The translations under genes were made by a program, and so were the position numbers. A stretch of DNA of 44,031 nucleotides from a virus, in IMG/VR virus record IMGVR_UViG_3300031952_000035, positions 1 to 44,031 of that record. One strand, given 5' to 3'. Below, one piece after another: positions 1 through 44,031 of the stretch; position 1 is the first letter of the stretch, and every line of letters starts with the position of its first letter. The notes under the pieces are model-generated. The model made no database searches, was not told where the DNA came from, and was given only the letters and a program-made list of their open reading frames with translations.

Positions 1-127
1 ACGGTGGAGCAGTTGACGCCCTTGCAGGTCGAGTACAATAAGACGAACTCGCAAATCGTCGAGAGCAAGAACCTCATGGCTCGCCCAAAGATCCGCAAGC
101 CGCGTCAAGCGATGATCCACAAGGATG
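1..127. repeat. Terminal direct repeat, left copy (circular-assembly overlap)
   Basis: Bases 1-127 are identical to 43905-44031. The length of exactly 127 is a common largest k-mer in short-read assembly, so this is best read as the overlap of a circular contig and not as a packaged terminal repeat. It lies inside the portal gene, whose frame continues across the joint. A true direct terminal repeat inside an essential gene would be unusual. Confidence 0.95.
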
Positions 128-1020
128 CACTGCACAGCGAGGCTGGGGAGGTGGTGCTCTACAACGCCCCCTACACGCCGGACTACATGGTCCCGCCGGG
201 CCTGCCGGGGTACGTGTTCAACGTCCTGGAGCGGTGCATCTCCGATATGGACCACATCGGAAGCCGCCATGAAGTCAGCCAGGGCCAGATCCCTTCCGGG
301 ATCCGGTCCGGCGCCGCCATCGCGTACTTGCAGGAGCAGGACGACACCGCTATTGGACCGTCCATCATGGAGTTCAAGATGGCCAATGAGCGCTGGGCCA
401 GCCTGGTTTTGCGGCTCGCGCAACGCTACTACAAGGAAAACCGGACGCTGAAAATCGTCGGGGAGAACAACGAGTTCGAGATCCTGGAGTTCAAGGGCGC
501 GGATTTGAATTCCGTGGACGTCTACATCGAGATGGGGTCGGAATTACCGCTTTCGCGGTCTGCGCGTCAGCAGTACATCCTCGACTTGGCGCGTCAGCGC
601 ATGCTCGATCCCGAGCGTGACCGGGAGTTGCTGTTCCGGGTGTTGGAGCTTGGCTCGACCGAAGAACTCTACGCGGAGAAGCAGGGCGAGTACACGTATG
701 CGAAAAACGAGAACCGCCGCATGCAGGCCGGAGAGGAAGTTCAGGTTCTGGACTTCCACAACCACGAAGTGCATATCGCGGTGGTCAACAAGTTCCGCAT
801 GACGGATGAGTACCGGAACATGAGTCAGGACGGTCGGTATATCGTGGACCGCCATGCGGAGGATCACCGGCTGGTCTACTCGAAGATGATGATAGAAGCT
901 CAACTTGCCATGCAGAACGCACAAGGAGGCGGAAATGGGAAAGCGCCACAAGAAGCAGGCGTTGAAGGAACCGGCGAGCCGGAACCACGTAGAACGCCAA
1001 GAACCGGTGGAAGACGTTAA
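1..1020 (+). CDS. Portal protein, C-terminal part (continues from 42867 across the circular joint)
   Basis: The reading frame is open from base 1 and ends at 1020. It is in phase with the gene starting at 42867 once the 127-bp overlap is joined, giving 685 aa in total, close to the 725 aa of P22 portal. The joint segment reads ...STVEQLTPLQVEYNKTNSQ, the conserved portal stretch in which an alpha-helix with Q and N residues precedes a run of basic residues (ARPKIRKPRQ). The C-terminus is charged and rich in Gly, Pro and Arg. Portals form the dodecameric DNA gate at the capsid vertex and bind the terminase and the adaptor. The position after terminase and before scaffold and capsid genes supports the call. 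Assignment rests on context and general sequence character, not on a database match. Confidence 0.85.
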   Translation, partial: TVEQLTPLQVEYNKTNSQIVESKNLMARPKIRKPRQAMIHKDALHSEAGEVVLYNAPYTPDYMVPPGLPGYVFNVLERCISDMDHIGSRHEVSQGQIPSGIRSGAAIAYLQEQDDTAIGPSIMEFKMANERWASLVLRLAQRYYKENRTLKIVGENNEFEILEFKGADLNSVDVYIEMGSELPLSRSARQQYILDLARQRMLDPERDRELLFRVLELGSTEELYAEKQGEYTYAKNENRRMQAGEEVQVLDFHNHEVHIAVVNKFRMTDEYRNMSQDGRYIVDRHAEDHRLVYSKMMIEAQLAMQNAQGGGNGKAPQEAGVEGTGEPEPRRTPRTGGRR

Positions 1021-1276
1021 GGTCCCGATGCCCTCGGAACTTGAGAAGTCCCGGCTCCGCGAGGGCGTGCTCGACACGGACAAGATCGAGGGCACCAGCT
1101 GGGCCTATCGGTGCGAGGCCTGCGGGAAGGCGGGTCTGTATGCCGTGGAGAAAGCGGATCCGGGTTACAGGATCCCTGACAACCTCATCGAGAACCTGAA
1201 GTGCGTGAAGTGCGGGAAACCGCTGAAGCTCTTGAGCGGGTGCATGATTGACTCGCTGTGGTACAGGGTGGTTTAA
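935..1276 (+). CDS. Small zinc-ribbon protein of unknown function
   Basis: This 113 aa protein starts at an ATG preceded by GGAGGCGGAA and overlaps the end of the portal gene by 86 bases in another frame. The N-terminal half is rich in Lys, Arg and Glu. The C-terminal half carries two Cys pairs, CEAC near residue 63 and CVKC near residue 91, which look like a zinc ribbon. It sits between portal and scaffold in the head operon, so it may be a minor head or assembly protein. I do not recognise a family. Confidence 0.7.
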   Translation: MGKRHKKQALKEPASRNHVERQEPVEDVKVPMPSELEKSRLREGVLDTDKIEGTSWAYRCEACGKAGLYAVEKADPGYRIPDNLIENLKCVKCGKPLKLLSGCMIDSLWYRVV

Positions 1277-1323
1277 CCCAGGCACCAACCCCTGCGGGGG
1301 AGTGCGAAAACAAGGAGAGAGTG

Positions 1324-2145
1324 ATGAGCTTGAACGATGGAAAACCCCAAGACGGGACTCCCGATGGCGGGAATACCCCTGATGGGACTCCGTCCGAGAA
1401 GACGGTTGTGGTGGTAGTGGACGGCAAGGAAGTCCCGGTGACGGAAAAAGAGCTGGTCAACGGCTACCTCCGTCAGGCGGACTACACCCGGAAGACGACG
1501 GCTCTTAAAACCGAACGGGAATCTCTTGCTCTACGCGAGGTGGAGTTCGAATCCGCCGTCAAGACCGGCGTGGAGAAGCAACTCGAATCCCTGATTCGGC
1601 TGGAGTCTGCGGCTGGGGGGGCAGAGGCGGGAGCCGGAGCGGCCAACCTGCGCGATGCTCTCTTGGGTGGCGGCAATGAAGGTTCCGACGATGATGACGG
1701 GCAGAAGGTCAATCCGGCCGTCAGGAAACTGATGGAAGGGCAGACCAAGGAACTCTCCGAACTGAAAAACTGGAAGGACCAGCAGGAACGGGAATCGGCC
1801 ATGCGGCGGTACGACACCGAGGTGTCCAGCGCGAAGAAGGAGCACGAGATATTCGCGGATCCGACCATCAAGGTCAATCCGGACTTTCTCATTGACTCTC
1901 TCGTGCTGGCCAAACGCATGTCCGTGAGGGATGCCGTCAAGGAAGTCGCGGAAACCCTGAAGGCCACGAAGGACGCCGCCGTGGAGCAATACCTCGCCGA
2001 GAAGACCGGTCAGAGGGTGCCTCGTCCGGGCGGGGGTGGAGGGAAGGTCCCTTCGACGCCTGCGAGGCAGATCGACAGAAACAGCCTGGACAACGGGGAT
2101 TTGCTCAAGATGGCTCGGGACCGCATGGCGCCGAGCAGGAGTTAA
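1324..2145 (+). CDS. Putative capsid scaffolding protein
   Basis: The 273 aa product starts at an ATG six bases after AAGGAG. The N-terminus is Gly/Asp/Pro-rich and disordered. A short basic-aromatic motif, GYLRQADYTRKT, follows near residues 48-59; this motif is typical of proteins encoded just before podovirus and siphovirus capsid genes. The rest is highly charged and predicted helical (residues about 60-230), ending in a Gly-rich linker and a basic tail. Scaffolds of this type line the procapsid interior and leave before DNA entry. The gene lies 28 bases before the major capsid gene. Family assignment is from composition, motif and position. Confidence 0.7.
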   Translation: MSLNDGKPQDGTPDGGNTPDGTPSEKTVVVVVDGKEVPVTEKELVNGYLRQADYTRKTTALKTERESLALREVEFESAVKTGVEKQLESLIRLESAAGGAEAGAGAANLRDALLGGGNEGSDDDDGQKVNPAVRKLMEGQTKELSELKNWKDQQERESAMRRYDTEVSSAKKEHEIFADPTIKVNPDFLIDSLVLAKRMSVRDAVKEVAETLKATKDAAVEQYLAEKTGQRVPRPGGGGGKVPSTPARQIDRNSLDNGDLLKMARDRMAPSRS

Positions 2146-2173
2146 TCGCTGAAGTCAGGCCAGGGAGTTCGTC

Positions 2174-3415
2174 ATGGCAGACGTACCGTTGGATTTGACA
2201 GCCTATTCGAACGTCCTGAAGGACGTGTACGAAGTGGGGATCGCGGAAGCGGTCAACCACTGTCACTACTTCATGGACCGCATCAAGAAGAACGTCGAGG
2301 ACATCGATTTCGTTGGCAAGCAGGCCATCATCCCGGTGGAGTATGCGGACAACGAAGGGTTCGCGTTCCGGTCAATCGCGACCGAACCGGCCTTGCCTGT
2401 GGCGGGAGTGCCCAAGTGGACGCAGTCCAAGACGCCGATCCGTGGATGCTACGGTGTCCTGCGGATCGACTCTCCGACCATCAAGGCCAGCCGGAGCGAT
2501 AAGGGCGCCTTCGCAAAGGGCCTGGACACGCTCGTCCGCAACCTCAAGAACGGGATCGCGCGGGACATGAACCGCATCCTGCTCGGCGATGGTTACGGCA
2601 TGCTCTCGCTCGGGGGCACGACCTCCGGTTCCACCACGATCAACCTGGCGACGTTTCCGGGCGTGAAGTGGATCCGCAACGGCATGCTGGTGGACATCCG
2701 CACGCTCACCACGGGCGCGATTGTCACCAACGGGAGCGCGGCGCTGGTGTCGGCTCGTAGCGCGAGCGGCAACACGTTCGTGGTCCCCGCGGCCGTCTCC
2801 TGCACCGTGCTGGAAGGCATCTTCCGGGCGGGTGCGCTGGGTGTGGAGATGATGGGCATCAAGGGAATCATCAACAACGCGGATCCCGCAGGCGGAGACT
2901 TGCAGGGAATCGACCGCATGAGCTACCCCGAGTGGCAGTCGTACGTGTTCGATAACCCCCTGGGAACCGGGGGAACCGACCGGGCGATTTCGTTGCGTCT
3001 CATGGATCAGGCGTGTGACAAGGCGGAGCTGGAGAACGGCGGGCACGTGTCGATCATCGTCACGACCCCGGCCATTCGCAGGAACTACACGAATCTGCTG
3101 ATCGCGGATCGGCGGTTCGTCAAGGATCTCAAGCTGGACGGTGGGCATACTGGCGTGGCGTACAGCCACAGCCACGAGATCCCCATCATGGCCGACCCGG
3201 ACTGCTACAAGGGACACATGTACTTTGTGGACGAGTCCACGCTGAACCGCTACGTCATGGCCGACTGGGGCTGGCTCGATGAGGGCACGGGCATCCTGAA
3301 GTGGAACAGCGGGTATGCGAGCTTCACGGCGGTCATGGAGGCCTACATGGAGATTGGCTGTTCGAACCCGAGCCGCAACACCGTCATCAAGGACATCGAC
3401 GAGACCGAGGTATAG
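2174..3415 (+). CDS. Major capsid protein
   Basis: This 413 aa protein follows the scaffold and has AGGGAG six bases before its ATG. The N-terminal region contains a long helix ending in charged residues, followed by a stretch around residues 55-85 (FVGKQAIIPVEY) that resembles the start of the HK97-fold P-domain in many phage coats. An internal Gly/Thr/Ala-rich segment (about residues 145-215) looks like an inserted beta domain. Length and position (terminase, portal, scaffold, capsid) fit the coat protein. It is followed by two stable hairpins. I infer the HK97 fold from the context; the sequence alone does not prove it. Confidence 0.8.
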   Translation: MADVPLDLTAYSNVLKDVYEVGIAEAVNHCHYFMDRIKKNVEDIDFVGKQAIIPVEYADNEGFAFRSIATEPALPVAGVPKWTQSKTPIRGCYGVLRIDSPTIKASRSDKGAFAKGLDTLVRNLKNGIARDMNRILLGDGYGMLSLGGTTSGSTTINLATFPGVKWIRNGMLVDIRTLTTGAIVTNGSAALVSARSASGNTFVVPAAVSCTVLEGIFRAGALGVEMMGIKGIINNADPAGGDLQGIDRMSYPEWQSYVFDNPLGTGGTDRAISLRLMDQACDKAELENGGHVSIIVTTPAIRRNYTNLLIADRRFVKDLKLDGGHTGVAYSHSHEIPIMADPDCYKGHMYFVDESTLNRYVMADWGWLDEGTGILKWNSGYASFTAVMEAYMEIGCSNPSRNTVIKDIDETEV

Positions 3416-3482
3416 TTCAACCAGGGCGGTTGAACGCAAAGATCCCGTAGGGGGAGGGAGAGCTTAACGGCCTCCCTCCCCC
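3415..3482 (+). other. Two hairpins after the capsid gene
   Basis: The first hairpin has an 8-bp perfect stem (3415-3422 with 3428-3435, loop AGGGC) that begins at the last base of the capsid stop codon. The second has an 11-bp perfect stem (3450-3460 with 3472-3482, loop 3461-3471). Neither is followed by a T-run, so they are poor intrinsic terminators. They may protect the capsid mRNA 3' end or reduce read-through, which would help express coat protein above its neighbours. Confidence 0.7.
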
Positions 3483-3509
3483 GAGGGGGACAAACAGGAA
3501 GGGGAGATC

Positions 3510-4544
3510 ATGAGTCTCAACAAGAGGAAGGTTTTCAGGAGTCCGATCTTCTGGATCGGGCTTGCGTGTCTGTTGGTTCCGACCTTGTGGCCGGTTGCGG
3601 ATAGCGCCTTCGCGCTGATTTTCGACCGCAACATATCGTCCAGCGCGAACATCCTGCCATCGAAGATCATGGGTGGATCCGGCGGGTTCGGGGGTGGCAA
3701 GACGTTCTACGTGAACGCACTGGCCTCCCGAGCGCAGAACTTCCCGTCCGATTCGACTTTCGCAACGATTCAGCTCGCGCTGAACGCCTGCGTGACGGAT
3801 CGCGGCGATGTGGTTCTGGTGGCTCCGGCCAGTTATGCCATCACGGTTCCGCTCACCATGACGAAGGACAACGTGAAGCTCATGGCGCTGGACCAGCCAG
3901 CGGCAGGAAGCCAGAACGTCTACATCACCACTACCGATGCGGCGAGTTCCGCCACGGATCTGATTCAGATCGATGCCAACGACATCGTGGTATCGGGTCT
4001 GAAATTCACTCCGGGGAACGACTGCGTGAACGCCATCGATATCGCGGACACGTCCGTCAGCGACAACATCCTCATCTACAACTGTCGGTTCGCCATGACA
4101 GGTAGCGCGGCCAGTAGCATCGGCGTGAGGATCGGAGACGCCACGGCGGCGGCCACCAGGGGGTCCCATACCGTTGTGCGGGGTTGTCAGTTTGAGGGCT
4201 GTAAGGGCTATGCGGCGCAGATCAACGCGCCGTTCGCGCGCATCAGCGAGTGCTATGCGAACCTCGCGGCCGCGACGACCGGCTTCGCCACGGGCGATCC
4301 GGGCGCGGATGTCGAGATGTACGGGTACTTCGAGATCGACCACAACATCGTGACCGGCAACACCAATGCGTCCAATGAGCCGTTCTTCACGGCTCTGGGT
4401 GTGGAGTCCCACACCGGCATCGGGGTGATCCACGACAATCTCATCCACGGTGCGAAGGGCACGGACGACATCCATCCAGAGATGTGGATCAACAACTACC
4501 TCGGTAACGAGGCGGGCGGCGCTCTCTACGACCCGAAGACCTAG
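3510..4544 (+). CDS. Exported beta-helix-like protein with signal peptide
   Basis: The 344 aa product starts after GGGGAG and opens with a classical Sec signal peptide: basic n-region (KRKVFR), a hydrophobic core over residues 11-30 and the cleavage motif SAFA at 32-35. The mature part has short beta repeats rich in Asn, Asp, Ile and Val (residues about 60-330), with lines such as NDIVVSGLKFTPGNDCVNAI, typical of right-handed parallel beta-helices of the pectate-lyase type. Such folds occur in phage receptor-binding and depolymerase proteins, but those normally lack a signal peptide. The next-but-one gene carries a near-identical signal. No catalytic motif was recognised. Confidence 0.7.
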   Translation: MSLNKRKVFRSPIFWIGLACLLVPTLWPVADSAFALIFDRNISSSANILPSKIMGGSGGFGGGKTFYVNALASRAQNFPSDSTFATIQLALNACVTDRGDVVLVAPASYAITVPLTMTKDNVKLMALDQPAAGSQNVYITTTDAASSATDLIQIDANDIVVSGLKFTPGNDCVNAIDIADTSVSDNILIYNCRFAMTGSAASSIGVRIGDATAAATRGSHTVVRGCQFEGCKGYAAQINAPFARISECYANLAAATTGFATGDPGADVEMYGYFEIDHNIVTGNTNASNEPFFTALGVESHTGIGVIHDNLIHGAKGTDDIHPEMWINNYLGNEAGGALYDPKT

Positions 4545-4554
4545 GAGTACTGAC

Positions 4555-4989
4555 ATGGCTGTGTATAAGCCGGACCGGCATTTCGTCAGGCTTATGCGGG
4601 AGATTGACCCCAAGCTGGAGGCTCGCTGGAGCGCGAGCCTCCAGCGATGGGTTATCTACCGCCGTGTGCGTGATACCGGGCATGCGGTATGCGAAGACGG
4701 GACCAAGGTGGGATACCTGAAGGACAGGTTCGCGGAGATCATGGTGGTGAAGAACGACGACGGTTCCTACCGGCCTCTGGATGAGCGCACGATCCGGGAA
4801 CTGCGGTACTGCGATGCCTGGCGACTGAGACGGCCGGGATACGAGATCGAACGCCGCATTGACCTTGCAAACGAGAAGGTCAAGGAGAACCAGGAAAAGA
4901 AGATGGATGAACTCAACCTTGAGGGTTCCAAAACCCTCTGGGATAGGGTCCACGAAAAGAAGTTCGTGGACTTGGGAGCGACAGCATGA
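4555..4989 (+). CDS. Conserved-type phage protein of unknown function
   Basis: This 144 aa protein starts at an ATG seven bases after AGGAG and overlaps the next gene by four bases (ATGA). It is charged and probably soluble. It contains a beta-rich N-terminus (residues 25-60), a segment DGSYRPLDERTIRELR around residues 70-85 and a helical Lys/Glu-rich C-terminus. I have a general impression that such DGSYRPLD segments occur in other phage structural operons, but no function is known to me. It is placed between two genes for exported proteins. Confidence 0.65.
   Translation: MAVYKPDRHFVRLMREIDPKLEARWSASLQRWVIYRRVRDTGHAVCEDGTKVGYLKDRFAEIMVVKNDDGSYRPLDERTIRELRYCDAWRLRRPGYEIERRIDLANEKVKENQEKKMDELNLEGSKTLWDRVHEKKFVDLGATA
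4615..4644 (+). other. Perfect 12-bp inverted repeat inside a coding region
   Basis: Bases 4615-4626 pair perfectly with 4633-4644 around the loop TGGAGC. It lies 60 bases into the gene that starts at 4555 and encodes an ordinary-looking segment (KLEARWSASLQRW). It would form a strong mRNA hairpin soon after the start codon. Its function, if any, is unknown. Confidence 0.6.
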
Positions 4990-5450
4990 GAAACGTGAGA
5001 CGGTTTTTGAAACACCCGGCCTTCTGGTTCGTGCTTGTTTTCCTCCTGATCCCGGTGCTGTGGCATACGGCTGACACCGCATTTGCCCAGCTCTCGAATC
5101 AGTACTACAACAACCGCATGGGCGCGGACCAGTGGGGGAACTACGGCGCGAACTTCGTTCTGAAGTCGCTTGCCGCCGCCACGACCGGGACCGTGATGGC
5201 CAGGCCCTCCACGACCTCGAAGAAGCTCGTGATCGAGAAGATCATCGCTTCGGCGGATGCCGAGGTGAACCTTTACTTCTCATCGGGCGCGACAACCAGT
5301 GTCCTGACTCTGCCGACCATCTATGTGGCCGAACGGGGCGGGATCGTGTGCGAACCCTACATCGCCCTGCCAGCCGGAGCAACCTTCTGGGTCATTCAGC
5401 CGAACACGGCGCACTACTCGGTGTGGATGCGCTATCGAGAGATCCCGTAA
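4986..5450 (+). CDS. Small exported protein with signal peptide
   Basis: The 154 aa product is translationally coupled to the previous gene (ATGA). It begins with a Sec signal peptide: n-region MRNVRRFLKH, hydrophobic core at residues 11-26 and the motif TAFA at 31-34, followed by Q. The layout closely matches the signal of the protein at 3510 (both have a Trp/Pro-containing core and end in AD[ST]AFA), so the two leaders are probably related. The mature part (120 aa) is beta-rich with a compact domain (residues 60-150) that resembles phage decoration or cap proteins in character. No enzymatic motif is visible. Confidence 0.7.
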   Translation: MRNVRRFLKHPAFWFVLVFLLIPVLWHTADTAFAQLSNQYYNNRMGADQWGNYGANFVLKSLAAATTGTVMARPSTTSKKLVIEKIIASADAEVNLYFSSGATTSVLTLPTIYVAERGGIVCEPYIALPAGATFWVIQPNTAHYSVWMRYREIP

Positions 5451-5535
5451 GGGCTTGGAATAGGGCCGAATCGGGGCGGAAACAGGGGCAGGACGCGATT
5501 CCGGCGGGTGGATGCCCTCCGGGTGGGGGTTTCAC

Positions 5536-8442
5536 GTGAAACGCTACTGGAAGCAAATCTCGGGCGCCACGCTCGTGGCGGTCGGTGTCATCCTCGGGGT
5601 GGTGTTCCAATCCGATTCCGGGGGGATCTATGATGTAATCGTGCCGCCCCCGGAAGGCGTGGTCTACGTTGACGCCAACGCCACCGACCGGGTCAATCCG
5701 GGCGGCAAGACCGTCACGCGCACGATTCAGAACAGCCAGAACTACCTGGCCGTGGCGGAAGACGGCACATCGGCCTGGCAGAGAACAAATACCGTCATCC
5801 AGCCTTCGCCGATCTCCGGGTGGGACTACGGGGTCAAGCGTGCGCCCTACCGAATCGGGTTCAAGCGCAACGGCACGGTGTCGATCTGGAATCAGGGATC
5901 CCGATACCAGTTTCAGGCCGTCCGGGTGGGGTATTTCACGCCCGGTGTAGCGGATTTCGTGCCCCTGACGGCGGCGAACTCGCCCACCCCCACAGTTGAA
6001 AATTGCGCAATCGTGTGGGAGAACTACTTCCCCGCCATTGACCAGATCGGGATTGTCGATGGAGGACACTATAAAGAGAACTTCCTGATCAAGGCGGCCG
6101 CGAGGTCTTGGCTTGCCTCGAATCCACCCGCAAACCCGGCTGGTGATTATTTCACCATCGTGTTCGAGGCGGATTGGGGGGAAGTCAATCGCACCACCAC
6201 GACCGGCACGATAAACGACAGCGAAGGGTACGAGATCGGATTCAAGGACACGGACGGCAACATCCTGGAATCGTTCCCCATGACGGAAGCGTATTCCGTG
6301 AACGCACCCGATACGACCATCCGGGTGCGGCACAAGCTCGTCCGCAAGGGACTGAAGAACTACATCCTCACGGGTGTGAAGTATGCCGACCTGATGGCGC
6401 TTCCCGCGGGGAACATCATCCTCGACCCGACGGTCATTCTTCAGCAGGGCGTCACGCCAGCCGCGACCTACACGGGGTGTGAGGACAACTACATGCGGGG
6501 GTCATTACACGCCGACAAGAACTACGGCACTGCGGCAACCGCTCTCTTGGGTGATGCTGGCGGGGCTACAAACATCAGGATTTTAATCCGGTTCAACAAG
6601 GGCTTTTTCGAGAACGTAACCATCACTTCCGCGATTTTGGGTCTCACCTGCACGGCTGAATCGTCTGCCGATGACTACGTCATCTACGCCTATGAACCGC
6701 TACAGAACTGGGTGGCGGGAACCAGCAACGGCGCGGCGGCAACCGGTGAAACTACGTATAACAACGTCAACCATTCTTATCGCGCGTGGAACACCGCCGG
6801 GTGTAGCGCCACCAGCGATTCTGCCGACCAGGATTCGACTTCAGACAGAAAGCTGACTGCCGTGGGTTCTGTCGCGATAACGGGCGTGGGAACATTCAGC
6901 ATAGACGTGACTGCCTCTTTTTTGCGTTACATGGCAGGCGGGGTAAACGCCAACAACTACGGCTGGATAATTGTCAATCCGGACGGAGAGACGAATGACC
7001 GCACCAAGACCATCTCGATGGCGAACACCGCCACAACGGCGAACCGTCCGACCCTGACGGTTATCTACACCTTGAAGTCGCTGACGAAGGCGAACAAGCT
7101 GGAGTTCGGTGCAACGGGAAACGAGTTCCTGATTGCTCCCAACCGCGTGAAGACCTACACGGATGGCGGGACGAAGAACCGGGTCCTGACCGCCGAGATA
7201 GGCGGCACGGCGTCCATCGTGGAAAGCGTTTCTGCATACACGATCACGCAGACCAGCACGAATGTTGCCTACTTCAGGACAACGGATTCGCAGTCCTACA
7301 ACACGCCGTGCATGTTGGGGGGTATCATTTCCGTTGCTTCCGTGGGGGCCTCCGGCGGGCGTGTGCTGAGCGTGCATTCGGTTGACTGGGATATGCGAAC
7401 GCCAGCGGCGGCCAGTGTCGCAGACCAGAAAATCGATCTGTATTTCATGGCAGATGGCACGGTTTCCTGCCAGTACTACGGCACCGATGCGGCATGGCAC
7501 TACTGGAAGGGTTCCACGATGGCGTGGACCACTACCGCGACAGACCGCATGGGAACCTGGACGGCGGCAACGCCGTACTGTGTCTACATTCAAAACGACG
7601 GCACGAACTACATCATGGGGTTTCGGGATGCCGCGTGTGTGGATTTCACCGGTTCTCCCGCCACGATAGCGCAGGCATCCGTGAATGACGCTACCAGCCG
7701 GGACTACTACGTCTTGGGGCATGAATGCACGGACGCCCTGACGTTCACGAACATGACCGTCTCGTCGATCCACATGTTCAAGGCGTACGCCAATGGACAT
7801 GTAAACGGCTGGGCGACATTCGGCATAGACACTGGATCGGCAGTCAGGATGGACGACAAGTTATACATGAAGTATGGGACAGGGGATGCGCCTCTACTAT
7901 ACACACCACTTCTTGCAGTTGGGGACAAGTGGTATGCGGAAGCCAAGGTATATCCCGTTACGGGTGCAACGCGATACGGCATGACCGTCGTGAGTTCTGA
8001 CTTTGACTTCTACGCCGACACAACGGACGAGTATGACGGGGATTCCAAAATCTGCATTGACTTCGCGGGATCCGGTGATGCCGGGTTCGTGAAGTTGATT
8101 TACATCAATGGCGCAGGAGATGATTTTTTCTTCACCTCTGCCGGGGCCTGGCAGGCATCATCCGCACAATGGGGATCCGTCCCGGGTAATAACTGGTACA
8201 CGATCTGGATAGAATACGACGGCGCGACATTCACGTTCGGGGCAAAAAATGCCTCGGGTGTTGCGTTGGGACCGTCTGCTTCCATTGCGGAAACCTCTTG
8301 CCGGGACACCACCAAAGACCACTACATCTATCTTGGAAAACTGGACGATGGTGCGGGAAGCGGGACGTTCAGGGTGGATTACTGGACGGTCTACTACGCA
8401 AAGGCGTTGGTGGGGATCAACCTCATGGGGATGGGATTCTAA
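5536..8442 (+). CDS. Large tail-fibre-like protein with N-terminal membrane segment and DNRLRE/CBM96-like domain
   Basis: I place the start at GTG 5536 (968 aa), seven bases after GGTGGGGG; an upstream ATG at 5512 has a weaker ribosome site. A hydrophobic segment (residues about 9-23) makes a signal anchor. Residues about 310-510 match the DNRLRE/CBM96 type: a DNYMRGS... start, NYGTAATALLGD, IRILIRFN, and a C-terminal NYGWIIVNPDGE...RPTLTVIYT. These domains are found in secreted adhesins and carbohydrate binders. Two later beta-sandwich segments (about 530-730 and 770-965) share D.DFY, DYYV/HYIYLG elements and look like LamG-type lectin folds. The likely role is host-surface binding. It is the third consecutive gene with an N-terminal membrane or export segment. 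Confidence 0.7.
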   Translation: MKRYWKQISGATLVAVGVILGVVFQSDSGGIYDVIVPPPEGVVYVDANATDRVNPGGKTVTRTIQNSQNYLAVAEDGTSAWQRTNTVIQPSPISGWDYGVKRAPYRIGFKRNGTVSIWNQGSRYQFQAVRVGYFTPGVADFVPLTAANSPTPTVENCAIVWENYFPAIDQIGIVDGGHYKENFLIKAAARSWLASNPPANPAGDYFTIVFEADWGEVNRTTTTGTINDSEGYEIGFKDTDGNILESFPMTEAYSVNAPDTTIRVRHKLVRKGLKNYILTGVKYADLMALPAGNIILDPTVILQQGVTPAATYTGCEDNYMRGSLHADKNYGTAATALLGDAGGATNIRILIRFNKGFFENVTITSAILGLTCTAESSADDYVIYAYEPLQNWVAGTSNGAAATGETTYNNVNHSYRAWNTAGCSATSDSADQDSTSDRKLTAVGSVAITGVGTFSIDVTASFLRYMAGGVNANNYGWIIVNPDGETNDRTKTISMANTATTANRPTLTVIYTLKSLTKANKLEFGATGNEFLIAPNRVKTYTDGGTKNRVLTAEIGGTASIVESVSAYTITQTSTNVAYFRTTDSQSYNTPCMLGGIISVASVGASGGRVLSVHSVDWDMRTPAAASVADQKIDLYFMADGTVSCQYYGTDAAWHYWKGSTMAWTTTATDRMGTWTAATPYCVYIQNDGTNYIMGFRDAACVDFTGSPATIAQASVNDATSRDYYVLGHECTDALTFTNMTVSSIHMFKAYANGHVNGWATFGIDTGSAVRMDDKLYMKYGTGDAPLLYTPLLAVGDKWYAEAKVYPVTGATRYGMTVVSSDFDFYADTTDEYDGDSKICIDFAGSGDAGFVKLIYINGAGDDFFFTSAGAWQASSAQWGSVPGNNWYTIWIEYDGATFTFGAKNASGVALGPSASIAETSCRDTTKDHYIYLGKLDDGAGSGTFRVDYWTVYYAKALVGINLMGMGF

Positions 8443-9257
8443 TGCTACCATCGGAGATGCTGACGGCCTTGCGGCAGAACATCGGGGAATCCGTGGAGGG
8501 CAACTGGCTCGACACGGAACTGCAAGGGCACCTGAACCGCGCTCAGGACTGGCTGGCGCGGCTGATCATGACCATCGATAACCAGATGTTCCGCGCGACC
8601 CACACGTTCTCGCTCGTGGCCGGGCAGGAGCTTTACAAGCTCCCTCCGCGGTGCGGTTCCGTGGCGTTCGTGGAATACACCAACGGGGGCGTGACGGAGA
8701 AGATGCAGAAGGCGGTGGAGATGCATCGCTCCACCTACGATGACTTTGGCGTGCTGTCGTACTACCTCCGGGGCCGGTATATCGGGATCTTGCCGGTTGC
8801 GGACTCCTCGCTGGCGAATGCTGTGACGGTGCACTACCAGGAACGGTTGCCGGTCATGCACAGCGGGGAGATGCAGAGCGCAACAACTCTGGATACCACA
8901 GCCAGCCAGGAGAACGACTACTACAACGGCTCAGAGATCGTCCTGACGGGCGGGGCGGGTGTCGATGGCGACCGCGCGATGATCTCGGACTACGTGGGTT
9001 CGACCCGCACGATCACGCTCGACTCCTCCGGGTGGGCGCAGGGTTCCACCCCGGACACCACATCGGACTACGAGATCGTGTGCAAGATACCCGAGGAGTA
9101 CCATGAACTCATCATCTTGCGAGCGACCGTCAACGCGCTCGCGAAGGACGAGGATCAGGCCGTGCGGTTCCGCACGCTCTACAAGGACTCCGTGGAGGGC
9201 CTGCTGGCGACCTACGGGCAGGACAGCGAGCCGGAGTTCGTGAAGGACTACATGTAA
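8442..9257 (+). CDS. Head-tail adaptor-like protein
   Basis: The 271 aa product starts in the TAATG overlap with the previous gene. The N-terminal 60 residues are helical (MLTALRQNIGES..., LQGHLNRAQDWLARLI), followed by a beta-strand core and a C-terminal helix (YHELIILRATVNALAKDEDQ). This helix-beta-helix layout, length and position between fibre and nozzle genes fit podovirus adaptor proteins (P22 gp4 or T7 gp11 role), which connect the portal to the tail tube. The call is by architecture and context. Confidence 0.6.
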   Translation: MLPSEMLTALRQNIGESVEGNWLDTELQGHLNRAQDWLARLIMTIDNQMFRATHTFSLVAGQELYKLPPRCGSVAFVEYTNGGVTEKMQKAVEMHRSTYDDFGVLSYYLRGRYIGILPVADSSLANAVTVHYQERLPVMHSGEMQSATTLDTTASQENDYYNGSEIVLTGGAGVDGDRAMISDYVGSTRTITLDSSGWAQGSTPDTTSDYEIVCKIPEEYHELIILRATVNALAKDEDQAVRFRTLYKDSVEGLLATYGQDSEPEFVKDYM

Positions 9258-9258
9258 G

Positions 9259-12200
9259 ATGCCACCGCTCTCCGATTATAGCCGGACACAGCGGTTATCG
9301 CTGTTCCGCAACATTGATGGCCTGAACACCAAGGCCGCGCCCGATATGGTGGGGCCGGGGAGTCTCATCGGTGTGGACATGGCGAAGATGAATCGCCGCG
9401 GAGCGCTGTCCACGGTGGATGGCTGGCAGAGGCAGTTTTTGACACCCCCGAATCAGTACTCGCTTCTGCTGGATGAAGGATCGAGCATATCATTCCCGAA
9501 CCTGAGTAGGTACGGAGAAAATCCGCGCTTCACGGTAGAGATTACCGTGATGATCCCGAAAATGGGAGACGAGGGTGGACGGATGTACTGGCTCAACAAT
9601 TCCGAAGGGACCGGGTATCCAATCATCGCGATCAGCTATCTCGCTTCTGGAATTATCCATTTTCGCCTGAGAAACAGTACCGTCGGAGGAACCAACTGCG
9701 ACTACTACTCGGTTCGCGCAATCGATTCCGCACACCAGTATCATATCGCTGTTTCTTGGGAGGTTGACATCGCGACCGGGTGCAAGTTCTATATAACCCG
9801 GAAGGGAGAGTCGGCAGTCCTGGACGTTGCGAGTACAACGGAAGGACACGACAGCATGAAAAACAGCGAGACGACTCTCCATGTCGGTTTTGACAGCAAC
9901 GTGGATCCGATCTACGTAAAAGAAGCAAGGTATTGGAACACGATCAGGACGGCGGAACAGATTGCGCTGTATGCCAATGTTGCGCTCGACCCAGACGAAA
10001 TATCCAGATCGGGTGGAGACCTGATCCACTACGCGCCCCTGAACGAATCGACCGGCACTACAATCGCGGATGAATCCATCAATAATTATATGGCCGGAGA
10101 ACATGGCGTGCTCAACCTTCGGGAGGCCGACAGCCTCGTAAAGGGAGGTGTTCGCGCCGCCGATACGTTGGGGACAACGTGGTTTGAATATGGCGCGAAC
10201 GATTCAAGATATTCCATAACGACCGACTGGGAGTTCGAGGGATCGATAAATCTAAACGACTACGATTCCGGCGTCGATCAGGTCATCCGCGAGAGACCGT
10301 CTTCCCACGGGTACGAACACAAGATATATATAGACTACGCGACGAAACTGTTGACGATTCGGTTCAACCTGAACAATTCGCCAACCTTCTCGGCAGTCTC
10401 GCTGGCCGGGGGCGTGAGAATTGTCCCAGGAAAAACATTCCACTGGTCGTTCAAGCGTAACGGCACTTCCTTGAAATGCACCATTATCGAGGAAGGGGAG
10501 GACGCGGTAACGACATCTGCCACGATAGCGGCAACCGCGAATGAACCTGGACTTGTAAACACGCTGGTATTCTTTGCCCTTGCCGGTGCGACCCGATGGC
10601 TAGACGCCGTTGTGGATGAGTTAAGAGCGTGGAAGGGAGCAAGCCGTAGCGATGCCGAGACGGTAGCAAATCTTGGAAGGAAGCTTCCTTACAATCGCAG
10701 AACCGGACTGGTGGGGTATATAAACTTTGACGGAGGGGAGCAGTATATCTCGGGTAGTTACCGGACTGACGGGAACGACTATTCGTTCAAGGGAAACAGC
10801 GGAACTATTTCAGGACTATACACCAGGGCGACATCCACGATCCGCACGATAGGCGGGAACTTCTTCCGGCCCGAGGGATCCGAAGACGAGTACGTTATCT
10901 TCGCCATCGCCGAGACGGCCAGCAACGGTATCATGCTCGGATACAAGCTCTACCGCCTCATCGACGTTGGGATGGTGGCGACCAATCTAGGGTACGCGGA
11001 ACCATTTTACTACTCGTTGCTCTACGAGGATGGATTGATCCCGGTGTTCGCAAACGCTCCAAACGCTTTCTATTTTTCTGACGGGGTGAATCAGAATCGC
11101 AGGTTCCAGAACGATATCCTGCATCTTGTCGGGATCAAGCCTCCCGCGACAGATATTCTGGCTAACGTAGATGTTTCGGGAACATTGCCGAATGGCACAT
11201 GGAAGTTCCTTGTCACCTTCAGCGATCCCCTGAACGGAGTGGAATCAAACGCCGGGCCGGAAACCACCGAGGTAACAACCGACTCGACGAATCACACAGT
11301 ATACCTAGACAACATTCCGCTGAGCGTAACGGATCCTCTGGTAAAAAAGCGGAATCTTTACCGTGCCTACAACTCCGGTGCCGGGTACGGAGCTTTCCAG
11401 TTCGTTGAAGAGCTGGACAATCACATTTCAGGGTACACCTTCGACAAAGACGAGAACGACGCCGTGGACGTAACCCGAATCGCCCCTACCGACCACGACA
11501 TTCCCCCGAGGACGCGGTTCGTGGTCTACAAGGAAGGGATCATCTACGCCGGGGGCCGGTGTCTCTACCGGGCCGGGGACATATCGGGCGTGACGGTGGA
11601 CGAGGAGCATCCGAGTTGGCTGTTCCTGTCGAAGCCCTACAGCATCACCGACCCCGGCGCGATGGACTACTATCCCGCCGATTCAAACTACCTGGAGTTC
11701 AATGTCGGGGAGAATGACGAGATCACCGGGGCATTCGAGCACCAGGACGTGATCTTCGCGTGCTGTAACAACGGCATGTATCTGGCGCAGGGGAGTTACC
11801 TCAGCGACATCGAAACGGACTTCTCGATCAGCCGACTCCATGACAGGGCCGGGGTTGGCGGTCAGGGCGGGATCGTCAAGACCGATAAGGGTGTGTTCCT
11901 GCTCGGGCAGAACGGGTTGTTCCACGTCTGGGGCACCACCGTGCGGGAGATCGGGCGCACGATGATCGAGCCGACCTTGCAGACGTACGTGAACGCCAGC
12001 TACACCGACCGGATCGTGGGCGTGTGGGCGGAACCGAAGGCCGAGGTGTGGTTCGCGACCGGGCCAGCGGGGACCAACACGGCGTTGATCGTCATTGACC
12101 TATCCTCCGGGAGCATTGCGTTTCTGACCCGATCCCGTTCGGTATCGGCGTTGTGGCGGAAGGACACGAATGGCGACGTGTATTCTGGCGACTACACGGG

Positions 12201-12801
12201 CCACGTCATGCTGGATGGCCATGGCGATTCGGCGGGAAGCCCGGAATTGCAGAACAGCGGCACAGCAAACGCCGGAGCGGGAAGCCATCAGGCGAACAGC
12301 TTGAAGGATCTCGGCCAGTCGATGACGGTGAACAGTTGCGCGGGATTGCCGATCATGGTCGTCCACGCCAACGGCAACGTGGAAAACAGGACGGTGCTGT
12401 CCAATACTGCCACCGAGTTCACGGTGAGTTCAAACTGGACGGCCGCCATCGTGGACGGCGACCGGTATTTCGTAGCGCCTCTGGACTTCTACTTCGATAC
12501 CCCGTGGTTCGCCATGGGGATGCCGACGCACAGCAAGCGCGTCATGTGGGTGTACCTGCATCTGAATCCGACGGTGAGCACCTACGGGGGCGTGCTCTAT
12601 GTGGATCACTACGTTGACTTCTCATCATCGGCCTTCGCGACCTACAAGGTGGACTTGATCGCGCAGAAGCTCGTGCGGATCGGCATCACGAACAGCAAGC
12701 GCGGGAACCACCATCGGTTCCGCATTGGCATGAAGGCATCCGGTCTGCCCGTGGACGTGAACGGCGTGGACATTGACTACACGTTTGGCAGGAGACGGTG
12801 A
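9259..12801 (+). CDS. Large tail nozzle/tubular-type protein with two LamG-like inserts
   Basis: This 1180 aa protein starts one base after the adaptor stop. The N-terminal 60 residues (LFRNIDGLNTKAAPDMVGPGSL...MNRRGALSTVDGWQRQ) have the typical opening of podovirus tail tubular/nozzle proteins, where a parameter such as NxxGAL is common. Residues about 65-225 and 320-480 are two concanavalin/LamG-like beta-sandwiches (FTVEITVMIP, HIAVSW..., IHYAPLNE; FHWSFKRNG, VDELRAWKG). The remaining C-terminal 680 residues are beta-rich with propeller-like repeats (GIIYAGGRCLYRAG, DVIFACCNNGMYLAQG, GVFLLGQNGLFHVWG). The nozzle closes the short tail, and the LamG inserts may bind glycans. The LamG part looks less GC-rich than the C-terminal part. 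Confidence 0.65.
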   Translation: MPPLSDYSRTQRLSLFRNIDGLNTKAAPDMVGPGSLIGVDMAKMNRRGALSTVDGWQRQFLTPPNQYSLLLDEGSSISFPNLSRYGENPRFTVEITVMIPKMGDEGGRMYWLNNSEGTGYPIIAISYLASGIIHFRLRNSTVGGTNCDYYSVRAIDSAHQYHIAVSWEVDIATGCKFYITRKGESAVLDVASTTEGHDSMKNSETTLHVGFDSNVDPIYVKEARYWNTIRTAEQIALYANVALDPDEISRSGGDLIHYAPLNESTGTTIADESINNYMAGEHGVLNLREADSLVKGGVRAADTLGTTWFEYGANDSRYSITTDWEFEGSINLNDYDSGVDQVIRERPSSHGYEHKIYIDYATKLLTIRFNLNNSPTFSAVSLAGGVRIVPGKTFHWSFKRNGTSLKCTIIEEGEDAVTTSATIAATANEPGLVNTLVFFALAGATRWLDAVVDELRAWKGASRSDAETVANLGRKLPYNRRTGLVGYINFDGGEQYISGSYRTDGNDYSFKGNSGTISGLYTRATSTIRTIGGNFFRPEGSEDEYVIFAIAETASNGIMLGYKLYRLIDVGMVATNLGYAEPFYYSLLYEDGLIPVFANAPNAFYFSDGVNQNRRFQNDILHLVGIKPPATDILANVDVSGTLPNGTWKFLVTFSDPLNGVESNAGPETTEVTTDSTNHTVYLDNIPLSVTDPLVKKRNLYRAYNSGAGYGAFQFVEELDNHISGYTFDKDENDAVDVTRIAPTDHDIPPRTRFVVYKEGIIYAGGRCLYRAGDISGVTVDEEHPSWLFLSKPYSITDPGAMDYYPADSNYLEFNVGENDEITGAFEHQDVIFACCNNGMYLAQGSYLSDIETDFSISRLHDRAGVGGQGGIVKTDKGVFLLGQNGLFHVWGTTVREIGRTMIEPTLQTYVNASYTDRIVGVWAEPKAEVWFATGPAGTNTALIVIDLSSGSIAFLTRSRSVSALWRKDTNGDVYSGDYTGHVMLDGHGDSAGSPELQNSGTANAGAGSHQANSLKDLGQSMTVNSCAGLPIMVVHANGNVENRTVLSNTATEFTVSSNWTAAIVDGDRYFVAPLDFYFDTPWFAMGMPTHSKRVMWVYLHLNPTVSTYGGVLYVDHYVDFSSSAFATYKVDLIAQKLVRIGITNSKRGNHHRFRIGMKASGLPVDVNGVDIDYTFGRRR

Positions 12802-12998
12802 TGGAAGACGTGCAGGAATACCGGACGCTGCTGGTTCCCGAGAAGGCGGATAAGTTGGACGAACTGGACAGGAAGACGCCCGGAGTAGCGCCGGGCAAGA
12901 TTCCGATAGGGCCGGGGTGTTACTTGCTCTACAATACCAAGACGGCAAAGTGCGAACTGTGGGTCAGGAACGTGAAGCAAACGCAGTGGCCCACATGA
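12801..12998 (+). CDS. Small protein of unknown function
   Basis: This 65 aa protein begins in a TGATG overlap with the nozzle gene. It is acidic at the N-terminus with a Lys/Asp helix, then a short beta segment (CYLLYNTKTAKCELWVRN). It has no transmembrane segment. It lies between tail and ejection-protein genes and is probably a minor virion or assembly protein. No family recognised. Confidence 0.6.
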   Translation: MEDVQEYRTLLVPEKADKLDELDRKTPGVAPGKIPIGPGCYLLYNTKTAKCELWVRNVKQTQWPT

Positions 12999-13008
12999 GG
13001 AGGGGAAC

Positions 13009-13554
13009 ATGACAGGCGCGGAAATCTACTTGCTCTCCGCGGTGGGCGGGATGATCTATCAGGGGTTCGCGGAGGCTTCAGCCAAGCGCGAGCGCGAGAG
13101 GCTTTACGGGGAAGCGGAGCAACAGTATGAGACCCTGCTACCCACGCTTGTGCAGGGCGCGGAGAGCCGTCTGGGCACGATGTACCGGGGTCTGGAGGAG
13201 CGTCAGCAGGGCGCCTACGCGGCCCGCGGGCTTGGGCGGTCAGGCGCCGCGGCATCTGCCGAGAGGCGGCTTGGAACCGAGGAGGCCCGGACCCGGCTGG
13301 AGGCCGAGGCGGACATCCGCGCGCGGATAGCCAAGAATCTCGCGGACATCAAGATGGGCCGGGCGAGCATGATCGGCCCCACCACCTTCGGATCGGAAAT
13401 AGCGGGTCTGGGGGCCACCATGCTGGCTGGCGGGTCGGAGTACGGGAGCCTGTTTGGGACACCACGGCAAGCCGCCGCGGGCGTTACCGATGGTGAGTCC
13501 CCGAGTTACGAGGAGATCATCCGTAGACGTGCGGAGAAAGGGGGCGGGGAATAA
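13009..13554 (+). CDS. Putative small internal virion (ejection) protein
   Basis: The 181 aa product starts after GAGGGGAAC. It has a short hydrophobic N-terminus (IYLLSAVGGMIYQGFA), then a long Glu/Arg/Ala helix (residues 25-125) with a Gly/Ala-rich YAARGLGRSGAAASAERRL segment, then a Gly-rich region. This composition is typical of the smallest of the three podovirus ejection proteins (T7 gp14-type role: pore in the outer envelope). It is the first of three consecutive genes with this profile. Assignment by composition, size and order only. Confidence 0.5.
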   Translation: MTGAEIYLLSAVGGMIYQGFAEASAKRERERLYGEAEQQYETLLPTLVQGAESRLGTMYRGLEERQQGAYAARGLGRSGAAASAERRLGTEEARTRLEAEADIRARIAKNLADIKMGRASMIGPTTFGSEIAGLGATMLAGGSEYGSLFGTPRQAAAGVTDGESPSYEEIIRRRAEKGGGE

Positions 13555-14630
13555 TGGCTGGCTACACCTACAAGGACTTCCCGAGTTCGGCTGGTCTGGG
13601 AGAGTTCCGGCGCGCGCTCACGGATGAGATGATGCGGCAGTCGGAGCGCAGGCACCGCGCGGAGCAGGAACAGGCGGGGGAGAAACGCTACGGGGAGCAA
13701 TTCGAGTACCAGAAGGGGCAGGACGCATGGCGTAGGGGAATCGAGGAGGAACGCTTGCGGATTGCCAAGGCCGCCTCGGAAAAGACCAAAGGAGAGCAAG
13801 AACAGGAGAGCAAGAACAGACTCGCCTTGACTCTGCAACAGACCATCTATGCGGACAAGGCAGTTGAGGCATCCCTTTCGGAATTATCCAATCCGAGCCT
13901 GTCTCCACTTAAGGGCAAGACCCGCGCGGCAGGAGAGGACATTATCAGAAAGATGGTGAGGATTCATGTGGCGGGCGGGACTTTCTACGGTCAGTTCCCA
14001 CAGGAATCGGAAGCGGCCATGTTCAACTACATGATGAGTTGGGGTGGAGTCCAGAAAATACTCGGGGCCGAGGAGGAGAAGGTGGCGAAAACCACCGCGG
14101 AATCCAAGAAAACCGGTGCGGAGGAGGCATTACGTTACGGCACGGCTGGCGTCCATCCCCCGACAGAGCCGATTCCTGGGCAAGCGATAGTGGGCGAGGT
14201 CGGGCCGGAGTATCAGGCGAGATTGAGGGCCATGACACCGGAGCAACGCGCAAAGGAAATTGCAGACCAGATCTATCAGCCGAAAGGAGAAATGGAGAAG
14301 GCGTACAGGGGCACGGAAAGCATGTTCGCTGAACAGGTGACACGCGCCCGCAGGGGCGAATCTCCCGCGGCCTTGCCGGGTGCGCCCGGCATCCCCGCCG
14401 GATACGGACAGGCGGCGAAGGACATCATGTCCAAGGCGAAGTCCGCTGGCGGGGACCTCAAGAAGGTGCTGGAACCCCGCGACTACGAGACCCTGAAGAT
14501 CATGCTGGCAGACCAGTACCCGGGAAGAGATGTTGAGGTCATGATCCGCGATGGGGTCAGGGCCTCCTCGCCGGGCATTGTAGAGGCGATTGCTCGTGCG
14601 CTCTTTGAGGTTGACCGCGTGACGAGGTAG
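13554..14630 (+). CDS. Putative middle internal virion (ejection) protein
   Basis: This 358 aa product overlaps the previous stop by one base (TAATG). Residues 15-80 are strongly charged and helical (coiled-coil-like, with EQEQ and RLRIAKA runs). Residues 175-290 contain Pro/Gly loops and further helices. No catalytic motif is visible. Its place between the small and the very large ejection-like proteins fits an internal core protein of T7 gp15 type. Function is inferred from order. Confidence 0.5.
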   Translation: MAGYTYKDFPSSAGLGEFRRALTDEMMRQSERRHRAEQEQAGEKRYGEQFEYQKGQDAWRRGIEEERLRIAKAASEKTKGEQEQESKNRLALTLQQTIYADKAVEASLSELSNPSLSPLKGKTRAAGEDIIRKMVRIHVAGGTFYGQFPQESEAAMFNYMMSWGGVQKILGAEEEKVAKTTAESKKTGAEEALRYGTAGVHPPTEPIPGQAIVGEVGPEYQARLRAMTPEQRAKEIADQIYQPKGEMEKAYRGTESMFAEQVTRARRGESPAALPGAPGIPAGYGQAAKDIMSKAKSAGGDLKKVLEPRDYETLKIMLADQYPGRDVEVMIRDGVRASSPGIVEAIARALFEVDRVTR

Positions 14631-14631
14631 T

Positions 14632-17600
14632 ATGGCGTCAAGCACGATATCACCGCTTGGGGGCACAAAGGGCATCCGGGGGACCCGCGGACTCCCGATG
14701 GCCAAGGTGCCAAAGCTGGTCGGGACCCCGAATCCATCCACGTGGTCCAAGATTCTCGACAACCTGAACCGGCTCGGGTATGGATCCAACGCGGTCATTC
14801 AGGACATCGTGGAAGGACGGGTGGATCGCCCGAAGTTCGAAGCCTGGTGGAAGGGTGTCACGCTACAGGAGAAGACGCTCGGGACCGACATCCTTACGGC
14901 CGCCGGGTGGGACCCTGACAGCCGGTTGGGGCAGATTGCCAAGACGGTTTCCGGGCTGGGGATCGATATCGCGGCAGACCCGACCACATGGGTCGGGACG
15001 GGCGTGACGAACTTCGGGAAGCTATCGAAAATCTTCTCCGGCGCTCGCAAGCTGGAGGGTGGTGTCAAGGCCCTGAAGGGCGGCAAGTACTGGCCTGCGA
15101 TTGAAACTGCCATGGCGGCGAAGAAGAAACTGTCCCTGGGGCCTACGCTGGCCGAACGCGCGGCGCGGCGCCAGTGGGCGCTTATCACGATGTTCGGGCA
15201 TCCCGTAACGACCCGCAAGGTTGATGTGGCGGTCGCCAAGGCGTTGGGCGTTGCGGGCACTTGGGCATCCCACACCGCGATGGGGAACTTCGCTCGCAGG
15301 CTATTCACCACCAAGACCGGGAACCCCAGACTCGACCGCCTGATCCTCCATATGGAGCGCGGAAAGAGCTACGGTAGCGCGGCCGTCGTGTCGGATGTGG
15401 CGGAGATCGCTAAGTCCGGGATAAAGTTGTCGAAGACGCAGATCGACGACGTGGTGAAGCTCCTGGACAAGAAGTACCGCACCGCAGTGGCGACCGAACT
15501 GGAATCCAAGGTATTGCAGAAGGCCACCTTCAAGGAGATGGTGCCGATCGCCAAGACCGTTGTGGTGGAGTTGAAGAAGCTACGATATGCCCTGGGCCAG
15601 ACCGTTGGAGAGGGTTGGCGCAAGGTTCTCGACGACTTTCTCCCGCACGACCCCGGTGTTGCCAAAGCGTTGGCGTTGAAGGGCAAGGAGCACATCGGGG
15701 TCATCATCGAGGACCTCCTGAAGGGCAAGCGCGGGTACGGGAAGAAGGCCGGTCTGCCGTTGCACCGGGCGTTATTCGATGCCGTGGCCCAACAGACCCA
15801 TGGAGTGCCGACCAGCGAGATGCTGGACAAGCGCATCCTGGGATTGAAACAGGTTCGTTTGGCGATGGACAAGGCCCAGGATGAGGCGACAGAGGACTTC
15901 CTGCGGCAAGCACGAGCGCGACTTGAGTCTGGTGCCGAAGTGCCGGGGGTTCAGCGGGACCTTGTGGACCGGGCATTGAACGGAGACCGTACAGGCCCCG
16001 CGGGAGAGCTGTGGAGGCAGGCCCGGGAGATCGCGTTCGACATGCCTGCCACGGAGAGTATTGCGGATCCCGCCATGCAGGGCCTCGGGAACCTCGCGCG
16101 GGCCATCGGGGAAGAAACGCGCCCAATAGGCATAAAACAGATGGGCAAACTCGCGGAAACAGAGGTGCAGTCCGCGAGGCAGTTGCGGCGTGAAATCCTG
16201 AACTCCATTGATTCGGTGGCGACCGAACTGGAGCGCAGTCCGCAGTTTGAGGCCCGGATACAGGAGACGCTGGCGAAGATCGGCGACCGCATGACGCCCG
16301 AACTGGCGACGGAGATCCGCGGGGAGGCGGCCAAGCTGGTCAACGCGGCGGCGGAGGAGCAGACCGTCATCATCCGGGAAATGCTTGCCAATCCAGCCGT
16401 GCGATACCAGCGCGGCGCCCGAATCGCCAATCGCATGGAAGCCAGCATCGCGGACATCCGCAAGATCCGCGGAGAGCTAGAATCCGCTGTCCCGGCAGTC
16501 GAGTGGGTGAAGCAGGAGACCGAGAGGATCGTCACGAGGAAGATGGAAAAAATCCTTGTCGGAGCGGATCCAAACGCGAAGCGCATGGTGGAGTTGTTCT
16601 CCGCTGGCATGAAGAAGTTCTGGGAGCAGGAGGAGGCCTTGGGACTGATCAAGAACCAGGTTGAGAGCTACTTCCCGCACATCCTGCACCCGGACATGCA
16701 GAAGCTGATCATCACGACCGTCAAGGAGAATCCCGTCTACCGCAAGGTCTGGGACTCCTACCTCAAAAACAGCCTGTCGAGGAAGTTCACGGATCTCGAC
16801 GTATTCACGATCAACGAGATGCTTCGGAAGGGTGATTTGGCTCCCGAGGGGTTCAAGGCGATTTTCAAGGACCAGACGTTCATCGAGAAGGCCATGAAGA
16901 TCCAGCCTGAGGAGGCGGAGTTCTTCATCACCAACCCTCTGGTGGCCTACATGGTCCGGGGCGAGCGAAGCGTGAAGGCCGTGGCGGCACAGCGTTTCAA
17001 GAACACCGTCATGCAACTGGAGCGTCAGGGAGGATTCTCCAAGAAGATCCTGAGCGCCAACGATGACGCGGCGATCCGCATCGCGGTTGCCGAGAATCCC
17101 GGGTGCATGGCGTATCTGGTGAGGACGGATCTGGAGGACTTGAACTTACCCGCCAAGCTGGTTCACGACATCGAGAATGGCGGGCAGTTCACGCTATTCG
17201 ATCCCGAGGACATCAAGGAGATAACGAAACTGAACCCGAAGGCCAAGAAGCTCACGGCCTTTGTCATGCCGGAAGAGGTGATCCAGGAACTGAACCGCGT
17301 CATGCCGGTATCGATCAACCGCAGTGAATACCGGGAGTTCGTGAAGATAAGCCTGTGGCTGAACAGCCGCTTCAAGGCTTGGACGCTGGGAATCTTCCCG
17401 GCCTATCACCTTCGTAACATGATGGGAAACGTGTGGCTGTCATGGCTGGGAGGTCTCAAAAACCCCGCCCGATACGGTCAGGCATGGGATCTCCAGAAGG
17501 CCGCGAATAAGTGGATGCGCACCGGAGACAAGACGGCCCTGCGGGCCTTGCGGTACGTGAACGAGGCGACCGGGCAGGTCATGGACGGCTTTGAGGCGTT

Positions 17601-18720
17601 CGATGCCGTGCGCCGGTATTCGGTCTACAACTCCGGTCAGTACGCCTCCGATATGGCAATGACGGCGATGGACATGATGAAGCCCAAGGGATTCGTGCAC
17701 AGGATCAAGGGCGTGCCGGTAGCGCCGATCCTCGATCCCGGGAGCAGTCAGGTGATCGCCTGGGGCCAGAAGGCAGGGTCTCTGGTGGAGAACAATGCCC
17801 GGCTTGCGCTGTTCATCGACCAGTGGACAAAGGGTGCGAACATCGAGGATGCCGCCGACCACGTGGCGAAGTACCTGTTCGACTACAACAACATCTCGAA
17901 CGCCATGAAGACGGCGCGACAGCACTTTGTGCCGTTCGTGACCTGGTATATCAACAACGTCCCGCTCGAGATCGCCGAGATGGTTCAGCATCCCGGCAAG
18001 TTCCTGTGGCTGGAGAAGGCCCGGCAGGAAATCATGTCCGGCAAGCGTCCAGTCCCGGATGAGCTGATGCCCGAGTACGTGTCCGAGAACTGGGGTTTCC
18101 AGTACTCGCGCAAGGGCAACCGCGTGAAGTACCTGCTGATCGGTTCCTGGCTTCCGGCTGGAGACCTGCCGCGTCTTGCCGCGGCGGCTTCCTCTCCGGA
18201 GAACATGGCGTCCTATATCGCCTCGTTCGCTTCACCGTTCTTGCGTGAGCCGATGGAGCAGTTGATCAACAAGGACCTGTATTTCAAGACCCAGATCGAG
18301 CGTTACAAGGGCGAGAAAGCCGTTGTGGGGCCGTTCGTGATGAGCAAACGTTCCGCGCACATCCTCCGGAATATCCGCCTGATAAACGAACTCGACCGTT
18401 TGAATCCGGGTGGCTACATGACGTGGATCGGCGTCAAGACAGGGGCCTTACCGGCATCGGCCTTGACGGCTGGCCGTCCGCACAAGATTGAGCTGGACAC
18501 CGCGGAGAAGTGGGCGAAGTTGCTTGGTGTAAAGCCCGCCATTGTGGACATCGAGCAGAGGAAGCGCATCCGCGAGATCGAGATAGGCAAGAACCTCGGG
18601 ATGTTGCGTGCCGCGCTGTCGAAGGTGCGGGAGGGCGGGCTGGCGCAGGAAGGCAGGGATATCGAGAAGGCAATCAAGGAGCAGGAGTCCGAACTCGGAG
18701 TAGTAAGGGAGTACCGGTAA
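14632..18720 (+). CDS. Very large internal virion (ejection) protein
   Basis: At 1362 aa this is the largest gene. It is mostly helical. An N-terminal Gly-rich stretch is followed by an amphipathic region with hydrophobic patches (ILTAAGWDPDSRLGQIAKTVSGLGIDIAADPTTW region, residues 85-125). The C-terminal third has a segment with RNMMGNVWLSWLGG (about residue 930) and FDYNNISNAMKTARQHFVPFVTWYINNVP-like text (about residues 1083-1111). The latter resembles domains seen in phage polyvalent and ejection proteins that insert into membranes. No lysozyme or transglycosylase motif was found. A role in DNA ejection across the envelope is inferred from size, position and helical character. Confidence 0.6.
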   Translation: MASSTISPLGGTKGIRGTRGLPMAKVPKLVGTPNPSTWSKILDNLNRLGYGSNAVIQDIVEGRVDRPKFEAWWKGVTLQEKTLGTDILTAAGWDPDSRLGQIAKTVSGLGIDIAADPTTWVGTGVTNFGKLSKIFSGARKLEGGVKALKGGKYWPAIETAMAAKKKLSLGPTLAERAARRQWALITMFGHPVTTRKVDVAVAKALGVAGTWASHTAMGNFARRLFTTKTGNPRLDRLILHMERGKSYGSAAVVSDVAEIAKSGIKLSKTQIDDVVKLLDKKYRTAVATELESKVLQKATFKEMVPIAKTVVVELKKLRYALGQTVGEGWRKVLDDFLPHDPGVAKALALKGKEHIGVIIEDLLKGKRGYGKKAGLPLHRALFDAVAQQTHGVPTSEMLDKRILGLKQVRLAMDKAQDEATEDFLRQARARLESGAEVPGVQRDLVDRALNGDRTGPAGELWRQAREIAFDMPATESIADPAMQGLGNLARAIGEETRPIGIKQMGKLAETEVQSARQLRREILNSIDSVATELERSPQFEARIQETLAKIGDRMTPELATEIRGEAAKLVNAAAEEQTVIIREMLANPAVRYQRGARIANRMEASIADIRKIRGELESAVPAVEWVKQETERIVTRKMEKILVGADPNAKRMVELFSAGMKKFWEQEEALGLIKNQVESYFPHILHPDMQKLIITTVKENPVYRKVWDSYLKNSLSRKFTDLDVFTINEMLRKGDLAPEGFKAIFKDQTFIEKAMKIQPEEAEFFITNPLVAYMVRGERSVKAVAAQRFKNTVMQLERQGGFSKKILSANDDAAIRIAVAENPGCMAYLVRTDLEDLNLPAKLVHDIENGGQFTLFDPEDIKEITKLNPKAKKLTAFVMPEEVIQELNRVMPVSINRSEYREFVKISLWLNSRFKAWTLGIFPAYHLRNMMGNVWLSWLGGLKNPARYGQAWDLQKAANKWMRTGDKTALRALRYVNEATGQVMDGFEAFDAVRRYSVYNSGQYASDMAMTAMDMMKPKGFVHRIKGVPVAPILDPGSSQVIAWGQKAGSLVENNARLALFIDQWTKGANIEDAADHVAKYLFDYNNISNAMKTARQHFVPFVTWYINNVPLEIAEMVQHPGKFLWLEKARQEIMSGKRPVPDELMPEYVSENWGFQYSRKGNRVKYLLIGSWLPAGDLPRLAAAASSPENMASYIASFASPFLREPMEQLINKDLYFKTQIERYKGEKAVVGPFVMSKRSAHILRNIRLINELDRLNPGGYMTWIGVKTGALPASALTAGRPHKIELDTAEKWAKLLGVKPAIVDIEQRKRIREIEIGKNLGMLRAALSKVREGGLAQEGRDIEKAIKEQESELGVVREYR

Positions 18721-18721
18721 C

Positions 18722-18958
18722 ATGGATCCACGGGAATGGCCGCCGCAGGAGTTTCAGGCCCGCGCGTGGGAGAAGTTGGAGACCATCGAGGGAGCGCTCG
18801 CGGAGGGCCGGAAGGAGATCGAAACCCACACGCGAATTCTGTCGGAGCACTGGCTGTGGATCAAAGTCTGCCTTTACGTTCTGGCCGGTCTGTTGGGCGG
18901 TGGTGGGATCATCACCGCGGTGGCGTCCATGATGGCGAAGGTGGCGGTAGCGAAATGA
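18722..18958 (+). CDS. Small membrane protein of the lysis cassette (XhlA-like layout)
   Basis: The 78 aa protein has an N-terminal helix rich in Glu and charged residues (1-45), then a single transmembrane segment (WIKVCLYVLAGLLGGGGIITAVASMM, about residues 45-70, quoted in part) and a short basic tail. This is the layout of haemolysin XhlA-type and similar holin accessory proteins. It precedes the endolysin and overlaps it by ATGA, so a lysis role is likely. It could equally be a second holin. Confidence 0.6.
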   Translation: MDPREWPPQEFQARAWEKLETIEGALAEGRKEIETHTRILSEHWLWIKVCLYVLAGLLGGGGIITAVASMMAKVAVAK

Positions 18959-19518
18959 GAAACTGCCGGAACGGGTTCAGCGTGAGCGAGCATTTCTACG
19001 GCTACGAGTTGGAGTGTCACGGCGTGGACAATGGCTTCGCCTGCTGTGGCGGGTCGGTCATCGTAACGCCGAAGCTCGTGGATTCTCTGGAGTTAATCCG
19101 CGAGAGGGCAGAATCGGATCTCCTGCTTTCTGGCCGGGAAGCGCATGGACTACGGGTCAACAGGGGATTCAGTTGCGCCGCCTACAACAAGCACCTTGGC
19201 GGGCAATCTGACAGCCACCACCTGACGGGCAACGCGGCTGACCTGAATCCCGCAAGCATCGGATACGAGGATCCCGTGGAGTTTGCCGTGCTGTGCGTGA
19301 AGGTCGGGAACGAGCAGGGGGTCATCAAGGGCGTGGGGTGCTACCGCGCCGGGAGATACCAGGGGAAGTCCACATCCTTCGTTCACATCCAGGTTGAGGA
19401 GGCCCGGCGGGCATCCATGATGGTTGGAGTGGTGGGAATATGGGGGGACTTCCCGCAACTTCAGGACTACTACAAGCGCTACCCGGAACTCTACGGGATC
19501 TACGAGAACAGGGGGTAA
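18955..19518 (+). CDS. Endolysin, M15-family peptidase
   Basis: The 187 aa protein carries the zinc-binding pattern of M15 peptidases: S-x-H-x-x-G-x-A-x-D at residues 87-96 (SHHLTGNAAD, giving His89 and Asp96) and a third ligand His144 in FVHIQV. M15 phage lysins cut peptide cross-links of peptidoglycan (L-Ala-D-Glu or D,D-carboxypeptidase activity). It lacks a separate cell-wall-binding domain, though its N-terminal 60 residues with Cys21, Cys30 and Cys31 are not assigned. It is coupled to the upstream small membrane protein by ATGA and is followed by a holin. Confidence 0.85.
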   Translation: MRNCRNGFSVSEHFYGYELECHGVDNGFACCGGSVIVTPKLVDSLELIRERAESDLLLSGREAHGLRVNRGFSCAAYNKHLGGQSDSHHLTGNAADLNPASIGYEDPVEFAVLCVKVGNEQGVIKGVGCYRAGRYQGKSTSFVHIQVEEARRASMMVGVVGIWGDFPQLQDYYKRYPELYGIYENRG

Positions 19519-19519
19519 A

Positions 19520-19912
19520 ATGCACGGAGTCAGCAAGGCAATAACGGACTTCGCGGAACTGCTCCAGAGCATCGTGATGATGCTGACCTCGGTGTGCGCC
19601 GTCTTGGCGGGGTTCATGACCTATGCGAAGTGGTCTGCCTCCAAGAAGGATGACGCGATTGCGAAGAAGTTCGCGGTCGTGGCGGGGATTGTCGCGGAAG
19701 CGGTGGACTGGGTGGAGGAGCAGGACTACGTGCATGTGAAGATGAACAACGGCCAGAAGATACAGGTGAACAAGGCCAAGCTCGCACTGGAGCACGTCAA
19801 GGCGGAGTACGAACGGGCCTTCGGGGAGACCCTGCCGGAGTCGGAAGTGGAGGTCATGCGGGAGAAGATCGACGCCGTGGTGGGCGCGTACCGGAGGACG
19901 AAACGTGCCTGA
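19520..19912 (+). CDS. Holin, LLH-like
   Basis: The 130 aa product starts at ATG 19520 after AGGGGGTAAA. It has an N-terminal transmembrane segment (residues about 14-36, LLQSIVMMLTSVCAVLAGFM), then a charged region whose C-terminal half is helical and basic (KLALEHVKAEYERAFGETLP...). One N-terminal TM plus a segment like VAGIVAEAVDWVEE followed by K...ALEHV is characteristic of the Holin_LLH superfamily. It would form the membrane lesion that times lysis and releases the endolysin. Confidence 0.7.
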   Translation: MHGVSKAITDFAELLQSIVMMLTSVCAVLAGFMTYAKWSASKKDDAIAKKFAVVAGIVAEAVDWVEEQDYVHVKMNNGQKIQVNKAKLALEHVKAEYERAFGETLPESEVEVMREKIDAVVGAYRRTKRA

Positions 19913-20423
19913 TAGAGTACTGCTTCCGGGCGACATCATCTGCACCCATACGGGGGGCCTCGTCCCTTGGCTTATCCGCCGTCTGAGCCGGTCGGAGTGG
20001 AGCCACGTCGCGCTCTACATCGGGGGCGGAGAGATGGTCGAGGCCCTCGGGGCGGGTGTGGTGCGCCGGTCTGTGCAGGCATACGAGGGACGGCGCCGGA
20101 GTCGCTACTGCATGGCGTGGAGGCCGGACTGCCCGGAGGAGGTCAAGGCGCGGGCCTGCCAGAACGCGGTCGAGGCTATCGGGTATAAATACGACTACTC
20201 GGCGATATGGGGGATCTGGCTGGCGATCTGGCAGTACAGGATCAACCGTCCGAACAAGAAGCAGGAATCCAGCCGTTTCTTTTGCAGTGAGCTGGTGGCT
20301 GTGGCATTTCACCAGGCTGGGCATGACCTGTTCAACATGAAGTCTGTGAACCTCCACAACGCCGCTCCCCAGGACTGCATAATGGGCGAGGGCGCGAGGG
20401 TGGCTGGATGGCCTGCAACATAA
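19905..20423 (+). CDS. Permuted papain-like amidase (YiiX/NlpC-P60 type)
   Basis: The 172 aa protein starts at GTG 19905, seven bases after GGAGG, and overlaps the holin by eight bases. Motifs are LLPGDIICT at 6-14, SEWSHVALYIGGGEMVEA at 30-47 with His34 and Glu46, and RFFCSELVA at 124-132 with the candidate nucleophile Cys127. The order His...Cys (circularly permuted papain fold) matches the YiiX/C92 group of bacterial and phage peptidases/amidases. Located at the end of the lysis cassette, it may cut peptidoglycan or a lipid-linked substrate. Its exact substrate is unknown. Confidence 0.75.
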   Translation: MPDRVLLPGDIICTHTGGLVPWLIRRLSRSEWSHVALYIGGGEMVEALGAGVVRRSVQAYEGRRRSRYCMAWRPDCPEEVKARACQNAVEAIGYKYDYSAIWGIWLAIWQYRINRPNKKQESSRFFCSELVAVAFHQAGHDLFNMKSVNLHNAAPQDCIMGEGARVAGWPAT

Positions 20424-20453
20424 AAACAGGGCGGTAGTCAGTACTACTCGTCA

Positions 20454-20485
20454 AAGGGCGGAAATAACCTCCGCCCTTACTTTTT
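20454..20485 (+). terminator. Intrinsic terminator of the late operon
   Basis: A 9-bp perfect stem (20454-20462 with 20470-20478, loop AATAACC) is followed by AC and a T-run at 20481-20485. It lies 31 bases after the last late gene. Strong rho-independent terminator. Confidence 0.9.
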
Positions 20486-20494
20486 CCGGGGGTA

Positions 20495-20520
20495 AAAGGA
20501 AAGGGCGCCCGTAGGCGCCC
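20495..20520 (-). terminator. Intrinsic terminator of the leftward early operon
   Basis: Read on the minus strand, a 7-bp GC-only stem (20520-20514 with 20509-20503, loop TACG) is followed by TTTCCTTTT. It lies just past the end of the gene ending at 20539 and faces the late terminator, so the two operons converge on a double stop. Confidence 0.8.
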
Positions 20521-20538
20521 CATCCCCTTCACATCCTT

Positions 20539-21906
20539 CTACAGCGGGAAGTTCATCCCCCTGCAAGCCTCACGGTTCTCCGGCAACTGGTCGGTCGGCA
20601 GGTGCTTCAGGAGCGCCACCGGCCCATCCTTCTTCCAGCACTTCGCGCACGCCGAGTCGTCATTCACTGTCGGATTGGCCTTGCAGGTGCCCGCCTTGGC
20701 CGTTTCCTTGACCGTAGGCGCGGTTTCGGGGGTAGACTGACCTTCCACCCTGGCTTCCTTCACACGCGCTTCCTGCGAGAGCTTAAAGGCTCCCCAGGCC
20801 CTTTCCACGGCCGCCGGGTCCCCTGCAATCTCGGGACTCAGGCCGTTGATGAACGCCATGAGGTTGTCCGTGCGTTCCTCCAGCTCCTCCAACTTCTGCC
20901 TCTGGACTTCCTTCCAGGAGGGGGTCCCGAAGGCCAGCTCGATCAGCCGGACCTTGATGCGCTTCTCCGCGGAACTGCTGGACGGCCACACCTTCGTCAT
21001 GGTGGCCTCGACCTTCTCCATCGAGATCTGCCGTCGGTCTTCGCGTTCTTTCCACTCCGGACGGCCTTCGATGTTGAACATCCCCGTGCTGTCCCGGCTG
21101 GTATCCACGCCCATCTGGGTGCCCCCGAGGTTCAACGCCCGGAGGTGCGGCTCGAAGTCCGCGAAGGTGGGGTAGTCGAACTGCTTGCCCTGGATGGTAT
21201 TCGTGCGGTCCTTGACCACGTGCGCCCGGTTGATGATGATCGCGCCCGCCTTGGCCCTCATGCCCTGCTTGGCCTTGCGGTCATGGGTCTCACGGATGCG
21301 CTCCAGTTCATCCACGTTCTGGGTCACACGCTCCATTTCTACAAGCAGGGACGGCTCGAACCCGAACTCCGTCTCGACTTTCATCTTCGTGCCGGTCTTG
21401 ATGAGGTCTTTCGACCCATCCTCGTTGTAGTCGTAGTCGTACTCGAAGCCCGCGCGCCCGCAGACGATGATATGCAGGCGGGAGTTCACGAACGCATCGG
21501 TATACCGCGCCCATTCGCCCTTGACGATCTGCCAGTCCTGGAACTGCAACCGCGAGCGCCCGAGCTTCTTGCAGTAGGAGTCGCAGAGGTCCCGCCAGAC
21601 GTGCGTGATCGAGTCCACGATCAGCACGGACGCACTGGCTTCTGCCTCCTTCACGACCGCCATCATGTCCTGGAAGGCCCGGCTCTTGACCGTGAGCAGT
21701 TCCAGACCAGCCTCCTTGACCTTGGGGATCATGAAGTCCGATCCGGTCTCGGTGTCCATGAACGCCACCGGCTTGCCCTGGGTCAGCTTCGCCAACCCGA
21801 TGGCGATCTCCATCGCCGTCCAGGTCTTTCCGCTTCCGGGGAACCCCAAGATCCCGATCTTCGCATACGCCGTGCTACTCTCCGCCTTCTTCAAGAGTCC
21901 CATCAT
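20539..21906 (-). CDS. Sak4-like RecA-fold ATPase (single-strand annealing/recombination)
   Basis: The 455 aa protein has a Walker A motif GFPGSGKT at residues 21-28, a Walker B-like ASVLIVDSITHVW near residue 97, and a central domain typical of phage AAA_24/Sak4 ATPases. Sak4 is a shortened RecA-like protein that aids strand annealing with an SSB. The C-terminal 100 residues are additional: a helical linker, a disordered Thr/Pro/Glu stretch and a terminal Cys cluster (CKANPTVNDDSACAKC) that may bind zinc. It is the last gene of the early operon and is coupled to the upstream gene (ATGA, with AGGAGG inside that gene's last codons). Two ATGs lie in tandem. Confidence 0.75.
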   Translation of the reverse strand: MMGLLKKAESSTAYAKIGILGFPGSGKTWTAMEIAIGLAKLTQGKPVAFMDTETGSDFMIPKVKEAGLELLTVKSRAFQDMMAVVKEAEASASVLIVDSITHVWRDLCDSYCKKLGRSRLQFQDWQIVKGEWARYTDAFVNSRLHIIVCGRAGFEYDYDYNEDGSKDLIKTGTKMKVETEFGFEPSLLVEMERVTQNVDELERIRETHDRKAKQGMRAKAGAIIINRAHVVKDRTNTIQGKQFDYPTFADFEPHLRALNLGGTQMGVDTSRDSTGMFNIEGRPEWKEREDRRQISMEKVEATMTKVWPSSSSAEKRIKVRLIELAFGTPSWKEVQRQKLEELEERTDNLMAFINGLSPEIAGDPAAVERAWGAFKLSQEARVKEARVEGQSTPETAPTVKETAKAGTCKANPTVNDDSACAKCWKKDGPVALLKHLPTDQLPENREACRGMNFPL

Positions 21907-22202
21907 CCTCCTCCTTTTGGCTTTTCGCCAATGAACTTTGGCAGTTGCGCCGCAGTGGCCTTGCCCGCCTTGATCACGTCCATCCGAACTGCCGGATCCT
22001 GCAACCCGGCGCAGATAAAGAACTTGCTCGCCGATATCCTGATTATCACCCGGCCTTCTTTGTTCATGCTCGATCCGAACACCCGAATCCCGGGATTTAC
22101 CTTGTTGAACGCCTTCTTGTAGCGGTCAATGACGTATCCCTTGACCTCTGCCGGGATACTGGAGGGACGCTGGATGTTCAGGATGCCTTCCTTGCGCTTC
22201 AT
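21903..22202 (-). CDS. Small protein of unknown function, coupled to the Sak4-like gene
   Basis: This 99 aa protein has AAAGGAAG before its ATG and overlaps the next gene by four bases. Its N-terminal half is basic, with a predicted beta segment (RVIIRISASKFFICAG) in the middle, and the tail is GEKPKGGG. Coupling to a recombination ATPase suggests it works with it or on DNA, but no family was recognised. Confidence 0.65.
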   Translation of the reverse strand: MKRKEGILNIQRPSSIPAEVKGYVIDRYKKAFNKVNPGIRVFGSSMNKEGRVIIRISASKFFICAGLQDPAVRMDVIKAGKATAAQLPKFIGEKPKGGG

Positions 22203-22221
22203 GTATGCTTCCTTTTGGCCT

Positions 22222-22407
22222 TCAGATTCGACTTATGGTAGTCATGAACTCCGACGCCGCGCGGTTGATCAGGGACGCCATCGAAACGTACGCGCCCGTC
22301 CGCTTCGTCTCCGCCTTGGCGTGCCTCTGTATGCGCGACTTCAAATCTCTCGGGATCAGGATGATCACGGTCTCTCTAGGATTCTTCTTTGTTTTTTTCA
22401 TAGCCAT
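22222..22407 (-). CDS. Ribbon-helix-helix regulator, probably leaderless
   Basis: The 61 aa product has the RHH layout: basic N-terminus (MKKTKKNPR), one beta strand (ETVIILIP), a helix (RDLKSRIQRHAKAET), a turn and a second helix (SMASLINRAASEFM). RHH proteins dimerise and bind operators through the strand. Two starts are possible, ATG at 22407 and ATG at 22401. The promoter -10 box (22408-22413) ends right before the first ATG, so the expected transcript start is the A of the second ATG. That favours a leaderless 59 aa form. The protein could regulate its own promoter. Confidence 0.75.
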   Translation of the reverse strand: MAMKKTKKNPRETVIILIPRDLKSRIQRHAKAETKRTGAYVSMASLINRAASEFMTTISRI

Positions 22408-22436
22408 ACTATATCACGCCTATAAAGGAATGTCAA
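22408..22436 (-). promoter_or_regulatory. Sigma70 promoter for the RHH gene and the end of the early operon
   Basis: On the minus strand the -35 box is TTGACA (22436-22431), the spacer is 17 bp and the -10 box is TATAGT (22413-22408). The -35 box overlaps the end of the methyltransferase gene. It would fire leftward into the RHH, unknown and Sak4-like genes. Confidence 0.8.
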
Positions 22437-22870
22437 GAGGAATCTTTTGATTTAGCCAATCTATCATATAAAACGACATTCACTGTTGCCGCCAAATTCA
22501 TGCACCGTTTCGTTGGGATATAGACGACATCTCTAACCCATGATATTGTTTTTTCCCCAAGAGTTCCATCTTCTGGGCCAAAAATATAGAAGGCCCTCTC
22601 CGGGTGGGTGTATGATACAAGAGATCTTGCATTTGGCAGAAGTTCAACCGCTACAGGAACACAGTCTTTAGGAATTATTTCTTTCAAATCGTCTACTCTG
22701 AAAAATGGCATGTGTTTATAACTCTTAAAAGTATCCGTTCCATGATCGCCATATCTATTACCTGTTTGAGCCAAAAAGGCCGCACCATAAACATCACAAG
22801 CACGCAGGGCAGATCCTACGTTAGCAGGTGTCTTTGGACTTATCAATCCAACCGCGTAGTAACCTCTCAT
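22433..22870 (-). CDS. SPOUT-family RNA 2'-O-methyltransferase (TrmL/SpoU-like)
   Basis: I choose ATG 22870 (145 aa), preceded by AAGGGGGAAGAA; an upstream ATG would overlap the previous gene. All three SpoU motifs are present: NVGSALRACDVYGA at 17-30, FGPEDGTL at 97-104 and CMNLAATVNVVLYDR at 123-137. This is the trefoil-knot SAM-binding core, and the length is close to TrmL (about 157 aa), which methylates the tRNA wobble ribose. Target RNA is unknown. The gene is visibly more AT-rich than its neighbours, which suggests separate acquisition. SPOUT enzymes are rare in phages of this size. Confidence 0.85.
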   Translation of the reverse strand: MRGYYAVGLISPKTPANVGSALRACDVYGAAFLAQTGNRYGDHGTDTFKSYKHMPFFRVDDLKEIIPKDCVPVAVELLPNARSLVSYTHPERAFYIFGPEDGTLGEKTISWVRDVVYIPTKRCMNLAATVNVVLYDRLAKSKDSS

Positions 22871-22892
22871 TTCTTCCCCCTTTCCGCGGACG

Positions 22893-23096
22893 TTAAGAGC
22901 GATCTCCATCTTCCGCCTCCTTCATCCGCGCGATCTCCGCCTCCATCTCCTTGATCTTTCCCTGCAACACGTGCCCGCACTCCTCCAAATCCTTGATCCG
23001 TCGTAGAGCGTCGGCATGGCACGTACCGCAATAGACGTAATCACCATCGCTTATGTTCTTCCCGCAATCGTCGCAGTTGCTATTAAGGCTCAGCAT
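22893..23096 (-). CDS. Small zinc-finger/coiled-coil protein
   Basis: The 67 aa protein has GGAGGCG before its ATG. Residues 8-26 contain two Cys pairs (CDDC and CGTC) like a short zinc ribbon. Residues 30-62 form a Glu/Lys/Met-rich coiled coil. This resembles small phage DksA-like or RNAP-binding proteins in layout, but that is only a resemblance. The function is unknown. Confidence 0.65.
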   Translation of the reverse strand: MLSLNSNCDDCGKNISDGDYVYCGTCHADALRRIKDLEECGHVLQGKIKEMEAEIARMKEAEDGDRS

Positions 23097-23121
23097 CTTA
23101 CGCCTCCCATCTGCGCCATCC

Positions 23122-23139
23122 GCTTCTCGGCCAGCTTCC
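23122..23139. repeat. 18-bp direct repeat, copy 1
   Basis: Identical to 23503-23520. The two copies bracket the membrane protein gene 23145-23489, so recombination between them would remove exactly that gene. Confidence 0.85.
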
Positions 23140-23144
23140 TGGAA

Positions 23145-23489
23145 TTACTTCCCCTTCTTGTCCTCGCTGAGGTTGGTCAGCCAGTCTTTGGCGAGGTTGT
23201 AGATTTCTCCGCACTCACGCTTCAAGGTTTCACTGTTGGCGAGCTTGGGGATTATGATAATCGCGGCGGCCTCCTTGGTCGTGGGTGTCAATATGCCCAA
23301 GATGATCATGACGAACCCGATAACAGCCACTTTCTTGGAGACCCTGATCCATTTATTAGCATTCTCGACGTTCGTGCCAATAAAGGCTGTGATTCCACCA
23401 ATGAAAGTAGCAATTCCGGCTGTCAACAGAAACGTTTGAATCCCCCCTAACCGTGTCAACCAGTAGATCGTCCAACCGCTGATACTCAT
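23145..23489 (-). CDS. Two-transmembrane-segment membrane protein
   Basis: The 114 aa protein has AAAGGAG seven bases before its ATG. Hydrophobic segments are at residues about 17-38 and 51-68. A third, weaker one (AAAIIIIPK) is near 75. The C-terminus is charged (LSEDKKGK). It lies between 18-bp direct repeats. It may alter the host membrane or exclude other phages, but this is a guess from type and position. Confidence 0.7.
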   Translation of the reverse strand: MSISGWTIYWLTRLGGIQTFLLTAGIATFIGGITAFIGTNVENANKWIRVSKKVAVIGFVMIILGILTPTTKEAAAIIIIPKLANSETLKRECGEIYNLAKDWLTNLSEDKKGK

Positions 23490-23502
23490 CTTGTTCTCCT
23501 TT

Positions 23503-23520
23503 GCTTCTCGGCCAGCTTCC
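23503..23520. repeat. 18-bp direct repeat, copy 2
   Basis: Second copy of the repeat at 23122-23139, located just upstream of the ribosome site of the membrane protein gene. Confidence 0.85.
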
Positions 23521-23539
23521 CTGTTCCCAACTTCCAGCC

Positions 23540-24289
23540 TTACTTGTGGCTTGGATAGTTTTCCAGATCCGCCTTGAGGGTAATCACCGGGCGGACGGAC
23601 GCATCACGGAACGTCCGCACGTGCTTTGCGAATAGCCACCAGTCCACCTGCGCCTCCATGCCCGCATCGTAGTTCAGCTTCCCAACCTTGATCGCGTCCA
23701 CCCCGATCTCCGCCGACTTGCGGATTACCTCCAGAGCCTGCTCCGGGTATATCACCGGCTCTACGCTCACCCACGTGTAGAGGCCCAACGCCTTGGCCGC
23801 ACGCAACGCCTCGAACCGTTCTTCGATGGGCACCGCGCCCGGCTCCCACTTTTCCCGATCTGATTCGGAGGTTAGGGAGATTGTCACCCCAAATTCCGCG
23901 CGGTACTTAAAGAGGTAATCAGCATCCCACCTCAACGCCAGCTTGGGGTTTTTCGTCAGGATTACCGGGATCATCCCCGCCTCGCCCAACATTTGCAACG
24001 CATCCCCCGTGACATCCTCAACCCCTTTCTGATAGGGATCGCAGGTGAAGCACAACAACACCCTCTTGTCCTCCCCATACGCCCCCGCGCGCGCCCGCGC
24101 GCAGTCCCGAGACAGCGCCTGCAGGATACCCGCCCGCGGCCGGACGTCCCGCCCGAACTCCGCCCGGTCCCGGCGCAGTACTCGGGGCGCGTAGCAGTAC
24201 CGGCACCCGTGCCGACATCCCGTGTAAAGGTTGCACGCCAGGGGCGCGTACTCCAGCGCCCGGCCCTTCGGTTCGTAGATTGCTTTCAT
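23540..24289 (-). CDS. Radical SAM enzyme, spore-photoproduct-lyase-like
   Basis: The start is ATG 24289 (249 aa), preceded by GGAGGCGGA and coupled to the upstream gene by ATGA. The iron-sulfur motif is C-x3-C-x2-C at Cys25, Cys29 and Cys32 (CRHGCRYC), with YAPR following as in SPL-type and related radical SAM proteins. A TIM-barrel follows, with VILTKNPK, FGVTISLTSES and TWVSVEPVIYPEQA. SPL family members repair UV photoproducts or modify other substrates. The protein lacks an obvious SPL C-terminal domain, so repair is only one possibility; tRNA or small-molecule modification is another. It sits among small early genes. Confidence 0.8.
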   Translation of the reverse strand: MKAIYEPKGRALEYAPLACNLYTGCRHGCRYCYAPRVLRRDRAEFGRDVRPRAGILQALSRDCARARAGAYGEDKRVLLCFTCDPYQKGVEDVTGDALQMLGEAGMIPVILTKNPKLALRWDADYLFKYRAEFGVTISLTSESDREKWEPGAVPIEERFEALRAAKALGLYTWVSVEPVIYPEQALEVIRKSAEIGVDAIKVGKLNYDAGMEAQVDWWLFAKHVRTFRDASVRPVITLKADLENYPSHK

Positions 24290-24492
24290 TCCGCCTCCTT
24301 CAATTCTTCCAGAAACTGCTTCGCCTCCGCCGCCCATGCGCGGAGCTTGACGGCCACCTCTTGATTTTTGGTGTTATCGCAAGCTCCTCCTCCATAGACA
24401 GGACAATCCTGACAATTCAACCCTCTGCATCCGTATTCTCCACGCTCGAACATCTCCGCCATCCTAACTGCATCCTCTGGCGTGATCATCAT
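24286..24492 (-). CDS. Small Cys-rich protein
   Basis: This 68 aa protein starts at ATG 24492 (coupled by ATGA to the gene upstream) or at the next ATG; AGGAGG lies four bases before the first and seven before the second. It contains Cys residues in the pattern C-x4-C-x2-C-x7-C (GCRGLNCQDCPVYGGGAC), probably a metal site, and a helical C-terminus. It is translationally coupled to the radical SAM gene. No family recognised. Confidence 0.65.
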   Translation of the reverse strand: MMITPEDAVRMAEMFERGEYGCRGLNCQDCPVYGGGACDNTKNQEVAVKLRAWAAEAKQFLEELKEAE

Positions 24493-24719
24493 CCCTCCTC
24501 CTTTCGTGCTTTCCCGCCTTGAATCAAACGCAGGGCCGGTCGCCCCCCGGCCAGCCTCCTTTCGTTCTCCACGTATTCGGCCCAGATAACCTCCGCCTCC
24601 TCCGGGCGGACGTGATCCTCTTGCCGGACCACCGCCCACGAGTGCCCGTCCTCGTCAATCCGGTCGATGTCCGAGATCGAGACGGAGCCGTCCGGATGCT
24701 GGACGTCCTGGCGTTTCAC
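24489..24719 (-). CDS. Small acidic protein of unknown function
   Basis: The 76 aa product begins at GTG 24719, six bases after GGAG. The first 35 residues are beta-like (DGSVSISDIDRIDEDGHSWAVVR), the rest helical and basic (RRLAGGRPALRLIQGGK). It overlaps the next gene by ATGA. Function unknown. Confidence 0.55.
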   Translation of the reverse strand: MKRQDVQHPDGSVSISDIDRIDEDGHSWAVVRQEDHVRPEEAEVIWAEYVENERRLAGGRPALRLIQGGKARKEEG

Positions 24720-24760
24720 GCTTGCTCCGGGACCCGATTATGGGTCCGGACCAGCGCCAT

Positions 24761-24970
24761 CTACTTACCCTCCTTCTTTGCCAGCCCTTGCAGGCATTCT
24801 TCCGCCTTCCGTAACTCCTGGTAGTAGTTGAAATCGTCTGGAGAAAAGAGGCCGCAATTGTAGCAATCACGACGCAGGATGATGCCGGGATGTTCATCGC
24901 ACTTGTAGAAGGCATAATATTCCTCTACCCGGAACCGATTCCACATTCCCAACTTCTCGGGGAAGGTCAT
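24761..24970 (-). CDS. Small protein with CDxH/Cys pair, unknown function
   Basis: Start ATG 24970, six bases after AGGAGGT (69 aa). It contains CDEHPG and CYNC (residues about 24-43), possibly a zinc site, between aromatic-rich and helical segments. Typical of small early phage proteins that act on host machinery. No family recognised. Confidence 0.6.
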   Translation of the reverse strand: MTFPEKLGMWNRFRVEEYYAFYKCDEHPGIILRRDCYNCGLFSPDDFNYYQELRKAEECLQGLAKKEGK

Positions 24971-25004
24971 CTCACACCTCCTTGCTCGGTACTGGAACGA
25001 TGGA

Positions 25005-25205
25005 CTAACCACCGTCGCCGTAGCCGGAGCCGTAGCCGGAGCCGTAGCCGGAGCCGTAGCCGTAGCCGTAGCCGTCGCCGTAGCCGGAGCCGTAGCCGGA
25101 GCCGTAGCCGTAGCCGTAGCCGGAGCCGTAGCCGTAGCCGTAGCCGGAGCCGTAGCCGGAGCCGTAGCCGGAGCCGGAGCCGTAGCCGGAGCCTATATGT
25201 TCCAT
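25005..25205 (-). CDS. Gly/Tyr/Ser dipeptide-repeat protein
   Basis: The 66 aa protein begins MEHIGSGYGSG and is then almost wholly made of GS and GY dipeptides, with two GD (YGDGYG and the end). The start overlaps the last codons of the upstream gene; GGAGAAGG lies just before its ATG. Tyr appears every second or fourth residue. Such Gly/Tyr repeats are known from aromatic-rich phase-separating or adhesive proteins. Expression is plausible because the frame is open, coupled and in register with the neighbours. It could also be a non-coding repeat that happens to be open. Confidence 0.5.
   Translation of the reverse strand: MEHIGSGYGSGSGYGSGYGSGYGYGYGSGYGYGYGSGYGSGYGDGYGYGYGSGYGSGYGSGYGDGG
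25021..25196. repeat. Hexanucleotide tandem repeat
   Basis: About 29 units of GCCGTA or GCCGGA (one GCCGTC pair), read on the plus strand, fill this stretch. Units are multiples of three, so gain or loss of units keeps the minus-strand frame. It encodes the Gly/Ser/Tyr repeats of the gene 25005-25205. Confidence 0.95.
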
Positions 25206-25462
25206 TTCACCTTCTCCGTATCAATAATAGAGATCAGTGCATGCATCGGCACGCGGATCGTCCCCACCTTATCCATCACCGTGTTTTCGTTCGGCCCACA
25301 CAAGGCCAGCTCCCCCAACCCCTTGGTTGTGCCCCACCGTCTCAGATTCATGGCGTTCTGGATCACGCACCAGTCTGTCCCACACTCAACATCGCCAACG
25401 TACACAAACCCCTTGTCCACCACCGTAATCGCAAACCCGGTAAACACTTCACGCTTTTCCAT
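25193..25462 (-). CDS. Small protein of unknown function
   Basis: The 89 aa protein starts at ATG 25462, seven bases after AGGAGG. It is beta-rich (FAITVVDKGFVYVGDVECGTDWCVI) with Cys at about 27 and 32, and a C-terminus that ends in TEKVKWNI. The Gly/Tyr-repeat gene starts within its last codons. Function unknown. Confidence 0.65.
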   Translation of the reverse strand: MEKREVFTGFAITVVDKGFVYVGDVECGTDWCVIQNAMNLRRWGTTKGLGELALCGPNENTVMDKVGTIRVPMHALISIIDTEKVKWNI

Positions 25463-25483
25463 GACAACCTCCTTTTCTCGGCC

Positions 25484-25507
25484 TCGCATCAGAACCCCAC
25501 CTCCAAC
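25484..25507. repeat. 24-bp direct repeat, copy 1
   Basis: Identical to 26188-26211. It covers the last codons (LEVGF), the stop and the next six bases of the methyltransferase gene. Confidence 0.9.
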
Positions 25508-26193
25508 AGTGCTTTCCCGATCCATTCCGTGTACGCGGGCGGGATGGCCTGGCTTAATTCGTTTCCAGTCATCCAATCGATCCCCATCGCATCCCGTCGA
25601 TCATTCACGGTGAAGCAACTGAAATCCAGACAATCTCGCTGACTGCTCCCGCCTGAGTGTACATACACCCCGATGGTGTTTGGGATTCTACGTCGCTGTG
25701 GATGTTGGCCTCCCCCATAGACTCCGATGACCGATGCGTTTTTCGCGTGATTGCATGGAGGGGTAAGAACGCCAAGTGCCGGGCTTGTTTCAAACAACCG
25801 GTGCCTGCGCAACTGCGATCCGTGTTTTGTTTGCAGTCCGAACATCGTACCACACAGCATGATCGGATCGATGAGAGGCGCGCCGGGCACGTTCTCTATC
25901 ACGTACGGCCGCCCGGAGGCTTTCAACAGTTCCCGGCATGGTGTCAGCAAATCTGGATGCTCCCTCTCCGGCCATAGCTTTCCCATCGCCGAAAACCTCT
26001 GGCATGGCGGGCTGGCATGGATGACATCGAACTCCGCGCCGTGCTCTCGGAGGTATCCCAGCGCGTCCGCCTGGTGAAACTCAAACGGATAGCGCGGTTG
26101 CGGATTCAGATCCACACCCACAACCTCGAAGCCAGCACGGTGGTATCCAACGGAACACCCACCGGCACCGGAAAACAGATCAAGCAGTCGCAT
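25489..26193 (-). CDS. C5-cytosine DNA methyltransferase
   Basis: The 234 aa product carries motif I DLFSGAGG (5-12), motif IV SPPCQRFS with the catalytic Cys64, ENV of motif VI at 100-102, motif VIII QLRRHRLFE (127-135) and motif X ELSQAIPPAYTEWIG near the C-terminus. It is short for the family because the target-recognition region is small. Such orphan phage enzymes protect DNA from host restriction. The start overlaps the RusA stop (TGATG). The gene is bracketed by 24-bp direct repeats, so it may be an inserted cassette. Confidence 0.9.
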   Translation of the reverse strand: MRLLDLFSGAGGCSVGYHRAGFEVVGVDLNPQPRYPFEFHQADALGYLREHGAEFDVIHASPPCQRFSAMGKLWPEREHPDLLTPCRELLKASGRPYVIENVPGAPLIDPIMLCGTMFGLQTKHGSQLRRHRLFETSPALGVLTPPCNHAKNASVIGVYGGGQHPQRRRIPNTIGVYVHSGGSSQRDCLDFSCFTVNDRRDAMGIDWMTGNELSQAIPPAYTEWIGKALLEVGF

Positions 26194-26211
26194 CAGAACC
26201 CCACCTCCAAC
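26188..26211. repeat. 24-bp direct repeat, copy 2
   Basis: Second copy of the repeat at 25484-25507. It spans the last codons of RusA, its stop and the start of the methyltransferase gene. Confidence 0.9.
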
Positions 26212-26585
26212 CGCTCGATCTGCCGGTCATCGTTGTAGACGCCCGGCCAAGTCGTTATCACCCGTTTCCCCACCCGCACCTTGCGGGGATTCATGGCATC
26301 TTCGATCAGCTTCGCCAAGTTGGTTAAATCCCCGCGCACGCCCTTCGGTCTTGTGGACGCTCGCGGCAGTTCTGTCACAATAACCCACGTGCCCAACTCC
26401 AGGATTTCCAACTGCAACCGCACCGGCCCGGCAAACGGCTTGCGCTTGCCGAACTTCTCCCGCGCAATCGCGGTGATCCGCTCCTCCTCGGCCTTCGACG
26501 GACTCCACGTCCGGCCATGCACGAACCGTGGACGGGCCTTCGGTCGCGCCGAGAAGGGGATGTAGAACCGGAAGGAGGAGGTCAT
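26193..26585 (-). CDS. rusA: RusA-type Holliday junction resolvase
   Basis: The 130 aa protein has the RusA pattern: basic N-terminal KARPRF, GDLTNLAKLIEDAM at 85-98 (Asp86, Asn89 and Asp96) and VYNDDRQIERL at 117-127 (Asp119 and Asp120). These acidic residues bind the magnesium that cuts Holliday junctions. It is coupled to the MazG-like gene upstream (ATGA) and followed directly by the DNA methyltransferase. The likely role is resolving replication or recombination intermediates before packaging. Confidence 0.9.
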   Translation of the reverse strand: MTSSFRFYIPFSARPKARPRFVHGRTWSPSKAEEERITAIAREKFGKRKPFAGPVRLQLEILELGTWVIVTELPRASTRPKGVRGDLTNLAKLIEDAMNPRKVRVGKRVITTWPGVYNDDRQIERLEVGF

Positions 26586-26845
26586 AGATACATCTCCGCG
26601 ATTTTCAGCGCGAGCGTCGCCACTTGGATTGCCTCCGCATAGACTTTACTGTCTGATCCACCACGGTATTCAGCCTCGGAAATTGCGTTGGCCAACTCTC
26701 CCAGTTCCTCGGTAGTGTACATGAGCCATTCAGCCGGGGTATGGGTTTGCACTCCCCATTTCTCTATCTGTTTTTTCCCTTCATCCACTACCGCGCGGAA
26801 AAGCACTGTTTGATGTTCAAACTCCCGATCTGTTATCTCTCTCAT
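26582..26845 (-). CDS. MazG-like nucleotide pyrophosphohydrolase
   Basis: I choose ATG 26845 (87 aa), which overlaps the upstream stop as ATGA and lies six bases after GGGGG. The sequence has KWGVQTHTPAEWLMYTTEELGELANAI and VYAEAIQVATLALKIAEM, the helical pattern of small phage MazG-like proteins with an E-E-x-x-E metal site. These hydrolyse nucleoside triphosphates to monophosphates and can counter host stress signalling or clean nucleotide pools. The second acidic motif has Gln in place of the usual Asp, as in some phage versions. Confidence 0.75.
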   Translation of the reverse strand: MREITDREFEHQTVLFRAVVDEGKKQIEKWGVQTHTPAEWLMYTTEELGELANAISEAEYRGGSDSKVYAEAIQVATLALKIAEMYL

Positions 26846-27063
26846 CTGCATCCCCCTTTCTCGGCCAGCACCTGCGCAATGGCTTCGAGTAATGACGATG
26901 GAACATATGGATTCCAACCCCAATCCGCTTCCGCATCCGTATAGACATCACTGCACTTCGTCCGTATCGGGCACGTCTCGCAATCATTATTGGCAATTTT
27001 CCAGCACGGCATCCTCCCGTTCTGGCACTCGTACGCCGCCCGGAGATAGTCGGACTTCGTCAT
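26842..27063 (-). CDS. Small Cys-cluster protein, paralog of the gene at 27060
   Basis: Start ATG 27063 (73 aa), ATGA-coupled and six bases after GGGAGG. Residues about 14-37 contain Cys in a pattern ECQ..MPC...NDCETCPIRTKC that looks like a metal site. The last 13 residues, AIAQVLAEKGGCR, are identical to those of the upstream gene, yet nine of the 13 codons differ, all silently. The shared tail suggests a conserved interaction segment. Function unknown. Confidence 0.6.
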   Translation of the reverse strand: MTKSDYLRAAYECQNGRMPCWKIANNDCETCPIRTKCSDVYTDAEADWGWNPYVPSSLLEAIAQVLAEKGGCR

Positions 27064-27185
27064 CTGCATCCTCCCTTTTCAGCAAGAACCTGGGCGATTG
27101 CGTCCCGTGAATCTTCCAGTGTTTTATCCTTGCTCAGTGACATGCACTCCGCCCTAATCTTGCAGTCCCGGCACTCAGGATCCAT
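27060..27185 (-). CDS. Small Cys protein with the tail AIAQVLAEKGGCR
   Basis: A 41 aa protein if it starts at ATG 27185; an alternative non-ATG start just upstream, after AGAGGAG, would add about 15 residues including CYC. It contains CRDCKIRAEC and ends with the same 13 residues as the next gene. The first half of its neighbour has a related Cys pattern, so the two are tandem paralogs. The start is uncertain because no clear ribosome site lies in front of the ATG. Confidence 0.5.
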   Translation of the reverse strand: MDPECRDCKIRAECMSLSKDKTLEDSRDAIAQVLAEKGGCR

Positions 27186-27220
27186 GCAGTAGCAAAGACC
27201 GTCGGGATTGTTCAGCTCCT

Positions 27221-28057
27221 CTAGTCCACCATCTTCAGCTTCCGTACTCTCCACTTCGCATCGTTCCCCGGCAGACCCGCGAACAGGATGTCCGCCGCCT
27301 CGAACTCCACGGTCAGCGGGATCAGCTTGTGATCCGGCTCGCACAGCCAGCACCATTCCGGACGATAACCGAGCCGGAGCACGTGCAGGCCCGGCCCGCA
27401 CTGCTGGTCGTCCGCCGTGCCCTCTGCCTCGACAATGGCCCCCCGTGGATACGCAATTGGCGTGCCACCGTCGAAGTTCGGGGACATCCGTGCTTTTGTG
27501 ACCCACTTTGTTGCCCGGATCATTCCGGAGTAAAATCCCCGGATCTGCTCCGCCAGGGCCAGAGACGTTACGCCATCGCCAAGGCTCACGTAGTCGCCCA
27601 GGCGCACGTCGTTGCCCAGGCGCACGTCGTTGCCCAGGCGCACGCCATCGCCAAGGCGCACGTCGTTGCCCAGGCTCACGTCGTTGCCCAGGCGCACGTC
27701 GTTGCCAAGGCTCACGCGGTCGCCAAGGCTCACGTCGTTGCCCAGGCTCACGTCGTTGCCCAGGCTCACGTCGTTGCCAAGGCTCACGCGGTCGCCAAGG
27801 CTCACGCGGTCGCCCAGGCTCACGTCGTTGCCCAGGCTCACGCGGTCGCCAAGGCTCACGCGGTCGCCCAGGCTCACGTCGTTGCCCAGGCGCACGTCGT
27901 CGCCAAGGCTCACGCGGTCGCCCAGGCGCACGCGGTCGCCAAGGCTCACGTAGTCGCCCAGGCGCACGTCGTTGCCCAGGATCACGTAGTTGCCGTTCGG
28001 CAATTTCCGCCAGCCGTTCTCATCCGGTGTGATCGCGTAGATTTCTTCAGCTTTCAT
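27221..28057 (-). CDS. Hexapeptide-repeat left-handed beta-helix protein
   Basis: This 278 aa protein has a 25-residue N-terminus, then 23 hexapeptides of the form L-G-[DN]-x-V-[RS] (residues about 26-165), exactly the [LIV]-[GAED]-x2-[STAV]-x signature of left-handed parallel beta-helices. Each three repeats form one coil, so about 7.7 coils. The C-terminal 110 residues form a separate domain with [16 protein letters not shown] and [10 protein letters not shown], which resembles domains fused to other repeat proteins in phages. No acyl-transferase catalytic residues were recognised. The acidic, regular helix could act as a protein or nucleic-acid mimic. It is coupled upstream by ATGA. Confidence 0.8.
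27570..27994. repeat. 18-bp tandem repeat coding for hexapeptides
   Basis: About 23 units of 18 bp with small variants (for example GCCCAGGCTCACG or GCCAAGGCTCACG followed by TCGTT, CGGTC or TAGTC on the plus strand). It codes for the L-G-x-x-V-x repeats on the minus strand. No unique spacers lie between units. Confidence 0.95.
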
Positions 28058-28548
28058 GGCTTCCTCCCCACCACCGACACCATCATCCTTTTCTTACCCC
28101 ACTCCCGCGCGGCCGCGCAGTCGGGCGTGTAGATGTCAATTACCCGCGGTTCCCCCCGCGCGGCCCACCGCTTTGCCGTCCGCTCCGGGATCGTGTCCCC
28201 GACGTACACGATCCTCTCTCCCTCCCCGCCCCCGGATAACAGGAGCACGGTTCCGCGCGGATACAAACCCCGCGAGACCGCCGCGATCCCCACCCCCGCA
28301 GGGAGACCGCTGGACGTCGTGCCGCTGTCACAATATGCAGTCACAAGGACGGGCTTGTCCGGCACTTGCTGATGACCCAGCCTGAGCACCTCGTCCTGCA
28401 ACGCCGACACGGTGTTGACGCAGGCTTGGACGCCAGCCTCGACGGTGGTGATGCGATCTGTCACACGGATGGACCACAGCGTCATCGTTATCAACCAGAT
28501 TGTTATTGCTGGCCCGAACAGGATCAGGATTGTTTCACGCCGATTCAT
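28054..28548 (-). CDS. Membrane-anchored 3D-domain protein
   Basis: The 164 aa protein has an N-terminal transmembrane helix (residues 7-27), a short coiled stretch, and from about residue 67 a double-psi beta-barrel of the 3D type: VLVTAYCDSG, LYPRGTVLLL, IVYVGDTIPE, VIDIYTPDCAAAREWGKKRMMVSVV. Three Asp residues of such domains match those seen in MltA/YocH-like and resuscitation-factor proteins, which act on peptidoglycan. A membrane-anchored version in the early operon may remodel the cell wall during infection. It is coupled to both neighbours by ATGA overlaps. Confidence 0.8.
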   Translation of the reverse strand: MNRRETILILFGPAITIWLITMTLWSIRVTDRITTVEAGVQACVNTVSALQDEVLRLGHQQVPDKPVLVTAYCDSGTTSSGLPAGVGIAAVSRGLYPRGTVLLLSGGGEGERIVYVGDTIPERTAKRWAARGEPRVIDIYTPDCAAAREWGKKRMMVSVVGRKP

Positions 28549-29078
28549 TTCTTGTCCTCCTTCGCTCTGGCTTTGCAGATTACAGCCTTACCCCTATGGT
28601 ATTCAGCTTTTTCCTGATGTTTCTTCGCTTCCCGGATATGGTATCCAGCATTCCATGAGTAGGATTTCTGACAGTCTTCCTTCAAGTACTCTACCCGCGT
28701 AGCCTCCTCTGACTTTTTCCTCTCCGCTTCGCGCTCGCAGGCATCCATGGCCTCCGCCTCGGTGTCGTAGACGTCAACCGAATCATGATAGCGTCCAGCC
28801 ATAGAATGGTACTCGACCGTCTCGATTTCTCCTTTCTGGCTTATCTCTACTCCGGTTATCATCACCAGCTCGGGGTTACTGATATACTCGCGCTCCTCTA
28901 CATACCCACGAGGGGATTCGTAGCCGGGAGCACAGTATCGACAATCCATCGTTACCGTATCACCATTGCCCAGGCGCAACTCCACCTGGAGCTTGCCGTC
29001 GCATACGGGACACGTTTTTTTTACCTCCCTCATCCCGAACGACGAAACCCAGGCGAGATCTCCACATTTACGGTTCAT
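28545..29078 (-). CDS. Zinc-ribbon protein of unknown function
   Basis: The 177 aa protein begins seven bases after GGAGG and overlaps its neighbours by ATGA. Residues 23-50 form a zinc ribbon (CPVCDG...CRYC). A beta-rich part (residues 60-110) is followed by a Glu/Lys-rich helical C-terminus (residues 110-177) that is probably a coiled coil. Proteins with this layout are common in phage early operons. No specific function recognised. Confidence 0.65.
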   Translation of the reverse strand: MNRKCGDLAWVSSFGMREVKKTCPVCDGKLQVELRLGNGDTVTMDCRYCAPGYESPRGYVEEREYISNPELVMITGVEISQKGEIETVEYHSMAGRYHDSVDVYDTEAEAMDACEREAERKKSEEATRVEYLKEDCQKSYSWNAGYHIREAKKHQEKAEYHRGKAVICKARAKEDKK

Positions 29079-29605
29079 GCCTTGTCCTCCTTCAATGTCG
29101 GTTTAATCCTCGCCCGGATCATCGCGCATAGTGCGACCCCAGATGCCACGGCGGCCCTGGCGGCGGCCCCGGCGGCCCAGTAGGCGGCCCCGGCGGCCCC
29201 GGCGGCCCCGGCGGCCCAGTAGGCGGCCCCGGCGGCCCAGTAGGCGGCCCCGGCGGCGGCCCCGGCGGCCCCGGCGGCGGCCCCGGCGGCCCTGGCGGCG
29301 GCCCCGGCGGCGGCCCCGGCGGCCCCGGATTGCTCCGTGGGATCCGCCAGCCACCTACGGGCGGCCTCTATCGCCAGCCGGGGCCTGTCCTCTCCAGCGG
29401 GAACCAGATGCAGAACCGACTCGGCGAACTCGCACGCCAGGGCAACGTAATCCGCCTGCGTCGCCCATCCCTTTCGCTCCACCAGCCACAGCATCCACTG
29501 TGGGTTTTCCAAATGCTCCCATACCCAAGCGAGATCGTGCTCCCCCACCCAATCAACCCCATCCTGGCAGGCTTCTTTCTTGACAAGCCATTTGCGAAAT
29601 GTCAT
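29075..29605 (-). CDS. Imm5-like helical protein with Ala/Gly repeat
   Basis: I choose ATG 29605, six bases after AGGAGG (176 aa). Residues 40-90 contain ACEFAESVLHL...DRPRLAIEAARRWLAD, matching proteins annotated as putative immunity protein (Imm-5-like), whose C-terminal half is an AAR-rich helical repeat. Here the repeat (residues about 93-155) is Gly-Ala-Ala with GAAYWAAGAA and GAAARAA variants. The repeat is stretched and very GC-rich. The tail MIRARIKPTLKEDKA is charged. The name immunity is a family label; the true function is unknown. Confidence 0.6.
   Translation of the reverse strand: MTFRKWLVKKEACQDGVDWVGEHDLAWVWEHLENPQWMLWLVERKGWATQADYVALACEFAESVLHLVPAGEDRPRLAIEAARRWLADPTEQSGAAGAAAGAAARAAGAAAGAAGAAAGAAYWAAGAAYWAAGAAGAAGAAYWAAGAAARAAVASGVALCAMIRARIKPTLKEDKA
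29148..29324. repeat. GC-only tandem repeat in the Imm5-like gene
   Basis: A stretch made of GGCGGCCCC-type units, often interrupted by CAGTA (encoding Tyr-Trp). Units are multiples of three in the coding frame. GC content is near 90 percent. Confidence 0.9.
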
Positions 29606-29970
29606 CGCGCACCTCCTGTTGGCCACCACGTCATTGACCGGTTTCCCGTCACCCGGCACACCCGCGTGTAGCGCTCGCGAGCCTGCTTCCCTTCGATGTT
29701 CTGCCACTCCGAATCACGGTAGTAATTCGCCACTTTCCCCGCATCCCGGAGTCCCGGCAACCTCCGAGCCGGGATATGCCGCTCCAACCCGCAGGCAACG
29801 GCGATCTCCGCCGATGTCTGGCCGGGGTGGCGCCGCACCTCGGCAAGACAAATTGACGCCTGTTGCGTTACCGCCCCCGTCCTTTCCATCTCGTTCGCCG
29901 CCCGGTGGGACGTGGAGGGGTCGGTGCGCCTTACCAGCGCGTGCCCGAAAAGCAACGAGGTCTGGGTCAT
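29602..29970 (-). CDS. Putative winged-helix DNA-binding protein
   Basis: The 122 aa protein has an N-terminal stretch RRTDPSTSHRAANEM, seen in many small phage proteins, followed by a helix-turn-helix-like region (residues 35-70: QQASICLAEVRRHPGQTSAEIAVACGL, quoted in part) typical of winged-helix folds. The C-terminus is basic with WQNIEGKQARER. It overlaps both neighbours by ATGA. It may regulate transcription, but no target is visible. Confidence 0.6.
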   Translation of the reverse strand: MTQTSLLFGHALVRRTDPSTSHRAANEMERTGAVTQQASICLAEVRRHPGQTSAEIAVACGLERHIPARRLPGLRDAGKVANYYRDSEWQNIEGKQARERYTRVCRVTGNRSMTWWPTGGAR

Positions 29971-30101
29971 CGGCTATCCCCCTTCAAGTCATGGATGAGG
30001 TTGTAGGCCGCGTATATGATGATGACGAGAAGTAGGATGTCTGCTATGCCAAGCACCACCCAGTACCAAACAGGCAACGATTTCCACAGTGTTGCCGACA
30101 T
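29967..30101 (-). CDS. Small single-TM protein (44 aa)
   Basis: An ATG at 30101 with AGGAGGATAGC before it opens a 44 aa frame ending at 29967, four bases inside the next gene (ATGA). Residues 10-33 form a strongly hydrophobic helix (VWYWVVLGIADILLLVIIIY), followed by a short basic tail. It fits the tight gap between its neighbours. Function unknown; a host-membrane role or superinfection exclusion is possible. Confidence 0.75.
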   Translation of the reverse strand: MSATLWKSLPVWYWVVLGIADILLLVIIIYAAYNLIHDLKGDSR

Positions 30102-30102
30102 G

Positions 30103-30288
30103 CTATCCTCCCGTTTTTATGCACTTGGCTATTTCCGCCTGAATCGTCTCCACGGACGGCACGTTGGAACCGTCCTTGAACACGTTCCACTCCTCCCACG
30201 CGCACTCAGTCATGTTTGGGGACCCCCCCCAGTCGTCATCGGAATCCCCTGGCTCGCGAACCTCAACAAGGCGCAAGATGAGTCTCAT
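30103..30288 (-). CDS. Small protein, paralog of the gene at 30285
   Basis: This 61 aa protein starts MRLILRLVEVREPGD, like its upstream neighbour's MRLILRLVVIREEKD. The first 19 bases of both genes are identical. A beta strand is followed by an acidic, Trp-containing segment (DDDWGGSP, WEEWNVF). ATGA overlap with the gene upstream. Tandem duplication is likely. Function unknown. Confidence 0.65.
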   Translation of the reverse strand: MRLILRLVEVREPGDSDDDWGGSPNMTECAWEEWNVFKDGSNVPSVETIQAEIAKCIKTGG

Positions 30289-30497
30289 CGCGCATCATCC
30301 TCAATTCTAAAAGGCATCGCCATAGAATTGAAAAACCGTTCATAGAGGATTTCCCTTAAATCCTTGGACGGCACGCCTTCGGGCTCGGTTATCGGCCACG
30401 ACTTGTAGCAGAACTCCGGATCACTCTGGCCTCCAAGCCAATTTGATCCGGTATCTTTTTCTTCGCGGATCACCACGAGGCGCAAGATGAGTCTCAT
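30285..30497 (-). CDS. Small protein, paralog of the gene at 30103
   Basis: The 70 aa product starts seven bases after AAGGAG. Its N-terminus repeats that of the gene just downstream, and both have a GS[NP] or GGSP turn, WLGG or WGG and KSWPITEPEGVPS-type Trp/Pro segments. The C-terminus (FFNSMAMPFRIEDDAR) is unique. Function unknown. Confidence 0.65.
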   Translation of the reverse strand: MRLILRLVVIREEKDTGSNWLGGQSDPEFCYKSWPITEPEGVPSKDLREILYERFFNSMAMPFRIEDDAR

Positions 30498-30498
30498 A

Positions 30499-30756
30499 TC
30501 ATGACTCCTTCGACTCTCCTACTATCCGGCCATCGAGAAAGAATTCTATCCGCGCAATACCGCCGAATACGGGGACATCTCGCGTGTCCGGCGGCATGGG
30601 AGGCCACCCACGTGGATGCCCGGAAAGAACCAGTGGCGACGCATTCAACTTCCGGCCCAACGTAATCCACGCTTTGCGAGAGTCGCCAAAGGCCATCGTC
30701 ACCACATGCATGTCTCCGCGGTCCCATCGCCCTATCCAGCCAGACTTATCTCTCAT
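30499..30756 (-). CDS. Small protein of unknown function
   Basis: The 85 aa protein ends two bases from the next start. It is beta-rich (MHVVTMAFGDSRKAWITLGRK) with a Trp-rich N-terminus and a Pro/Gly middle. The start at 30756 is the first in-frame ATG after the previous stop. No family recognised. Confidence 0.55.
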   Translation of the reverse strand: MRDKSGWIGRWDRGDMHVVTMAFGDSRKAWITLGRKLNASPLVLSGHPRGWPPMPPDTRDVPVFGGIARIEFFLDGRIVGESKES

Positions 30757-30757
30757 C

Positions 30758-30970
30758 TCAGTACCCCTTCAGCGCCAGGAAATACCCCAGTATCAGCGTG
30801 CTCTGCCGTCCGGGCACGCAGTCCCGGCGGTAGAGAATCCTGATGAGCGTGTGATAGCTCAACCCGGTTTGACCGGCCAAGTCGGCCAGCCGGATCCCCT
30901 CGCGGGTGCGGTAGCGGTCCAGGCGCCGGACTACCGGCGGCCACCAGCTATGAGGTCGTGTCAGTCTCAT
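30758..30970 (-). CDS. Small helix-turn-helix (XRE-like) protein
   Basis: I choose ATG 30970 (70 aa), which overlaps the end of the previous gene and follows GAGGGC; a TTG start 12 bases upstream is possible. It contains LDRYRTREGIRLADLAGQTGLSYHTLIRIL, a typical XRE-type HTH with LA..TGLS turns, then LSYHTL recognition helix. Probably DNA-binding. It lies just below the internal promoter, so it may act on early genes. Confidence 0.65.
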   Translation of the reverse strand: MRLTRPHSWWPPVVRRLDRYRTREGIRLADLAGQTGLSYHTLIRILYRRDCVPGRQSTLILGYFLALKGY

Positions 30971-31124
30971 GTTTGCCCTCAAGTTCGCGGAGGTTATCCA
31001 GCGCGTTCAGAAGCCGCAACGCCGCGCACCGCATGGCGTGGAGGTCCCGGCGGAGGAACGCATACGCCAGCGAGTCAACGGCATTGCGGACCAAGCTCAA
31101 CGTCTCGGGATTTACGTCCACCAC
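30948..31124 (-). CDS. Small helical protein of unknown function
   Basis: The frame opens at GTG 31124, six bases after AGGAGG; the previous ATG lies upstream of the promoter's expected start, so GTG is preferred (58 aa). Leu/Ala/Arg-rich helices (VDSLAYAFLRRDLHAMRCAALRLLNALDNL, in part) dominate. It is the first gene after the internal promoter. Function unknown. Confidence 0.6.
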   Translation of the reverse strand: MVDVNPETLSLVRNAVDSLAYAFLRRDLHAMRCAALRLLNALDNLRELEGKHETDTTS

Positions 31125-31151
31125 GGTGATCCTCCTTGTTCGATTGCGGGC

Positions 31152-31180
31152 ATCATACCATGCCAGTGATACAAAGTCAA
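31152..31180 (-). promoter_or_regulatory. Internal early sigma70 promoter
   Basis: On the minus strand -35 TTGACT (31180-31175), 17-bp spacer, -10 TATGAT (31157-31152). It lies in the gap between 31217 and 31124. Transcription would start near 31145, giving a short leader before the GTG start. Confidence 0.8.
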
Positions 31181-31216
31181 GAGAAATCCAACATCGGCCC
31201 CATGCCATGCATACGA

Positions 31217-31420
31217 TTATGGTAGGGATACAGAGAGAGCATCCTCCAAGTCATCCGGCATGACCTCCACCGTGAACCCGGGATCCCCGGTTTGCGCTTC
31301 ACGCAAAGCCCGGTTTAATTCCTCGGTTGAGAGAACGGAGAAAGTCGGTTTGCCCGGTCGGGTCCGGGGGTCGGCGAGTACGTAGTCCCCGGTTGCAAGC
31401 CTAGCGATGGTGAAGCGCAT
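31217..31420 (-). CDS. Small beta-rich protein of unknown function
   Basis: Start ATG 31420 with GGGGGCTGAC before it (67 aa). It reads MRFTIARLATGDYVLADPR, then an extended part and acidic tail (PDDLEDALSVSLP). It overlaps nothing and ends 37 bases before the internal promoter. Function unknown. Confidence 0.6.
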   Translation of the reverse strand: MRFTIARLATGDYVLADPRTRPGKPTFSVLSTEELNRALREAQTGDPGFTVEVMPDDLEDALSVSLP

Positions 31421-31421
31421 G

Positions 31422-31658
31422 TCAGCCCCCTTTCCGCGCAAGGGCCATCTCGCAGGAGAGCGCCGCGGCCTCCCCGCGGGCCTCCCGGACGGTCTCCCGG
31501 TCCGCCATGGCCTTGGCGTTGGCCGCGCAGTAGCAGATCCGCCATGCCGACACGATGACGGCGGGGTAGCGGCCGCGTTCGAGGTCCGCGCTTATGCGGT
31601 CGAGTTCCGCGCGGATGTGCTCCCCCGGTTTGCAGGTCTCGCAGAGGTCGCATTTCAC
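31422..31658 (-). CDS. Small Cys-containing helical protein
   Basis: The 78 aa protein has AAGGAGGATGACGTGAA before its ATG. The N-terminus MKCDLCETCKPGEH contains three Cys and a His, and YC at about residue 43 adds another; these may form a metal site. The rest is Ala/Arg/Glu-rich and helical. Function unknown. Confidence 0.6.
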   Translation of the reverse strand: MKCDLCETCKPGEHIRAELDRISADLERGRYPAVIVSAWRICYCAANAKAMADRETVREARGEAAALSCEMALARKGG

Positions 31659-31824
31659 GTCATCCTCCTTGCCCCATGCGGGGCGGTTTCGATTCCCGGT
31701 TTATCCGCAAGGCCCCCCGGTTCCGGGGTAGGTCGGGCATCGGCGGCAATCCGATACGTGATCGGGTGGTTGTTTTTCCGCTTGCCCGGCCAAGTCTCCC
31801 GCGGACCAGGTCGGCCTTGATGGT
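31659..31824. other. Gene-poor gap with hairpins before a ribosome site
   Basis: No convincing gene was found. On the minus strand it holds CCCCGG-AA-CCGGGG and, next to the AAGGAGG ribosome site of the gene at 31658, CCCC-GCAT-GGGG. Similar hairpins precede other early genes. A 26-codon minus frame from about 31730 lacks support. Confidence 0.5.
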
Positions 31825-32172
31825 CTACCCGATCTTGTGCCACCTGTCCGGACAGGCCCACCCTTGGACGAGCTCCGCTACATTGCCCCCGATGATCGTA
31901 ATGGAGATGTACCGGAGTGTCGATGCCCCCCGCGTGCAGGAGCAGAGATCGATCTTCCCGTTCGTGCCCCATGCCAGAAGGTATGCGGCCCTGGAGATCC
32001 TTCCTCCGTAGACCGCGTAGCACCTACGGCATGTCCGGGCATCCCGTCCGTAGAGCATCCGACAGACGCTCGGATCGGATTCCGCGACCGGGGTCCCGCA
32101 GGCCGGGCAAGCGTAATCCTCGGAATGTTTCCTCTCCTCGATCCGCCGGTCGGTTTCGTTCGTCCGTTCCAT
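31825..32172 (-). CDS. Cys-rich zinc-binding protein, unknown function
   Basis: The 115 aa protein starts after AGGAGGATAAAAA. It has CPACG (22-26), CRM (37), CRRC (48-51) and CSC (about 76-78), enough for two zinc sites. The start region (25 bp including the first codons and ribosome site) is identical to that of the gene at 34686, so both begin MERTNET. The C-terminus is beta-rich with ISITIIGGNVAEL. Function unknown. Confidence 0.65.
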   Translation of the reverse strand: MERTNETDRRIEERKHSEDYACPACGTPVAESDPSVCRMLYGRDARTCRRCYAVYGGRISRAAYLLAWGTNGKIDLCSCTRGASTLRYISITIIGGNVAELVQGWACPDRWHKIG

Positions 32173-32177
32173 TTTTT
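32153..32177. repeat. 25-bp direct repeat, copy 1 (shared gene start)
   Basis: Identical to 34667-34691. It covers the ATG, first codons (MERTNET) and the upstream T-run of the minus-strand gene. The homology continues, with changes, through the AGGAGG ribosome site. Confidence 0.85.
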
Positions 32178-32199
32178 ATCCTCCTGTTTCTCTACCTCG

Positions 32200-32421
32200 T
32201 TAGATAGCAACGTGAAAAAACTGTCTGTACGTGTCGCATGCTTGCGGATAGGGGACCGGAGATACATAGTATACGACTTGTAACGTCGCATGCGTACCAT
32301 CGAGAAGGATATTGTACCCCTTGATCCTTGTCAGCTTTAAGTTCTGTTTTTCGCAAACAGCCTTGATTTCCTTCCTGCATCCGCGGACCATGTTCTGTAG
32401 TTCCTGATCGGTGTACGTCAT
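32200..32421 (-). CDS. Small protein of unknown function
   Basis: The 73 aa protein has AGGAGGATAAGAAA before its ATG. It is helical at the N-terminus (DQELQNMVRGCRKEIKAVCEKQNLKL) and then beta (GYNILLDGTHATLQVVYYVSPVPYP). A short helix-strand-strand fold of this kind could be RNA- or protein-binding. No family recognised. Confidence 0.65.
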   Translation of the reverse strand: MTYTDQELQNMVRGCRKEIKAVCEKQNLKLTRIKGYNILLDGTHATLQVVYYVSPVPYPQACDTYRQFFHVAI

Positions 32422-32453
32422 TTTCTTATCCTCCTGTTGATCAGCCTGTGGTC

Positions 32454-32501
32454 TCCCCCGGTTTGCTATCCCCGGTTTGCCGCCCGCCTCCTGAAATCCT
32501 C
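32454..32501. repeat. 48-bp direct repeat, copy 1
   Basis: Exact match to 32800-32847. It covers the last codons (EDFRRRAANRG), stop and start of the gap after the gene 32466-32780. Confidence 0.95.
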
Positions 32502-32780
32502 AAGTAATCCCTCTGCAATCTCCATCCAGTTCACGCGTCCCAATGCACCCGCAAGAAGATCCGAGTAGATCCCGTTCGTCAATTCCGGCATCCCCTCCTC
32601 GTGCTCCTCCTGGAGCCGTTTCTCCAAGGTGTAGATTGCATCGTCCTTGTCTTTCGCATCCTCCGCTATCTCCTCCGCCGCGCCGTTCCAGTAGTTGCAG
32701 GATCCCTCGTCGTTCGCAATCCAGAGATTCGCCGCCCACGTTTCCCGATTTGAGTACCCGTTACACCGTTCATTTTCCAT
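32466..32780 (-). CDS. YSNRETW-type small phage protein
   Basis: The 104 aa protein has GGAGGATGCG before its ATG. MENERCNGYSNRETWAANLWIAND matches a recurring N-terminal motif in phage and archaeal-virus proteins of unknown function. Then follow an acidic helix (EEIAEDAKDKDDAIYTL) and a conserved-type C-terminus (VNWMEIAEGLLEDF). It lies between 48-bp exact direct repeats, so it looks like a removable cassette. Its last 11 residues are identical to those of the upstream gene. Confidence 0.75.
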   Translation of the reverse strand: MENERCNGYSNRETWAANLWIANDEGSCNYWNGAAEEIAEDAKDKDDAIYTLEKRLQEEHEEGMPELTNGIYSDLLAGALGRVNWMEIAEGLLEDFRRRAANRG

Positions 32781-32793
32781 CGCATCCTCCTTT

Positions 32794-32805
32794 GGGGTTT
32801 CCCCC
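32794..32805 (-). promoter_or_regulatory. GNRA-loop hairpin before a ribosome site (copy 1)
   Basis: Minus-strand GGGG-GAAA-CCCC, two bases before AAGGAGG and the ATG at 32780. The same hairpin precedes the genes at 33024 and 33347. Confidence 0.7.
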
Positions 32806-32847
32806 GGTTTGCTATCCCCGGTTTGCCGCCCGCCTCCTGAAATCCTC
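32800..32847. repeat. 48-bp direct repeat, copy 2
   Basis: Second copy of 32454-32501. It spans the last codons and stop of the gene 32812-33024 and part of the hairpin module. Confidence 0.95.
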
Positions 32848-33024
32848 CTCGATGCCCGCGGCGGTCTGTGCCCCGCCGGACTGGTGCCAGCCAGTCTCCG
32901 ACTGGGTGCCGATTGAGTACCAGCGGGCATGGGGGCTGTGCTGGTACGCGGTAATCACTCTCACGTTCAGTCCCAGTTCCCGCGCCACCCGGTTCAGCCG
33001 GTTACACGTTCTCTCGCAGATCAA
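32812..33024 (-). CDS. Small basic protein sharing its tail with the next gene
   Basis: I prefer TTG 33024 (70 aa), six bases after AGGAGG; ATG 33030 touches the ribosome site with no spacing. The sequence begins ICERTCNRLNRVARELGLNVRVITAY and continues with WYSIGTQSETGWHQSGG. It ends EDFRRRAANRG, identical to the next gene. Function unknown. Confidence 0.6.
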   Translation of the reverse strand: MICERTCNRLNRVARELGLNVRVITAYQHSPHARWYSIGTQSETGWHQSGGAQTAAGIEEDFRRRAANRG

Positions 33025-33036
33025 GCCCATCCTCCT

Positions 33037-33050
33037 GGGGGGTTTCCCCC
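33037..33050 (-). promoter_or_regulatory. GNRA-loop hairpin before a ribosome site (copy 2)
   Basis: Minus-strand GGGG-GAAA-CCCC (with one more C) directly adjoins AGGAGG of the gene starting at 33024. Confidence 0.7.
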
Positions 33051-33053
33051 GGT

Positions 33054-33347
33054 TTACAGTCCCGCCCTCGCCGCCTCCGCCCTCGCCGCCTCCGCCGCCG
33101 CCCACTCCTCCGCCTCCGCCCACTCCGCCCGCGCGATCGCCCACTCCGCCGCCGACGCTCTCGCCTCCTCCTCCGCCGCCCACTCCGCCCGCGCGATCGC
33201 CGCCGACCTCGCCGCGATCGCCGATCCTTCCGTCCTGTTCGTCCCGGCCAACCAGCTCACCGCCCACCGCTCCACCGATTTGATGCCGCAGTGGAGCGCG
33301 TAGTTTTTCACCGCCACGTTTGCCCGCCGCACCTTTTCCATTTCCAT
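33054..33347 (-). CDS. Ala/Glu/Trp helical-repeat protein
   Basis: Start ATG 33347 after AGGAGGAAACG (97 aa). The first 45 residues are ordinary (MEMEKVRRANVAVKNYALHCGIKSVERWAVSW). From residue 45 on, a degenerate helical repeat ARAEWA / AAEEEARASAAEWA dominates. This matches the AAR-type repeats of Imm5-like phage proteins, as in the gene 29075-29605. The plus-strand sequence here is CCGCC-rich. Function unknown. Confidence 0.65.
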   Translation of the reverse strand: MEMEKVRRANVAVKNYALHCGIKSVERWAVSWLAGTNRTEGSAIAARSAAIARAEWAAEEEARASAAEWAIARAEWAEAEEWAAAEAARAEAARAGL

Positions 33348-33358
33348 CGTTTCCTCCT

Positions 33359-33370
33359 GGGGTTTCCCCC
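33359..33370 (-). promoter_or_regulatory. GNRA-loop hairpin before a ribosome site (copy 3)
   Basis: Minus-strand GGGG-GAAA-CCCC directly adjoins AGGAGG of the gene starting at 33347. Confidence 0.7.
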
Positions 33371-33381
33371 GGTTTGTAAGC

Positions 33382-33474
33382 CTATGAATTTGCCTTGTAG
33401 ATAACCCATGCAAGCCGTACGGCATAGGCAATCGGTAAGGCAAGGGTCAAGAGAACTGATTGAATCTCGCTCAT
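33382..33474 (-). CDS. Very small membrane protein (30 aa)
   Basis: An ATG at 33474 after AGGGAGGATACC opens a 30 aa frame: MSEIQSVLLTLALPIAYAVR then a short polar end. One hydrophobic helix spans most of it. The ribosome site is strong and the frame fills the gap between neighbours, so translation is likely. Function unknown. Confidence 0.7.
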   Translation of the reverse strand: MSEIQSVLLTLALPIAYAVRLAWVIYKANS

Positions 33475-33486
33475 GGTATCCTCCCT

Positions 33487-34140
33487 TTACTGTTTCGGCC
33501 CCTTAAGGTTTCCAGCCTCGATGTATTGCAAGGCTTCCCTGAAGTTGTTTTTTACGTTCTGAAGGAGCTTTTTATAGGCTTCTATGGGTTCGGCCTTGGC
33601 CGGAAGATCCTCCAATTCGGCGATCTCCCGCGCGCGCGCGGCGAATGCGTCCGAGCAAGACCGGATAGCAAGCTGGATCCGTATACAGCGAGAGAGTAGC
33701 GGTCCAGCGTCGACTTTATCATCGAATAGGTCCGCTTGTGCCTCGCTAGTCGTTGTAAAAATCCACGCCACATGTTCCGGAATATCCTCCAGTAAGACGA
33801 GCAGGGACCGGATGATATCCTTCCTTAATCCATGAGATTCGTTGATAATGAACGCGCGGCCGCCCTTTCCGCCTGCGTAGGTATGCGCCGAATAATCCCA
33901 ATCACGCAGTCGGTCGGGGGTAAGTTTCCCACCGTCAACCTCTTCGATATACAGATCATCTGCAATCATTCCCGCAATCACGCGCGCGAGCGTCGTTTTA
34001 CCATGACCGGATTTGCCGCTTATCCAGTACGCGCGTCCGCCAAGTCCCCGGTTTGCAAGCGTACGGATTGTCTCGACCGCTTCCGGTTGCCCGATGATCC
34101 CGTCGAGCGTTCCAGGACGGTATTTATCCGCAAGATTCAT
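33487..34140 (-). CDS. Clamp-loader-like AAA+ ATPase
   Basis: The 217 aa product starts after AGGGAGGATCAATC. It has ADKYRPGTLDGIIGQ (4-18), the usual opening of clamp-loader small subunits and DnaX; Walker A SGKSGHGKTT (41-50); a Walker B-like AFIINESHG where Asn-Glu replaces Asp-Glu; sensor-1 FTTTS and the clamp-loader SRC motif (LLSRCIRIQ). The lid and collar domains of full loaders are shortened. No sliding clamp or DNA polymerase gene is seen. It may recruit the host clamp or load host helicase. Confidence 0.8.
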   Translation of the reverse strand: MNLADKYRPGTLDGIIGQPEAVETIRTLANRGLGGRAYWISGKSGHGKTTLARVIAGMIADDLYIEEVDGGKLTPDRLRDWDYSAHTYAGGKGGRAFIINESHGLRKDIIRSLLVLLEDIPEHVAWIFTTTSEAQADLFDDKVDAGPLLSRCIRIQLAIRSCSDAFAARAREIAELEDLPAKAEPIEAYKKLLQNVKNNFREALQYIEAGNLKGPKQ

Positions 34141-34175
34141 GATTGATCCTCCCTACAGATTTTCGGCCTTCTTCC

Positions 34176-34204
34176 CCGTAGGATCCGGCTTGCGGACCCT
34201 ACGG
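34176..34204 (-). promoter_or_regulatory. 12-bp hairpin in the leader of the clamp-loader-like gene
   Basis: 34176-34187 pairs with 34193-34204 (one G-U pair in the RNA), five-base loop. It lies between the stop at 34240 and the start at 34140. No T-run follows on either strand, so it is not a simple terminator. It may control expression of the ATPase. Confidence 0.6.
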
Positions 34205-34239
34205 CGAAGGGGGATCCTCCAGATCCCACGCCGGGATTG

Positions 34240-34686
34240 CTATTTCGTGGCCATGGCTACCATCCCCGCGAGATCCAAGACCTCCCGGAAGTAGTTTTCC
34301 CAGATCTCCCGGAGGAGATCCAGATCCGCGCCGTCCAGCTTGACCGTCGCGCCGTCGTACCAGTCGAGGAAAACGTACTCCACCCGGTCGAGGCTGAAGG
34401 CCGGATCGCAGTAAAAACGGAACTCGTCTCCAGGTCCTCCCGTCGAAAGCTGCCAGAGGAAATAACCGGTTTTCGGGTCGGGGAGCATGGATAATCGGAT
34501 GGATAAGTTGAACGTCCCCGCCGCGACGTAATCAAAACAGAGCCCGTACTCGTTCAGCGTCCCATGATCGGGATCCCCGTTTTCGTCCCCGGCCTTCTCC
34601 AGATCCCAGAGTTTCCGGATCACGTCAACCTCTTCGCACAAGCTCCTCCGGATCCTCTCCTCGCATGTTTCGTTCGTCCGTTCCAT
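34240..34686 (-). CDS. First leftward early gene, unknown function
   Basis: The 148 aa protein starts after AGGAGGAAGAAAAA and is the first gene below the main early promoter. Its beginning, MERTNETCEERIRRSL, copies the start region of the gene at 32172. The body is acidic and beta-rich (TGYFLWQLSTGGPGDEFRFYCDPAFSLDRVEYVFLDWY, in part), and a helix ends it. First early genes are often takeover proteins. No family recognised. Confidence 0.65.
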   Translation of the reverse strand: MERTNETCEERIRRSLCEEVDVIRKLWDLEKAGDENGDPDHGTLNEYGLCFDYVAAGTFNLSIRLSMLPDPKTGYFLWQLSTGGPGDEFRFYCDPAFSLDRVEYVFLDWYDGATVKLDGADLDLLREIWENYFREVLDLAGMVAMATK

Positions 34687-34691
34687 TTTTT
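34667..34691. repeat. 25-bp direct repeat, copy 2 (shared gene start)
   Basis: Second copy of 32153-32177, at the start of the first early gene. Confidence 0.85.
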
Positions 34692-34742
34692 CTTCCTCCT
34701 GTTTCTCTGCCTCTTCCTCTACCTCAATCTCTACCTAACTCC

Positions 34743-34771
34743 ATTATAGGAGATATAAGGATCAGAGTCAA
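34743..34771 (-). promoter_or_regulatory. Main leftward early promoter
   Basis: Minus strand: -35 TTGACT (34771-34766), 17-bp spacer, -10 TATAAT (34748-34743). It is nearly a perfect sigma70 consensus and lies 57 bases before the first early gene. The surrounding 34711-34912 gap holds this and the facing plus-strand promoter; no further gene is seen there. Confidence 0.9.
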
Positions 34772-34876
34772 GGAAAAAGAGAGAAAAACGTCAATAAATC
34801 GTGACGGCATATCTTGTGCCCCAAGCGGGAAAAAGGCCGAAATACCACAAGGGAAAGCGTACGGGGGAAAAAGGGC

Positions 34877-34905
34877 TTGACGCGCGAGAGGATCAGGAAT
34901 AGGAT
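34877..34905 (+). promoter_or_regulatory. Rightward promoter before the nuclease gene
   Basis: -35 TTGACG (34877-34882), 17-bp spacer, -10 TAGGAT (34900-34905). Expected +1 is at the A of the ATG at 34913, so the transcript would have no leader. Confidence 0.6.
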
Positions 34906-34912
34906 CCGGATC

Positions 34913-35167
34913 ATGGATAAGGAATATAAAAACAAGGCGGAAAGGGAGTTTGCAGAAACGGCGGAAAAGAACGGGTGGAGAGTAACAAAGCGCGGCTATC
35001 CTGATTTTATCTGCTATCGTGGTGATGATTTGATGCTCGTTGAAGTTAAGGGGAAGCCTGGAAGAAAATTAAAGAGAACGCAACACAGCTTGATGAGAAT
35101 CCTTAAAAGAAAATATGGCGTGAAATGCTTCCGCTGGACGCCTTCGGTAGGATTTTCGGATTACTGA
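34913..35167 (+). CDS. Small PD-(D/E)XK nuclease (VRR-NUC-like)
   Basis: The 84 aa protein has KRGYPDFICYRGDDLMLVEVKG: Pro30-Asp31 and Glu44-Val-Lys46 give the PD...E-x-K active site, preceded by Glu10 in an N-terminal helix. This is the minimal VRR-NUC/resolvase-like fold of phages. It would cut branched DNA or act in recombination. The promoter predicts a leaderless message starting at this ATG. It is one of only two plus-strand genes between the early and late regions. Confidence 0.75.
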   Translation: MDKEYKNKAEREFAETAEKNGWRVTKRGYPDFICYRGDDLMLVEVKGKPGRKLKRTQHSLMRILKRKYGVKCFRWTPSVGFSDY

Positions 35168-35213
35168 AAAGCGCGGGGAAAGAAACCTTAAGGAAGAAAG
35201 GGGTTCTTGGGGT

Positions 35214-35858
35214 ATGGGGAGCATGGATAATCGGTCCGAGGTTTTCGGGTTCAACGTCCGCGCCGATCTCGTAGACCGGATCAGGGAGATATGCGCGGAT
35301 CCCTATTTCGCGGCTAATCCGGGGGTATTCGATTTTGTCCGCGCGGTCAGGCGGGGGGAACGGGTAGGGGGAGCGTGGATCCGGAATATCGAAGGTAAAT
35401 CCGAGATAAACCCGAATGAGAGCAGAAAAGAGCAGGCGGAAAGGCGTAAAGTAGCGACGGAGAAGGGGAATCGTTGTTTATACCTCCCATGCGTTCAAGC
35501 GCTTACCCGCATCCTATCATCCGATCCGTTGTCGGCTTGCTACGACGCCGAGAGCTGGATCCTCCGAAAGCTGGTAACGCAAGCTTGCCAAGGGACTGGA
35601 CGGGATCGGGTCTCGCTGGAGTCAAGGCGGATTGTGCTATCAATAATCGGCCACAAGATGCCCGACAAGCAGACGATAAACGGTAGCGGGATCCCTGCAA
35701 TCCCCAAGGGATCCGCGCGGGGGCATATCAAAGAGGCAATCAAGCTCGCGCGGATGGGTTCGGGTAAGGGCCGCGCGCGGTCCGACCGGTCCGTTCCGTC
35801 TCCGGAAGAGCCCGGGAATAGCGTGGGAATAGGGGCGGATGAGGTAGCGGACGCCTAA
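35214..35858 (+). CDS. Unknown protein, second gene of the rightward pair
   Basis: A 214 aa product from ATG 35214 (or 35223). The first part (VFGFNVRADLVDRIREICADPYF) is helical; the middle is basic with KEQAERRKVATEKGNRC; the C-terminal half is Arg/Gly/Ser/Pro-rich and likely disordered. Basic composition suggests nucleic-acid binding. It may be co-transcribed with the nuclease. No family recognised. Confidence 0.55.
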   Translation: MGSMDNRSEVFGFNVRADLVDRIREICADPYFAANPGVFDFVRAVRRGERVGGAWIRNIEGKSEINPNESRKEQAERRKVATEKGNRCLYLPCVQALTRILSSDPLSACYDAESWILRKLVTQACQGTGRDRVSLESRRIVLSIIGHKMPDKQTINGSGIPAIPKGSARGHIKEAIKLARMGSGKGRARSDRSVPSPEEPGNSVGIGADEVADA

Positions 35859-36200
35859 TCCTAGCCTGTTCCAGCCCTGCTTTGAGCACAAACCATTGCA
35901 TAATGCAACGCCTATCCGGATGGGATTGCCCCTTCCGCTTTCGGGGTAGCTTCCGGTTTCCGGGTTTCCGGTCCGGGTTTCCGATCCCCTCCCCCCCCTT
36001 GGGGCAGTTTCCGGGTTTGAACGAAGGTAACTGTCCCCTCGCGATATTCGCCCAACTTTTGCTCCATGGCGCGTGTTTGCCATTACCCGTCTCTTTCCCT
36101 TACCCTACCCCCGATCTCGCGTCCCAGTGGCCTTTCCGCCCCGAATTGGGGCATCAGCGGTTGCAGTCCCGGACTCGATTCGCGCTTGTGTTCCTTAAGT
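35859..36200. other. Gene-free convergent gap with short repeats
   Basis: No supported gene. It holds TTGCATAATGCAA (35896-35908, imperfect palindrome), four copies of GTTTCCG at 35956, 35964, 35977 and 36007, a run of eight C after TCCCCT near 35986-35998, and GCCCC-GAATT-GGGGC at 36138-36152. No clear terminator with T-run separates the facing operons. It could hold a packaging or replication site. Confidence 0.5.
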
Positions 36201-37259
36201 TCAGTTCTCCCACCAGACCTTCTGGGTCAAGCGTTTTTCCGCGAGCAGGATGTATTCGGGGTTGAGTTCAATTCCGAGCCAGTTGCGCTGTAGGTTCCGG
36301 GCCACCATGCAGGTCGTCCCGCTTCCCGCGAAAGGGTCGAGCACGATCCCGCCTTCGCTCGTCCCGGCCAGAATCGGACGGCGGCAAAGCTCCGGCGGGA
36401 ACGTCGCAAAGTGCGCCTCACGGTAGGAACGGGTTGCTATCGTCCAGACGTCCCGGCAGTTGCGAGTTGCCTTTCCGTTCTTTATGGATTCCGCGAGCTC
36501 TCGGTTGATATTTACGGCGGACCTTTCCGGTCGAAAACCCATCCCAACTGCACGCATAGCACTGGACTCGTCCGAATGCCATTTACCCTTAGTACGAACG
36601 ATTGTCGCTTCAGCCAATGGTTCTTTGATCGCCTCGGCATCGTAAAAATACCTCTGCGACTTCGCCAGCAGGAACAGGTGCTCGTGGGACTTTGTCGGCC
36701 TGTCCGTCACGCTCTCCGGCATCGGGTTGTTCTTCGCCCAGATGATATCGCTCCGGAGATACCAGCCATCGGCCTGGAGGGCGAACGCTACGCGCCACGG
36801 GATACCGCAAAGGTCTTTCGGCTTGAGGCCGATAGGAACCTTTGACGCTTTTACCGCGAAACTATCCCCGAGATTAAGCCAGAGCGTCCCATCGTCCCGG
36901 AGCACGCGCCGCACCTCCCGGAATACCTCGACGAGCCGGGAAACGTAGGCGTCGGGCGTGTCCTCCAGCCCGATCTGGTCATCGATGCGCCGGGCCCCGC
37001 ATGCCCGACAGTCCCCGCCCATCGCGCCCACCCCATCGCGGTTCCTCTGCCCGCGCTCGTCCACTACCCCATCGGCCCGGCCCGATCCGGGGCGGCCCTG
37101 CCGATGATCGCAGGACGGATCCCCTCCCTCCCACCGGGCAGTCCCGTAGTCCCGGAGGCCCCAGTAGGGCGGGGAGGTCATGCACATGTGGATGAATCCG
37201 TCCGGCCATGAGCGCAGGACTTCCAATACGTCGCCTTGATAGAAGCGGTTCAACTCCAT
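36201..37259 (-). CDS. DNA methyltransferase (amino-methylating, beta-class order)
   Basis: The start is ATG 37259 (352 aa), overlapping the gene upstream. TSPPYWGL at 28-35 is the catalytic motif IV (S/D-PPY form of N4-cytosine or N6-adenine enzymes), and DPFAGSGTT at 308-316 binds SAM. The motif order IV then I is the beta class. An insertion of about 70 residues (CDHRQGRPG...CRACGARR) after motif IV contains two Cys pairs, possibly zinc-binding. Methylation probably protects DNA from restriction. Confidence 0.85.
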   Translation of the reverse strand: MELNRFYQGDVLEVLRSWPDGFIHMCMTSPPYWGLRDYGTARWEGGDPSCDHRQGRPGSGRADGVVDERGQRNRDGVGAMGGDCRACGARRIDDQIGLEDTPDAYVSRLVEVFREVRRVLRDDGTLWLNLGDSFAVKASKVPIGLKPKDLCGIPWRVAFALQADGWYLRSDIIWAKNNPMPESVTDRPTKSHEHLFLLAKSQRYFYDAEAIKEPLAEATIVRTKGKWHSDESSAMRAVGMGFRPERSAVNINRELAESIKNGKATRNCRDVWTIATRSYREAHFATFPPELCRRPILAGTSEGGIVLDPFAGSGTTCMVARNLQRNWLGIELNPEYILLAEKRLTQKVWWEN

Positions 37260-37390
37260 CTTCGCGCCCGCGGCCTTTCTTCCAGGACCGACTTCTGGTA
37301 TTCCCGCTGGAGCCGGTAGACGGTTTCCCAATCCCCGCGGGCTTCCGCGCGGGCGATCCGGTAGAGCAGGAACTTCCGCCAGAGGCTCAT
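37250..37390 (-). CDS. Small basic protein (46 aa)
   Basis: ATG 37390 follows GGAGGGCGC and overlaps the helicase stop by ATGA. The protein is helical and basic (MSLWRKFLLYRIARAEARGD). It is coupled between the helicase and the methyltransferase genes. Function unknown. Confidence 0.65.
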   Translation of the reverse strand: MSLWRKFLLYRIARAEARGDWETVYRLQREYQKSVLEERPRARRWS

Positions 37391-38655
37391 GCGCCCTCCT
37401 CGATTTCGGTGAACCGCAGGAGCCGGGAGTTGAAGCTCATCTCCAGGGCCGCGACCGGCCCGTCGGAGTTCTTGTCCACGTAGAGGTATTGGAGCGAGTC
37501 GGGCTTGTCTGGATTCCCGTCGTGCCAAGGCCAATACATGAGTCCGACCACCTGGCTGAACTGCTCGATGCCGCCAGACCCGTAGAGTTGCCAGATATGG
37601 GGGCGCGGAAGCGCGGCTGTCTCGTGTTCCCGGATGAGCCGGATCTGCGAGCACAGGATCATCGCGCAGTCGTAATGCACGCCAAGCAGTTTCAGCTCCC
37701 GGACGGTCTTGGCGATCTCCATCGGTTCGTTCTGGCCCGCCCCGTGCTTGAGCAGTTGGAGCTGGTCCACGATCATCACGTCCGGCCGTCGCCGTGCGAG
37801 TTCGCGCTCGATGAGATTCGTGTCCGCCCGCTCCATGGCAGGCAGGAACAGCCGGTCATCCAACCCCAGGGAGCCGAATTCCGCCGCTCGCGTCCACTCG
37901 TCATCCGACAACGCCCCGGTCAGGAAGTGGTGCGCATTGATGCCCTGCTGGATGGCGATCATGCGTTTCACCAACTGCCGGGGATTCTGCTCCAGGCAGA
38001 TGAACACGACCTTCTTCCCCTGCTTCGCCACCGCGAGCGCGATGTTGCAACAGAACGCTGTCTTGCCGGTTGACGGCCTGCCCCCGATGGTGAACAGTTG
38101 CCCACGGCGCAACCCGCCGATCTTCTGGTCAAGCCGGGGAAAACCTGTGGATATCTCGATCCCGCTCGTCCTCACGGTCTCCATCTCGGTCATGGCATCC
38201 ACGATGTGCTCACTCATGACCTTGCCTTCCTCGGGCATGTAACCGTCCTGCCGGATCTTGTCCACCGTGGCGTAGAACCGCTTCGGGTCTGCGGTCAACT
38301 CTGGGTCCGTGCCCGCCCGCTGGATCTCCCGAAGTTCGAACTGCTCCGCCACCACCCTTGCATAATGCATCCCGTGATCCGCTACCGGCACGCGCTCAAG
38401 CAGTTCAATCACGTAGCTGGCACCACCCACTCCCTTGAGCTTTTCTTCCCGTCTGAGCGTGTTTGTTACCGTTACCACGTCCGCTCGTGACCCGCCGGTC
38501 ATGACGTCCCGGATGGCCCGGAAGATCTCCGAGTGCGCGGGCCTGTAAAAATGCTCTGGCCTGGTGAAACGCAATACGCGCTCGCACACCACGGCATCCA
38601 GCATCATGGCACCCAACAACGCCTGCTCAGCTTCAATCGCTTGGGGTTCCATCAC
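37387..38655 (-). CDS. DnaB-family replicative helicase
   Basis: The 422 aa protein has a DnaB N-terminal domain (EQALLGAMMLD at 10-20, HFYRPAHSEIF at 35-45), a linker, and the RecA-fold motor: Walker A GGRPSTGKT at 191-199, H1a-type ISTGFPRLDQKIGGL before it, Walker B VMIVDQLQLL with Asp297, and SQIRLIRE... as motif H3. The C-terminal part is shorter than in E. coli DnaB (471 aa). It follows the loader gene and is the main replication engine of the phage. Confidence 0.9.
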   Translation of the reverse strand: MMEPQAIEAEQALLGAMMLDAVVCERVLRFTRPEHFYRPAHSEIFRAIRDVMTGGSRADVVTVTNTLRREEKLKGVGGASYVIELLERVPVADHGMHYARVVAEQFELREIQRAGTDPELTADPKRFYATVDKIRQDGYMPEEGKVMSEHIVDAMTEMETVRTSGIEISTGFPRLDQKIGGLRRGQLFTIGGRPSTGKTAFCCNIALAVAKQGKKVVFICLEQNPRQLVKRMIAIQQGINAHHFLTGALSDDEWTRAAEFGSLGLDDRLFLPAMERADTNLIERELARRRPDVMIVDQLQLLKHGAGQNEPMEIAKTVRELKLLGVHYDCAMILCSQIRLIREHETAALPRPHIWQLYGSGGIEQFSQVVGLMYWPWHDGNPDKPDSLQYLYVDKNSDGPVAALEMSFNSRLLRFTEIEEGA

Positions 38656-39452
38656 GACTCCTTGCCGTAAATATGCTCATACTGGCTCTTCTCAACCGCC
38701 GGAGCTGGCTGAAACTTCGGGCGGTCCTGCGCCCGTGAAAGCCAGTTCGTGAGAAACCTCGGTCTGTTGACCTTGCGCTTCTCTGGATTCGCAACCTCCC
38801 AAGCGTTCGCCTTCCTGACTTCTGCTACCACGTCCACACCCGGGTACGCCTTCACCCACACCGGCAGGAGAGTTGCCCACCGGTCACACAGCTTTTGGTC
38901 TTCAGCGTAAAGTTCAAGGTCTGCAAGCTCAGGCGGAACGTCGGCTCGGAGGGATGGCTTTCCATCGCTCCGAGCAGTACCCTTCTTTTCTTGTTCTTCT
39001 GGGCCTCTTAGCCTCTTAGCTTCTAGGCCTCTATGCGTTACATGAGGCGTTACATTCGGCGTTACATCCACCGTTACATCTGGCGTTACATGAGCGTTAC
39101 ATTCAGCCTTCAACCTGAACGCCCGCACGCGATTCTTCAAGTTCTGTCGCTCTTTAACCTCTCTTTTCAACCTTCTGCATACGAGCGTTACATTCCCGTT
39201 ACCGTCATCGTAAAAATCGCATATTTTATTTGACGAAAACGATAATTTAATGCGCTCGGCAGTTGTAGAAGTGCATCCCCAGACCCGCGCCCACCCTTCC
39301 AAACTCTCGGTGATCTCGAACGTGCCGTCATGCCACATCACGCACAGGGTATTGATCCACGCGCCGCGCACTTCAATCGTTGCGCGTTGCAGGTTCATGT
39401 CCGAGAGCCAATCGCTGTACCAGAACTTCTCCCACTTCAGTCTGGAGTTCAT
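38652..39452 (-). CDS. Replication initiator/helicase-loader-like protein
   Basis: The 266 aa protein is coupled to both neighbours by ATGA. It has an N-terminal winged-helix-like domain (KFWYSDWLSDMNLQRATIEVRG..., residues 8-110) and a charged linker containing repeats of VTP or VTV (residues about 118-140). The C-terminal domain (residues 165-260) resembles DnaT/DnaD-type loader domains in character. The VTP repeat is encoded by the GTTACAT iterons of the likely origin. The arrangement copies that of lambda O: an initiator that carries its own binding sites. Confidence 0.75.
   Translation of the reverse strand: MNSRLKWEKFWYSDWLSDMNLQRATIEVRGAWINTLCVMWHDGTFEITESLEGWARVWGCTSTTAERIKLSFSSNKICDFYDDGNGNVTLVCRRLKREVKERQNLKNRVRAFRLKAECNAHVTPDVTVDVTPNVTPHVTHRGLEAKRLRGPEEQEKKGTARSDGKPSLRADVPPELADLELYAEDQKLCDRWATLLPVWVKAYPGVDVVAEVRKANAWEVANPEKRKVNRPRFLTNWLSRAQDRPKFQPAPAVEKSQYEHIYGKES
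39037..39250. other. Candidate replication origin: iterons plus AT-rich region
   Basis: Six GTTACAT copies start at 39037, 39049, 39061, 39073, 39085 and 39096, that is four steps of 12 bp and one of 11. A seventh is at 39187, followed by GTTACC at 39198. Next to it, 39208-39250 is AT-rich (TAAAAATCGCATATTTTATT and ATAATTTAAT), a good unwinding element. All of it lies inside the loader gene. Confidence 0.8.
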
Positions 39453-39607
39453 TTTTTCAGCCTTTCCTGCCTCATCTGGCGTGCGACTTCAGCGTACAGT
39501 TGGATCAACTTCTCGTGCTTCTTGCCCTCCGAGAACCCCCAGAACCACAACGCCGCCCCGATGACGCCCCCGAAGATTGCTCCGGCCATAAACAACGGAT
39601 TGCTCAT
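39449..39607 (-). CDS. Small membrane protein (52 aa)
   Basis: ATG 39607 follows GGGAGGTAAC and the frame ends as ATGA with the loader gene. A hydrophobic Gly/Ala helix (FMAGAIFGGVIGAALWFWGF, residues 6-25) is followed by a charged helix (KKHEKLIQLYAEVARQMRQ). The first gene between two replication genes and a helical protein. Function unknown. Confidence 0.75.
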   Translation of the reverse strand: MSNPLFMAGAIFGGVIGAALWFWGFSEGKKHEKLIQLYAEVARQMRQERLKK

Positions 39608-39608
39608 G

Positions 39609-39956
39609 TTACCTCCCATGTCGGTCAGCCTTCGCCTTCTCGGCCATCATCTCGTCGGCCAGGCTATACGATAACTTTACGATATGGTTGAGATATCTTT
39701 GTTGCTCTGGAAAAGGACGACGGTTATCGTGCATTTTTATGTGGTACGCCAACAACTCCATCATCGCTTCACGGGCAAGGCTATCTCGCATTTTCTCGAT
39801 CTTCTTTTTTTCCTCTTCTTTTACCATTTGTTCTCGGTCAGCTCTATTCAACCTCACAAGGTTTTGGAAACAGTTGTGGCAAAATTCCTTTTTTGCATTG
39901 TCTATCACCGAAAGATCTACGGTAATCTCCTTTTTCCTCCGCTTGAACCAGTCCAT
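39609..39956 (-). CDS. Helical protein of unknown function
   Basis: The 115 aa protein starts seven bases after GGAGG. The N-terminus is basic (MDWFKRRKKEITVD), followed by long charged helices; CHNC at residues about 26-29 may bind metal. It is an early-operon gene just below the leader control region. Function unknown. Confidence 0.6.
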   Translation of the reverse strand: MDWFKRRKKEITVDLSVIDNAKKEFCHNCFQNLVRLNRADREQMVKEEEKKKIEKMRDSLAREAMMELLAYHIKMHDNRRPFPEQQRYLNHIVKLSYSLADEMMAEKAKADRHGR

Positions 39957-39968
39957 GCTTTATCCTCC

Positions 39969-40226
39969 TCAGTTTCCCCTTGACCCGCCGTGAATGGTCT
40001 CGTGCGCGAACAGCAACCCGGCCGCCACGCCGTCCATCAGGAGGCCATCCGCCCTTGCCGGGCAATCGGACGCCCTGGCGACCACCCACGGCATGATAAT
40101 CTGTTCCTGGATACCCTTGACGCCAAGGATCGCGACACGCAATATCTCCCGCTGAGTGGACCACTTATCGGGCGTCTCATGCTCCGGCGGGGTGAAATCC
40201 CATCGGTTCCCCTCTGAATCCTTCAC
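39969..40226 (-). CDS. First gene of the replication operon, unknown function
   Basis: I prefer GTG 40226 (85 aa), five bases after GGAGG; ATG 40238 contains that GGAGG and has no ribosome site of its own. The protein has DFTPPEHETPDKWSTQREIL, hydrophobic helices (VAILGVKGIQEQIIMPWVVA) and a Gly-rich end. It lies just below a terminator-like structure. Function unknown. Confidence 0.6.
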   Translation of the reverse strand: MKDSEGNRWDFTPPEHETPDKWSTQREILRVAILGVKGIQEQIIMPWVVARASDCPARADGLLMDGVAAGLLFAHETIHGGSRGN

Positions 40227-40389
40227 GGTATCCTCCATGTAAAAAAATGCCGGGGGCCTTGGGGCCGGTACGGGGGGAGGATAATCCCCGCGGGACCCGA
40301 CCCGTCCGGCCCCCGGCAAAATCTGGCTTCAGACAAAAAGAACGCCGGAGCTTCAGACCCCCGGCGCCAACCACCCGAACGGTTCCCAT
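40177..40389 (-). CDS. Possible leader ORF crossing the attenuator
   Basis: ATG 40389 with GGAGG ten bases upstream opens a 70 aa basic frame that runs through both hairpins and ends inside the first operon gene, in another frame. Its composition (Arg/Gly/Pro) reflects the GC-rich hairpins. It may be a leader peptide whose translation affects hairpin folding, or a chance frame. Confidence 0.3.
   Translation of the reverse strand: MGTVRVVGAGGLKLRRSFCLKPDFAGGRTGRVPRGLSSPRTGPKAPGIFLHGGYREGFRGEPMGFHPAGA
40241..40366 (-). promoter_or_regulatory. Attenuator-like leader with two terminator hairpins
   Basis: Read on the minus strand. The first hairpin pairs 40366-40361 with 40348-40343 and is followed by TTCTTTTT. 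The second pairs a 10-bp arm 40317-40308 with 40258-40249 and is followed by ATTTTTTT (40248-40241). The first arm and its 3' neighbour can instead pair with a CCGGCCCC segment inside the loop, which would break the terminator. It lies between the promoter at 40414 and the start of the operon. Confidence 0.65.
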
Positions 40390-40413
40390 GTTTGTCTATC
40401 CTCCACGTCCGGG

Positions 40414-40443
40414 ATCATACCACGTGAAACCCATCCATGTCAA
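40414..40443 (-). promoter_or_regulatory. Leftward promoter of the replication operon
   Basis: Minus strand: -35 TTGACA (40443-40438), 18-bp spacer, -10 TATGAT (40419-40414). Transcription would start near 40407 and pass through the two hairpins. Confidence 0.8.
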
Positions 40444-40525
40444 GAGAAATCTGCATTCACCGACGGAAAAAAACGCAAAACAGTGCAAAACGCAACGCCA
40501 GTATTGCAAGATGCAATTATTTTCC

Positions 40526-40554
40526 TTGACAGAATGGTCTGCATCGGCTATACT
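40526..40554 (+). promoter_or_regulatory. Late-operon promoter before the terminase gene
   Basis: -35 TTGACA (40526-40531), 17-bp spacer, -10 TATACT (40549-40554). Expected +1 near 40561. This places the terminase start downstream of it and divergent from the leftward promoter. Confidence 0.85.
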
Positions 40555-40576
40555 TGCTTACGAAGGGGTCATTCCT

Positions 40577-42364
40577 TTGCCAAACGACCTCCTTGAAATC
40601 GAAACAGGGCGTCTCAGCGATGAGGCGTTATTTGAAGAATATCTACGGGTGTCCCGCGAGCGATTTAAGACCGATCTGTTCTGGGCGGCCAAGAACGGAC
40701 TCGGCTACGACGAACTCGATGACGAACTCCACGGCGACTTCTGCAACCGTCTCCAGCGCATCGCTTTCCGGGCGTTGAAATGGCCGGAGATGTCGAAGGC
40801 AGAGCGCAAGGAAATGCTCTCCGACTACCGCTTCATGCTCTCTCTCCTTCCCCGCGGGCACGCCAAGACCACGTGCCTGATCGCGCTCGTGTGCGTGCTG
40901 ATCGCAAACGACTCCGAGATCCGCATCCTCATCAAGTCGCAACGGCTCGGCAACGTCACGAAAATCCTATCGGAGGCGAAATCGCACTTCATGGGCACCG
41001 CCAACAATTCTCATTTCCGGGAATGGTTCCCGGAGTTCTGCCCGAAGAATCCCGAGAACGACTTTGGCACCATGTACGAGATGACGGTGCCGAATCGAAA
41101 GAACCACGCCGTCAAGGAACCCACCGTGCTGATCTCGTCCTCGGAGCAATCGGTGGTGTCGAAGCATTTCTCCATCAAGCTCGACGACGATCTTGTGAAC
41201 GAGGAGAACACCCAGACGCCCGAGCAGATGGAACGGGCGGAAGACGTGTTCATCAAGGACCAGGCGTTGCTCGATCCCGGTGCGCCGGAACTTGTAACCG
41301 GAACGTGCTGGGACTACTCGGATATGCACGCGAGCATCCGCAACAACGAGGGCAAACGCTACTCGGAGTTCGACTGCTACATCCGGGAGATCAGCGAGGC
41401 CAAGTGCCGCAAGTGCGGAACGTGGTTCAAGGTCATGGACGCGCAAGAATGCCCGAAGTGCAAGTCAACAAGTTGGAAAGAACGCCCGATCTGGCCGTTC
41501 CGTTACACCATGAAATCCTACATGAAGGACGGCGTGCCGGACTCCTCGCTGTTTGAATTCAACGCCAAGGGCATGCTGAAGGAAAGCATCCCCGATCTCC
41601 GAAACCGCCTCGGCGAGTACATCTTCAACTGCCTCTACCGAAATCGCCCGCAGGATTCCGAGACGGCCTCGCTGAAATGGGATGCCGTGCGGATCGTCGA
41701 GGAGAACGACTACGCCGATATGGAGTTCTATCCCTTCATGACCATGGACACCGCCGGGGAGGACAAGGGCAAGAAGGGGAGCTTCTTCGTGATCTCCATC
41801 GTCTACGCTCTGCCGCCGGACGTCATGCTTGTCCGGGAGGTCATCCGGTTCCGCGGGACCGGCATGGAGTTCATCAACAAGGCCTACGATGCCTTCGAGC
41901 GCTACTCGCCCGTGCAGGTCGGGATGGAGAACACCAGTTACGGGATGGTCTACGAATACGACATCAAGAACGAGGGCCAGCGTCGGGGCCTGCACATGAA
42001 CGTCGAGCCTATCATCCGTCAGGGCGGGCCTTCCAAGACCATGCGAATCCGCCGACTCGCGCCCCGCGTGGAGCGCGGACGGCTGTGGGTTCTGAAGGAC
42101 TGCCCGGGATTTGACGCGTTCCGTGACGAGATGGTGCATTTCCCCAAGTACAAGTACCGGGACATCCTCGATACCATCACGGATGCGGAGCAGATGATCT
42201 TCGCGCCGGAACTCGTCAGCGCCATGACGGGCGAGGAACCCCTGGAGGACAAGAAACGCCGGGACAAGTCCATGGTTCAGCAGGCCCTCGCGGACCGCCT
42301 GGAGGGATTCGGAACAGAGGAAGGCGTGCAGATGGTCAACGAATGGCTGGGGAGCGAGGCATGA
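40577..42364 (+). CDS. terL: Terminase large subunit
   Basis: The open frame begins earlier, but the promoter puts +1 near 40561, so I choose TTG 40577 (595 aa), eight bases after AAGGGG. Walker A-like LPRGHAKTT is at 91-99, the Walker B-like SIKLDDDLV near 205, and a zinc-finger insert CRKCG...CPKC near 276-295. The nuclease domain has MDTAG (Asp near 391), GMENTS (Glu near 451) and DTITDAE (about 531-537), the RNase H-like triad. TerL cuts and pumps DNA into the capsid. No small terminase gene is recognised nearby. Confidence 0.9.
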   Translation: MPNDLLEIETGRLSDEALFEEYLRVSRERFKTDLFWAAKNGLGYDELDDELHGDFCNRLQRIAFRALKWPEMSKAERKEMLSDYRFMLSLLPRGHAKTTCLIALVCVLIANDSEIRILIKSQRLGNVTKILSEAKSHFMGTANNSHFREWFPEFCPKNPENDFGTMYEMTVPNRKNHAVKEPTVLISSSEQSVVSKHFSIKLDDDLVNEENTQTPEQMERAEDVFIKDQALLDPGAPELVTGTCWDYSDMHASIRNNEGKRYSEFDCYIREISEAKCRKCGTWFKVMDAQECPKCKSTSWKERPIWPFRYTMKSYMKDGVPDSSLFEFNAKGMLKESIPDLRNRLGEYIFNCLYRNRPQDSETASLKWDAVRIVEENDYADMEFYPFMTMDTAGEDKGKKGSFFVISIVYALPPDVMLVREVIRFRGTGMEFINKAYDAFERYSPVQVGMENTSYGMVYEYDIKNEGQRRGLHMNVEPIIRQGGPSKTMRIRRLAPRVERGRLWVLKDCPGFDAFRDEMVHFPKYKYRDILDTITDAEQMIFAPELVSAMTGEEPLEDKKRRDKSMVQQALADRLEGFGTEEGVQMVNEWLGSEA

Positions 42365-42645
42365 CAAACGACCGGATATTGCTCTACCTGTCTGTGGCGA
42401 TCATGTTCGCAAACTCCTTGATCCTGCTACTGCATTTCGTCGAGCAGGGAAGGCGCAATCTCCAGTTATCCAATGCGCTTGCGTCGGTGATCGACAAGCT
42501 CAGCGATAAGGTATTGGCACGCGACCTCTCGGACTACGTGTCCGCCAGAACCGCCGGATCCGATGAAGAAGAAGTGCCGGTCAGGATGACCGGTGCGCGG
42601 GAAGCCGAGATCGAGGGCCGTAATCCAGACCGAATGGAGGAATGA
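42361..42645 (+). CDS. Small membrane protein between terminase and portal
   Basis: The start is the ATGA overlap with terL (94 aa). One transmembrane segment (ILLYLSVAIMFANSLILLLHF, residues 5-25, quoted in part) is followed by a charged soluble domain. A membrane protein here is not typical of head operons. It might be an accessory lysis or entry protein. No family recognised. Confidence 0.65.
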   Translation: MTNDRILLYLSVAIMFANSLILLLHFVEQGRRNLQLSNALASVIDKLSDKVLARDLSDYVSARTAGSDEEEVPVRMTGAREAEIEGRNPDRMEE

Positions 42646-42648
42646 ACC

Positions 42649-42867
42649 ATGCCGATGAAGCAAGGCTATTCACAGGGCACGATATCCGGGAACATCAGCG
42701 AACTCCACGCCGCCAATGCCGGAAAGCCTGCGGGGAAGAAGCGCGGCCTCAAGCGGATCATCGCGATTGCCATGTCGGTTGCAAGAAAAGTGAAGAAACA
42801 GGCCGGGAAGAACCTCTCCGTGCGTGATCGCATCATCGAGCGCCGGATGACCGGGAGCAAGGTGTGA
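42649..42867 (+). CDS. Small basic protein before the portal gene
   Basis: The 72 aa product starts after GGAGGAATGAACC. It is Gly/Lys/Arg-rich with a central helix (RIIAIAMSVARKVKKQAG). The stop overlaps the portal start (TGATG). It may bind DNA or the portal; a small-terminase role is possible only by position and size. No family recognised. Confidence 0.55.
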   Translation: MPMKQGYSQGTISGNISELHAANAGKPAGKKRGLKRIIAIAMSVARKVKKQAGKNLSVRDRIIERRMTGSKV

Positions 42868-44031
42868 TGCCGACCGAAGCCAAGCAAGGCTACAAGCCGT
42901 CAGACCGGGACCGCGCGACCATCGCGCTTGCCGAGGAGCGCATCAAGGTCCAGGACGACGCGCGTGTGCCCTACGAAGCGCAGATGTTCTACAACTACGC
43001 GATGTTCCTCGGGCATCAGTGGCTGTTGTGGGACAAGAACATGAACGTGTTCCGGGTCGCCAAGGAGCCGTCGTGGCGCGTCCGGCTGGTATCGAACCGG
43101 ATATTCGATTGGGTCAAGAGCCGGGTGGCGAAGATCGTGAAGTCCCAACCGAAGATGCTCGTTGCGCCCGCCACGATGGAGGACCGGGATCGCTCATCCG
43201 CCAAGGTGGGCGAGAAGATCGTGACCGCCCAGGAGCGCCAGGACAACATGGCGCTCAAGCGCATCGAGTGGGCCTACTGGGCGTGCATATGCGGAACCGG
43301 GTGGGTCAAGGCGTTCTTTAACCCCGAGGCGGGACCGCTGGTGGACCCCCGCGAGGGAGAGACGCCGGAGAGCATGCCCGAAACCACGGAGAACATCGAC
43401 CTCGAAGCGGTGGTCAAGTCCGCGAAGATGTCCATCGAGCCGTTCCATCTCGGGGAGATCCAGACGGAGGTGCTGTCGCCATTTGAAGTCCGGTTCGACC
43501 AAATGGCATCCTGCATTGAGGACTGCCGGTGGATTGGCGTGATGCGCTACCGGAGTCTGGTGGACATCAAGGCCATGTGGCCCAAAAACGCAGACTACGT
43601 GGCGTCCGAGTCGATCCGCAGTGACAACACCTTCGAGGGCAAGCTCGCCAGCCTTGGCGGCACCTACTCGATGAACTTCAAGCCCTCGATGCAGAACGAA
43701 GAAGACATGCAGGGCGCCTACGTGCGGGAGATCTGGGAACGCGCGAGTGACGGCCACCCGAACGGCCGACTCTACATCACCGCGGGGGGCGTGCTGTTGG
43801 AGGACGGCGATAACCCCACCCCGATAGACAAGAAACGCACGGGGGACCTGCCGTTCTGTTATTTCCGCGAGACCATCAAGCCGGGAAGTTTCCCCGGCAT
43901 CAGCACGGTGGAGCAGTTGACGCCCTTGCAGGTCGAGTACAATAAGACGAACTCGCAAATCGTCGAGAGCAAGAACCTCATGGCTCGCCCAAAGATCCGC
44001 AAGCCGCGTCAAGCGATGATCCACAAGGATG
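42867..44031 (+). CDS. Portal protein, N-terminal part (continues at base 1)
   Basis: ATG 42867 overlaps the previous stop. The frame runs open to the window end and, after joining the 127-bp overlap, ends at 1020 (685 aa). The N-terminal 150 residues are helical with a Trp-rich segment (MFLGHQWLLWDKNMNVFRV), typical of P22/T7-type portals; the middle includes IEPFHLGEIQTEVLSPFEVRFDQ and a GVLLEDGDNP beta-turn. See the entry at 1-1020 for the C-terminus. Confidence 0.85.
   Translation, partial: MPTEAKQGYKPSDRDRATIALAEERIKVQDDARVPYEAQMFYNYAMFLGHQWLLWDKNMNVFRVAKEPSWRVRLVSNRIFDWVKSRVAKIVKSQPKMLVAPATMEDRDRSSAKVGEKIVTAQERQDNMALKRIEWAYWACICGTGWVKAFFNPEAGPLVDPREGETPESMPETTENIDLEAVVKSAKMSIEPFHLGEIQTEVLSPFEVRFDQMASCIEDCRWIGVMRYRSLVDIKAMWPKNADYVASESIRSDNTFEGKLASLGGTYSMNFKPSMQNEEDMQGAYVREIWERASDGHPNGRLYITAGGVLLEDGDNPTPIDKKRTGDLPFCYFRETIKPGSFPGISTVEQLTPLQVEYNKTNSQIVESKNLMARPKIRKPRQAMIHKD
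43905..44031. repeat. Terminal direct repeat, right copy
   Basis: Identical to 1-127. Removing one copy gives the circular genome of 43,904 bp. Confidence 0.95.

Follow-up and report, generated by a model that had tools for sequence, protein, structure and literature searches.

The kind of insertion scar considered here is already published, in the accounts of Island3 and LRRHood given in PMC3029335. Genes 67 and 68 of mycobacteriophage Island3 have 60 bp in common at their 3' ends where Brujita has one copy, and genes 43 to 46 of mycobacteriophage LRRHood are flanked by 29-bp direct repeats, located at a gene end and present as a single copy in relatives, for which the authors propose loss or gain by recombination. 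PMC3029335 also cites work in which phage mosaicism arises at conserved short boundary sequences, with recombination at gene boundaries, describes a phage moron as an ORF with its own promoter and terminator that is absent from relatives, and gives the Bxb1-type stoperator as GTTACGWDTCAAG. Gene-start repeats are likewise already published, in the description of such repeats in PMC3203893.

The entry of a single gene into a tight operon without breaking its neighbors is seldom visible. Phages often gain and lose anti-restriction methyltransferases. Here we describe a methyltransferase gene that lies between two copies of the 3' end of its upstream neighbor. The window, by which we mean the whole stretch of DNA analyzed, comes from an uncultured bacterial virus; the record is 44,031 bases long. 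Its two ends are identical over 127 bp (1 to 127 and 43905 to 44031), and the record is therefore probably a complete circular genome; the length of 127 bp suggests that they arose where a circular contig overlaps itself by one assembly k-mer, and that they are not a terminal repeat of biological origin. The genome encodes a terminase, a portal, a major head protein, a DnaB-like helicase, a clamp-loader-like protein and RusA, and thus belongs to a tailed phage. A terminase query gave no match among viral contigs, the best phage terminase matches were 21 to 27% identical, and the best capsid match was 29%. A RusA query found nothing in viral contigs and nothing in genome contigs, and no close relative of the phage, with or without the methyltransferase, was present in the collections searched. 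The locus is made up of the following features, from upstream to downstream.

26193 to 26585, minus strand: RusA-like Holliday junction resolvase, 130 aa, upstream neighbor (Pfam PF05866, E=3.1e-8; PHROG 140, E=6.7e-12)
26188 to 26211, minus strand: repeat copy 1, with the last codons (LEVGF) and stop of RusA, GGAGGT and the methyltransferase start ATGCGA; judged to be the original junction
25489 to 26193, minus strand: C5-type DNA methyltransferase, 234 aa (Pfam PF00145, E=2.7e-9; PHROG 363, E=7.5e-47)
25484 to 25507, minus strand: repeat copy 2, with the LEVGF codons and stop that end the methyltransferase, GGAGGT and ATGCGA; judged to be derived
25193 to 25462, minus strand: downstream gene for a conserved phage protein of 89 aa (51% and 48% identical to proteins of loci L083 and L086)

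The methyltransferase is assigned to the C5 class by its PF00145 match together with the catalytic PPC and ENV motifs; motifs I, IV, VI and VIII and an IPPAY sequence are present. RusA is identified by its PF05866 match and by a conserved DDxQ tail. No mobility enzyme lies beside the methyltransferase, which is flanked by RusA and by small genes that gave no Pfam match.

A preliminary description of this DNA had proposed that the methyltransferase is bracketed by exact 24-bp repeats in which both it and RusA end with LEVGF and a stop codon, and our analysis confirms this arrangement. The two direct copies are identical and are 704 bp apart from start to start. On the minus strand, each reads GTTGGAGGTGGGGTTCTGATGCGA, that is, one base, the LEVGF codons, TGA and five bases (TGCGA). 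The TGA stop overlaps an ATG, a Shine-Dalgarno-like GGAGGT lies 9 nt before that ATG, and the copy ends in ATGCGA; the six bases said to follow the stop are thus five after TGA, or six if counted from the A of the overlapping ATG. The claim that recombination between the copies would remove exactly the methyltransferase was borne out by excision of one unit in silico, which eliminated the methyltransferase, left the 130-aa RusA unchanged, and placed the 89-aa gene, with its own AAGGAGG, directly after RusA. The 24-mer has no exact match in IMG/VR.

Chance or an assembly artifact is scarcely credible as the source of this repeat. The longest exact direct repeat in each of 200 simulated order-3 Markov genomes was 13 to 17 bp. 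The metagenomic origin of the record is the one point in favor of an artifact; against it, the 127-bp end overlap implies long assembly k-mers and suggests a 127-mer assembly, which would resolve a 24-bp repeat.

Which of the two genes originally owned the shared tail was examined in homologs of both. Among RusA relatives, the DDxQ motif was found in 51 of 65 loci, giving 20 distinct tails that end either 8 or 22 to 32 residues past the motif. Six of the 20 end 8 residues after DDxQ, and the window RusA ends 7 after it. The commonest short tail is DDRQVHRLVGKKK or similar, followed by TAATG or TGATG, and therefore the DDRQIERLEVGF of the window, followed by TGATG, is consistent with a native RusA ending. 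Of 80 methyltransferase homologs, 73 gave a readable tail, and none of the 73 ends in LEVGF. The family tail approximates (K/R)QL(L/I/M)xx(L/I), from which the KALLEVGF of the window deviates at the glycine, the very point from which it resembles RusA; at the position of its LLE, 65 of the 73 homologs have L, I, M or V, and 5 have LE. The closest methyltransferase, in L003, is 77% identical in amino acid sequence and has a different ending. Since LEVGF fits the conserved tail of RusA and occurs in 0 of 73 methyltransferase homologs, RusA is judged, on these tails, to have given the sequence, and the copy at the methyltransferase end to be the derived one. No RusA homolog was detected in the 80 methyltransferase loci; this family is scattered across unrelated phages without a RusA neighbor. 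The idea that repeat copy 2 is followed by a frame-shifted RusA tail was judged weak on inspection by eye and set aside.

Our preferred reading, which we consider probable, is that a single methyltransferase gene was inserted at the junction between RusA and the next gene by short-homology recombination, duplicating 24 bp. A free-standing C5 methyltransferase gene would have entered this junction of the early operon without a mobility enzyme, through recombination of an illegitimate or annealing type. On the left, the incoming gene would be joined at ATGCGA, the stop/start; on the right, it would be joined a little further upstream, within the RusA tail and near TTGGAGGT, a sequence that both genes can encode there. 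Two joins made in reverse order on the target would yield the 24-bp junction duplication, as might occur if the incoming ends annealed to two different genome copies in the replicating phage pool. As the duplicate carries the last codons, the stop, the Shine-Dalgarno sequence and the start, the neighbors would be unharmed and translational coupling would be kept, and the same repeat would now permit clean loss of the methyltransferase by ordinary recombination. We infer that the insertion took place in the window phage, where the two joins lie and in what order, and that the gene can still be excised today. PHROG and Pfam scans, which covered part of the ORFs of the genome, identified no annealing protein.

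A tandem duplication followed by loss could also leave such a pattern, if replication slipped from the methyltransferase tail back to the RusA tail, so that two methyltransferase copies arose, and a later deletion spared just the first bases of the second. The early genes of this phage are prone to duplication, with long tandem arrays and two adjacent gene starts (30478 and 30269) that have 20 bp in common. Among other loci, L398 and L353 are bracketed because two methyltransferases stand in tandem, and L217 and L215 have an upstream remnant of a methyltransferase tail. This course of events requires a second precise deletion right after ATGCGA, however, and no trace of a second methyltransferase copy was seen by eye after repeat copy 2; we regard it as unlikely.

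Four tandem arrays lie in early genes (25012 to 25193, 27576 to 27994, 29145 to 29325 and 33062 to 33201), and their types are SGYG repeats, hexapeptide LGDRVS repeats, Ala/Gly-rich and AEWA-like. At 26842 to 26886 and 27060 to 27104, two small cysteine-containing genes have the common ending AIAQVLAEKGGCR and similar next-gene starts, and probably represent an old tandem duplication.

Once tandem arrays and record ends are set aside, most exact direct repeats of at least 17 bp lie at gene junctions in the early region on the minus strand; exceptions are the pair at 35216/34480, one copy of which falls within a gene, and, on the structural side, the pair at 16216/15487. Two of the pairs at junctions are as follows.

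32800 to 32847, minus strand: copy of a 48-bp exact repeat at the 3' end of the gene upstream; the bodies of the two genes look unrelated
32454 to 32501, minus strand: partner copy of the 48-bp repeat at the 3' end of a DUF7249 gene (PF23907), encoding EDFRRRAANRG and the stop
23503 to 23520, minus strand: copy of an 18-bp exact repeat just upstream of the gene at 23145 to 23489
23122 to 23139, minus strand: partner copy of the 18-bp repeat just downstream of that gene

The gene at 32466 to 32780, bracketed by the 48-bp repeat, has a bracketing score of 42 and shows the architecture of the methyltransferase locus a second time in this phage. At the threshold used, 7 of 39 genes of the phage are bracketed, one of them (25005 to 25205) through an internal tandem array only, in a gene list made by hand after the repeats were known, in which 27060 to 27187 has no clean ORF and three more starts were shortened. 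For genes of at least 100 aa, 3 of 18 are bracketed versus 6 of 1,378 ORFs in other viral loci (p=1.4e-4), or 2 of 17 without the methyltransferase (p=0.004).

Several shared sequences of this genome are found at gene starts. Twenty-five bp encoding MERTNE begin two genes 2.5 kb apart (34667 to 34691 and 32153 to 32177), with similar upstream sequence including the Shine-Dalgarno. GGCCGAGAA recurs near gene starts on the minus strand, at 25483, 26866, 23513 and 23132, the first of these directly after repeat copy 2. AAACCGGGGGAAACCCC, 17 to 19 bp, precedes the Shine-Dalgarno at three junctions (33358 to 33376, 33039 to 33055 and 32793 to 32811) and is a gene-start-associated repeat with a possible small hairpin.

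In a further explanation, the 24 bp are a functional junction element (a coupling Shine-Dalgarno with stop/start), copied or converged under selection for expression, and not an insertion scar. The GGAGGT 9 nt before the ATG does lie inside the repeat, other operon junctions share Shine-Dalgarno-containing sequence such as that with AAACCGGGGGAAACCCC, and start-associated repeats are known in Cluster K mycobacteriophages, as described in PMC3203893. However, the ATG of copy 2, in frame with the next gene, lies 27 nt upstream of the likely start of that gene (25462), which has its own Shine-Dalgarno and near whose position the homologs of the 89-aa protein start. Selection for expression need not keep 24 exact bases including the LEVGF codons, and there is no third copy of the 24-mer elsewhere in the genome. 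We consider a junction element improbable, somewhat more so than tandem duplication.

Support for insertion as a single gene comes from phages in which the corresponding site can be seen empty. The C5 methyltransferase gp83 of mycobacteriophage Dreamboat, 51.7% identical in amino acid sequence to that of the window, lies between CTTGACACGTAAC-AGGAGGAAC and CTTGACACGTAACGAGAGGAAC, with two junction copies of about 22 nt. The Dreamboat region matches 508 records, 4 of which cover at least 80% of it, and three relatives were compared: Abbyshoes, PSullivan and Bxb1 each have one junction copy joining the same flanks, where two BLAST segments overlap by 22 nt. Because the Dreamboat repeat contains the stoperator GTTACGWDTCAAG, a multicopy regulatory site that many junctions carry, this case may use preexisting repeats rather than making one; the two copies are also not identical along their full length. 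A mixed picture among four mycobacteriophage C5 methyltransferase regions counts against our preferred reading: a repeat across the gene was found in Dreamboat and Petp2012, and no repeat of at least 10 bp in Wanda and Pinto. The homologous methyltransferase of Wanda (L464) adjoins an HNH endonuclease gene without a flanking repeat. The RusA junction itself is occupied by a C5 methyltransferase in L099, where the gene starts exactly at the RusA stop/start and the next gene reads TIQIELDPWEYEH. Among 27 loci with this short RusA tail, the Q(I/V)ELDPWE gene directly follows RusA in 20 and something else does in 6, L099 being the remaining one.

The preliminary description had likened the gene to a cassette inserted at a gene boundary. 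The comparison is fair for gain and loss behavior, with Dreamboat and L099 as analogs, and does not extend to a dedicated mobile element, because the repeats resemble borrowed gene ends rather than recognition sites and other genes of the same phage are bracketed as well. Integron attC sites are inverted-repeat sites with a GTTRRRY core; the 24 bp contain no inverted-repeat arms, and their GTTGGAG deviates from this core at the last base. A transposon would have a transposase and terminal inverted repeats between its target duplications; here the methyltransferase ORF takes up the 704-bp unit, and no inverted repeat joins its ends. An integron cassette, a transposon or a homing system would explain direct repeats that flank one gene, and the HNH endonuclease beside the homologous methyltransferase of Wanda also speaks for it, but no enzyme lies alongside the gene in the window and the sequence and length of the repeat differ in every analog (17 to 34 nt). 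We consider any such element very unlikely.

When the ends of methyltransferase genes were compared with the loci around them (73 cases, the window included), the best scores reached 39 at 5' ends and 67 at 3' ends and did not exceed 14 in mid-gene controls. On reading, L333 and L034 are close counterparts of the window locus with other sequences. The N4/N6 methyltransferase of L333 and an upstream gene, named helicase-like from its sequence rather than from a family search, both end in VDQQPVNWLAI, with overlapping stop and start. L034 has RALQKMG in the upstream gene and AALQKMG in the methyltransferase; in L019 and L336, the first codons of the methyltransferase are common to the downstream gene (5'-end versions). 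The common 21 bp of L037 comprise stop, Shine-Dalgarno and start, with the upstream copy not at the end of a recognized gene, and in L024 the N- and C-terminal codons of the methyltransferase resemble those of a small zinc-ribbon-like gene upstream.

Some other loci share sequence in different ways. In L424 (3910 to 6419), neighboring operon genes start with variants of LADGNPS/PDSNPSYR, a common N-terminal tag. L049 has 67 identical bases (3833 to 3899 and 5633 to 5699) at the methyltransferase 3' end and near the start of the upstream gene. In L319 (1353 to 1940), a gene ending in PLFNRVRAIA repeats sequence just after the upstream methyltransferase-like gene, which is end sharing in the other direction.

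Whether methyltransferases are bracketed more often than other genes was surveyed in several sets. In the first C5 set, 3 of 77 methyltransferases were bracketed versus 4 of 746 other ORFs. A blind C5 replicate gave 0 of 66 versus 2 of 632 in viral loci and 0 of 71 versus 0 of 557 in cellular genomes, and the idea that the C5 family as such is special was rejected as stated; the replicate also counts against our preferred reading of the window. The idea for methyltransferases of any class, specified before two new scans, gave 3 of 99 versus 3 of 1,012 (Fisher p=0.011) after 31 of 160 loci were dropped as redundant and 50 ORFs with methyltransferase motifs (0 of 50 bracketed) were set aside; this nominally positive result is weakened by L398, where the bracketed gene belongs to two methyltransferases in tandem, and without it p=0.066. 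A uniform reanalysis of 268 of 311 viral loci gave 8 of 283 versus 11 of 2,333 (p=4e-4), or p=0.003 against ORFs with homologs (2 of 575), both comparisons including the discovery set, and 6 of 206 versus 1 of 387 outside it (p=0.008); in these counts, L398 and L353 are adjacent methyltransferases missed by the automatic paralog filter, L215 is of the remnant type, L424 is a start-tag repeat, and the comparison group includes L053, which reads as a methyltransferase. More frequent bracketing of phage methyltransferases is thus suggestive and not settled, and the literature searched, mostly as listings, held no statement of it. This raises the possibility, which we put forward tentatively and with more doubt than belief, that phages preferentially acquire and shed stand-alone DNA methyltransferases of several classes, each as a single-gene unit inserted at a gene junction where a gene end is duplicated; this would be a scarless in/out switch of their own making that requires no mobility enzyme. 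Were the bias to hold in a larger survey, it would point to the genes that phages switch in and out most often, and to how they do so.

The scar described here shows one way in which a single gene may enter an operon, by duplicating a junction with last codons, stop, ribosome site and start, and the comparison with Dreamboat and L099 makes this testable in culturable phages. As in Island3 genes 67 and 68, the inserted gene finishes with the same C-terminal codons and 3' sequence as its upstream neighbor, here 24 bp with LEVGF and the stop; unlike the window, Island3 has an inserted gene of unknown function, a longer repeat and, in Brujita, a relative with the empty site. The unit of LRRHood comprises four genes (1.35 kb), whereas that of the window is a single gene. 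The boundary sequences of phage mosaicism are module boundaries common among phages, whereas in the window the boundary sequence is a neighbor's gene end present twice in one genome. Dreamboat resembles the window in having a homologous C5 methyltransferase between two junction copies and one copy in three relatives, although its repeat contains a stoperator and is inexact in part, whereas that of the window is exact.

Follow-up and report, generated by a model that had tools for sequence, protein, structure and literature searches.

Introduction

Cluster K mycobacteriophages carry start-associated sequences (SAS/ESAS). The SAS, with the 13-bp consensus GGGATAGGAGCCC, has 11–19 copies per genome and recurs across related phages. 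These short repeats are joined to the ribosome sites of a number of adjacent non-structural genes, mostly in one orientation, and their function is unproven (PMC3203893, PMC12699233). Small CUUCGG hairpins were described between the genes of T4 and further phages (PMC8948821), and in the T4 genes e, 25 and 38 leader structure either inhibits or helps initiation (PMC3014915). Furthermore, short conserved boundary sequences were proposed as seeds of phage mosaicism (PMC3029335). Within the open-licence PMC literature, we found no closer precedent for hairpins or repeats of the kind described here.

Genome and locus

The window, i.e., the entire stretch of DNA analyzed, spans 44,031 bases and corresponds to an entire virus record, both ends of which carry a 127-base direct repeat. 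Genes matching portal, scaffold, capsid, internal virion protein and terminase are encoded on the plus strand, while those on the minus strand include a DnaB-like helicase, a methyltransferase and a RecA/Sak4-like ATPase. A search for tRNAs gave none. The locus under study is a block of small minus-strand genes between two promoter-like sites, 34771-34743 and 31180-31152, both being consensus matches only. Transcription of the leaders likely begins at the first of these. A terminator candidate at 32792-32807 was rejected, as it is a plus-strand match and such matches occur at chance level (7 vs. 6.6). The features of the locus are:

34743..34771, minus strand: promoter-like TTGACT-17-TATAAT, 11 of 12 consensus positions, 5' of gene 34686
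33353..33375, minus strand: leader copy 1, AAACC + GGGG-GAAA-CCCC + AGGAGG, 5' of gene 33347-33054 (97 aa, Ala/Glu/Arg-rich)
33031..33055, minus strand: leader copy 2, two additional C between hairpin and AGGAGG, 5' of gene 33024-32812 (TTG start, 70 aa)
32786..32810, minus strand: leader copy 3, AA separating hairpin from AGGAGG, 5' of gene 32780-32466 (104 aa, DUF7249)
32448..32464, minus strand: leader copy 4, degenerate with two substitutions and a broken stem, 5' of gene 32421-32200
31671..31684, minus strand: hairpin GCCCC-GCAT-GGGGC, sequence unrelated to the leaders, 1 base before AGGAGG of gene 31658-31422 (GTG start)

The hairpin sequence GGGGGAAACCCC occurs exactly three times in the window, on the minus strand only (32794-32805, 33039-33050, 33359-33370); if one mismatch was allowed, shuffled sequences contained 0.55 matches on average and 4 of 100 reached at least three. 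The original prediction placed GGGG-GAAA-CCCC 0 to 2 bases before AGGAGG in three consecutive genes, and this proved correct, with measured minus-strand gaps of 0 (gene 33347), 2 (33024) and 2 bases (32780). The upstream stop codon precedes the hairpin by 11, 3, and 6 bases, in the same order, while the spacing from SD to start is normal (5–6 bases). For gene 33024, TTG was taken as the probable start (spacing 6), since no base separates the ATG at 33030 from AGGAGG. The DUF7249 match of the gene 32780 product has an E value of 7e-9.

The similarity extends beyond the hairpin. Three exact copies of the 17-mer AAACCGGGGGAAACCCC and one with two mismatches (32448-32464) were found, all on the minus strand, against none of a reversed control pattern; of the 17 bases identical in the three copies, five lie outside the hairpin on its 5' side. 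As a repeated sequence, the element is above chance: AAACCGGGG was counted 9 times where 0.44 were expected, a number that none of 100 shuffles reached. The fourth copy is separated by 12 bases from the AGGAGG (32430-32435) of gene 32421 and reads GAGA at the loop position, a GNRA-type sequence above a broken stem.

Comparison with known phage elements

Like SAS, the leader is a short repeated sequence directly at the ribosome sites of adjacent non-structural genes in one orientation, although this resemblance concerns only how it may work. It comprises three copies and a degenerate one in a single phage, whereas SAS, with its 11–19 copies in each genome, is found across related phages. Furthermore, SAS contains AGGAG within itself, while here the SD adjoins the repeat. 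The consensus GGGATAGGAGCCC, if up to 2 mismatches were allowed, gave one match in the window (11664-11676, 2 mismatches) vs. 1.6 expected. The leader is thus SAS-like in position, but it is not a SAS.

The nearest hairpin precedent are the CUUCGG hairpins, which are likewise small, stable tetraloop hairpins between genes of phage operons. However, the leader loop is GAAA or AAAC rather than C(UUCG)G, and T4-type hairpins occur at many loci, whereas the leaders are duplicates of each other. CTTCGG itself is not enriched in the window (29 vs. 35 expected). The described T4 gene leaders resemble our locus in that a hairpin is found where translation of a phage gene begins. The hairpins of T4 genes 25 and 38, however, are situated between SD and AUG, whose spacing they shorten, whereas here the hairpin is located 5' of an SD with normal spacing. 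Boundary sequences, as far as reported, are comparable in being short common sequences at gene junctions flanked by unrelated genes, but the duplication of our leader is seen within one genome, with no exchange seen in a second.

Duplication of gene starts

Besides the leaders themselves, longer segments of the block were found to be duplicated. The junctions of genes 32780 and 32421 have 55 bases in common, including the end of the upstream gene:

32447..32501, minus strand: duplicated block, upstream gene end plus leader, 96% identical to 32793-32847
32793..32847, minus strand: partner of 32447-32501, 55 bases at 96%

The proteins upstream of these two junctions both end with EDFRRRAANRG and are alike in little else. 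Similarly, the minus-strand genes 34686 and 32172 share leader, SD and first codons (MERTNET), while the rest differs; the alignment of their proteins is weak, being equalled by 8 of 300 shuffles. The neighbouring genes 30497 and 30288, also on the minus strand, have 22 of 23 start bases in common, and their products share the first eight residues (MRLILRLV) and are related over about 45 residues, which makes them a tandem gene duplication. Duplicating gene-start segments is a habit of this leftward block. Given these repeated duplications, the three hairpins are most simply explained by common descent, and the leader copies most likely descend from one leader via local duplication.

Predicted folding of the leaders

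The original prediction emphasized the GAAA loop. In the predicted folds, this register reaches pair probabilities of 0.91–0.92 in the copy before 33347 and 0.88–0.89 in that before 32780, while the copy before 33024 adopts it with a probability of only 0.02 and favours a five-pair stem with an AAAC loop. The stem of the fourth copy pairs with a probability of at most 0.07. Compared to shuffled leaders, the five leader folds are unremarkable (z-scores −0.83 to +1.13). In the copies before 33347 and 33024, the two leading G of the SD are predicted to pair with the upstream CC (unpaired probability 0.04–0.22). When the hairpin was forbidden, mean SD openness in the first copy rose from 0.58 to 0.74, whereas it barely moved in the other two (0.67 to 0.68 and 0.70 to 0.70). 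Thus, the predicted effect of the hairpin, if any, would be a slight masking of the SD. A covariance-model search against Rfam (31000-35200, both strands) delivered no match up to E = 1.

The hairpin at 31671-31684 is predicted to fold with pair probabilities of 0.99–1.0. It had been presented as similar to the other three and is indeed present 1 base before AGGAGG; however, it has no sequence in common with them and may be a coincidence. With respect to the genome as a whole, 6 of 44 good-SD starts on the coding strands are preceded by a G-C hairpin whose end is no more than 6 bases away from the SD, whereby gene 33024 is left out, another start being chosen for the stop at 32812, and two of the six are copies of each other. 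Shuffling gave a mean of 2.7 (28 of 500 shuffles reached 6), and 3.7 were expected from random coding-strand windows. Nor is the mean MFE 5' of SDs lower than at random positions (−3.0 vs. −3.5 kcal/mol). With a count near chance and folding energy that is not lowered, we do not regard a genome-wide habit of placing hairpins before SDs as established. As a separate observation, a nine-pair hairpin, GTCCACGAA-AAGAAG-TTCGTGGAC, is found a short distance before the SD of the plus-strand gene 4986.

Occurrence in other genomes

A search of other phages for the hairpin together with AGGAGG had been proposed as a check. In IMG/VR, the GAAA hairpin followed by AGGAGG within 6 bases was detected in 14 stretches (9 distinct contexts), while a control with the same stem and the reversed loop AAAG gave 12 stretches (8 distinct contexts). 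By a loose test, a start codon is possibly in reach in 8 of 14 GAAA stretches (3 of 9 contexts) and in 9 of 12 AAAG stretches (5 of 8). GAAA is about as frequent as its scrambled counterpart, and we therefore dropped the idea of a GNRA enrichment before AGGAGG. Three bacterial matches to the pattern, from genome contigs, are single sites lacking the AAA prefix and probably due to chance. The exact 17-mer AAACCGGGGGAAACCCC occurs in 10 IMG/VR stretches, by our own estimate about the chance number, and none of them adjoins AGGAGG. One IMG/VR record (L012, 1809-1832, minus strand) contains a longer stem, GGAAGGGG-GAAA-CCCCTTCC, directly before TTAGGAGG at a likely gene start; it illustrates only that such arrangements can occur.

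No relatives of the leader were found in the viral and phage collections searched. Among viral contigs, searches for close relatives led to one locus for the AAA ATPase, none for DUF7249, one for the helicase, three for the capsid and none for the terminase, all at 26–29% identity. Comparison of the first 25 kb by megablast and of 31200-35000 by blastn against phages gave no match. The capsid protein pointed to 14 distant phage records, all below 60% identity (about 25–33%). In the whole records of three such distant capsid relatives the 12-mer is absent, and AAACCGGGG is present in 0, 0, and 0 copies.

A clustered motif within the block

The leader is built upon a shorter motif, AAACCGGG, of which 12 copies occur in the window, on the minus strand only and all within 30863..34054:

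34054, 33375, 33055, 32824, 32810, 32478, 32464, 31702, 31631, 31316, 31293, 30870, minus strand: first bases of AAACCGGG

No other 8-mer of the masked minus strand is as clustered: 12 copies fall within 3.3 kb, whereas the highest count that any 8-mer attained in 60 simulations was 8. After masking of the four leaders, the block retains 6 copies vs. 0.20 expected, and none of 400 simulations reached 6. Although the motif was derived from the leaders before being tested on the rest, the block limits were drawn post hoc, which makes these block figures somewhat flattering. The absence of AAACCGGG elsewhere in the window, on either strand, is unaffected by the choice of limits. Coding copies of the core AACCGGG are translated as NRG/NRV/NRA, KPG, and ATG/QTG, i.e., in three reading frames. 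Consequently, amino-acid choice does not account for these copies. The clustering of AAACCGGG is more surprising than the duplicated leader. At the edge of the cluster, a small ORF (30758-30970, minus strand) shows a weak helix-turn-helix match below the Pfam cut-offs.

Discussion

Taken together, the repeat is real and probably an ordinary duplicated leader. We consider it reasonably probable that a single intercistronic leader was duplicated locally between neighbouring small genes and gave rise to the three hairpins, and that any effect would be a modest one on coupling or spacing rather than GNRA-specific. The duplication itself is evident from the identity past the hairpin, the decayed fourth copy, the copied flanks, which reach into the final part of the preceding gene, and the other duplicated starts. 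Recombination at the short repeat GCAAACCGGGG, which is abundant in the early-gene block, probably copied the leaders, and every copy would then act as an ordinary ribosome-site leader. The small G-C hairpin may fold in the stretch from the upstream stop codon to the SD, and it might at most nibble at the latter, as copies 1 and 2 would do through two CC:GG pairs. Since ribosomes terminating 11, 3, and 6 bases upstream should melt the hairpin, a modest effect at most is to be expected.

Two observations do not sit easily with an ordinary leader. The three copies that abut an SD have an intact stem and the one at a distance has a broken stem, as would be expected under selection on the stem, albeit with n = 4; and the unrelated hairpin before 31658 occupies the same position. 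In addition, a functional element could as well be preserved by recent duplication. If the leader is ordinary, the locus would be a clear example of a phage copying whole gene-start leaders between unrelated small genes. It would also be a warning that repeated hairpins may be co-inherited rather than individually selected.

A possible, though doubtful, reading goes one step further and regards the repeat as a neutral, G-C-rich leftover that does not affect expression, the hairpin being a by-product of its GGGG and CCCC runs. That shuffled leaders fold about equally well fits this view, whereas the intact stem at every SD-abutting copy and the similar stem at 31658 do not. As this reading and the modest leader have the duplication step in common, our confidence in the one partly overlaps with that in the other.

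As the main rival idea, one might speculate, although we think it rather unlikely, that a protein of the phage or of its host recognizes AAACCGGG(G) on the early unit, either as DNA operator or as mRNA site, with the hairpin leader as one of its contexts. All 12 copies on one strand (30.87–34.05 kb), the 6 copies left after masking (null mean 0.20, 0 of 400) with none elsewhere, and coding copies in three frames for which protein sequence offers no explanation are in line with this idea, as is the putative helix-turn-helix ORF at the downstream edge of the cluster, below cut-offs as its match is. However, the copies are irregularly spaced and found in intergenic, gene-terminal and mid-gene positions, and the motif is asymmetric, which would be unusual for an operator of a Cro/C1-type protein. 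Moreover, masking covered the four leaders only, so that other short duplications are a possible source of the remaining copies, and the three distant relatives lack AAACCGGGG. If AAACCGGG were a binding site, it would constitute a phage-specific regulon signal. In its strongest form, (GC)AAACCGGGG would be a new sequence-specific control signal with about a dozen sense-strand sites in one early unit, read in DNA or mRNA by a putative phage factor; the start hairpins would be its strongest sites, and binding would mask or expose the three ribosome sites jointly. To us, this elaborate scheme appears quite improbable.

The original prediction compared the hairpins to SAS, as modules that may act as a set. 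The part that stands is positional: neighbouring genes do share a sequence fused to the ribosome site. That the GAAA loop is what matters is, in contrast, not supported, as the identity extends beyond the hairpin in the 5' direction, no stem is left in the fourth copy, and the copy before 33024 is predicted to adopt another register. The loop had further been proposed as a docking element. The 11-nt GAAA-tetraloop receptor is UAUGG/CCUAAG; for this receptor type, we found 0 matches in the window in either order with spacers of 3–30 bases. It is very improbable that a GNRA-capped module stabilizes the mRNA or docks to a receptor and so regulates the genes as a set: although loop and stem are exact in three copies, pair at about 0.9 in two of the three, and even the fourth copy still reads GAGA despite its broken stem, the register is disfavoured before 33024, GAAA is not commoner than AAAG before AGGAGG in IMG/VR, neither an 11-nt receptor in the window nor an Rfam match (up to E = 1, 31000-35200) was found, and in two copies the helix reaches into the SD, suggesting hindrance rather than help.

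Other repeats in the genome

A second clustered motif, ATGTAACGC, near 39.0–39.1 kb was discarded, since it is mostly a 12-base repeat array. Coding arrays of short units are present at 27498-28066, 24976-25233, 29120-29362, 33060-33220, and 39042-39101, with units of 18, 12, 9–12, and 12 bases. Among these short-unit coding repeats is a hexapeptide array inside the protein encoded at 28057-27221.

Follow-up and report, generated by a model that had tools for sequence, protein, structure and literature searches.

A candidate attenuator: two intrinsic terminators ahead of the replication genes of a phage

Between the promoter of a phage replication operon and the first gene of that operon lies a 167-nt leader, and within it fall both of the top-ranking terminators of the genome. 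The locus therefore raises the question of whether this phage ends most copies of the message before any gene has been read, and, if so, by what means the polymerase is at times allowed to pass.

The replication operon and its promoter

The window, by which is meant the whole stretch of 44,031 nucleotides that was analysed, carries a 127-bp direct terminal repeat (positions 1-127 and 43905-44031) and probably represents a complete circular genome of ~43.9 kb. The promoters and genes around the leader are the following:

40580..42364, plus strand: terminase large subunit (PHROG 38, 1.9e-52; TTG start assumed)
40526..40554, plus strand: divergent promoter on the terminase side, 11/12 consensus match
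40414..40443, minus strand: promoter TTGACA-18-TATGAT with a TG extended -10, 11/12 consensus matches
39969..40226, minus strand: gene 1, 85 aa, GTG start at 40226 with GGAGG 5 nt upstream
39609..39956, minus strand: gene 2, 115 aa
38652..39452, minus strand: gene 3, 266 aa, replisome-organizer-like by weak matches
37387..38655, minus strand: DnaB-like replicative helicase (Pfam PF03796, 8.7e-43, and PF00772; PHROG 19)

The leftward order is thus gene 1, gene 2, gene 3, DnaB and a DNA methyltransferase. A coding signal is present in the frame of gene 1, and neither gene 1 nor gene 2 matched a known family. No lysogeny gene and no anti-repressor or AntQ-like gene was seen.

Transcription from the replication promoter is predicted to start at ~40407. 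The promoter and terminator criteria applied throughout are those of E. coli, from which those of the host may differ. Of two elements of this promoter region, GATTTCTCTTGAC and TGGTATGAT, the 44 kb contain exactly two copies each, the second being at the promoter at 31180 (31188-31152), which has the same arrangement and stands directly before a ribosome-binding site. The replication promoter is credible because it combines an 11/12 match with an upstream element common to another phage promoter. On the leftward strand from 40226 to 34771 no other strong promoter was found, and the replication genes therefore seem to depend on the promoter at 40443-40414. More generally, a pyrimidine-rich element directly precedes TTGAC in five strong promoters of the phage, namely those at 22408-22440, 31152-31188, 34743-34775 and 40414-40451, all on the minus strand, and that at 40522-40554 on the plus strand.

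Several features elsewhere in the window were recorded as separate observations. Terminator-like hairpins on both strands occupy 20454-20521, where the two transcription arms converge. Within the leftward arm, 34814-35858 may form an island of rightward genes, with a locally positive GC skew and a plus-strand ORF resembling, by eye, a small PD-(D/E)XK-type nuclease. A SpoU-type RNA methylase gene occupies 22433-22909, where the G+C is low (0.48), and a Radical-SAM protein with a weak DUF5131 match lies at 23540-24337. Repeats include a tandem array with an 18-nt period over a hexapeptide-repeat protein (27498-28066), three short-period coding repeats (25012-25197, 12-nt, GCCGTAGCCGGA-like; 29120-29362, GGCGGCCCC-like; 33063-33251, GCCTCCGCC-like), and a 55-nt repeat present three times in the leftward arm (32447-32501, 32793-32847 and 33038-33092).

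Two terminators ahead of gene 1

Two hairpins followed by U-rich tracts lie between the replication promoter and gene 1, all on the minus strand:

40342..40367, minus strand: T1, compact intrinsic terminator hairpin, -17.1 kcal/mol, followed by a U-rich tract
40248..40318, minus strand: T2, 71-nt intrinsic terminator hairpin, -52.1 kcal/mol
40317-40308, minus strand: upstream arm A of T2
40258-40249, minus strand: downstream arm C of T2
40241..40247, minus strand: U7 tract of T2

The stem of T1 is formed by CGCCGGGG and CUCCGGCG around an 8-nt loop, with 9 pairs including the closing one, and is followed by UUCUUUUU; that of T2 is formed by UGCCGGGGGCC and GGCCCCCGGCA around a structured loop of 49 nt, and is followed by U7. 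T1 ranks first among the compact (<=40 nt) terminator hairpins of the window, where the next best reaches -14.5 kcal/mol. T2 ranks first among all terminator-like hairpins on both strands of the whole window, leading the runner-up (-31.2 kcal/mol) by 21 kcal/mol, and in three shuffled genomes the best such hairpin (-34.7 kcal/mol) was likewise weaker than T2; these fold energies were computed for 37 C. When the leader itself was shuffled with its dinucleotides preserved, two terminators of <= -17 kcal/mol arose in 10 of 600 sequences and a terminator of <= -50 kcal/mol in none of 600. The fold energy of the leader as a whole is only mildly unusual (z -1.86).

Two further ideas about the leader were considered and rejected. 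The 5' arms of T1 and T2 have the 8-mer GCCGGGGG in common, which might have been a basis for trp-like cross-pairings, but a repeated 8-mer occurs in 40% of shuffles. That the leader might have been inserted, with AC[G/A]TGGAGGATA repeats as its borders, is a notion based for the most part on similarity between ribosome sites.

The original prediction had described the stretch before the replication operon as an attenuator-like leader, with a good promoter at 40414-40443, two terminator-like hairpins with U-runs between it and the first gene, and a possible 70 aa leader ORF crossing both. As anatomy this description holds: the promoter has its 11/12 match and extended -10, T1 and T2 exceed chance expectation and are the two best terminators, and downstream of them come genes 1-2, the iteron-bearing replication protein and DnaB. 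The ORF is likewise present at 40389-40177, with a length that lies within chance.

On this layout, polymerase would start at ~40407 and meet T1 after ~70 nt and T2 after ~165 nt, in both cases before gene 1. Most copies of the message would then probably end there, yielding short leader RNAs, and genes 1-3, with the iterons that gene 3 contains, and DnaB would be carried solely by transcripts that read through. We infer that termination at T1 and T2 is both efficient and regulated, and it is plausible that the phage in this way decides when its replication genes are read. Also counted in favor of attenuation was the state of the other strong promoters (22436 minus, 31180 minus, 34771 minus and 40526 plus), whose leaders are short and in which no terminator was seen by eye. 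Judged from the sequence, promoter-proximal attenuation of the replication operon as such is likely.

Alternatively, T1 and T2 may simply leak, and serve to keep replication expression low and to block antisense readthrough from the late region. Since the terminal repeat points to a circular genome, leftward antisense transcripts could arrive at the leader, and an unregulated role agrees with the lack of a sensing element, of an Rfam match, of a significant alternative fold and of a coding signal in the leader. However, placing the genome's two best terminators behind a strong 11/12 extended promoter would be a wasteful route to low expression, and an insulator placed upstream of the promoter would serve equally. 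Unregulated leakage is thus rather unlikely.

A regulated alternative is processive antitermination, in which the polymerase, at or shortly after the promoter, would be modified by the early RNA or by a factor from phage or host such that it reads through both terminators; the terminators would then be the gate and the modification its key. A parallel is lambda pR'-tR', where a terminator downstream of a phage promoter gates a whole operon and where Q lets the polymerase pass the terminator that precedes the late genes (PMC4825925). The placement of terminators directly after the promoter matches the Q-dependent arrangement, T1 and T2 would gate the replication genes together, and terminators in series should be easier to overcome for a modified polymerase than for a local RNA switch. 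The present locus differs in that replication rather than late genes are gated, and no Q-family protein was found; Pfam and PHROG scans of most leftward ORFs, many of which have no family, revealed neither N, Q nor any other known antiterminator family. Nor does the leader resemble the put RNA of HK022, except in that both are structured RNAs with which an early phage transcript begins. The put RNA is a ~70-nt element of two stems that prevent termination, whereas here both hairpins carry the U-tracts of terminators and the description of put (PMC9378689) does not apply. Rfam likewise returned no match in the window at the gathering score, and a permissive threshold gave only chance-level matches on the other strand. 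Processive antitermination is accordingly a rather unlikely explanation, albeit one to be taken seriously.

Possible relief of termination: alternative pairing and the leader ORF

How T1 and T2 might be relieved locally was addressed by two proposals, the first of which concerns an alternative partner for the upstream arm of T2:

40306..40313, minus strand: GGGGCCGG, overlapping arm A, partner of segment B in the alternative fold
40261..40268, minus strand: segment B, CCGGCCCC, proposed antiterminator strand

The prediction held that the upstream arm of T2 can pair either with the CCGGCCCC segment or with the 3' arm of the terminator, forming a three-strand switch in which an A:B antiterminator competes with the A:C terminator to set readthrough, and named RNA folding with alternatives as a check. 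Such folding does bring out the alternative. GGGGCCGG and CCGGCCCC are perfectly complementary, and before arm C emerges the A:B helix is predicted with a probability of 1.00 (-35.8 kcal/mol). Moreover, the toehold from which C would oust B is at the stem base and is transcribed last, which makes a kinetic persistence of A:B conceivable; A:B pairing may delay T2 kinetically. Once arm C is out, however, the terminator is ahead by 11.3 kcal/mol. The specificity of the pairing was assessed with 1000 shuffles of the loop between A and C in which dinucleotides were kept: an equally long helix with A was obtained in 284, an equally long perfect Watson-Crick complement to A in 226, and an equally stable fold in 166. 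A GC-rich terminator loop of such composition will often offer an alternative partner, and A:B pairing was rejected as evidence for a switch, an equally good partner being found in 23-28% of the shuffled loops.

The pairing that had been proposed thus exists, and is no better than chance, and the switch built upon it was not supported. With 22.6-28.4% of composition-matched loops giving an equal alternative partner, with no Rfam structure, with nothing known that would bias the choice between A:B and A:C, and with T1 upstream to terminate transcripts anyway, a three-strand switch appears very improbable. A comparable arrangement is offered by the rimP-leader (PMC2965389), which likewise has tandem terminators in a leader, one of them with a possible antiterminator; in the phage the gene is different, there is no Rfam match, and the antiterminator is at chance level.

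The second proposal involves a translating ribosome and the leader ORF:

40397..40404, minus strand: GGAGGATA, Shine-Dalgarno-like, with 10 nt from GGAGG to the ATG at 40389
40177..40389, minus strand: leader ORF of 70 codons, crossing T1 and T2 and overlapping the start of gene 1

The 8-mer GGAGGATA also precedes gene 1 and gene 2, and GGAGGAT sites stand before several other leftward starts; GGAGG at a like spacing is found at 1.1% of plus-strand and 5.3% of minus-strand ATGs, real genes included. In footprint masking, T1 was lost with a ribosome at codons 7-19, and T2 with a ribosome at about codons 22-31 and 43-49. In the proposed mechanism, a ribosome would load at GGAGGATA, trail the polymerase through the 70-codon ORF and cover the arms of T2, so that the polymerase passes; T2 would then act mainly on uncoupled transcripts, and T1, close to the start codon, would set a basal stop.

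Attenuation in the E. coli pyrBI operon depends on polymerase pausing. The pyrL leader of that operon resembles the phage leader in having an ORF, equipped with a ribosome-binding site, that extends over an intrinsic terminator located ahead of the first structural gene, and ribosomes suppress its terminator (PMC5021804). The phage leader differs from it in possessing two terminators, in the overlap of its ORF with gene 1, and in having neither a pyrimidine signal nor a coding signature in the ORF. It has also been found that terminators lying within 100 bp of the beginning of a coding region work and that those in its latter part are repressed (PMC4824070); relative to the leader ATG, T1 spans 23-46 nt and T2 ends at ~141 nt.

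Several observations were counted against coupling. The ORF lacks a coding signature, its GC3 being 0.56 as compared with 0.74 in the genes and its frame score no better than off-frame, although leader peptides need not show a codon signature. Its length was reached in 18.5% of shuffles, the 10-nt spacing of the ribosome site is long, and T2 may be so stable that even partial exposure leads to termination. A signal of the trp or his type is not apparent either, in that no run of a single regulatory residue was seen by eye in the 70-aa sequence. Nevertheless, owing to the GGAGGATA start, the footprint masking and the precedents of pyrL and of terminators within coding regions, pyrBI-like ribosome coupling is our preferred guess, held with low confidence, as to how termination is relieved, with processive antitermination as its main rival. 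Attenuation and ribosome coupling taken jointly form a tentative reading, to which we give somewhat less than an even chance.

Complementarity to gene 1 and transcription across the iterons

A further feature of the leader was found post hoc, not having been predicted, and links T1 to the beginning of gene 1:

40343..40382, minus strand: left arm of a long imperfect inverted repeat, leader nt 26-65, overlapping T1
40149..40189, minus strand: right arm of the same repeat, inside gene 1, nt 219-259

In the repeat search, T1 and gene 1 were complementary at 18 of 21 positions. When progressively longer transcripts were folded, the T1 hairpin gave way from ~240 nt onward to pairing between leader nt 26-65 and gene 1 nt 219-259, which in the readthrough RNA at 300 nt is favored over T1 by 12.3 kcal/mol. 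The arm within gene 1 is transcribed after both terminators, and therefore cannot affect termination in cis. A leader RNA ended at T1 could, however, bind in trans to gene 1 mRNA at its start, and an antisense role of this kind, controlling the translation or termination of its own operon, is possible.

Precedents for the pairing of a leader RNA in trans are provided by phage P4 and by IsrK (PMC4825925). The P4 leader with its CI RNA is similar both in the premature termination within the leader of a phage replication operon and in the complementarity of leader RNA to another part of the same transcript, here between the T1 region and the start of gene 1. It differs in that termination in P4 needs an RNA processed from the leader, whereas the terminators described here are strong and intrinsic; in addition, the complementary stretch here is the beginning of gene 1, and a lysogeny gene was not seen. 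Gifsy-1 IsrK offers the same succession of a promoter, a short RNA that ends at an intrinsic terminator, and a readthrough mRNA able to pair with that short RNA; in the phage the pairing is a prediction only, and no anti-repressor or AntQ-like gene was seen.

The displacement of T1 was matched in none of 150 shuffles of gene 1 and in none of 751 native 116-nt windows of the genome, which speaks for the antisense reading. Against it stand the discovery of the complementarity after looking, the plain duplex energy, which puts the gene 1 site no higher than about fifth among the leftward windows, the site's lack of any say over termination in cis, and the want of relatives for comparison. Scans of IMG/VR with gene 1, gene 3, DnaB, TerL, MCP and the AAA protein revealed no close relative, nor did contig scans with TerL and with the MCP alignment or phage blastn and tblastn searches, and across these scans the best relatives reached ~32% identity or less over full proteins, where there were any. 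In two relatives by MCP and TerL (L008 and L012), a gene lies upstream of TerL on the same strand and no comparable leader is present; a scan of viral contigs for the promoter motif returned 22 matches, with no protein similarity to the phage and no like leader. We accordingly regard a regulatory pairing of the T1-ended RNA with gene 1 mRNA as quite improbable.

Attenuation in the leader, by whatever means it is relieved, would bear on more than the replication proteins, for a candidate origin lies on the same transcript, 1.1 kb downstream of the leader:

39036..39193, minus strand: seven ATGTAACG iterons inside gene 3, candidate replication origin

Six of the iterons are arranged at a spacing of 11-12 nt in 39036-39102 and one lies at 39186-39193. 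The array contains 7 of the 8 copies of ATGTAACG in the window, in the whole of which 0.46 would be expected by chance. The iterons of lambda also sit within a replication gene, the O gene, as those of the phage sit within gene 3. The lambda O protein binds the origin iterons, and transcription through the origin region is needed for efficient initiation even when the proteins are supplied (PMC3985674). If the analogy with lambda holds, the leader would gate both the replication proteins and transcription across the origin.

If transcripts do stop here, then a 170-nt leader gates the replication protein, DnaB and transcription over the iteron array, and, as the lambda origin needs transcription, the same stop could control both the proteins and the origin. 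The antisense proposal would extend this further: a T1-ended RNA acting in trans as an antisense regulator would let the level of aborted leaders feed back on the replication genes and on transcription of the iteron origin, and this circuit, which we likewise hold to be improbable, would be a P4- or IsrK-like RNA circuit in a phage without close known relatives. Attenuation itself, if true, would provide a compact and testable model of how termination may time replication in an isolated phage lineage.
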